A stretch of 32,694 bases of DNA from Chloroflexota bacterium (GTDB lineage: Bacteria; Chloroflexota; Anaerolineae; Thermoflexales; Thermoflexaceae), in contig JAUQQB010000002.1 of assembly GCA_030550075.1 (NCBI GenBank), positions 1-32,694 on the forward strand. Direction: 5' to 3'. Shown here piece after piece: positions 1 through 32,694 of the stretch. The notes beneath the pieces were generated by a model, which was not told the DNA's origin, searched no databases, and was given only the letters and a program-made list of their open reading frames with translations. Each line of letters opens with the position of its first letter. Position 1 is the stretch's first letter. The position numbers and the translations under genes are program-made.

Positions 1-270
1 GAGACGGGCCGCCTCCTGAGGGTCGCGCACCAACCATGCGGTCAGCACCGGCACCAGGACCACCGCCAGGGTTCCGCCGGTGAACAGGAACAGAAAGTCC
101 GGCATGACCATGGCCACATCGAAGGCGCTTTTATCCGGCCCGGTGCCGAAACGAGCCGCAACTATCGCCTGGGCCAGGAAGCCGGTGAGCTTTCCCAGCA
201 GGCTCAGGCCCGCCACCATGGCCGCTGGTTGCAGGATCCGACGGAGGAACCCGTAGAGCTCCTCAGACAC
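1..270 (-). CDS. murJ: MurJ/MviN-type lipid II flippase, N-terminal part (runs off window start)
   Basis: Reverse complement from a GTG at 270 translates VSEELYGFLRRILQPAAMVAGLSLLGKLTGFLAQAIVAARFGTGPDKSAFDVAMVMPDFLFLFTGGTLAVVLVPVLTAW, typical of the MurJ N-terminus; open to the window edge. Confidence 0.8.
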   Translation of the reverse strand, partial: MSEELYGFLRRILQPAAMVAGLSLLGKLTGFLAQAIVAARFGTGPDKSAFDVAMVMPDFLFLFTGGTLAVVLVPVLTAWLVRDPQEAARL

Positions 271-329
271 GGCGCGGACCTCCCTCCACGAGGAAGACGA
301 GGGCCGGGGGCATCCGGACCGGTTGCCGC

Positions 330-1265
330 TTATCGTCCCAACCGTCGCCAGGGCTCCGCATAGAAATCCAGATATTCCTCCAGCGCGCGGGCCCACAGGG
401 CATCTTCATGCCCTCCGGGATGCACCGCCAGACGCACCGGGATCCCCCGGGTTTCCAGAATCGCCGCCAGTCGTTGCGCCCCCTCCAGCGCCCAATCCGC
501 ATCGCCAGCGTCCAGATAGATCCGAAGCCCTCGAAGATCCGCCTCCTGAGCCAGGGTAAAGGGATCGTAAGCCGGCGGGGCCCTGTTCACGCTCAACGCC
601 GGGCTGTGCCCGCCCACGCTGGCGAATGCTTCCGGATGGCGCAGGGCGATCTCCAGCGCCCACACGCCGCCCCGCGAGATGCCGCCGATGGCCCGGGCCC
701 ATCGGGCCGGCTCGACCGGATAGCGGGCCTCGATCGATGGAATCAGGACCTCCATGATCATGGCCTCCACAGAGCCCGGCCCGCCGCTGGTGTAGACATA
801 CAGAGCGTCCGGGAATCCCGGCAACACCACCAGGAAGGGGGGCCAGCGCCCGACCCGGATCCCGGCTTCCAGCGCCTCATCGACCCCCAGCTGATCCCAG
901 TGAGTGTGATCATAGGGATAGCCGTGGAGAAGGTAAAGAGCGGGATAGCGCCTTGCCGGATTCCAACAGGGAGGAAGATAAACCCGATAGGGGATCTCCG
1001 CCCCCATTGTGGGAATGAGCACCGAACCTGTCTCCCAGTGCCCCGGCTCACACGTAGGGGTCGGCGAGGGCGCTGGCGTGGCGGTCGGCGTCGGGGTCCG
1101 GGTGGGGGTGGGCGGGATCAGGGTTGCAGTCGGCGTTGGAGTGGGCAAGGGAGATAGATCAACCGCCATCTGCGGCGTCAGGAGCAGAACCAGGTTCAAC
1201 GTGAGCAACATCCCGATGAGGACGAGCCAGTTTGGCCTTCGCATCTCGATGATCATCCCGGTCAA
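330..1265 (-). CDS. Secreted/anchored alpha/beta-hydrolase esterase (esterase D-like) with Pro/Thr-rich linker
   Basis: N-terminal hydrophobic segment, PTPTPTAT linker, LLHGYPYDHTHW, nucleophile elbow GISRGG, later D and HPGGHED. Start could also be the internal Met (MRRPNW). Confidence 0.85.
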   Translation of the reverse strand: MTGMIIEMRRPNWLVLIGMLLTLNLVLLLTPQMAVDLSPLPTPTPTATLIPPTPTRTPTPTATPAPSPTPTCEPGHWETGSVLIPTMGAEIPYRVYLPPCWNPARRYPALYLLHGYPYDHTHWDQLGVDEALEAGIRVGRWPPFLVVLPGFPDALYVYTSGGPGSVEAMIMEVLIPSIEARYPVEPARWARAIGGISRGGVWALEIALRHPEAFASVGGHSPALSVNRAPPAYDPFTLAQEADLRGLRIYLDAGDADWALEGAQRLAAILETRGIPVRLAVHPGGHEDALWARALEEYLDFYAEPWRRLGR

Positions 1266-1329
1266 GGATCGGGTTGTGTTCGCATCGTGAGGGCTCTGCC
1301 CTCTCGCCTTATCCTCCGCGCCTCCTCAA

Positions 1330-1376
1330 TTTCATAGCTGAGAAGGCCGCTTTCGGCGGCCTTCTCAGCTATGAAA
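1330..1376 (-). terminator. Long perfect hairpin (21-bp stem, TTTCG loop) downstream of the Nudix gene
   Basis: tttcatagctgagaaggccgc / tttcg / gcggccttctcagctatgaaa; lies between the Nudix stop (1419) and the esterase start. No clear U-tract. Confidence 0.6.
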
Positions 1377-1418
1377 ATCCCCTCCACCATCATGACCGGA
1401 TACACCTGCCGTGTCTCT

Positions 1419-2381
1419 TTACCTCACCACCGCGTATGGATAACGGGCCATGGCATCCTCTATCCGAACCCGCCAGCGAACATCCAGCGGCCTGGGGAGC
1501 TGATCCGGCGGGAAGAACCCGACCTCCAGGGATTCGACGCCATCCGCCTGCAGGCGGCCGCCTGTGATCCGGGCCTCGAAGCAGGCCACCACCGGCTGAG
1601 AGCGATCTCCATTGGGATACGTGAACGTCCATGCCGGATCCGTATACAGGCCCACCAGGCGTACCGGCTCCACCTGAAGTCCGGTTTCCTCGGCCACCTC
1701 CCGGATGAGGGTCTGATCGATCCGCTCGCCGACTTCCATGATCCCGCCGGGCAGCCCCCACTCGCCGTTGTCATCCCGGCGCTGGAGGAGGATTTTCCCC
1801 TGCGCGTCAAAGACCACAGCGCTGGTGGCGGGGACCACCAGGGTAGCCGGGCCGACCCGTGCCCGCAGGCGCCGGATGGTTTCCCCGGGGTTTCGAGACG
1901 GCTGCCCGGGCGCGCCGCTCCGAAAGGCCGCCGCGGGATCGTTACGCCGGTAATCCGCGATCATCGCCGCATACCATGGCGGTAGAGGGGGGAGCTCCTC
2001 CAGAGAAAACCATTGCAAAGCCCGGGATTCCTGGCCATCCGGACGCAAAGCGCCCCCGCGCGGGCGCGCCAGGAAGCAGGCGGTCACCGGGTGAACGATG
2101 TCGCCGTTCGGGTAATGAACCATAAACTCCGGGGAAGTATAGAGGCCAATCAATCGCTCGACCCGGATGGCCAGGCCGGTTTCCTCCCCGACCTCGCGAT
2201 GGAGGGCCTGGAGGAGGGATTCGCCCGGCTCCATCACCCCGCCGGGCAGGCCCCACGCCTCGAAGTCCGTGCGCTGCTGCAGGAGGATGCGGCCGTCTTC
2301 GTTCACGATCAGAGCGGTGGCGTAGACCAGCCAGATCGGTTCCGATCCGATGTGCTGTCGCAACCAGCGGACGTAATCCAT
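1419..2381 (-). CDS. Tandem two-domain Nudix hydrolase
   Basis: Two complete Nudix boxes in one ORF: GGVMEPGESLLQALHREVGEETGL and GGIMEVGERIDQTLIREVAEETGL, with flanking parallel sequence. Confidence 0.9.
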   Translation of the reverse strand: MDYVRWLRQHIGSEPIWLVYATALIVNEDGRILLQQRTDFEAWGLPGGVMEPGESLLQALHREVGEETGLAIRVERLIGLYTSPEFMVHYPNGDIVHPVTACFLARPRGGALRPDGQESRALQWFSLEELPPLPPWYAAMIADYRRNDPAAAFRSGAPGQPSRNPGETIRRLRARVGPATLVVPATSAVVFDAQGKILLQRRDDNGEWGLPGGIMEVGERIDQTLIREVAEETGLQVEPVRLVGLYTDPAWTFTYPNGDRSQPVVACFEARITGGRLQADGVESLEVGFFPPDQLPRPLDVRWRVRIEDAMARYPYAVVR

Positions 2382-2484
2382 GGCCGATGTTGAACGACGA
2401 GAATGGGCGGATGCAGAGGATTTGTGCGTCGGTGGGGTCGACTCTGGCGAGCCCGCCGACTCACAAATCGGCCTAAAACAAATC

Positions 2485-2506
2485 GGGCGCGGCCTGCGCC
2501 GCGCCC
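2485..2506 (-). terminator. Rho-independent terminator after tRNA-Glu
   Basis: 9-bp stem gggcgcggc/gccgcgccc with 4-nt loop; on the minus strand followed by GATTTGTTTT. Confidence 0.75.
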
Positions 2507-2514
2507 GTGGCTGG

Positions 2515-2590
2515 TGGCCCCGGCGGGATTTGAACCCGCGATCTCTGCCTTGAGAGGGCAGCGTCCTGGACCGGGCTAGACGACGGGGCC
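2515..2590 (-). tRNA. tRNA-Glu (anticodon CUC); CCA encoded at 2512-2514
   Basis: Cloverleaf on minus strand: GGCCCCG...CGGGGCC acceptor, CTGCC-CTCTCAA-GGCAG anticodon arm, GCGGGTTCAAATCCCGC T arm. Confidence 0.95.
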
Positions 2591-2632
2591 ACGGTCTCCG
2601 TTATTCAATCTTACCTGGAGCAGGTCGGTTCG

Positions 2633-3709
2633 TCAAGGCTTGCGCGCGGTCGACGGTATGACGCTTTCGCGCTCGCGCTTCCAGGATGAGGGGGCACACC
2701 GGGGATGGAGACGGACGACCTGATCGATCCCATGGCCCTCGATCGTAATGAACTGGAAAACAATCCGACATGAATCGGCCTCCACCCGCATCGCCCCGCG
2801 CTGCTCTCGATATCGAACCTGACTCCCGGGGATCGGGGCGCGGAATGGATAGCGGGCCGGATGCCCGCCCAATCCATTGACGAAATACAGGAGGCCATCC
2901 CGCTCGATGCGCTCGTAAACGTGATCATGGCCGGCCAGGACGGCGGTGGCTCCCCATTCCGCAAATGGCCACTGCAGGGCCGGGGTGGAGCCGTGGGGGC
3001 CGGAGGAGTAGGGCGGGTGATGCAGCACCACGAGGCGCCAGGGGGCATCGGTGGCCTGGAGCTGCTTCCTTAGCCAGCGCGCCTGGCGCGAATGCGATGT
3101 GATCCCATCCGGCTCTCCCGGGTTGCTGTTCAGGATGAACAGGTGCACCGGCCCCCAGCGGACCTCATAATAGCGCTCGTTGCCCGGCAGGGTGAAATAG
3201 TCCAGATAGGGGCGGGCCCTGGCGGTTGCCCAATCGTGATTGCCCAGGGCCGGGAAGAAGCGGTTCTGATCGGCCCCCGCTCCATACCGCCCGCGGTAGG
3301 GAGCGATGAAGGCATGGTAGTAGCGTCCGAGGTTCTCGTCAATGGTCCGGGTTTCCCCTCGGGGGTAATTGTTATCTCCGGTGGTAACAATAAAGTCCGG
3401 CTCCCAGCTCTGAACCAGCCGGGCAACCGCCTCGGCTGCCGGGCCCGCTTGTCCGTAATCGCCAATCACTGCGAAGCGGACGGTCGGTAGTTGAAGCGAG
3501 GGATCCTCTTCCTGTATCTGAATGAGGAGGCTGTCAGGGAGCAAGTTCCCATGCTCGATCAACCGCACAGATGTCCTGGGGAAGACCCCTTCGGAGAGAG
3601 AAACGTGGAGGTCGGGGATGGGCGAGGGTTTTCGCACGCCCACGGTTCCCATGTCCGCAAGGGCCAGGGCAAAAATGAGCAAACTGCGAAAGGAGGACCA
3701 GAGGTTCAT
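2633..3709 (-). CDS. Calcineurin-like metallophosphoesterase, exported
   Basis: FAVIGDYGQ, TTGDNNYPRG, ALGNHDW, VVLHHPPYSS, VLAGHDHVYER motifs; N-terminal signal-like segment. Confidence 0.88.
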   Translation of the reverse strand: MNLWSSFRSLLIFALALADMGTVGVRKPSPIPDLHVSLSEGVFPRTSVRLIEHGNLLPDSLLIQIQEEDPSLQLPTVRFAVIGDYGQAGPAAEAVARLVQSWEPDFIVTTGDNNYPRGETRTIDENLGRYYHAFIAPYRGRYGAGADQNRFFPALGNHDWATARARPYLDYFTLPGNERYYEVRWGPVHLFILNSNPGEPDGITSHSRQARWLRKQLQATDAPWRLVVLHHPPYSSGPHGSTPALQWPFAEWGATAVLAGHDHVYERIERDGLLYFVNGLGGHPARYPFRAPIPGSQVRYREQRGAMRVEADSCRIVFQFITIEGHGIDQVVRLHPRCAPSSWKRERESVIPSTARKP

Positions 3710-3818
3710 CGTACCTTCTGAGGTTGTCTGAGCGCCGAACGGCCTGCGTTTTTGTTGTGGGTGCGAGGGACAGGCGCGGTTGGCTGTGAAATGGCGGTCG
3801 AATGAAAGTCAAAGTCAC

Positions 3819-4115
3819 TCACCTTGAGTTCCCGCGAAGAGCGATTTCCACCACATACCCTTGACCGTTCCTGGAACCCCAGAACAAATACCTGCCCTGT
3901 CCATATTGAACAGACCACAGGGCTGCCTCGCAACAATACGCAATCACGATTTGATCGAAATCGGGACCCACCTTCCAACCATCGTATACAACGAAATACT
4001 TGGCATCTCTCTCTCCTATAAAGATCAGTTTGTCGGTCAAACCATGGGGCCGATAGGCCCTGTCCAATCCGTAAAGTTGGCGAACATCAGAGCCATCATA
4101 GATGATCGTAGCACG
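3819..4115 (-). pseudogene. C-terminal remnant of an unidentified protein, truncated at the transposase junction
   Basis: Minus-strand frame reads ATIIYDGSDVRQLYGLDRAYRPHGLTDKLIFIGERDAKYFVVYDGWKVGPDFDQIVIAYCCEAALWSVQYGQGRYLFWGSRNGQGYVVEIALRGNSR; upstream of about 4115 the frame runs antisense to transposase. Boundary approximate. Confidence 0.5.
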
Positions 4116-4729
4116 ATTCCCAAGGAGTGGGAAGCCCAGGGGGTATGGGAAAGGCTGTGGCGGCGCCTCCTGGAATGGGGATATCGAGAGAAGAAGCTGT
4201 CCCTGGAGGGGGTCGGGGTCGATGCCACGACCGTGGAGGCTAAAAAAGGGGGGAGGGGGTGGGCTTCGACGGCTACCGTCGGCGGAAGGGGACGAAGGTC
4301 CACGCGGTCGTGACGGCGCAGGGGGTGCCCGTGGGGGTCGAGGGGACATCGGCTCAGAAGTCCGAAGGGGCGGTCTTTCCCAGGGTCCTGAAGACCGTGC
4401 GGGTGGGGCGCCGGACCCGGCCTCGGGGAGTGGCCGGGGACGGGGCCTCCGATAGCCGCTCGATTCGGGCGGAGCTCCGACGCCGGGGCATCCGGGCCTG
4501 GATTCCGGTGAATCCCCGAAATCGTCGGAGGTCCCGGCGGGGACGGCCCGATCGCCGGGACCGGGAGGCGGATCGGGTCTTGCGGGGGGCGGTGGAACGC
4601 TTCTTGGCCGGGTGGAAGGGGGGCTTTCGACGGTTGGCCCTGCGTCATGAGCGTCTCCTGGCCACCTTCCAGGGTTTCATGCGCCTGGCCTGTTTCCTCA
4701 TCACATGGAGAGTTTTGGGATGAGCTCAA
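4115..4729 (+). mobile_element. IS5-family (IS427-like) DDE transposase, 5'-truncated and split by a -1 frame change
   Basis: Frame 1: PKEWEAQGVWERLWRRLLEWGYREKKLSLEGVGVDATTVEAKKGG. Frame 2: VGFDGYRRRKGTKVHAVVTAQGVPVGV...DSRSIRAELRRRGIRAWIPVNPRNRR...AVERFLAGWKGGFRRLALRHERLLATFQGFMRLACFLITW. Frame break at AAAAAAGGGGGGA (4242-4254). 5' limit approximate. Confidence 0.8.
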
Positions 4730-5135
4730 TGAAAACGGCCATCCGGGCGCGAGGAATTCGGGTCAGGCGAGCCTCTCTCAAAAGTTCGCGGACGCCCGGC
4801 CAAGCGGCCGCGCTGGCCCCGGAGCGGATGAGATGGTAGAGGAGGGTGAGAAAGTGAGTCTTTCCGCCGCCGAACTGGGTGGTGAGATTGATGCCCGGAG
4901 AGGTGCCAATGAGGTCGCCGTTCAGAAGGCGCAGCGTTTCCACCGCCATTTTTCGGAAGGCGTCGGTCAGGTAAGTGCGGGCGAAAAAGCGCTCCGGGTC
5001 CACGTAGTCCCGGGGCACCCGTCTGTCTATCACTTGGTCCAGGTGGATGGCAAACTCCCGCGCGTCCAAGGGGATGCCCTGACGCAGGTCCTCCCGGGGG
5101 ACGGCGACTTGGTGCCAGGGTTTCAGAATGGCCAT
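4701..5135 (-). pseudogene. DUF499-like ATPase, N-terminal fragment (truncated by transposase sequence)
   Basis: MAILKPWHQVAVPREDLRQGIPLDAREFAIHLDQVIDRR...DYVDPERFFARTYLTDAFRKMAVETLRLLNGD...NLTTQFGGGKTHFLTLLYHLIRSG with Walker A; stops within about 145 aa right at the IS end. Start ATG 5135 preceded by GGAGGAAAG. Confidence 0.8.
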
Positions 5136-5207
5136 CTTTCCTCCCGCAGTGCGGAGTGCAAACAATGGGCGAAGTGCGATGTGTGCGGTGTAGGATCAGG
5201 AGCGGTT

Positions 5208-6368
5208 TTACTCTTGCGGGCCTCTGGGGATTACCACCACCGTTTCGTTCCCCTCCTCCCGAATGTCCGGCTCCTGACCAATGGCCTTTTTCACCTCCAG
5301 CATTGCGCGCCGAAAACCGTTTCCTGTGTCCGTGACGAATCCAGCCCGGACAAAGAAAGAGTACAAGAGAGGATTCCTGAGCACGTGGGCCAGCCCGGCC
5401 CGGATCATTTCTACGGTGACGGTGTTCGGAAGCGGGCCAGGGCTTCGCACCTCCACCCGGTCGTCCAGAATGAAGATGCGGATGGGAGCATGAACCGTAT
5501 AGTCCCGGTGGACCAGGGCGTTGACCACCACTTCCCGCAGGGCCTTCTCCGGCAGTTCCGGATGGGCTTCCGGTTCAAAGCCCCGGATCCGATGGACGGT
5601 TCGGAGGTGGAGGTTCAGGAAACGGGCGGCATCTTCCAGCATCTGGAAAAGGGTTCCTTCAATGCGCTTTGCGTTGGATGGCTCGCCGGAGGAATCGCGG
5701 CCCGGAATGCGCGCCGCCGTGATATAAGCATAAGGGAGGTATTTCTGGGGCTCCCGACCGAAAAGGAGGAGAGCAGCCACTGTCGGGTGCTTTCGGCCTT
5801 CCCATTCCCTGACCAGGTGCCAATTGACCAACAGGATATCTGGTTCGGCCCCGGTTTCTCCCAGCGTCCGTGCGCAAAATTGTGCGAACGCAGCAATGTC
5901 TATATCCTCCGGCACGGCCCGGAGGATCAGTGTCTCTTCATAGAAGAGGCTCTCCGCGGCCTGAAAGAGCCGCAGGAGTTCCTGCCGGGAGGCCCTACGT
6001 CGCCCCGTTGTCGTCCGGATGAAGTACTCCCCTCTGTTGGTGCGATACGGACGCTGGTCCCCTTTGGGAACATGAACAACAACTACCGTCCCTTCCGGGG
6101 TTTGAACGGTTTCCTGGACTACAGTCAGAGGGGGCTCGCAATTATGGAGGGCGACGTTATCCACCTTGCGCATCCATTCATCTGGATTTTCTAATCCTAC
6201 AACGACTCGTCGCTGTTCGTCCACGCCGAAAATCATCTGGCCGCCATCAGTATTGGCGAAAGCGACCAGAGAGGCGGCCAGAGCATCGGGATGAATGGGT
6301 CCCCGCTTGAATTCAGTGTGCAGGTCTTCCCACTTCTCTATTCGCTGTTGTAATTCTGGCCAGTCCAT
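5208..6368 (-). CDS. AlbA_2/Schlafen-type putative DNA-binding, ATP-binding (HATPase_c_4-like) protein
   Basis: MDWPELQQRIEKWEDLHTEFKRG...LAASLVAFANTDGGQMIFGVDE...GEYFIRTTTGRRRASRQELLRLFQ; C-terminal half LPEKALREVVVNALVHRDYTVHAPIRIFILDDRVEVRSPGPLPNTVT. ATG 6368 preceded by GGAGGAAGT; ORF extends to 6383. Confidence 0.88.
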   Translation of the reverse strand: MDWPELQQRIEKWEDLHTEFKRGPIHPDALAASLVAFANTDGGQMIFGVDEQRRVVVGLENPDEWMRKVDNVALHNCEPPLTVVQETVQTPEGTVVVVHVPKGDQRPYRTNRGEYFIRTTTGRRRASRQELLRLFQAAESLFYEETLILRAVPEDIDIAAFAQFCARTLGETGAEPDILLVNWHLVREWEGRKHPTVAALLLFGREPQKYLPYAYITAARIPGRDSSGEPSNAKRIEGTLFQMLEDAARFLNLHLRTVHRIRGFEPEAHPELPEKALREVVVNALVHRDYTVHAPIRIFILDDRVEVRSPGPLPNTVTVEMIRAGLAHVLRNPLLYSFFVRAGFVTDTGNGFRRAMLEVKKAIGQEPDIREEGNETVVVIPRGPQE

Positions 6369-6376
6369 ACTTCCTC

Positions 6377-9154
6377 CTACCATATCCAGCCGTACTTTTC
6401 TGCGCGACGACGAAAAGCCTCTTCGCCTCCTTCCATCAACTGTTTGATAGAATCCTGAATCTCTTTCCGATCCAGGGCCCCCTGCGCCTGAATCTGCCCT
6501 CTTTCTCTCCCATCCTCCTCTCCGGCTTTCAGTGCCACAACAAGTTCGGCATGGCCCAGTACAGGGATATTGGGGTTATGCGTTGCGGCCAGCATTTGCC
6601 GATGGCCCTTCTGTGCCCGGAGAATCTGGACAATGTCTTCATAAACAAACCGATTGTCCAGGTCATCCTCCGGCTGATCTACGATAAGCATTCGCTCCTG
6701 TCCGGCCAGAAGGACCAGAACCATCGCTGTGGCTTTCTGTCCAACAGAGAGTCTCTCCAGCGGTTGCTCTGCAGCGCCAATTCTCAGGTGGACCCGAACG
6801 GCGTCTTCGGGTGAGAGGCATTCCATCTCCAGAAGCCTATCCTCGTTCTGGAGGAGGAACTGCCGTAACTGCTGAGCCCGTCCCGGACTCAGTCCGTATT
6901 GCTGCTGAAGCACATCCGTTCCCTCTCGTACGGCTTGGGCGAGAGCATAACCATCCGTGTCCTCGGCCATGCTCACCCTTTGAATGGAATCCCTATCCAC
7001 ACCGGAGCCACGAAGGAGTTCCGTCAGACGCTCGGCAAGGGTTTTCTTGTTTCCCTGATACACGACCTCTATTCTCACGCGTCTTTTTACCCGTTTGTTG
7101 ATTTCCTCTGCCTGCTGATGGCGGAGTTCCCATGCCTTCCTTCGGGCATTTCTCAGTTCCTCCAAAAGGGAGGCCCGCTTCTCCCGTAATTGTTGTAATT
7201 CCACCTCTATCTGCTGAAAACTCCGCCTTCTGGACTCCAGCCGTTCCCGCTCTTCCGTGAGCCGGATCAGGGTTTCTGGATCTAAAGTTTCCCCGCCCAG
7301 TTCCTGCTTGACGCGGCGGATTTCTTCATCCAGAGGCTGGCGAGCCTCCCGCCAGCGAGCCCAAAGACCGGTCATTTTCTGCTGTGCCTGACCGAGAACC
7401 TTCTCTCCATCCTCAAAGAGCGCGCCGAACTGACTCTCCAGGCCTATAAAATCTTTCTGGGCCTCTTCCAGGACATCCCGACATCGGCTCTCTCCGGCAG
7501 CAAGTTGTTGGGCCTGCTGCCGCCAGCGCTCCGTCCAGAATTCCCACTGCTCTTTCCACTCAACCAGCGCCTTTTTCAGTTCCTCGCTTGCCTGTTGCAA
7601 TCGCTGTTCATCCGCTGTGAGGGATGTGGCCTCTTTCAATTTCTCGGCCACGCCGGTCCGACGGTAGAGTTCCAGTTTGTGGTCAATCTGCCTCAGCCGC
7701 CCCTCTATTTCCTCCTTTTCCCGAAGTGCGGCCTGACGCTTCATTATCTGCCCAGCGTTTTCCCGAAGAGCCTCCTCCAGTTTTCGCACCCGACGTATCT
7801 GGTCTTCGGCCCGCTTTCCGATAAAAGCATCCAGCAATTGCAAACGCAACCGCTCGTTCCGGGTCACCTCATAAATCTCTTTTTGACCGAAAAAGAGCGG
7901 AGCCTCATCACCCAGGATATCTTGGGGGGGAAGCTCTACCTCCCGTTCCAGCCCCAGTTCAAAGACCCGAGGAGGCTCTCCCCATACCCGCTCAATCCGA
8001 TAGTACCGGGACCTCCCGTTTACCACCTGCTCTACGTACAGCACTCCTCTCCCCCCACTCCCCAGGGCGTGACGAACAAGTCCCTCCCGCTCCTCGGTCG
8101 GAGCATAGGGCGCAATATCCAGTATGTACCGGATCGTTTCCAGGATAGCAGACTTACCTACTCCCCGTTCGCCGATGAAGATATTCTGCTCAGGGCTAAA
8201 GGCGATCTTCAATCCTGCCAGGAAGCCTGTGCCGTCTATTTCCAGCCCCAGGAGTCTGGTATAGCGGGTCTCCGGGCGGTAGCCGGTTGTTACCAGGATT
8301 TTCGGGTCCCGCAGGGCCAGCCGAAGCGCCCGCAAGTCGTCCAGCACGCTGAGTTTCAGGTATGTGGCACGAGGAGAACCATCAGGAAGCTGCTTGGTGC
8401 CGATCTCATCAATACTGTGGTTGTCGCTGGTACGCACGCAGGCGATTCGGTCCACCTGGTCTTTCCTGATTTTGCCCGTGCTCTGCAGTCGGTTGCGATC
8501 CCTGTCGGTCCACTCCTCAATGGCTTCCGGACAGACGGCTGCCAGAATCTCCGCCGCGTCTGCCGGTAAGAAACTCTTCAACAGTCCACCGTCGTTATTT
8601 GGATGGGGAAAAATAAAAAGGCAATTTGTCTCCCGGCGCAGCCGCCCGAGACAATTCGTCAGAGTTTCCCCCGGCTTCAAATCCCGATGACGGCCATCGG
8701 GATACACCAGAGGCTCACCGGCCCGGTCATCCAGCAGTTTATCCACGGTGTTGTTGATCACATCGGCGCCCGTATTGAAGGGGAAAATCGCCAGCACGTG
8801 GAGACCGTGTTTGCCGCCCACATCGCCGCCGAAGGAGAGTTCCACGCCGGGATATACATAAATTCCCTCCGCCAGCGCCATCTCCCGGATGATTTGAAAC
8901 CATTCGGTGCGAATCTGCTGGTAATCGGTGATGGCGGCCACTTCAATACCCTGCTCCCTAAGTTGCGCAACGTACTTCTGAGCGATCTGTTCTCTGTGTG
9001 CGGTGTTCAAGTCCCGAGGAAATTGGAACGAAGGTACGCCGGGCGAGTGCAAGTGCAAATCCACCCGCACCCATCGGGCCCCACGGTATTCCTTTTTCAA
9101 CCACTCGGGAAGGACATGCGCAGTTCCGGGCGTCAAATTGGCTGCTACGCTCAT
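6377..9154 (-). CDS. PHP-domain + SMC/RecN-like ATPase (TrlF-type)
   Basis: PHP-like WVRVDLHLHSPG, AAITDYQQ, GVELSF...GGKHGLHVLAIF; Walker A IGERGVGKSAILETIRYIL; long coiled coil; signature LSVGQKATAMVLVLL and Walker B MLIVDQPEDDLDN. ATG 9154 preceded by AGGAGGGAATA. Confidence 0.87.
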   Translation of the reverse strand: MSVAANLTPGTAHVLPEWLKKEYRGARWVRVDLHLHSPGVPSFQFPRDLNTAHREQIAQKYVAQLREQGIEVAAITDYQQIRTEWFQIIREMALAEGIYVYPGVELSFGGDVGGKHGLHVLAIFPFNTGADVINNTVDKLLDDRAGEPLVYPDGRHRDLKPGETLTNCLGRLRRETNCLFIFPHPNNDGGLLKSFLPADAAEILAAVCPEAIEEWTDRDRNRLQSTGKIRKDQVDRIACVRTSDNHSIDEIGTKQLPDGSPRATYLKLSVLDDLRALRLALRDPKILVTTGYRPETRYTRLLGLEIDGTGFLAGLKIAFSPEQNIFIGERGVGKSAILETIRYILDIAPYAPTEEREGLVRHALGSGGRGVLYVEQVVNGRSRYYRIERVWGEPPRVFELGLEREVELPPQDILGDEAPLFFGQKEIYEVTRNERLRLQLLDAFIGKRAEDQIRRVRKLEEALRENAGQIMKRQAALREKEEIEGRLRQIDHKLELYRRTGVAEKLKEATSLTADEQRLQQASEELKKALVEWKEQWEFWTERWRQQAQQLAAGESRCRDVLEEAQKDFIGLESQFGALFEDGEKVLGQAQQKMTGLWARWREARQPLDEEIRRVKQELGGETLDPETLIRLTEERERLESRRRSFQQIEVELQQLREKRASLLEELRNARRKAWELRHQQAEEINKRVKRRVRIEVVYQGNKKTLAERLTELLRGSGVDRDSIQRVSMAEDTDGYALAQAVREGTDVLQQQYGLSPGRAQQLRQFLLQNEDRLLEMECLSPEDAVRVHLRIGAAEQPLERLSVGQKATAMVLVLLAGQERMLIVDQPEDDLDNRFVYEDIVQILRAQKGHRQMLAATHNPNIPVLGHAELVVALKAGEEDGRERGQIQAQGALDRKEIQDSIKQLMEGGEEAFRRRAEKYGWIW

Positions 9155-9246
9155 TATTCCCTCCTGCTTTCTACTCTGGACTTCGGGCAAGGTAATCCCC
9201 ATCCCGACCTGAAGCCGGGCTCCGCGCTGTATCTTTACATAACATA

Positions 9247-9855
9247 TCAATTAGGCCGAAGGGCCGTCCGGCGGCCCTTTGAAGCCCCCTTCCGGACAAT
9301 TTCACCCTGGGGCCGGGCGAGCAACCGTTTCCCTTTCTCCCGCCTCACCGGTTTTCCTCGGGGTTGGAGCCGACGGGCCGGACTCCCCATCCGCCCGATA
9401 ATTCGTCCCAACCCCCTGCAAGGATTCTCCCCCGCCCCCCCACTCCAGGGTCTGGTCGGCGAGCAGGGCGGACCGGCCTGAGCCTGGGCTTGAAGCCAAT
9501 GGGAGACCTGCTTCCGGGCGACCTGGGCGGCAGGCTGGTCGGTCGCCACTCGTCGGGCGTCCAGGAAGACAGCCCACGGCCAGCACCGGAAGGGTCGCCC
9601 CTGGGGGAGCGGGAGATGACAGGCAAACAGGGGCATCATCTGTTTAGGAGTGAACGGGAAATGGCTGATGGCTTTAAAGAGCCCGCTGTAGCGCCGGCTG
9701 CGAAAGGCGGGTTGCAGGCTCCATTCCACCACCGATCGCTCCCCCTGAGCACAGGAGAGGGCATCGATCAGGTCCATCCCAGCGTCGGCCCGATTGTAAA
9801 AGCGCAGCAACTCGTTAAGTCGCTTGCGGAATTGGGAGAGGGCGGCTGCACTCAC
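9247..9855 (-). pseudogene. Degraded transposase, N-terminal portion plus apparent internal deletion
   Basis: FRKRLNELLRFYNRADAGMDLIDALSCAQGERSVVEWSLQPAFRSRRYSGLFKAISHF...PWAVFLDARRVATDQPAAQVARKQV resembles a DDE transposase N-terminus; the remaining ORF is low-complexity read-through. Confidence 0.55.
9259..9279 (-). terminator. Small hairpin upstream of the PHP-SMC gene
   Basis: aagggccg/tccgg/cggccctt, 8-bp stem. Confidence 0.4.
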
Positions 9856-10111
9856 GCCCTATAAGATAACACGGATTCCAGAATCACGCAAGCGCAACCC
9901 CCTCAATCCCGGCGTTTGTCCAAAGTCCAAACTGCTTCTTCGTCGTCGTATGCACTCCTTGTTTCCTACAAGGACAGCTACCGGCCTGCGCTTCACCGGT
10001 GCCGCGAAACACCACGAAGCGATACCTAAGGGCGCGTCTAAAAACAGGGCTCAGGCGGCGGAAAAGCTGCACCCTGCATTTTCAGGCAGACTCTAAGGGC
10101 GGGGGAGATGG

Positions 10112-11374
10112 TTATGGTCCCTCAATCAACACCCGATGAGGATCGACCCGGTTGTTCAGCGGGGCGATCTCCACGTCCTCATGGATGAGGCCGGCCCAGA
10201 AGTAGAGGGGGTTGCGCGGCGGCGTGTAGGTGATCCGGATGCATCCGGTCACGAGCGCGGTCCGCCCCGCTGGCAGATAGTAGTAAGGACGGCCGTCGAT
10301 GATCCGGGTCTCCAGATCCTCCGGCCCGCCCACCGCCCAGCGGAAGGGGTAATTCCGCAGCGAGGTGTCGAAGTCGATGCCCACCCGCCAGGCGCCGGAT
10401 TCCTCCGCCCAGCCCTCCGGGCGGCCGGGCTGCGGCGCGTTGAACGTCTGATCCAGATCGTAACAGGTCCCCGGAGGCGGCCCACTGGTCCGGATGGGAA
10501 CCGAACCATAGTTATGCACGGTCAGCGTGAAGTAAAGGAACCCACCTAAGGAGACCGGGATGTAATCCCCGGTCCCGGAGGAGATATCGGAGCGGAACTC
10601 GACCTGGCCGTTGAGGATCTCCGCCCGCGGCACCCCACCCTCGCGGATGGTCAGGGTCCCGGTGGCCACGTCCCGCAATCCCAGCGCGTCCTCGGCGACC
10701 GCATAGACGGTGTAGGTCCCATCGGGCGGAGGCTCCTGGCCCCGGTCCACGCCGGCGTCGTAGTCGAATACATGACAGCCGGCCTCGCCGGGCTTGCGCC
10801 GCTGCACTTCCTTCCGGGGCACCGGATACCGGACGCCATCGGCGCCCTCCAGGTAGACGGTCAGCTGCGCCGGCCGGTTGACGCAGACGTTGATGGTGGC
10901 CCGGTCGCTCAAACCGTCGCGGTTCGGCGTGATCTCCGGGGGCGAGACGCTGAACCCGGTGATCTGGAGGGGCTGCGGGTTCGATCCGCTCACGGTGAGG
11001 GTGCCGGTGATCCGGGCGGTTTCCCGTTCATCCCGGGCTTCCACCACCCAGGTGTAGCGTCCATCGGGGAGCAGCTGGTTTTCCACCACCCCGTTGAACA
11101 GGACCTCGTATTCTCCCTGCGGCCGGGGTTGCTCTCGCCGAAAATAGCGTGGCGCGCCGTCCGCCCCAAGGAAGTAAATCGAAACCGTGGCGTTGCGGCC
11201 CAGAGCGTAACGGATCACGACCACATCGTTGTGGCCGTCGGCGTTGGGGGTCAGGAGATCCGGCGTGACCGACGCCGCGCGCAGCAGCGGGGCCGGCTGA
11301 CAGGCGACCAAAAGCGCCAGGGCAAAGCCGGCGCCTATCCAGAACCGAAGGCCGGTGGGGAAGATCTGGATCAT
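10112..11374 (-). CDS. Lipoprotein with FlgD-Ig-like domains
   Basis: Lipobox LALLVACQP; repeats of SVTPDLLTPNADGHNDVVVIRYALGRNATVSIYFL and GFSVSPPEITPNRDGLSDRATINVCVNRPAQLTVYL. Confidence 0.8.
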   Translation of the reverse strand: MIQIFPTGLRFWIGAGFALALLVACQPAPLLRAASVTPDLLTPNADGHNDVVVIRYALGRNATVSIYFLGADGAPRYFRREQPRPQGEYEVLFNGVVENQLLPDGRYTWVVEARDERETARITGTLTVSGSNPQPLQITGFSVSPPEITPNRDGLSDRATINVCVNRPAQLTVYLEGADGVRYPVPRKEVQRRKPGEAGCHVFDYDAGVDRGQEPPPDGTYTVYAVAEDALGLRDVATGTLTIREGGVPRAEILNGQVEFRSDISSGTGDYIPVSLGGFLYFTLTVHNYGSVPIRTSGPPPGTCYDLDQTFNAPQPGRPEGWAEESGAWRVGIDFDTSLRNYPFRWAVGGPEDLETRIIDGRPYYYLPAGRTALVTGCIRITYTPPRNPLYFWAGLIHEDVEIAPLNNRVDPHRVLIEGP

Positions 11375-11526
11375 TGTAAGTCCGTCCTGAGCGGTTTATC
11401 CGGGAAATTTTCGAGGTGGACGAGGTTGCTGAAGGCGGCCCTGTTCACTTCGAAATCCCCCAGAGAGAACCGGTAGATGCTCTGCAGCAGAGAAATGGAT
11501 TTGTGGCTCGATCCCGAGTCCGGGTA

Positions 11527-12975
11527 TTACGATTCTCGCTCACGGCCCCGGAAGACCAGGCGGAGCGGCGTTCCCGTAAAGGGATACCGGGCGCGGATCC
11601 GGTTCTCCAGATAGCGCTCATACGAGAAATGGACCAGATCCGCGTCGTTGACGAAAAACACGATCGTCGGCGGATCGGTGCGAGCCTGGGTGACATAATA
11701 GATCTTCAACGGCCGGTCCTTCCGAGCCGGCGGGGGCTGTTGCTCCATCGCCTCCCGGACAAGCCGGTTCAGCTCCGAGGTGCTCAGGCGCACGTGTCGT
11801 TCCTGATACACCTGAAGGGCCAGCGGGAGCAACCCCGGAACCCCATAGCCGGTCTTCGCGGAGACGAAGCGGATGGGCGCGTAGTCCAGGAACTTCAGGG
11901 TCTGACGGATGTGCTGGGTGAATTCCTCCGGCTTTACCCGGGGCCGCCCTCGCTCGTCCAGCATAAGATCCCATTTATTGACCACCAGGATCACGCTCCG
12001 GGCCTCCTCCACTACCATCCCGCCGATCACTGCGTCCTGGTGGGTGACGCCTTCCTTCGCATCCAGCACCAGGAAGACCACATCGCTCCGCTGGATCGCC
12101 CGCAGGGCGCGCAGGACACTGTAGCGCTCGACCCCGGGCTGGATCTGCCCCCGGCGGCGGATCCCCGCGGTGTCGATGAGGACGATTTTCTTCCCTTCCC
12201 ATTCGATCGGCGTGTCGATGGCGTCCCGGGTGGTTCCCGGGATCGGGCTGACGATCACCCGTTCCTCGCCGAGGATGGCGTTCAGCAGGGAGGATTTCCC
12301 GACGTTCGGGCGGCCCACGATGGCGATGCGGATCCCTTCTTCCTCCTCCACCTCGGCCAGGCCGGGCAGGGCGGCCACAATGGCATCCAGGAGCTCGCCA
12401 ATGCCGAGGCCGTGGAGCGCGGAGATCGGGTAAACTTCTCCCAGCCCCAATTGATAGAACTCAACCGCCGCCTCCCGCAGGGCCGCGTTGTCCGCCTTGT
12501 TCGCGGCCACCAGAACCGGCTTCCGGGTCCGCCGGAGGACTTCGGCTACCGCTTCATCGGCGGCCGTCAGGCCGGCCTGGACATCGACAACCAGAACCAG
12601 GACGTCGGCCTCGGCGATGGCGATCTCCGCCTGGGCCCGGATTTGAGGGATGAAGGCGGCCGAATCCTCCGCCAGGGGCTGGGCGGGGCGAAGGCCGGCC
12701 TCCGCCTTCGGGGGCAGCACCTCCAGCCCCCCGGTGTCCACCAGGGTGAACGCGAAGCCATTCCAGATCACCTCCCCATGGAGGCGATCCCGCGTCGTCC
12801 CCGGCCGTTCATCCACCAGGGCCAGCCGCTGTCCGATCAACCGGTTGAAGAGCGAGGATTTGCCGACGTTGGGCCGCCCGACCAGGGCCACCATCGGCTT
12901 ACGAGTCGCCATGATCCAGCCCTGTGTCTTCCACTGAAGATTTCCCTGATTGTTTGAACGACGAACGTGGGCCAT
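11527..12975 (-). CDS. der: Ribosome-associated GTPase Der/EngA
   Basis: Two GTPase domains, each with GRPNVGKSSL, DTxG and NKxD motifs; C-terminal KH-like domain. ATG 12975 has GGAGG; an internal Met at 12912 (MATRKPMVALVGRPNVGKSS) is the alternative start. Confidence 0.95.
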   Translation of the reverse strand: MAHVRRSNNQGNLQWKTQGWIMATRKPMVALVGRPNVGKSSLFNRLIGQRLALVDERPGTTRDRLHGEVIWNGFAFTLVDTGGLEVLPPKAEAGLRPAQPLAEDSAAFIPQIRAQAEIAIAEADVLVLVVDVQAGLTAADEAVAEVLRRTRKPVLVAANKADNAALREAAVEFYQLGLGEVYPISALHGLGIGELLDAIVAALPGLAEVEEEEGIRIAIVGRPNVGKSSLLNAILGEERVIVSPIPGTTRDAIDTPIEWEGKKIVLIDTAGIRRRGQIQPGVERYSVLRALRAIQRSDVVFLVLDAKEGVTHQDAVIGGMVVEEARSVILVVNKWDLMLDERGRPRVKPEEFTQHIRQTLKFLDYAPIRFVSAKTGYGVPGLLPLALQVYQERHVRLSTSELNRLVREAMEQQPPPARKDRPLKIYYVTQARTDPPTIVFFVNDADLVHFSYERYLENRIRARYPFTGTPLRLVFRGRERES

Positions 12976-13063
12976 GGTTGCGCCTCCAGTATAATAGCAG
13001 GAGATTGGGGGAAGCCGAAAATTTCAATTCATCCTGAGCATCGGATCCAGCGAGGAGGCCTGC

Positions 13064-13876
13064 ATGCGAGAGATCACCGTTGCCGCGGTTCAGATGGATG
13101 TGCGGTTGAACGCGGTCGAGGACAATGTGGCCCGCATGGCCGAATGGATCGCCCGGGTCGCCAGCGAGCAACGGGTGGATCTGATCGTCTTCCCGGAGCT
13201 GGTGACCACCGGCTATGAGTGCGGGGCCCGCTTTACGGAATGGGCCCAGCGGATCCCGGGACCTTCCACCCATCGTATCGCCCAGCGGGCCAGAGAGTTC
13301 GGGGTTCACGTGGTGTTCGGGATGGCGGTGCGGGAGCGAGTGGAGACCATCCTGTATAACTCCGCGGTGGTGATCGGCCCGGATGGGGAGACGCTGGGTG
13401 CCTATCATAAGGTTCATCTGAAGGGGGAAGAACGATTGCTGTTCCGGGGCGGCTATCGGTTCCCGGTTTTCGAAACCGGGTTCGGTATGCTGGGGGTATT
13501 GCTGGGCTGGGATCTCCTGTTCCCGGAGGCGGCGCGGGTGCTGGCGCTGAGCGGCGCGGAGCTTCTGGCGGTCCCCGCCGCCTGGGAACAGCCGCTGCGA
13601 GAGGAGTGGCGGGTCCTGACGCGCGCGCGGGCCCTGGAGAACACGTTCTTCCTGGTCGGGGCGAACCGGGTCGGCAAGGAGGTCACCTACGAGTTCGTCG
13701 GCGACTCGATGATCATCGGGCCGCGGGGCCAGATCTTCGCTTCGCTGGATGAGCCGACGGAAGGCTATGTGGTGGCCCGCATCGATCTGGAAGAGGTGCG
13801 GCGCCAGCGGGAGGAGCTCCAGGTTCTCCAGGCCCGCCAGCCGAACAGCTACCGTCTGCTGGCGCGGCCGTATTAG
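13064..13876 (+). CDS. Carbon-nitrogen hydrolase (nitrilase) superfamily protein, probable pseudoenzyme
   Basis: Nitrilase fold motifs VFPELVTTGY (Glu) and YHKVHLKGEE (Lys), but GVLLGWDLLFPE in place of GVLICxDxxFPE. GAGGAGG upstream. Confidence 0.88.
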   Translation: MREITVAAVQMDVRLNAVEDNVARMAEWIARVASEQRVDLIVFPELVTTGYECGARFTEWAQRIPGPSTHRIAQRAREFGVHVVFGMAVRERVETILYNSAVVIGPDGETLGAYHKVHLKGEERLLFRGGYRFPVFETGFGMLGVLLGWDLLFPEAARVLALSGAELLAVPAAWEQPLREEWRVLTRARALENTFFLVGANRVGKEVTYEFVGDSMIIGPRGQIFASLDEPTEGYVVARIDLEEVRRQREELQVLQARQPNSYRLLARPY

Positions 13877-13896
13877 GGAGAGCGACCGGCGGCTGT

Positions 13897-14078
13897 CCAC
13901 GAATGTATCCACGAATGAAAGCACGCATGCGCGAATGGGGGATCGAAATGAGGAGCTCCGCTCCCCGCAACTGGTTCTGTCCCTGGAAGCCCTCCTGGAT
14001 GTTCAGGCTAAGAGATCGCATCGGGATATGCGAGGCCCATAGCTTCCTCCATTCGTGGATTCGTGCCCCCATTCGTGG
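13897..14078. repeat. Inverted CCACGAATG / CATTCGTGG repeat cluster
   Basis: CCACGAATG at 13897-13905 and 13909-13917; inverse CATTCGTGG at 14050-14058 and 14070-14078, with ATTCGTG at 14059-14065. Confidence 0.65.
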
Positions 14079-14115
14079 CCGACCCTCGTCTCCGCCAGGA
14101 TGCAGGAGGGCTCCA

Positions 14116-14712
14116 ATGAATGCAGAGCGATGGCGGGAATATGCCGGGCCCTGGCTGAGCGGGCTGGCGCGTCATCTGGATCGGTGGGGAATCCATCCGA
14201 ACGCGATCACGGTCCTGGGTTTCCTGTTAAGCCTGGGTGCTGGATTGCTGGCCGGGCTGGATCTTCGGGGAGGGGCCGCGCTGCTCTGGATGCTGGGCGG
14301 ATTATGCGATGCCCTGGATGGTGCGCTGGCTCGCCTTTCGGGAAAGGCTTCGCGGGCAGGGGCCTTCCTGGATTCCACCCTGGATCGTTACAGCGATGCA
14401 GCGATCCTGCTCGGCGTGGGGGCTGCATGGCAGCGCGCCGGCATGGCCTGGGGCGGATGGATCGCGGGCTTTGCCCTGTTGGGCGCCCTGATGGTCAGCT
14501 ATACCCGGGCCCGGGGAGAGGGCCTGGGGATCTCCATCCGCGAAGGGCTCTTCACCCGCCTGGAGCGTTTCGTCCTCATCCTGATCGCGTTGCTCAGCGG
14601 ATGGTATGGGCCGTTGCTGGTTCTGTTCGCGGTCCTCGCTCACCTCACCGCGCTGCAACGGGCCTGGCGGGCGATGCGGATGCTCCGTCTTCAAGAGCGT
14701 CATCAGCCATGA
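14116..14712 (+). CDS. CDP-alcohol phosphatidyltransferase family protein
   Basis: Signature DALDGALARLSGKASRAGAFLDSTLDRYSDA; several TM segments; AGGAGG before ATG 14116. Confidence 0.9.
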   Translation: MNAERWREYAGPWLSGLARHLDRWGIHPNAITVLGFLLSLGAGLLAGLDLRGGAALLWMLGGLCDALDGALARLSGKASRAGAFLDSTLDRYSDAAILLGVGAAWQRAGMAWGGWIAGFALLGALMVSYTRARGEGLGISIREGLFTRLERFVLILIALLSGWYGPLLVLFAVLAHLTALQRAWRAMRMLRLQERHQP

Positions 14713-17222
14713 TTCGGGCGGAAGGGCTTCGTAAGGTCTTTGAAACGGTCGTCGCGGTCGAGGAGGTGAACCTGGAAGTTCGGCCCGGCGAGATCGTGGC
14801 CCTGCTGGGCCCCAACGGGGCGGGGAAAACCACCACGGTCCGGATGCTGGCCGCCCTGCTGCGGCCCACTGCGGGTCGGGCCATTGTGGCGGGCTATGAC
14901 ATCGTGGAGCAGCCCCAGGAGGTCCGCCGCCGGGTTGGATTGCTGGCGGAGCTCCCGGGCCTTTACCTGCGGATGACCGGATACGAGTATCTGGCGTTCT
15001 TCGCCGACCTGTATGAGGTCCCCCGGCCCCTTTTCCAGGAGCGGCTGGAGGCCTGGCTGGACCCGCTGGGCCTTCGAGCGGTTCTGGGTCAGCGGATCGC
15101 CACGTATTCCAAGGGGATGCGGCAGAAGCTGGCCCTCCTGCGCGCCTTTCTCCATCAGCCCCCTGTGCTCCTGTTAGACGAGCCCACCTCGGCGATGGAT
15201 CCGGAGAGCGCGCAGGTCGCCCGGGAGATGATCCGATCCTTCTCGGAGAACGGCCATGCGGTTCTGCTCTGCACCCATAACCTCTACGAGGCCGAAGCGC
15301 TGGCGGATCGGATCGCGATCCTCTACCGGGGCCGCATCCTGGTGGAGGGAACCCCGCAGGCCCTGAGGGAGCGCTTCATAGGGCCGCCGGTCTATGAGCT
15401 CCGGCTGGCGGGGTCGGTGGAGGAGGCATGGAGAGCGCTCCCCGAGGGGCTGTCGGTTGTCACCTGGGGGCCGAACTGGATCCGCTATCGCGTTCAGGAT
15501 CCGGAGCGGGAGAATCCCCGGATCCTGAACGCCGTGATCGCCCGCGGGCTCCCGGTGGTCTCCCTGGCGGAAGTTCCCCGTCCGCTCGAGACCGTCTACC
15601 TGCAGATCCTGCGTGGAGGGGCCCCTGGGGATCGTGCTGGGCTGCCGACCATGCAGGGGGAACGTCTCCCTGAGGAGCCACGGCGGATTTCGGCGAGCTC
15701 TCCTCTGAATCCTCCGAGCCCGGAAGCAAACCGCCGCCGCTCCATCGATGGGGGGCGAATTCCGCGCACGCAGGTCGCGTTGTCGAATCTTCTGCGATGG
15801 ATCCGGGGGACATGGGGGGTTTTCCGGCGGGATGTTGTGGACATCCTTCGGGATTGGCGCTTAATCACGCCGCTGTTGCTCCTGCTGTTGATTTTCCCCC
15901 TGCTCTCCCTGTTCTCTGCGGAAGCAGCGACCCGTTATGTGGCGCAGTTCGGGGCGCAGCTGATCAGTGAGCGACTGCTGCCCTTCCTGGCCCTGGCGAC
16001 CGGGTTCCTTCCCCTGACCGTCTGTCTGGTCATTCCCCTGGAGACCTTTGTAGGGGAGAAGGAGCGACGGACCCTGGAGCCGCTGCTGGCTGCTCCGCTG
16101 AGCGATCTGCAGCTTTATCTGGGGAAAGGCGTAGCCGCCCTGGCGATCCCCACCCTCACCTCCGTTCTGGGCGTGTCGATCTATTTTCTGATCCTGATTT
16201 TGCGCGGCGCGTGGTCTTTCGACCTCATCGGGGTGCTTAGTCTTTACAGCATCCTGATCATGCACGCGGTGGTGATGGTCGCGGGAGCCATTGTGATCTC
16301 CACCCAATCCAACAGCGTCCGCGGCGCCAATCTGCTGGCCAGCTTCCTTATCCTTCCCCTCTCCATGCTGTTGATCTTCGAGTCCTCTTTGCTGTTCTGG
16401 GGCAGCTATGGAACGCTGGTGATCGTCCTGTGCATCCTGTTGATCTATGCGATCCTGCTGGTTCGGATGGGGATTGTGCTGTTTAACCGGGAGCAGCTCC
16501 TCAGCGCCGAGTTCGACACCCTGGACCTGAAGGGGATCCTGCGGAGCTTCTGGCGGGCGCTCCGGTATGGAGACCCGGCCCAGCCGATCTCCAGTCCGTG
16601 GGATCACATCGGGCAGCCGATTCGGCGCTCCGCCGGAGCCCTGGGCGTTCTGACGGTGCTGGGGCTTATGGGATGGGGGATCGCCTGGCTATGGCTCCCT
16701 CCCATTGTCGTTTCGCCGGATGAGATCCTCCGCCAGCTTTCATCCGCAGGCCTCTCGCCTCAGCAGGCTTTCGAGGGAGCGGCCTGGCTTCCGTTCACCC
16801 CGGGGTCGATCTTCTTCCACAATCTGAGGGCGCTGGTCATCAACACCCTGATCGGCGTGATCACCATGGGACTGTGGGTCGCTTTTTATCCGGTGGGACT
16901 CATGGGGGTGATCGGCGTGCTCCTGCGAACCCTCTTCACCAGCGACCCCCGACTGGGGATCGCGGGCCTGCTGGCGATCCTGCCCCATGGGATCCTGGAG
17001 TTGCCAGCAGCCGGGCTGGTGCTGGCGGGGGCCCTGCGCCTTGGGCTGACCCCCTTGACGCCTCCTGGCCCGCGGAGCCTGCGGGATCGCCTGGTGCTGG
17101 CCTGGGCGGACTGGGTGAAGCTGTTCCTGATTGCCATCCCCCTTCTCCTCCTGGCCGCCTGGGTAGAAGTCCACGGAACTCCGCGGCTGGTCCTCTGGTG
17201 GCTTGCTGGGATTTCGCGTTGA
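14709..17222 (+). CDS. ABC transporter: fused ATPase + ABC-2 permease + SpoIIM-like domain
   Basis: Walker A LLGPNGAGKTTTVRM, signature YSKGMRQKLALL, Walker B VLLLDEPTSAMD; ABC-2 TM region with FVGEKERRTLEPLLAAPLSDLQLYLGK; C-terminal FFHNLRALVINTLIGVITMGLWVAFYPVGLMGVIGVLL...LPHGILELPAAGLVLAGALRLG typical of SpoIIM. ATGA overlap with upstream stop. Confidence 0.9.
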   Translation: MIRAEGLRKVFETVVAVEEVNLEVRPGEIVALLGPNGAGKTTTVRMLAALLRPTAGRAIVAGYDIVEQPQEVRRRVGLLAELPGLYLRMTGYEYLAFFADLYEVPRPLFQERLEAWLDPLGLRAVLGQRIATYSKGMRQKLALLRAFLHQPPVLLLDEPTSAMDPESAQVAREMIRSFSENGHAVLLCTHNLYEAEALADRIAILYRGRILVEGTPQALRERFIGPPVYELRLAGSVEEAWRALPEGLSVVTWGPNWIRYRVQDPERENPRILNAVIARGLPVVSLAEVPRPLETVYLQILRGGAPGDRAGLPTMQGERLPEEPRRISASSPLNPPSPEANRRRSIDGGRIPRTQVALSNLLRWIRGTWGVFRRDVVDILRDWRLITPLLLLLLIFPLLSLFSAEAATRYVAQFGAQLISERLLPFLALATGFLPLTVCLVIPLETFVGEKERRTLEPLLAAPLSDLQLYLGKGVAALAIPTLTSVLGVSIYFLILILRGAWSFDLIGVLSLYSILIMHAVVMVAGAIVISTQSNSVRGANLLASFLILPLSMLLIFESSLLFWGSYGTLVIVLCILLIYAILLVRMGIVLFNREQLLSAEFDTLDLKGILRSFWRALRYGDPAQPISSPWDHIGQPIRRSAGALGVLTVLGLMGWGIAWLWLPPIVVSPDEILRQLSSAGLSPQQAFEGAAWLPFTPGSIFFHNLRALVINTLIGVITMGLWVAFYPVGLMGVIGVLLRTLFTSDPRLGIAGLLAILPHGILELPAAGLVLAGALRLGLTPLTPPGPRSLRDRLVLAWADWVKLFLIAIPLLLLAAWVEVHGTPRLVLWWLAGISR

Positions 17223-17351
17223 GCGCTTAGCCCGCCGTGGGTCTCCAATTGTCTCTCCCTTGCCGAGGGCTGGAGGCATCGGGGACAAGCAGGAATCAGG
17301 CAGGCCGCTGAGGGGGCTCACCCTCAAGCGGTCCATGTGTAGCATTTGCGT

Positions 17352-18473
17352 TCAGGGCTTGGTCAGTGAGAAGATCCATGGTCCGGGGAGGCGCACCGGA
17401 GGAGCGCCCGGGGCCCTTCGATCCCATCCAATTAGCTCCAGGACCTGGAGGGATCCTGGATCGGAAACGTCGCCGATCCGGCGCTGCTGAAGGAAGAGAA
17501 GATCCGTGCAGGTTCGGGCCCTATCGTTACCAGGGATGGGGATCGCTTCTCCAGAAATCACGTCATTTCGCAGGATCCACCGGGCTGTCGGAGACCACTC
17601 GCGGTTCAGATCCTGCGGAGGGAAGCACACGCGGGCGCGGGCTCCAGATGGCGCGCGAACCCAGCGCATCAGCGTCATCGGGATCCCTTTTGCATGGACC
17701 GTCTGGGGCCGTTCCCAGAGCTGACCAGGTAGGACACGGGCCTGGAAAGTAAAAACAAAAGAGAGGATGGAGCTTTCCGCGGGCGGCGAAACCCGCCAGG
17801 GGACAGATCGGTCAGGCTCAGGCGGAAGCCCTGGGATGCTCTGTTCCGGGATATCGGGCAGCCAGTGGATGGTCAGCTGGAGAGTTCGCGTAACCGGTTG
17901 GGTGACCGGCCAGCCGGGAAGAACCCATGGATCAAAGGCGGCGACGAAAGCGACCTCGCCCGGAGGAAGGGAGAGCCTCAGAATGTCGGAGGAGCCTCGA
18001 ATCCCTTCGCCGCCGATATAGGGAAGCACTCGTCCTTCAGCATCCTGGAGAAAGATCTGATAAGGTTCTCCCCTTGCTGGCAGAGACGTATGAAAGCGAT
18101 AGGCGATGAGGATCACATTGGCATCCGCATAAATCTGCTCCAGGATGGCTGTAATGCCCTCCTGGGTTTCCCGGAGCGCCAGAACCTGGGTTTGATCGCT
18201 CTCCTCGAAAGAGCGAATCAGAGGCAAACGGCTCCACAGATCCAGGGCGTGGATCAGCCCGGTGAAGCTGAACGTGATGAGAACGATCAGGAGAAGGGCC
18301 CACCGCAGCCGGAGGGGGGAACGAGAGCAGGATGGTGAAGCCGATGCAGGAAGCTGGGCCTGAATAGCCGGCCACAGGTCCCGATTCCGGGGCACCCAGG
18401 TCTGGGCGAGCCTCTGCAGGTTCTCACGCAGCCTCCGCTCATCTTCCGCCCACTCATGATCGAAGGGGCTCAT
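17352..18473 (-). CDS. Putative membrane anti-sigma factor-like protein (single TM, extracytoplasmic domain)
   Basis: Short cytoplasmic N-terminus, TM LRWALLLIVLITFSFTGLI, large outer domain; directly downstream of an ECF sigma gene. Confidence 0.55.
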   Translation of the reverse strand: MSPFDHEWAEDERRLRENLQRLAQTWVPRNRDLWPAIQAQLPASASPSCSRSPLRLRWALLLIVLITFSFTGLIHALDLWSRLPLIRSFEESDQTQVLALRETQEGITAILEQIYADANVILIAYRFHTSLPARGEPYQIFLQDAEGRVLPYIGGEGIRGSSDILRLSLPPGEVAFVAAFDPWVLPGWPVTQPVTRTLQLTIHWLPDIPEQSIPGLPPEPDRSVPWRVSPPAESSILSFVFTFQARVLPGQLWERPQTVHAKGIPMTLMRWVRAPSGARARVCFPPQDLNREWSPTARWILRNDVISGEAIPIPGNDRARTCTDLLFLQQRRIGDVSDPGSLQVLELIGWDRRAPGAPPVRLPGPWIFSLTKP

Positions 18474-18591
18474 TCATCCAGTCCCTCCTCTTCTGAGATT
18501 CGGCATCCCATACGGGAGTTACGCTGTTAGTTTCCTGTGGGGGTATTGAAGATATGCCATTTTGCCTCATCCCCCCGTGCTTTCAACCGCA

Positions 18592-19155
18592 TCATTCACC
18601 TTGTAATAAATCGCGCAGGCGCTTGCGGGCATCGTGAAGTTGCCACTGGATCGTGCCGGCGGCGCAACCCAGAATTTGGGCGATCGCTTTCACCCCCATG
18701 CCTTCGTAATAGTAAAGAACAAGGATCGCTCGCTGACGTGGAGAGAGAGCTCTCAGTGCCCGTGCAAGACGGGAAAGCTCTTCTTCCTGCTCCACCTGGG
18801 CGGAAGGATCTTCAGTGTGAATGGCGTGCTTCTCCTCCAGGTCTGCAACCAATCCGGCTTCCACGGAGTGTTCATAAGCCTTGTGCCTCGCCCGGCGTAA
18901 GGCTTCATGGATCACGAGGCGGCGAAACCATGGCCAGAAAGGCATGCTCGAGCGGAAGCGATCTCGATAGATCCAGGCGCGCAAGAAAGCTTCCTGCACT
19001 GCATCCTCTGCCTCCATCGGGTCCATTAAGATGAGCGCCGCTACCTGCAGAGCCGAATGCTGATAGCGGCGCACCAGCCAGGCCAAGCCCTCCGGATCTC
19101 CCCGACGCCAGCGCTGAACAGCCTCTTGCTCGCCCTGTGTTTCCATATCGCCCAT
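18592..19155 (-). CDS. RNA polymerase ECF-type sigma-70 factor
   Basis: Region 2 MDPMEAEDAVQEAFLRAWIYRDRF...PFWPWFRRLVIHEALRRAR; region 4 LSPRQRAILVLYYYEGMGVKAIAQILGCAAGTIQWQLHDARKRLR. Confidence 0.92.
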   Translation of the reverse strand: MGDMETQGEQEAVQRWRRGDPEGLAWLVRRYQHSALQVAALILMDPMEAEDAVQEAFLRAWIYRDRFRSSMPFWPWFRRLVIHEALRRARHKAYEHSVEAGLVADLEEKHAIHTEDPSAQVEQEEELSRLARALRALSPRQRAILVLYYYEGMGVKAIAQILGCAAGTIQWQLHDARKRLRDLLQGE

Positions 19156-19283
19156 GTGCCAGGGGTGAATAGGGCTGGGGAGGCTGTCTTCGGCGGCCCC
19201 CCCAGCCTCCAAAAATCTTTTCCCAAGCTTCTACAGGGGCAACGAAGTTTTCCCTTCTGCTTGACGGATTCGAATGCGTGGTA

Positions 19284-20030
19284 TTATGGCGTCCATCGTT
19301 CTGATGAGGTCTGATTATCCATCACGCCCATGCTACTGCATGAGCCGCCGCAATCCAGGACCGAGCCTCCAAAGTTAATATGTTCGTAATGATAGTAGTG
19401 ATTACAACCGCTGTAAGAACGGGCTGAGGAAACCCGATCGTTCCATCCAGCAGGCATGGATGAGGCAATGAAATTGGTTCCATCACTGCAGCCTGGCGTG
19501 TGGCTGGTTTCCCAAACCAAGGTGGATCCGGTGAAGTTGGGCCCGTCGTAATCGATTCCAATCACCACATTGCCTTGCATCGGAACAGGCCTCTCTGGTA
19601 AGCCATCCGCCGGATTCCAATCAGGAGGCAACTGAATTGCGCCATCAGTGGCCGCGCCAATCGCCTCCGCAAAGGATTCGAAGCAGCCGACCCATTGAAC
19701 ATGTGAGGAATGTTCTCCAGGCCGAAGCGGCTCGATTTCTACTACACAGTGGTCACCGGATTTCAATGGGGTCTCCAGAAGAGGCTGGTCCCCGGGAGAA
19801 GTCGGAGGGGTTAGGGTGGGAACCGGGATCAGATGCAACCCCTGAAGGGCCTTCTCCAGGCTGGGGAAGCAACGGGGTTGAGAGATTGGGGGCTCAGGCT
19901 GTCCGGGTCGGAAGGGCTGAATGGACACCACACAGGCAATGTCCTCGCGCGCGGCCCACACTCCGCCTGCAATCCCCATCCCCAGCAACAGGATGAGCAC
20001 GTCGATGAGGAGATAAGAGATCCGCCGCAT
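19284..20030 (-). CDS. Secreted protein with internal duplicated CVVxIxPxRPG unit and crystallin/I36-like C-terminus
   Basis: Signal peptide MRRISYLLIDVLILLLGMGIAGGVWA; SD AAGGAGGTG before ATG 20030; C-terminal WNDRVSSARSYSGCNHYYHYEHINFGGSVLDCGGSCSSMG. Confidence 0.7.
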   Translation of the reverse strand: MRRISYLLIDVLILLLGMGIAGGVWAAREDIACVVSIQPFRPGQPEPPISQPRCFPSLEKALQGLHLIPVPTLTPPTSPGDQPLLETPLKSGDHCVVEIEPLRPGEHSSHVQWVGCFESFAEAIGAATDGAIQLPPDWNPADGLPERPVPMQGNVVIGIDYDGPNFTGSTLVWETSHTPGCSDGTNFIASSMPAGWNDRVSSARSYSGCNHYYHYEHINFGGSVLDCGGSCSSMGVMDNQTSSERWTP

Positions 20031-20397
20031 GATCCACCTCCTTCCATTTTTGACTTTTCCTTCCATTACTAAATACCCGCTGAGATCAGAAACGGTTGGG
20101 TGCTTGCCCTCTCAGGTCATAGAGCCGTTTGAGCCAGTCCGCTAGGATAGAGGGCTCAGCTCTCTCTTAAGGGGAACATCGTCCACACTGCGGAGCTTGG
20201 TTCATGCGCGCGGGGTGGTAATATCGTTCTTTTGTCCGCGAGCAGGTAACAGTGAAGGGGACACGGGTGATAGGCGGGGAGGTTGTGAGCGTAAGACGGG
20301 ATAGGATCTTTGGGGATGCGGAGGCTGGGATCTGATCTGTGGTTGGATGGAGTTACTGTCCGCGTGGGACATGACAAAGTATGCGACTTCCGACCTT

Positions 20398-21243
20398 TCA
20401 CGGTGTCCAGAACCGGCCGATGCCCAGAGCCGCCGCAGTCATGGACCCAAAGAACAGCCCGGCGCTGAGTCCCAGCAGGACAAAGTCGTGCCGGCGGAAG
20501 CGCAGCTCGGTGACCCACGTCCGCCGCCCCACCCCGAAGGCCCGCAGATCCATCGCGTCGATGATGTCCTCCGCCATCATCAGGGCGTGAAGGGTCACCG
20601 GCACTACCAGCGGGGCGAGGCGACGGATCTGAGCCAGAGGGCCGCCGCGGATGTTTTCCAGCTCATATCCTCGAGCCCGCTGGGCATCCATTGTCTGCAT
20701 GGCATCCCGGCCCAGCGTGGGGATGAAGCGAAACGCCAGATCCATGGCATAGGCGATCTTGTCCGGCAACCCCAGCCCCCGGAAGACCACGCCATACTGG
20801 GTGGGATCCAGCGTGTAAGGGATCAGGATGGCCGCCGTGATCACCGTCCCCATGCGGCACAGCTGGCTGAAGGCGAAGAACATCCGTTCCACCGTGATGT
20901 TCACCGCCGGGGTCCACCCCAGCACCGTCACGGGGAGCGCGAGGCGGGCCAGCAGCCGCTCCGTTTGATACACCTCGAAGCCGCCCCGGCCGGTGAGGAA
21001 GGTGATGGTGACAAACACCACCGCGACGAAACCGGTGAAGAGCCATGCCCGGTGGGTCTCCCGCCAGGTCAGTCGGTTCAACCGGAAATAAAGGAGGGCC
21101 ATCGCCCACAGGCCCGCCAGCACCCGCACATCCCAGAAGAAGAGCGTGGAAAGCATCAGGGAAAGGGCGAAGAGCAGGCGGGCCCGTGGATCGAAGGCTT
21201 CCAGGAAACTCCCACGCCGCCGGTAGGGCCATGTCACCAGCAC
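20398..21243 (-). CDS. ECF transporter T component (EcfT/CbiQ family)
   Basis: FLEAFDPRARLLFALSLMLSTLFF, LPDKIAYAMDLAFRFIPTLGRDAMQTMDAQRARGYE, DAMDLRAFG. GTG 21243 preceded by GGAGG; ORF longer upstream but overlaps the S component. Confidence 0.85.
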   Translation of the reverse strand: MLVTWPYRRRGSFLEAFDPRARLLFALSLMLSTLFFWDVRVLAGLWAMALLYFRLNRLTWRETHRAWLFTGFVAVVFVTITFLTGRGGFEVYQTERLLARLALPVTVLGWTPAVNITVERMFFAFSQLCRMGTVITAAILIPYTLDPTQYGVVFRGLGLPDKIAYAMDLAFRFIPTLGRDAMQTMDAQRARGYELENIRGGPLAQIRRLAPLVVPVTLHALMMAEDIIDAMDLRAFGVGRRTWVTELRFRRHDFVLLGLSAGLFFGSMTAAALGIGRFWTP

Positions 21244-21271
21244 GAGGTGGTTCCTCCAGGGGTGATCGGGA

Positions 21272-22174
21272 TCACGCGACCCCGGCGCCCCGCCCCAGTT
21301 GCTGCTGGAGGGCGTTATAGGCTCCGACCAGCAACGGGGTGAGGATGGCAGCGTGGAGGATGTTCGGGCCTGCGGCGGGCACGAATTCCCCGAGCAAGGC
21401 CACCGCCGGCGGGTAGCCGTTGATCCAGATGTCGGCGATGGCTGCGAATCCAATGCCCACGATGTTGGCCACCGCGCCCCAGACGATCACCGAGGCCAGG
21501 GCGATGTTCGAGCCCAGGGCGAACCGGAGGGCCACCACCAGGATCGCCCCGATCAGGGGCACCCAGCGCATCAACGGGCTAAGGGGACCGCCAAAGAAGG
21601 GGCTTTCGATCTCGGTGGTCAATGCCCACAGGCTCAGGGCCACCCCCACAGCGGCCACAATCCCGGTGAGGAGGTTCAGGGCCCGCTCCCGCCCCAGGAT
21701 CACCGGCAGACCGGCCACCAGCCCGACCAGGCCGTTCCCAACATCCCAGGCGGGGAACACCCCCCAGCCGGTGAGGAAGTCCCCCAGGATATTGCCCACC
21801 GCGCCTGTGAAGAAGCCTACCGCTGGGCCGAACACATAGCCGAAGAAGACAGGGAAGACAATCGCCGGGCGCAGCGCCACCTGGCTCACCGAGGGGACTA
21901 CGAAGACAGTGCCATTAAACAGATAAGAGAACACGCCATAGAGGGCGGCCCCGATGGCCATATACACAACTTCCCGGGTGCCGATCTGCCAAGCCGGGTG
22001 ATCCGCGGTGGCGAAGTAAACGATGTAGACCAGGACCGCGCCGATGGCCACCCAGAGCAGCCAGCCGAAGCCCTGGAGCCGCGCTCCCGATGGCCCGGTC
22101 ATCAGGCTGGCCAACCCCATCAGCAACACAACCACGATCAGCAAAATCAACCAGGTAAAGGCCCTGCGTGCCAT
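21272..22174 (-). CDS. ECF transporter S component
   Basis: Multi-TM; REVVYMAIGAALYGVFSYLFNG...ALRPAIVFPVFFGYVFGPAVGFFTGAVGNILGDFLTG; ATG 22174; adjacent to T and A components. Confidence 0.82.
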   Translation of the reverse strand: MARRAFTWLILLIVVVLLMGLASLMTGPSGARLQGFGWLLWVAIGAVLVYIVYFATADHPAWQIGTREVVYMAIGAALYGVFSYLFNGTVFVVPSVSQVALRPAIVFPVFFGYVFGPAVGFFTGAVGNILGDFLTGWGVFPAWDVGNGLVGLVAGLPVILGRERALNLLTGIVAAVGVALSLWALTTEIESPFFGGPLSPLMRWVPLIGAILVVALRFALGSNIALASVIVWGAVANIVGIGFAAIADIWINGYPPAVALLGEFVPAAGPNILHAAILTPLLVGAYNALQQQLGRGAGVA

Positions 22175-22227
22175 GGCTCCCTCCACGCGGAAAGATGGAT
22201 TGCTTGCTCTGTTGCAAACAGGAGGCT

Positions 22228-22272
22228 TTCGGATGTGGGGCGGCCAGTTTCGCTGGCCGCCCCACATCCGAA
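22228..22272 (-). terminator. Long perfect hairpin (about 20-bp stem, TTTCG loop) between ECF ATPase and S-component genes
   Basis: ttcggatgtggggcggccag / tttcg / ctggccgccccacatccgaa; no U-tract. Confidence 0.6.
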
Positions 22273-22285
22273 CTTCATTTCAATT

Positions 22286-23941
22286 TTAGTGTAACCGCTG
22301 ATGTTCGTGCGGGTTGATAAGGAACTCCACCAGCCGCTCTGCCCGCTGGAAGCGCCCGGTCCGATTCAAGTGGTGATGGTTTGCTTCCAGAAGAGAGGTG
22401 GGGACCAGCCGCCCCTGCCGCATGACCTCCGGATCCGAGAGGACGACCTCGGGAGGGCCATCCGCGATGAGCTGCCCGTCTGCTATGACCCAGATCCGGT
22501 TGGCGAATGAGAGGGCCAGATCCAGATCGTGGGTGATGAAGACCAGGGCGTCCACCGCCGGCGTGGGCCCGAAGGCGATATGGGCGATCGCGTCCATCAA
22601 CCGCATATAGGCCCGGTAATCCTGACCTGCCGTCGGCTCGTCCATCACCAGGATCCGGCTGCGCATGCTCAGCACGGAGGCGATGGTCACGCGCTTTTGC
22701 TGGCCGAAACTCAGGGCCCACGGCGAGGAGCGTGCCTGATCCAGCAGCCCCACCAGCCCCAGCGCCCAGCGAACATCGGCCTCTACTCGGTCAGGTGGGC
22801 GGCCCAGGTTACGCGGCCCGAAGGCGACTTCCTCCCACACTGTGGGCGCGAAGAGCATCTGGCTGGGGCTCTGGAACACATACCCGATGGTGTGGGCGAT
22901 CTCCGCCACCGTCTGGTCCCGCGTGCTCTTCCCTCCCACCCACACCCGGCCCCGCCGGGGCTTCAACAACCCCATCGCCAGCTTGAGCAAGGTGGTCTTG
23001 CCGGCCCCGTTCGGCCCCAGGATCGCCAGGCTGTCTCCTTTTCGGATCTCAGCCTGGATCCCATGCAACACATCCGGGCCATCGCCGTAACCGAAGGACA
23101 CATCCTCAAAGACCACAAGGGGTGGTGCGGAGGGGGAGGCTGGTGGGATCTCCACCGCCGGCTCCCATCGTTCGCGAACGGCAGGCCAGCGCCGCAGCCA
23201 GACTGAGAAAGGGACTTTCACCGCGGTGGGATCCACACGCTCGAAGAACGCCTCCGGGTCTCCATCGAAGGCCAAGCGTCCATCCTCCAGACAGAATACC
23301 CGGTTCGGGTGGGCCTTCATCGCATCCTCCACCCGATGCTCCACCAGCAGCACGGTGTGGCCTTCCCGGTGAAGCTGGCGGAAGAGGGCCAGCGCATCCT
23401 GAGCGCTCTGGGGATCCAGGGAGGCCAGGGGCTCGTCCAGGAGGAGGATCCGTGGGGCCATCGCCAGAACCCCAGCAAGCGCCACGCGCTGCTTTTCCCC
23501 TCCAGAAAGCTGAAAAGTCGGACGATCCCGCAGGTGGGCGATCCCGAGGGCGTTCAGGACCTCGTCCACCCGTTCCAGGATCCGGGGGCGCGGCCAGCCC
23601 AGGTTCTCCAGTCCGAAGGCGACGTCATGGAGGACATCGGCGGCGACGATCTGACGTTCCGGATCCTGGAGCAGCGTGCCGACCTGCTGGGAGAGCCGGG
23701 CCAGCGGCCATGTGCGGGGATCCAGCCCTCCGATCCGGATTGTGCCCTGAAGCTCCCCTTTGTAGCTCCGGGGGATCAAACCGTTCAGAGCCCGCAGCAA
23801 TGTGCTCTTCCCGCATCCGCTGGGCCCAGCCACCAGGATCATTTCCCCCTCTTCCACGGAGAAAGAAATCCCCTGCACGGCCGGCTGGGGCCGCGCCGCA
23901 TAACGGAAGGTGAAATCGCGAACCTCCAGGATCGAAGCCAT
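22286..23941 (-). CDS. ECF transporter ATPase with two fused ABC domains
   Basis: Two Walker A motifs (GPSGCGKSTLLRAL, GPNGAGKTTLLKLA), two signature regions (LSGGEKQRVALAG, LSFGQQKRVTIAS). Confidence 0.92.
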   Translation of the reverse strand: MASILEVRDFTFRYAARPQPAVQGISFSVEEGEMILVAGPSGCGKSTLLRALNGLIPRSYKGELQGTIRIGGLDPRTWPLARLSQQVGTLLQDPERQIVAADVLHDVAFGLENLGWPRPRILERVDEVLNALGIAHLRDRPTFQLSGGEKQRVALAGVLAMAPRILLLDEPLASLDPQSAQDALALFRQLHREGHTVLLVEHRVEDAMKAHPNRVFCLEDGRLAFDGDPEAFFERVDPTAVKVPFSVWLRRWPAVRERWEPAVEIPPASPSAPPLVVFEDVSFGYGDGPDVLHGIQAEIRKGDSLAILGPNGAGKTTLLKLAMGLLKPRRGRVWVGGKSTRDQTVAEIAHTIGYVFQSPSQMLFAPTVWEEVAFGPRNLGRPPDRVEADVRWALGLVGLLDQARSSPWALSFGQQKRVTIASVLSMRSRILVMDEPTAGQDYRAYMRLMDAIAHIAFGPTPAVDALVFITHDLDLALSFANRIWVIADGQLIADGPPEVVLSDPEVMRQGRLVPTSLLEANHHHLNRTGRFQRAERLVEFLINPHEHQRLH

Positions 23942-24438
23942 TGGAGAGCAGTCTCGCATTCGATGTTGAAGTAAATTTTAACGCAGCCTGGATTCGCTGG
24001 ACTTTGAGCGAAGTGGGCCGGGTGTGCCCCAAAATCGTTGAGGCCCCATCTCAAATCCTGTGGAAAGGAAGAGCCTTTGGGGCATATCGATTTTGGGGTG
24101 ATGAGGGATCTTTCCCCTGATTCCGGAGATAATGGCCTCGGGATCGAGACCCATCGATCCGGTCGTTCGGAAGTATGGAGCCTGTATCGAAGATTCGCTT
24201 TGCCTCCGGGGGACATGCCTCGGGATTTTTAAGGTTGGGAAGGGGGCTGAAGGTGGTTGTCCCAACTCACGAAATCTCCCCAGAGTTCGCAGGACGTGGC
24301 CTGCGCTCTGCGAAGCGGGATTTTGGGCAAAGGAGGCTACGGAAAGATCATGGTCCCATGTTGTCCGCCGGATTGTTCGCCGTCATAATCAAAGTGAGGC
24401 CGGATTTGAAAATGTTTCGCCAGAGACAGGAGGCCCCT

Positions 24439-25623
24439 ATGCGGCTGGCACAACGCATGTCCCGATTGGGCACCGAGACGGCCTTTGAGGTGCTGGCGCG
24501 GGCGAAGGCCCTGGAGGCGCAGGGTCGGGAGATCATCCACCTGGAGATCGGGGAGCCGGACTTCGACACCCCGGCCCATATCAAGGCCGCCGCCGTCCGC
24601 GCGCTGGAAGAAGGCTATACCCACTACACCCCCGCGGCCGGGATCCCGGCCCTGCGGGAGACCATCGCCGATTATATCCGTCGCACCCGGGGCATCCCGG
24701 TGGGGCGGGAGAACATCGTGGTGGTCCCCGGCGGGAAGCCCATTATGTTCTTCACGATCCTGGCCCTCGTGGAGGAAGGCGACGAGGTGATCTATCCCAA
24801 CCCGGGCTTTCCGATCTACGAATCGATGATCCACTTTGTGGGCGGCCACCCGGTGCCCCTGCGGCTGCGGATGGAGAACGAGTTCCGGGTGGATGTGGAG
24901 GAGCTGGCGCAATTGATCACCCCGCGCACCCGCATGCTGATCCTCAACTCCCCGGCCAATCCGACCGGAGGGGTGCTCACCCGGGAGGACCTGGCGGCCA
25001 TCGCCGAGCTATGCCTGAAGCATGATTTGGTCGTGCTCTCGGATGAGATCTACAGTCGCATCCTTTACGAGGGGGAGCATCTCAGCATCGCCAGCTTCCC
25101 GGGGATGCGGGAGCGGACCATCATCCTAGATGGGTTCAGCAAGACCTACGCGATGACCGGGTGGCGGCTGGGGTATGGGGTGATGCCGGAGCCCCTGGCG
25201 GAAGCGGTGACGCGGCTGATGATTAACTCCAACTCCTGCACCGCCGCCTTCACCCAGATGGCCGGGATCGCCGCCCTCACCGGACCGCAGGACGATGTGG
25301 ACCGGATGGTCGCGGCCTTCCGGGAGCGGCGGGAGGTGATGGTGGAAGGGCTGAACCGCATCCCGGGTTTCCGCTGTCTCAAGCCCAGGGGCGCCTTCTA
25401 TGCCTTCCCCAACATCGAGGGAACCGGGATGTCCTCCCGGGAGCTGGCGTCCTATCTGTTAGAGGAGGCCGGGGTGGCCGTGCTCTCGGGGACGGCCTTT
25501 GGGGAATATGGAGAAGGCTTTCTGCGTCTCTCCTTTGCCAACTCCGTGGAGAACATCCGGAAAGCCCTCGAGCGCGTCGAGAAAGCCGTCCGCCGCCTTC
25601 CGGTGCGCGCGGCGGCTTCTTAA
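24439..25623 (+). CDS. Class I/II PLP-dependent aminotransferase
   Basis: MRLAQRMSRLGTETAFEVLARAKALEAQGREIIHLEIGEPDFDTP; LNSPANPTGG; PLP lysine SKTYAMTGWRLGY; ACAGGAGG upstream. Confidence 0.93.
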   Translation: MRLAQRMSRLGTETAFEVLARAKALEAQGREIIHLEIGEPDFDTPAHIKAAAVRALEEGYTHYTPAAGIPALRETIADYIRRTRGIPVGRENIVVVPGGKPIMFFTILALVEEGDEVIYPNPGFPIYESMIHFVGGHPVPLRLRMENEFRVDVEELAQLITPRTRMLILNSPANPTGGVLTREDLAAIAELCLKHDLVVLSDEIYSRILYEGEHLSIASFPGMRERTIILDGFSKTYAMTGWRLGYGVMPEPLAEAVTRLMINSNSCTAAFTQMAGIAALTGPQDDVDRMVAAFRERREVMVEGLNRIPGFRCLKPRGAFYAFPNIEGTGMSSRELASYLLEEAGVAVLSGTAFGEYGEGFLRLSFANSVENIRKALERVEKAVRRLPVRAAAS

Positions 25624-25627
25624 GGGA

Positions 25628-25668
25628 TCAGGCGCTGGAGGTCACCGAAGGCGGCCCCCAGCGCCTGA
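25628..25668. terminator. Hairpin between convergent genes
   Basis: tcaggcgctgg ... ccagcgcctga, 11-bp stem. Confidence 0.55.
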
Positions 25669-25672
25669 ACTT

Positions 25673-27304
25673 CTATGGCATCAACCCGAACAGCAACGCC
25701 AGTAGCGCCTGGCGTTCCTCCATCCTCATGGGGCGAGGACGGGCAAAGTCTTCCAGAAAGGCCGTCTGGAGCATGACCCCCAGATAGCGACCCTCATAGA
25801 ATAGGTGCCGATCGATGAACGTCTGCCGCACCCCGATGGGATCCACCTGATCGAAGAACAGGTTCCCCAGCCCATAATGGATGAACCACCCGGACCCCAC
25901 CTCGAAGGTCTGGGCATGGTGTCCCTGGCTGCCGCTGACCACCACGGCCCCCAGATCCCGCCAGCGGCGGAAATCCTGAACCTGCTGCAGCGTGGGCGCG
26001 TAATCATAAAGCTCCCAATACTGAAGGGTCACGATGGGCAGCCATCCCTCGGCCCGCAGGCGGCGAACGGTTTCCTCCAGCTCCGGGACGCATGGCGCCG
26101 CGCCGGGCTCCGTCGGGGTGGCCCAGTCGTAGTCCGGTCCCACCGGGTTACATCCGATGAAAGCCAGACGGTTCCCATTGTGCTCCACCCGCAGGGGTTG
26201 CAGGGCCTCCTCCAGGTCTCGCCCTCCTCCGTAATATCGCATCCCCAGGCGCTGATAGAGCTCCAGGGTCGCCTGAAGTGGCTCCCGTCCGTAATCATTC
26301 AGATGGTTCCCGGTGAGCTCCACGATGTCCGTGCCGATAGCGCTCAATAGCTCCGCATAACGGGGATGGCTGCAGAACACCACACCGCTTCGAGGTTGCG
26401 GCGGCGGGCAGCTTTCCCAGAAAGAGACTTCATTGCTGATGTGAGTGAGGTCGGCGTTCCGCAGCCACGGCGCGATATCGCGGGCCGGGAACAGAACCCC
26501 ATAGCGCTCCATCTGCGCCGCGGTCCCGCGGACCAGCGCTGTGACCCCCGTCATGGCCAGGATCGTCATCCGGCGCTCATCCCGATTGATCAACCATCCG
26601 ACCGCCTGTTGAAAATCCGCTGCGGGGAATCCAGGCGGAACGCGCTCTACCCCGAACCACACCGTCAGCGGATATCGCTCCGGATCCAGCCCTCGCTCCA
26701 TGGGGGAAAGGCCCTCCACCGCGATCACCTTCAGGCGGGGTTCCAGGTGGTGGAAGGGGACCAGCGCCCACCCGACGCGCTCCGCCCAGAGGCGATCCAC
26801 CAGCTCCGCTTCCAGCACAGGGCGCACGACTTCTGGATCCGGCGGACCCCAGAGGCTGGAGAAGAGGCGGATGGTCTCCGTCGTGGCCAGGAGAGGGCCT
26901 GGAAGGGTGTCCTGACCCTGCCAGCGGGCGCGAAGGGCATAGAGGGAGATTTCGTCCGTCACGGTGGGGAAAGGCGCCGTTAGGGCATAAATCCATACCC
27001 CCAGGCGCAACGGTGCGCCGGCCGGAACCGGAGCGATCCGGATAGCTCCCGCATCCTCCACCAGCTGCCAGCGAGGATCGGCCCTTAGCCGTCGCCGGAG
27101 CTCCTCACGGACTTCTATCGGAAGCGCGGGGTGCAACCCGATGGGCCATCTGGACGGCGTGGGGGTCGAAGCCGGCGTAGGCGTCGGAGTTGGCATCGGC
27201 GGGACCGTTGGGGAAGGAGAGGGAAGATCGACGGCCGTGCATCCGGTAACCAGGAGCGCCAGCACGGCGATCGCCAGCCATCGGAGTCCTGTTAGGTCGC
27301 GCAT
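25673..27304 (-). CDS. CapA-family (PGA_cap) lipoprotein with N-terminal binding-protein-like region
   Basis: Lipobox ALLVTGCTA; P/T-rich linker; ISNEVSFWES, ELTGNHLNDYG, VVVSGSQGHHAQTFEVGSGWFIHYGLGNLFFDQ. Confidence 0.82.
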   Translation of the reverse strand: MRDLTGLRWLAIAVLALLVTGCTAVDLPSPSPTVPPMPTPTPTPASTPTPSRWPIGLHPALPIEVREELRRRLRADPRWQLVEDAGAIRIAPVPAGAPLRLGVWIYALTAPFPTVTDEISLYALRARWQGQDTLPGPLLATTETIRLFSSLWGPPDPEVVRPVLEAELVDRLWAERVGWALVPFHHLEPRLKVIAVEGLSPMERGLDPERYPLTVWFGVERVPPGFPAADFQQAVGWLINRDERRMTILAMTGVTALVRGTAAQMERYGVLFPARDIAPWLRNADLTHISNEVSFWESCPPPQPRSGVVFCSHPRYAELLSAIGTDIVELTGNHLNDYGREPLQATLELYQRLGMRYYGGGRDLEEALQPLRVEHNGNRLAFIGCNPVGPDYDWATPTEPGAAPCVPELEETVRRLRAEGWLPIVTLQYWELYDYAPTLQQVQDFRRWRDLGAVVVSGSQGHHAQTFEVGSGWFIHYGLGNLFFDQVDPIGVRQTFIDRHLFYEGRYLGVMLQTAFLEDFARPRPMRMEERQALLALLFGLMP

Positions 27305-27501
27305 CGAAGAGCTCCGGGGCGTGTTCGTTAAAGGCGCTAAACGAGTTTGTAATGTTTCGAGAGATGGGCTGCCTTCGGCGGTGGGTCTACAGAAAACTGT
27401 GGTGGTATCGGACTCGTCCTGGGAGATCCGAACGTCCAACGTCCGGGCTCCCATATCGGGCCCTTCGGGCTCATTGGAGCCTTCCAGCAAAGGAATTTCT
27501 A

Positions 27502-27518
27502 GCCCCCGAAGGGGGCTT
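27502..27518 (-). terminator. Hairpin downstream of M67 peptidase gene
   Basis: agcccccgaagggggct; TTCG loop on minus strand. Confidence 0.5.
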
Positions 27519-27555
27519 TCGCAAATTCAGCCCGGCGCTTGAGCGCCAGGCAACC

Positions 27556-27981
27556 TTATTCCACCAGCCGGATAGGCACCTCCCGAACCGTTCCGTTTAT
27601 GATCCGGAAAGCGCGCAGGCGCCATTCCCCACGGACCGGGGCGGCGATCACGTAGATGGCCTCCGGATAGTACGCCTCCGCCACGTCCATCGCTGAAGGC
27701 GCCGGAGGGCCATGGGGATGGGAATGGTAAATCCCCACCAGCTCCCACCCCCGGGTCTCCAGCTCCCGAATCACCCGGATCAGGTCCTCCGGGTGAACCC
27801 GATAGCGGGCCGGGCTGGCTAACTCGTTCCGGGTCGGGTAAACGGCCAGCACCCGATGGCCGATCCCTCCTAAAAGCCCGCAGGCCTCCAGCGGCCACTC
27901 CGCCTGGGCGTGAGCGAGAATGCGCCGGGCACCATCGGCCGTCAGATCAAGGGATTCTGCTTCCGGATCCAGATGGCCCAT
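27556..27981 (-). CDS. M67 family metallopeptidase (Mov34/MPN/JAMM)
   Basis: PLEACGLLGG and JAMM motif GIYHSHPHGPPAPSAMDVAEA. Confidence 0.92.
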   Translation of the reverse strand: MGHLDPEAESLDLTADGARRILAHAQAEWPLEACGLLGGIGHRVLAVYPTRNELASPARYRVHPEDLIRVIRELETRGWELVGIYHSHPHGPPAPSAMDVAEAYYPEAIYVIAAPVRGEWRLRAFRIINGTVREVPIRLVE

Positions 27982-28205
27982 GCCCCTTCCCCCATGGGTT
28001 CAACCTTCAGCACCTCATCCCCCTGCAGCGCCACGCTACGGGGGACGTTGCGGGTCGCCGGTTCGTAATCGACCAGCACCCGGAGCACCTGACCCACCTC
28101 CATCTCTTCCAGAGCCAGGCGGGTCTTCACATAGGTGTAAGGGCAGACCTCGCCTCGGATATCCAGCTCCAGGGTGGGGTACAGGGTCCCGTTTTCTTGA
28201 TCCAT
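27942..28205 (-). CDS. TusA-family sulfurtransferase/sulfur carrier
   Basis: LDIRGEVCPYTYVKTRLALEEMEVGQVLRVLVDYEPATRNVPRSV; AGGAGG before ATG 28205; overlaps M67 gene. Confidence 0.88.
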   Translation of the reverse strand: MDQENGTLYPTLELDIRGEVCPYTYVKTRLALEEMEVGQVLRVLVDYEPATRNVPRSVALQGDEVLKVEPMGEGAWAIWIRKQNPLI

Positions 28206-28431
28206 CGCGCCTCCTGATCCGTATCGATCCGCCTCCGAAGGCGCCCAGGACAGCGCCCGTGCGGTTTGGCTGGTGCCGCTCCTTCATGCTATCCTGGGCA
28301 AGCGAAGGCCTCCAGTTTCGCGCGGGCGATGGTATTCTCCTTTGCCTGCGTGGAGGCGTCAACAACCAGAGCCGGACAACTGCTCGCAGTCGTTCTACGA
28401 ACGGGATCTTGCACAGGGGGTGCGCCGCGCG

Positions 28432-29106
28432 ATGGGCCGCTATCGCTTTCTCACTTTTGATTGTTACGGCACGCTGATCGACTGGCGGGCCGGGATCGCC
28501 GAGCATCTGGGCGGCATCCTGCGCCGCCATGGGGTGGACCCTGCGCCGAAGGAGCTCCTTCAGGTTTACGTGGAGGAAGAGCATCGCCTGGAGTCCGGCC
28601 CCTACCGGCGGTATCGGGAGATCCTGGCGGAGAGCGCGCGGGCGGTGGCTGCCCGTTTCGGGGTCCAGATTTCCGATGCGGAGGCCCATGCCTTCGCGGA
28701 TTCCCTGCCCGACTGGCCGCCTTTTCCGGATACCGCGGATGGTCTCCGGGCGTTTGGCGTGATGGGCTTCCGACGGGTGATCCTCTCCAACGTGGATCGC
28801 GACCTGCTGGCGGAGACCATCCGGCGCCATGGCCTGGAGATCGACGGGGCGATCACCGCCGAAGACACCCGGACCTACAAGCCGAATCCCCGCCACTGGC
28901 TCGCCTTCTGCTCCCGTTATGCTGTCCGGCGGGAGGAGGTGCTGCACATCGCGCAAAGCCTTCTCCACGACATCCGTCCGGCCATCCGGCTCAAACTGGA
29001 TTGCGTCTGGCTGAACCGGTACCGGGAGCCTGCTCCTGAAGATGTGCATCCCACCCAAATGTTTTACGATCTGGATGCGCTGGTGGGATGGCTGTTGACT
29101 TCTTAA
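28432..29106 (+). CDS. HAD-superfamily hydrolase (haloacid dehalogenase-like)
   Basis: FLTFDCYGTLIDW, RVILSNVD, KPNPRHW. Confidence 0.87.
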   Translation: MGRYRFLTFDCYGTLIDWRAGIAEHLGGILRRHGVDPAPKELLQVYVEEEHRLESGPYRRYREILAESARAVAARFGVQISDAEAHAFADSLPDWPPFPDTADGLRAFGVMGFRRVILSNVDRDLLAETIRRHGLEIDGAITAEDTRTYKPNPRHWLAFCSRYAVRREEVLHIAQSLLHDIRPAIRLKLDCVWLNRYREPAPEDVHPTQMFYDLDALVGWLLTS

Positions 29107-29250
29107 ATCCTCGCCAGAGTTTTCTCTCCAGGTTTTTCGGGCTGGGTGCTGAAGATGCTCCCCGGGCACCCCATGTGGCACTGATGATTTTTCTACAGAA
29201 GTTCCATAGGATGCGGGCCGCCTTCAGCGCCCCATCACCCGAACTTTATC

Positions 29251-29290
29251 TACTCCCTTCCCACGCTGTTCGCGGCGTGGGGAGGGAGTA
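29251..29290 (+). terminator. Hairpin terminator after HAD gene
   Basis: tactcccttcccacgc / gcgtggggagggagta, 16-bp stem with one G-U pair. Confidence 0.55.
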
Positions 29291-29364
29291 AGGGACAGGC
29301 TCTGAACTCCAACGGGCATCGTAAGATCGGAATAGAGCACTTAATATTCAGAGCAGGAGGCCAT

Positions 29365-30291
29365 ATGCGGATCCTGATCACCGGCGGCGCGGGCTTCCTG
29401 GGAGCCGCCCTGGCCAACCGGCTGGTCCGCGAGGGCCATACGGTGCTGGCCCTGGACGACCTCAGCGCGGGAGATCCCCAGCGCCTGGATCCCCGGGTGG
29501 TCCTCGCCCGGGGAGATGTGCGGGATGTTCCCCGCCTCTGGACGCTGTTGCAGGGCGTGGATCTGGTTTACCATCTGGCGGCCCGGGTTTCGGTGCCGGA
29601 GTCCATCCTGTACCCCCGGATCTACCAGGATGTGAACGTGGGTGGTACCGTGGCCCTGTTAGAGGCGATGCGGGACGCCGGGGTGAGGCGCCTGGTGCTA
29701 ACTTCCTCCGGTGCGGTTTATGGCGATCAGCCGGTCCAGCCGGTCCATGAAGAGCTCCTCCCCCGCCCTCGCTCCACCTATGCGGTGACCAAGCTGGCCG
29801 CGGAGCATTTCGTTCTGACCCTGGGCCGGCTGTGGGGGTTCGAAGTGGTGGTCCTGCGGATCTTTAATGCGTATGGGCCCGGTCAGCCGCTTCCGGCCGC
29901 CCATGCGCCGGTCACCTCCCGGTTCCTTAAGCAGGCGATCGAAGGGGGAACCCTGGTGATCTTCGGGGATGGAACCCAAACCCGGGATTTCGTTTATGTG
30001 GACGATGTGGCGGAAGCGCTGGTGGCGGCCGGGGAGCGAACGGGTCTGAACGGGGAGATCATCAATGTGGGGAGCGGCCAGGAAACCTCCATCAATGAGC
30101 TGGCCGAGATCGTCATGCGGGTTGTCGGACGACGGGCTCAGGTCATCCACAGTCCCGCTCAGGACGGCGGGGTCGCCCGGTTATGCGCCGACCTCCGGAA
30201 GGCGGAGCGGCTCCTGGGATATCGGCCACGGGTCTTTCTGGATGAGGGCCTGCACCGGATGTTCCGAGAGGATCCCCGATTCCGGGCATAA
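29365..30291 (+). CDS. NAD-dependent epimerase/dehydratase (UDP-glucose 4-epimerase-like)
   Basis: GGAGFLGAALANRL, catalytic STYAVTKLAAEH, FGDGTQTRDFVYVDDVAEA; GGAGG upstream. Confidence 0.92.
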   Translation: MRILITGGAGFLGAALANRLVREGHTVLALDDLSAGDPQRLDPRVVLARGDVRDVPRLWTLLQGVDLVYHLAARVSVPESILYPRIYQDVNVGGTVALLEAMRDAGVRRLVLTSSGAVYGDQPVQPVHEELLPRPRSTYAVTKLAAEHFVLTLGRLWGFEVVVLRIFNAYGPGQPLPAAHAPVTSRFLKQAIEGGTLVIFGDGTQTRDFVYVDDVAEALVAAGERTGLNGEIINVGSGQETSINELAEIVMRVVGRRAQVIHSPAQDGGVARLCADLRKAERLLGYRPRVFLDEGLHRMFREDPRFRA

Positions 30292-30328
30292 GTGAATGAT
30301 GGGCTTTGCTGCCGATTCGAGACACTTG

Positions 30329-30365
30329 AAGCTGGACCGAGTGCAGAAGGCACCCGGTCCAGCTT
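30329..30365. terminator. Hairpin terminator between epimerase and oppF-like gene
   Basis: aagctggaccg ... cggtccagctt followed by TTACTT. Confidence 0.65.
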
Positions 30366-30405
30366 TTACTTCATGCCTTCCCTAAACCGGAGGGGGGAGA
30401 AGCGT

Positions 30406-31392
30406 TCACTGCGCCAAGTGGCATGCCACCCAGTGACCTGGGCGGACCTCCCGCCATTCCGGTTCCACCCGCTTGCAGATCTCCTGGGCAATAGGGCACC
30501 GGGGATGGAACCGGCACCCGCTGGGCGGATTGACCGGGCTGGGAACCTCCCCTCGCAGGATAATCCGCTGCCGTCGGGCCTCCACCGCCGGGTCCGGCAC
30601 TGGGACCGCTGAGAGCAGGGCCTGGGTATACGGATGCAATGGGTTCTCATACAACTCGACCCGATCCGCCAGCTCGACGATCTTGCCCAGATACATCACG
30701 GCCACCCGGTCGCTGATATGCCGGACCATGGCCAGGTCGTGGGCGATGAACAGATAAGTCAGGTGGAAACGCTCCTGGAGTTCCTGGAGGAGATTCACGA
30801 TCTGGGCCTGGATGGAGACGTCGAGGGCGGAGATCGGCTCATCGCATACGATGAAATCCGGCTGCAGGGCCAGAGCTCGGGCGATGCCGATGCGTTGACG
30901 CTGTCCACCGGAGAATTCGTGCGGATAGCGGTCGGCGAAGATCGGGTTCAGGCCCACCAGGCGCAGCAACTCCTCCACCCGTTCCCGCGCCTCCTTCCCA
31001 CGGGCGACGCCATGGATCTCCAGCGGCTCGGCGATGATCTGGCCCACGGTCATGCGGGGGTTAAGGGAAGCATAGGGATCCTGGAAAATGATCTGCATGC
31101 GACGCCGCATGCGCCGTAGCTCATTTCCCTTCAGCTGAGTCAGATCCATACCGTCAAAATACACATGGCCTCGCGTCGGCCGATGCAGTTGCAAAATGGT
31201 CCGGCCGACGGTGGATTTCCCGCATCCGGATTCCCCGACCAGCCCAAGGGTCTCCCCGCGCCGGATCTCAAAGGTAACTCCGTCCACGGCATGGACGTAA
31301 CCAATGGTGCGGGTGAAGATAATCCCCCGGGTGATCGGGAACCACTTCACCAGATTTTCCACATGAAGCAGAACCTGTCCGTTCCGGTTCAC
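30406..31392 (-). CDS. Oligopeptide/dipeptide ABC transporter ATP-binding protein (OppF/DppF-like)
   Basis: [31 protein letters not shown]-terminal [19 protein letters not shown] 31392 with SD GGGAGG, GTGA overlap with OppD stop. Confidence 0.93.
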
Positions 31393-32375
31393 CGCGGCCT
31401 CCCGGTCTTTACATCTACCCAGCAAGCGATCCGGTGATTCGGAGCGATTTCCTCCAGCTGGGGATTCTCTTCCCAGCACCGATCGAAGGCATAGGGACAT
31501 CGTGGCGCGAAGGGACAGCCGCGCGGCAGTCCCAGCAAATCCGGAGGCATTCCATCAATAGATACCAGCCGCCGGCGTTCCCGGCGGTCCAGGCGAGGCA
31601 AAGACCCGAGCAATCCCAGCGTATAAGGATGTCGGGGATTGTGATAAAGCTCTAGAACCGGTGCTTCCTCCACGATGTAACCGGCATACATCACAGCCAC
31701 CCGATGGGCTAACCCGGCCACCACCCCCAGGTCGTGGGTGATCCAGATGATCGCCATCCCCAGCTCATCCCGGAGCCGCTTGACCAGATCGATGATCTGG
31801 GCCTGAATGGTCACATCCAGCGCCGTGGTGGGCTCATCCGCGATGAGGATCTGGGGATGGCAGGCCAGGGCCATGGCGATCATCACCCGCTGCCGCATTC
31901 CGCCGGAGAACTGGTGGGGATAATCGTTCAGGCGTTCATCGGCATTTGGGATCCCAACCATCTGGAGGAGCTCGATCGCCCGCCGGCGCGCATCCGTGGG
32001 AGACAGATTCATATGGGTTTCCAGAACCTCTGTGATCTGTCGTCCAATCGTGAGAACAGGGTTTAGGGAGGTCATGGGATCCTGAAAGACCATGGCGATC
32101 TTCGAGCCCCGAATGCGACGGATATCTGCTTCATCCAGCTTCAGCAGGTCTACTCCTTGAAAGAGGACCTCGCCCTTTGTGATGCGGCCGGGGGGGTGAG
32201 GAATCAGGCGCAGGATCGAGAGCATGGTTACGCTCTTTCCACTTCCTGACTCCCCGACGATCCCCAGCGTCTCCCCTTCATGGAGCTGGAAGGAGACCCC
32301 ATTGACCGCATGCACCACACCGTCCCGCGTGAAGAAACGCACCTCCAGGTTTCGTACATCCAGAAGCGGCGGCAT
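31389..32375 (-). CDS. Oligopeptide/dipeptide ABC transporter ATP-binding protein (OppD/DppD-like)
   Basis: [51 protein letters not shown]-terminal [15 protein letters not shown]. Confidence 0.94.
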
Positions 32376-32694
32376 GGGTTCTACGCCTCGCGTTCAGGTT
32401 CCCATACATCTACATCCAGGCGTTGTTTGCGCGTTCCGCCCGGGCGACATGCATTAGAATGATAGGCAAGCTGAGCGCATCCGTCAAGATCTTTCCGCCT
32501 GGACTTCACAACGGCGCGTTGAGAGACGCGCCCGTCGTGGTGAAAGGACCAGTTCTCCAAGGACGGCCTTCCCAGGCTGCTATAGCGACACGTCGGGAAA
32601 TGCACACACTGAACGGACATTTTAATTGGGACTTACGCCGTTGACCTCTAGAAAGGGGAATCCAGGAGCCCCTCCCCCCTTCATCCCCCTCCCC

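What the first reader, a model, noticed from the sequence alone, without database searches (positions are those of the whole stretch)
4701..9154. Putative defence-type module: PHP-SMC ATPase + AlbA_2/Schlafen ATP-binding protein + DUF499-like ATPase
Seen in sequence: three same-strand genes in order, with the AlbA_2 start (6368) 8 nt past the PHP-SMC stop, and the DUF499-like start (5135) about 72 nt past the AlbA_2 stop, each with its own SD. Family knowledge: PHP phosphoesterase fused to SMC-like ATPase, AlbA_2 domains and DUF499 ATPases are each repeatedly found in anti-phage/defence neighbourhoods. Inference: they may have formed one system combining a DNA/RNA-acting PHP-SMC effector with a nucleic-acid-binding regulator. 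I do not recognise this exact trio as a named system.
Basis: partly seen in the sequence, partly recalled or inferred. Interest (0 to 1): 0.8.

Follow-up and report, generated by a model that had tools for sequence, protein, structure and literature searches.

The report
TrlF–TrlG cassette beside a DUF499 remnant
Two adjacent bacterial genes (trlF and trlG) form a conserved pair that recurs inside many kinds of DNA restriction-modification operons; it probably works as a back-up anti-virus growth-arrest switch, while the third gene reported with it is only a broken fragment of a neighbouring defence system.

Summary
The PHP-SMC protein (6377-9154, -) is a TrlF-family ATPase. The AlbA_2 protein (5208-6368, -) is its usual partner TrlG: a Schlafen-fold AlbA_2 domain plus a GHKL ATP-binding domain. 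The 'DUF499-like ATPase' is only the first ~133 of ~941 residues of HmaC, cut by a truncated insertion sequence, so no intact trio exists.

The pair is real and old: 70 of 80 trlF loci fetched from other bacteria and archaea have trlG directly downstream. It is already named: trlF-trlG is the Photorhabdus 'temperature restriction locus', where TrlG is needed for growth arrest.

Not described in any paper I could read: the pair is a cassette nested in restriction-modification operons of at least three unrelated kinds, typically between modification and restriction genes: HmaB-trlFG-HmaC, type III mod-trlFG-res, and type I (M-S-trlFG-R; in E. coli R-trlFG-S-M). The window is a decayed Hma version.

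Best reading: TrlF is a PHP/SMC-type sensor-ATPase that controls TrlG, a growth-arresting effector released when restriction is countered, as in PrrC and PARIS. Anatomy and context are shown; the trigger and TrlG's target are inferred.

The parts
6377..9154 (-). trlF: 925-aa PHP + SMC/Rad50-type ATPase, intact
   Evidence: NCBIfam NF045780 over residues 24-922, 438 bits; full-length homologues 50-59% identical; model pLDDT 89 with SMC/RecN/Rad50 and PHP structures as best matches
8285..9085 (-). PHP domain of TrlF (about residues 24-290)
   Evidence: HxH 34/36, D77, E105, H119, H184, D244 present in the window; E105/H119/H184/D244 are 99% conserved, HxH is lost in one clade; PHP structure 3e38 among matches
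6515..8257 (-). ABC/SMC ATPase head halves and coiled coil of TrlF (about residues 300-880)
   Evidence: GxRGxGKS 328-335, LSxGQ 802-806, DQPEDDLD 826-833 and H859 invariant or nearly so in 74 sequences
5208..6368 (-). trlG: 386-aa Schlafen/AlbA_2 + GHKL (HATPase_c_4) protein, intact
   Evidence: Pfam PF04326 and PF13749; directly downstream of trlF in most homologous loci; model pLDDT 92.6, matches DIP2311, human Schlafens and histidine-kinase-type ATPases
5991..6329 (-). AlbA_2 (Schlafen-fold) domain of TrlG
   Evidence: PF04326 residues 14-126; E14 and K21 99% conserved, E19 E or Q
5229..5489 (-). GHKL ATP-binding domain of TrlG (Pfam match; the conserved E279-R288 motif lies just before it)
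   Evidence: PF13749 residues 294-380; E279, N283, H287, R288, G351 invariant
4729..5135 (-). hmaC remnant: first ~133 codons of the DUF499/BREX-related ATPase
   Evidence: PADLOC HmaC 3-131/941, E 4e-31; same gene order in L096, L133, L145
4122..4728 (-). truncated insertion-sequence copy that ends hmaC
   Evidence: 607-bp match, 92% to C257 and 89% to C51 of the same genome; window copy breaks off at 4122
9247..9855 (-). fragment of an NF041680-family transposase where hmaB/hmaA would be expected
   Evidence: NF041680 positions 1-75 of 439, E 3e-16

Best explanation
The window holds an intact two-gene TrlF-TrlG cassette that was nested in a DUF499/Hma ('BREX-related') locus whose other genes have since been lost or cut by transposons (hmaC stump downstream; hmaB and hmaA absent). 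TrlFG is most likely a back-up, growth-arresting module that travels with restriction-modification systems. TrlF, a PHP domain on an SMC/Rad50-type ATPase, would sense that the host restriction complex is inhibited or that DNA is damaged or foreign, and would hold TrlG in check until then. TrlG, an AlbA_2/Schlafen-fold domain on a GHKL ATP-binding domain, would then stop growth, most likely by cutting or binding RNA. Shown here: gene pair, domains, conserved ATPase motifs, nesting in several restriction-modification types, and decay of the local host system. Shown by others: the Photorhabdus operon arrests growth and TrlG is required (PMC7554251). Inferred: anti-phage role, trigger, direction of control and TrlG's target.
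For: Pair: 70 of 80 TrlF loci from genome contigs have trlG on the same strand, at -79 to +58 nt with one at +268; phylum-wide, the best TrlF and TrlG hits fall in the same loci. Nesting: of 40 trlFG loci with >2.5 kb on both sides, 24 have a restriction-modification, Hma or helicase gene of these types within two genes on the same strand; the rate is 31% at -1 and 28% at +1 and falls to 0% at 6-7 genes away. Immediate neighbours scanned against all of Pfam and PADLOC are led by DNA methylases (12), ResIII (9), DUF1156 (6), HsdS (4), HsdR (3) and DUF499 (3). Independent RefSeq annotation shows R-trlF-trlG-S-M with overlapping ORFs in E. coli on a Tn7-like element, and R-trlF-trlG-S on a Klebsiella plasmid. 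Three contexts need 9 changes on the TrlF tree where 2 would be the least, so the cassette has moved between operon types. Window-specific: order trlF-trlG-hmaC equals L096, L133, L145; GC3 of trlFG (0.62-0.65) is below that of the hmaC stump (0.78) and four same-strand neighbours (0.74-0.82), fitting an inserted cassette. Effector role: Photorhabdus arrest mutants at A36, R126, P318, N335 and G354 (PMC7554251) fall on conserved columns (window A36, R124, P314, N332, G351).
Against: No phage experiment on TrlFG was found. About 40% of well-covered loci show no such neighbour within two genes, and Photorhabdus TRL stands alone. The Schlafen RNase residues recalled from SLFN13 (E205/E210/D248) are only partly matched: E14 yes, E19 E or Q, D50 not conserved, so RNase activity is uncertain. 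HxH of the PHP domain is lost in 23 of 74 sequences. TrlF also occurs without TrlG (L123, L157, L162, L163). Only the window and one other of ~400 phylum genomes have trlFG next to hmaC.
Confidence: 0.55

Rival explanations
1. The three genes are one functional three-part system (PHP-SMC + AlbA_2 + DUF499).
For: hmaC follows trlG directly on the same strand here and in L096, L133 and L145; each gene has its own SD.
Against: HmaC here is ~14% of the protein and ends in an IS. Elsewhere the same pair is followed by res, hsdR, hsdS, hmaB or nothing of the kind. The other hmaB-hmaC in the same genome has no trlFG between them.
Confidence: 0.04
2. TrlFG is a stress or temperature growth-control locus, not a defence system; its company with restriction genes reflects shared mobile islands only.
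For: The only published phenotype is temperature-dependent growth arrest, with induction on temperature upshift (PMC7554251). Some cassettes stand alone.
Against: Neighbours are interleaved inside the same operons, with overlapping start/stop codons and a typical order. Several operon types were entered repeatedly. Plasmids and a Tn7-like element carry it.
Confidence: 0.17
3. TrlF itself is the effector (PHP nuclease or phosphatase on an SMC motor, like Ppl) and TrlG is its DNA/RNA-binding regulator.
For: TrlF is a relative of the anti-phage protein Ppl (193 bits). TrlF occurs without TrlG, for example after a Dcm + Eco47II-type endonuclease pair (L123) and on E. coli and Serratia plasmids. 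Four PHP ligand positions are 99% conserved.
Against: HxH is missing in a third of TrlF proteins while the ATPase motifs are invariant or nearly so. In Photorhabdus, spontaneous mutants that lost arrest hit trlG repeatedly and trlF never (PMC7554251).
Confidence: 0.18
4. TrlG is a transcriptional or assembly regulator of the restriction-modification operon and TrlF a chaperone-like ATPase for the restriction complex (no separate effector).
For: Position between modification and restriction genes; the AlbA_2 + GHKL architecture is commonly annotated as a putative regulator or RecG-like protein.
Against: The cassette also occurs alone, and in Photorhabdus the operon stops growth by itself (PMC7554251). 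Unrelated restriction systems share it, which a dedicated chaperone would not explain well.
Confidence: 0.06

Closest known systems
TRL operon (trlF-trlG-trlR) of Photorhabdus laumondii (PMC7554251)
   Same: Same two proteins in the same order; window TrlG is 32% identical to a Photorhabdus TrlG along its whole length; TrlF meets the NCBIfam TrlF cut-off.
   Different: No trlR beside it; sits beside a DUF499/Hma remnant rather than polA; no temperature role can be assumed in this organism.
DUF499-centred BREX-related (BR) / Hma systems (PMC12839542; PADLOC Hma)
   Same: The HmaC stump, and the gene order HmaB-trlFG-HmaC in relatives. That paper already lists Schlafen + minimal histidine-kinase proteins as back-up effectors near BREX/BR loci in at least 1017 taxa.
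   Different: HmaA and HmaB are missing and HmaC is cut in the window; the PHP-SMC partner TrlF and the type I / type III nesting are not mentioned there (no hit for PHP or TrlF in its text).
PrrC / RloC anticodon nucleases (PMC3710099, PMC12707154)
   Same: Works-like comparison: ABC/SMC-type ATPase-controlled growth-arrest protein; PrrC is encoded inside a restriction-modification operon and acts when restriction is inhibited.
   Different: Single polypeptide with a HEPN nuclease; TrlFG is two proteins with PHP, AlbA_2 and GHKL domains and no HEPN.
PARIS (AriA-AriB)
   Same: Two-gene sensor ATPase + effector; AriA is among the PDB relatives of the TrlF ATPase and AriA models match weakly in PADLOC.
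   Different: AriB is a Toprim nuclease; TrlG is AlbA_2 + GHKL; TrlF has a PHP domain.
Ppl (PHP-ATPase anti-phage protein)
   Same: Same PHP + SMC-type ATPase layout, aligned end to end (PADLOC E 2e-45).
   Different: 193 bits against an NCBIfam cut-off of 1000; Ppl is known to me as a single-gene system.
Schlafen RNases (SLFN11/13/14)
   Same: AlbA_2 fold match to human Schlafen structures; the first acidic residue E14 is 99% conserved.
   Different: Second and third putative catalytic acidic residues not conserved; GHKL domain in place of the helicase part.

Membership tests
TrlF family (NCBIfam NF045780) | Score above the curated cut-off of 350 bits over full length | tested here: met
   438 bits, residues 24-922 against model 1-944
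TRL operon | trlG (AlbA_2 + HATPase_c_4) directly downstream of trlF | tested here: met
   8-nt gap, both domains present
TRL operon | Small regulator trlR in the operon | tested here: not met
   Only 92 nt between trlF and the upstream transposase fragment and 72 nt between trlG and the hmaC remnant; no room for a 79-aa gene
TRL operon | Growth arrest at raised temperature | not testable with these tools
   Needs expression in a host
Hma / DUF499 BR system | Intact HmaA helicase, HmaB methylase and HmaC ATPase | tested here: not met
   HmaC positions 3-131 of 941 only; no HmaB or HmaA in the window; the genome has HmaB pieces on C541 and C481 and no HmaA match
Ppl | NCBIfam NF042955 score of at least 1000 bits | tested here: not met
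   193 bits
Schlafen-type RNase | Schlafen/AlbA_2 fold | tested here: met
   Pfam E 5e-21; SLFN structures among Foldseek matches of a pLDDT 92.6 model
Schlafen-type RNase | Three-acid active site as in SLFN13 (E205, E210, D248; position mapping from memory) | tested here: inconclusive
   E14 99%, E19 E/Q, D50 variable in 74 sequences; mapping inferred from spacing
PARIS | AriB-type Toprim effector next to the ATPase | tested here: not met
   Partner is AlbA_2 + GHKL
PrrC/RloC | C-terminal HEPN anticodon nuclease on the ATPase | tested here: not met
   No HEPN family match in TrlF or TrlG; N-terminal PHP instead
Accessory module nested in restriction-modification operons | Recurrent placement inside restriction-modification operons of different types | tested here: met

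The most novel reading that the evidence does not exclude
TrlF-TrlG is a general, portable 'restriction guard': a two-gene cassette that inserts between modification and restriction genes of type I, type III and DUF499/BREX-related operons, senses inhibition of whatever restriction complex it sits in, and arrests the cell through the Schlafen-fold protein TrlG. The Photorhabdus temperature restriction would then be autoimmunity of a guard that lost its restriction partner: its TrlF falls inside a clade of type I-embedded cassettes and its TrlG is 63% identical to the one in the E. coli type I operon.
Probability: 0.3. Interest if true: 0.75.

Novelty: new variant of a known kind. Interest (0 to 1): 0.52.

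Why it matters
If right, one cassette serves as a back-up for several unrelated restriction systems, which makes the question 'how do bacteria notice that restriction was switched off?' testable with a single E. coli operon. It would also explain a puzzling published phenotype, temperature-limited growth of an insect-associated bacterium, as a misfiring defence module.

Tried and rejected
A three-gene PHP-SMC/AlbA_2/DUF499 system: rejected, DUF499 is a stump and the pair occurs with many other neighbours. TrlF as Ppl: rejected by score. TrlG as a confirmed three-acid Schlafen RNase: not supported, since two of three positions vary. Searches for earlier descriptions of the pair under 'TrlF', 'TrlF family', 'PHP', 'AlbA', 'Schlafen' and 'DUF499' gave only PMC7554251 and PMC12839542 as directly relevant; Krishnan et al. 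2020 (ABC ATPase survey) and Taboada et al. 2025 (bacterial Schlafens), cited by the latter, could not be read and may describe it. A literature hit on a Salmonella PHP gene (PMC7046640) was unrelated. Of 30 top-scoring HmaC loci in the phylum none shows TrlF or TrlG within 1.5 kb, so the association is a feature of TrlFG, not of Hma in general. One GC3 value (aminotransferase, a + strand gene) was computed on the wrong strand and is not used.
Full report
What is in the window. On the minus strand lie trlF (9154-6377, 925 aa), trlG (6368-5208, 386 aa) and an ORF from 5135. TrlF meets the NCBIfam TrlF family model over its full length with 438 bits (cut-off 350), and is a more distant relative of the anti-phage protein Ppl (PADLOC E 2e-45). 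TrlG has a Schlafen/AlbA_2 domain and a HATPase_c_4 (GHKL) domain. The third ORF matches only positions 3-131 of the 941-position HmaC (DUF499) model. Its frame then enters an insertion-sequence end at about 4728. The same element occurs elsewhere in the genome at 92% and 89% identity, and the window copy is itself cut at 4122. Upstream of trlF is a fragment matching only the first 75 of 439 positions of an NF041680 transposase. So the pair is intact and its surroundings are decayed.

The pair. Whole-genome searches in the same phylum gave the best TrlF hits and the best TrlG hits in the same places: G166, G310, G209, G114, G331 and G252. A scan of 85,462 species genomes gave 80 TrlF loci. In 70 of them a TrlG homologue (in a few cases split or cut by a contig end) follows on the same strand at -79 to +58 nt, one at +268; of the ten without, two end within 450 nt of trlF. 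The organisms range from Chloroflexota and Bacillota to Bacteroidota, Pseudomonadota and archaea. The pair has a name: it is trlF-trlG of the temperature restriction locus of Photorhabdus laumondii. There, mutations in trlG or deletion of the operon let the bacterium grow at 36 degrees, and the operon restores arrest (PMC7554251).

The setting. Ordering the neighbours of each locus and annotating cluster representatives (also 25 and 26) shows trlFG nested in three unrelated kinds of operon: HmaB-trlF-trlG-HmaC (L096, L133, L145, with variants in L065, L136, L064, L088, L104, L158, L159); type III mod-trlF-trlG-res (L094, L102, L106, L111, L120, and L087 and L143 with one small gene between); and type I hsdM-hsdS-trlF-trlG-hsdR (L147, L156). 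Of 40 loci with more than 2.5 kb on both sides, 24 have a gene of these types within two genes on the same strand; in two of the 24 (L091, L093) the nearby genes are Hma ATPase or helicase and UvrD-type helicase genes rather than a methylase. The rate is 31% at the gene just upstream and 28% just downstream, and falls to zero six or seven genes away on either side, which serves as an internal control. A Pfam and PADLOC scan of the immediate same-strand neighbours, independent of my own profiles, is led by DNA methylases, ResIII, DUF1156, HsdS, HsdR and DUF499. RefSeq annotation agrees independently. In E. coli the order is hsdR-trlF-trlG-hsdS-ATPase-hsdM with overlapping ORFs, on a Tn7-like element beside yhiM; 38 of 5426 complete E. 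coli genomes hold this variant. A Klebsiella plasmid has hsdR-trlF-trlG-hsdS. On a TrlF tree the three contexts need nine changes where two would be the least, so the cassette has moved between operon types; the labels are still more clustered than in shuffles.

The window fits this pattern. Its order, trlF-trlG-hmaC, is that of L096, L133 and L145 without the upstream hmaB and hmaA. The third-position GC of trlF and trlG (0.62, 0.65) is lower than that of the hmaC stump (0.78) and of four same-strand neighbours (0.74-0.82), as expected of an inserted cassette. The same genome has another hmaB-hmaC pair without trlFG. In the phylum, HmaC is in 106 of 399 genomes but lies near trlFG only in the window and in G331, so nesting in Hma is one option among several, not the rule for Hma.

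How it may work. TrlF models as a PHP domain on an SMC/RecN/Rad50-like head with coiled coil (pLDDT 89). Its ATPase motifs are invariant or nearly so in 74 sequences. Four PHP positions (E105, H119, H184, D244) are 99% conserved, but the HxH motif has become QxN in a clade of 23, so ATPase function is under stronger constraint than PHP chemistry. TrlG models confidently (pLDDT 92.6) with DIP2311, human Schlafens and histidine-kinase-type ATPases as matches. Its GHKL residues are invariant. The first putative catalytic acid of Schlafen RNases is conserved (E14), the second is E or Q, and the third is not (mapping from memory), so RNA cleavage is a guess. Photorhabdus mutations that abolish arrest (A36, R126, P318, N335, G354) fall on columns conserved in the whole family (window A36, R124, P314, N332, G351; the numbering is carried over through a close Photorhabdus homologue), so both TrlG domains are needed for arrest. 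No selected mutation fell in trlF. Together this supports TrlG as effector and TrlF as controller. The nesting supports a guard role like PrrC in EcoprrI (PMC12707154, PMC3710099) or AriA-AriB in PARIS, whose ATPase AriA is among the relatives found for TrlF. The trigger is not shown.

What was known. PMC12839542 renames Hma as DUF499-centred BREX-related systems and lists Schlafen proteins with a minimal histidine kinase as back-up effectors near BREX/BR loci in at least 1017 taxa. Its text does not contain PHP or TrlF. PMC7554251 noted type I methylase fragments near the pair on one Yersinia plasmid but did not propose phage defence in the passages I read. Two further papers that might describe the pair could not be read. 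The nesting in type I, type III and DUF499 operons with a typical order is therefore, as far as I can tell, new as a general statement; the parts are known.

Verdict. Observation partly confirmed. Interpretation partly supported: a real two-gene defence-associated cassette, but not a trio and not unnamed. Interest 0.52.

Noticed in passing
G000:C481 1-2079 (L031) and G000:C541 6678-8579: Second Hma locus in the same genome: hmaB directly followed by hmaC with a 4-bp overlap, no trlFG between; C541 may hold the first half of the same hmaB.
   Followed up: partly
window 4122-4728: Truncated insertion sequence with several relatives in the genome (92%, 89% and ~80% identical); the far end of the element is missing from the window copy.
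   Followed up: partly
L123 7285-11860, L119, L157: TrlF without TrlG lies after a C5 DNA methylase; in L119/L123 an Eco47II-type endonuclease stands between (type II restriction), so TrlF may also work without TrlG.
   Followed up: partly
L162, L163 (E. coli and Serratia plasmids): Two plasmids carry a TrlF with no TrlG beside it; 910 plasmid records match TrlF, 219 over most of its length.
   Followed up: no
L064, L065, L066, L104, L133, L136, L145, L159 and others: In one TrlF clade the PHP HxH motif is replaced by QxN while E105/H119/H184/D244 stay; the clade is rich in Hma contexts.
   Followed up: partly
L208, L209: E. coli Tn7-like element at yhiM carries a type I restriction operon with trlF, trlG and a further AAA_13 ATPase gene between hsdS and hsdM.
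   Followed up: partly
window 2512-2590: tRNA-Glu(ctc) about 1.5 kb from the decayed IS; no island ends were looked for.
   Followed up: no
G340:C63 (L081): A TrlG homologue 57% identical to the window's, without a TrlF beside it.
   Followed up: no
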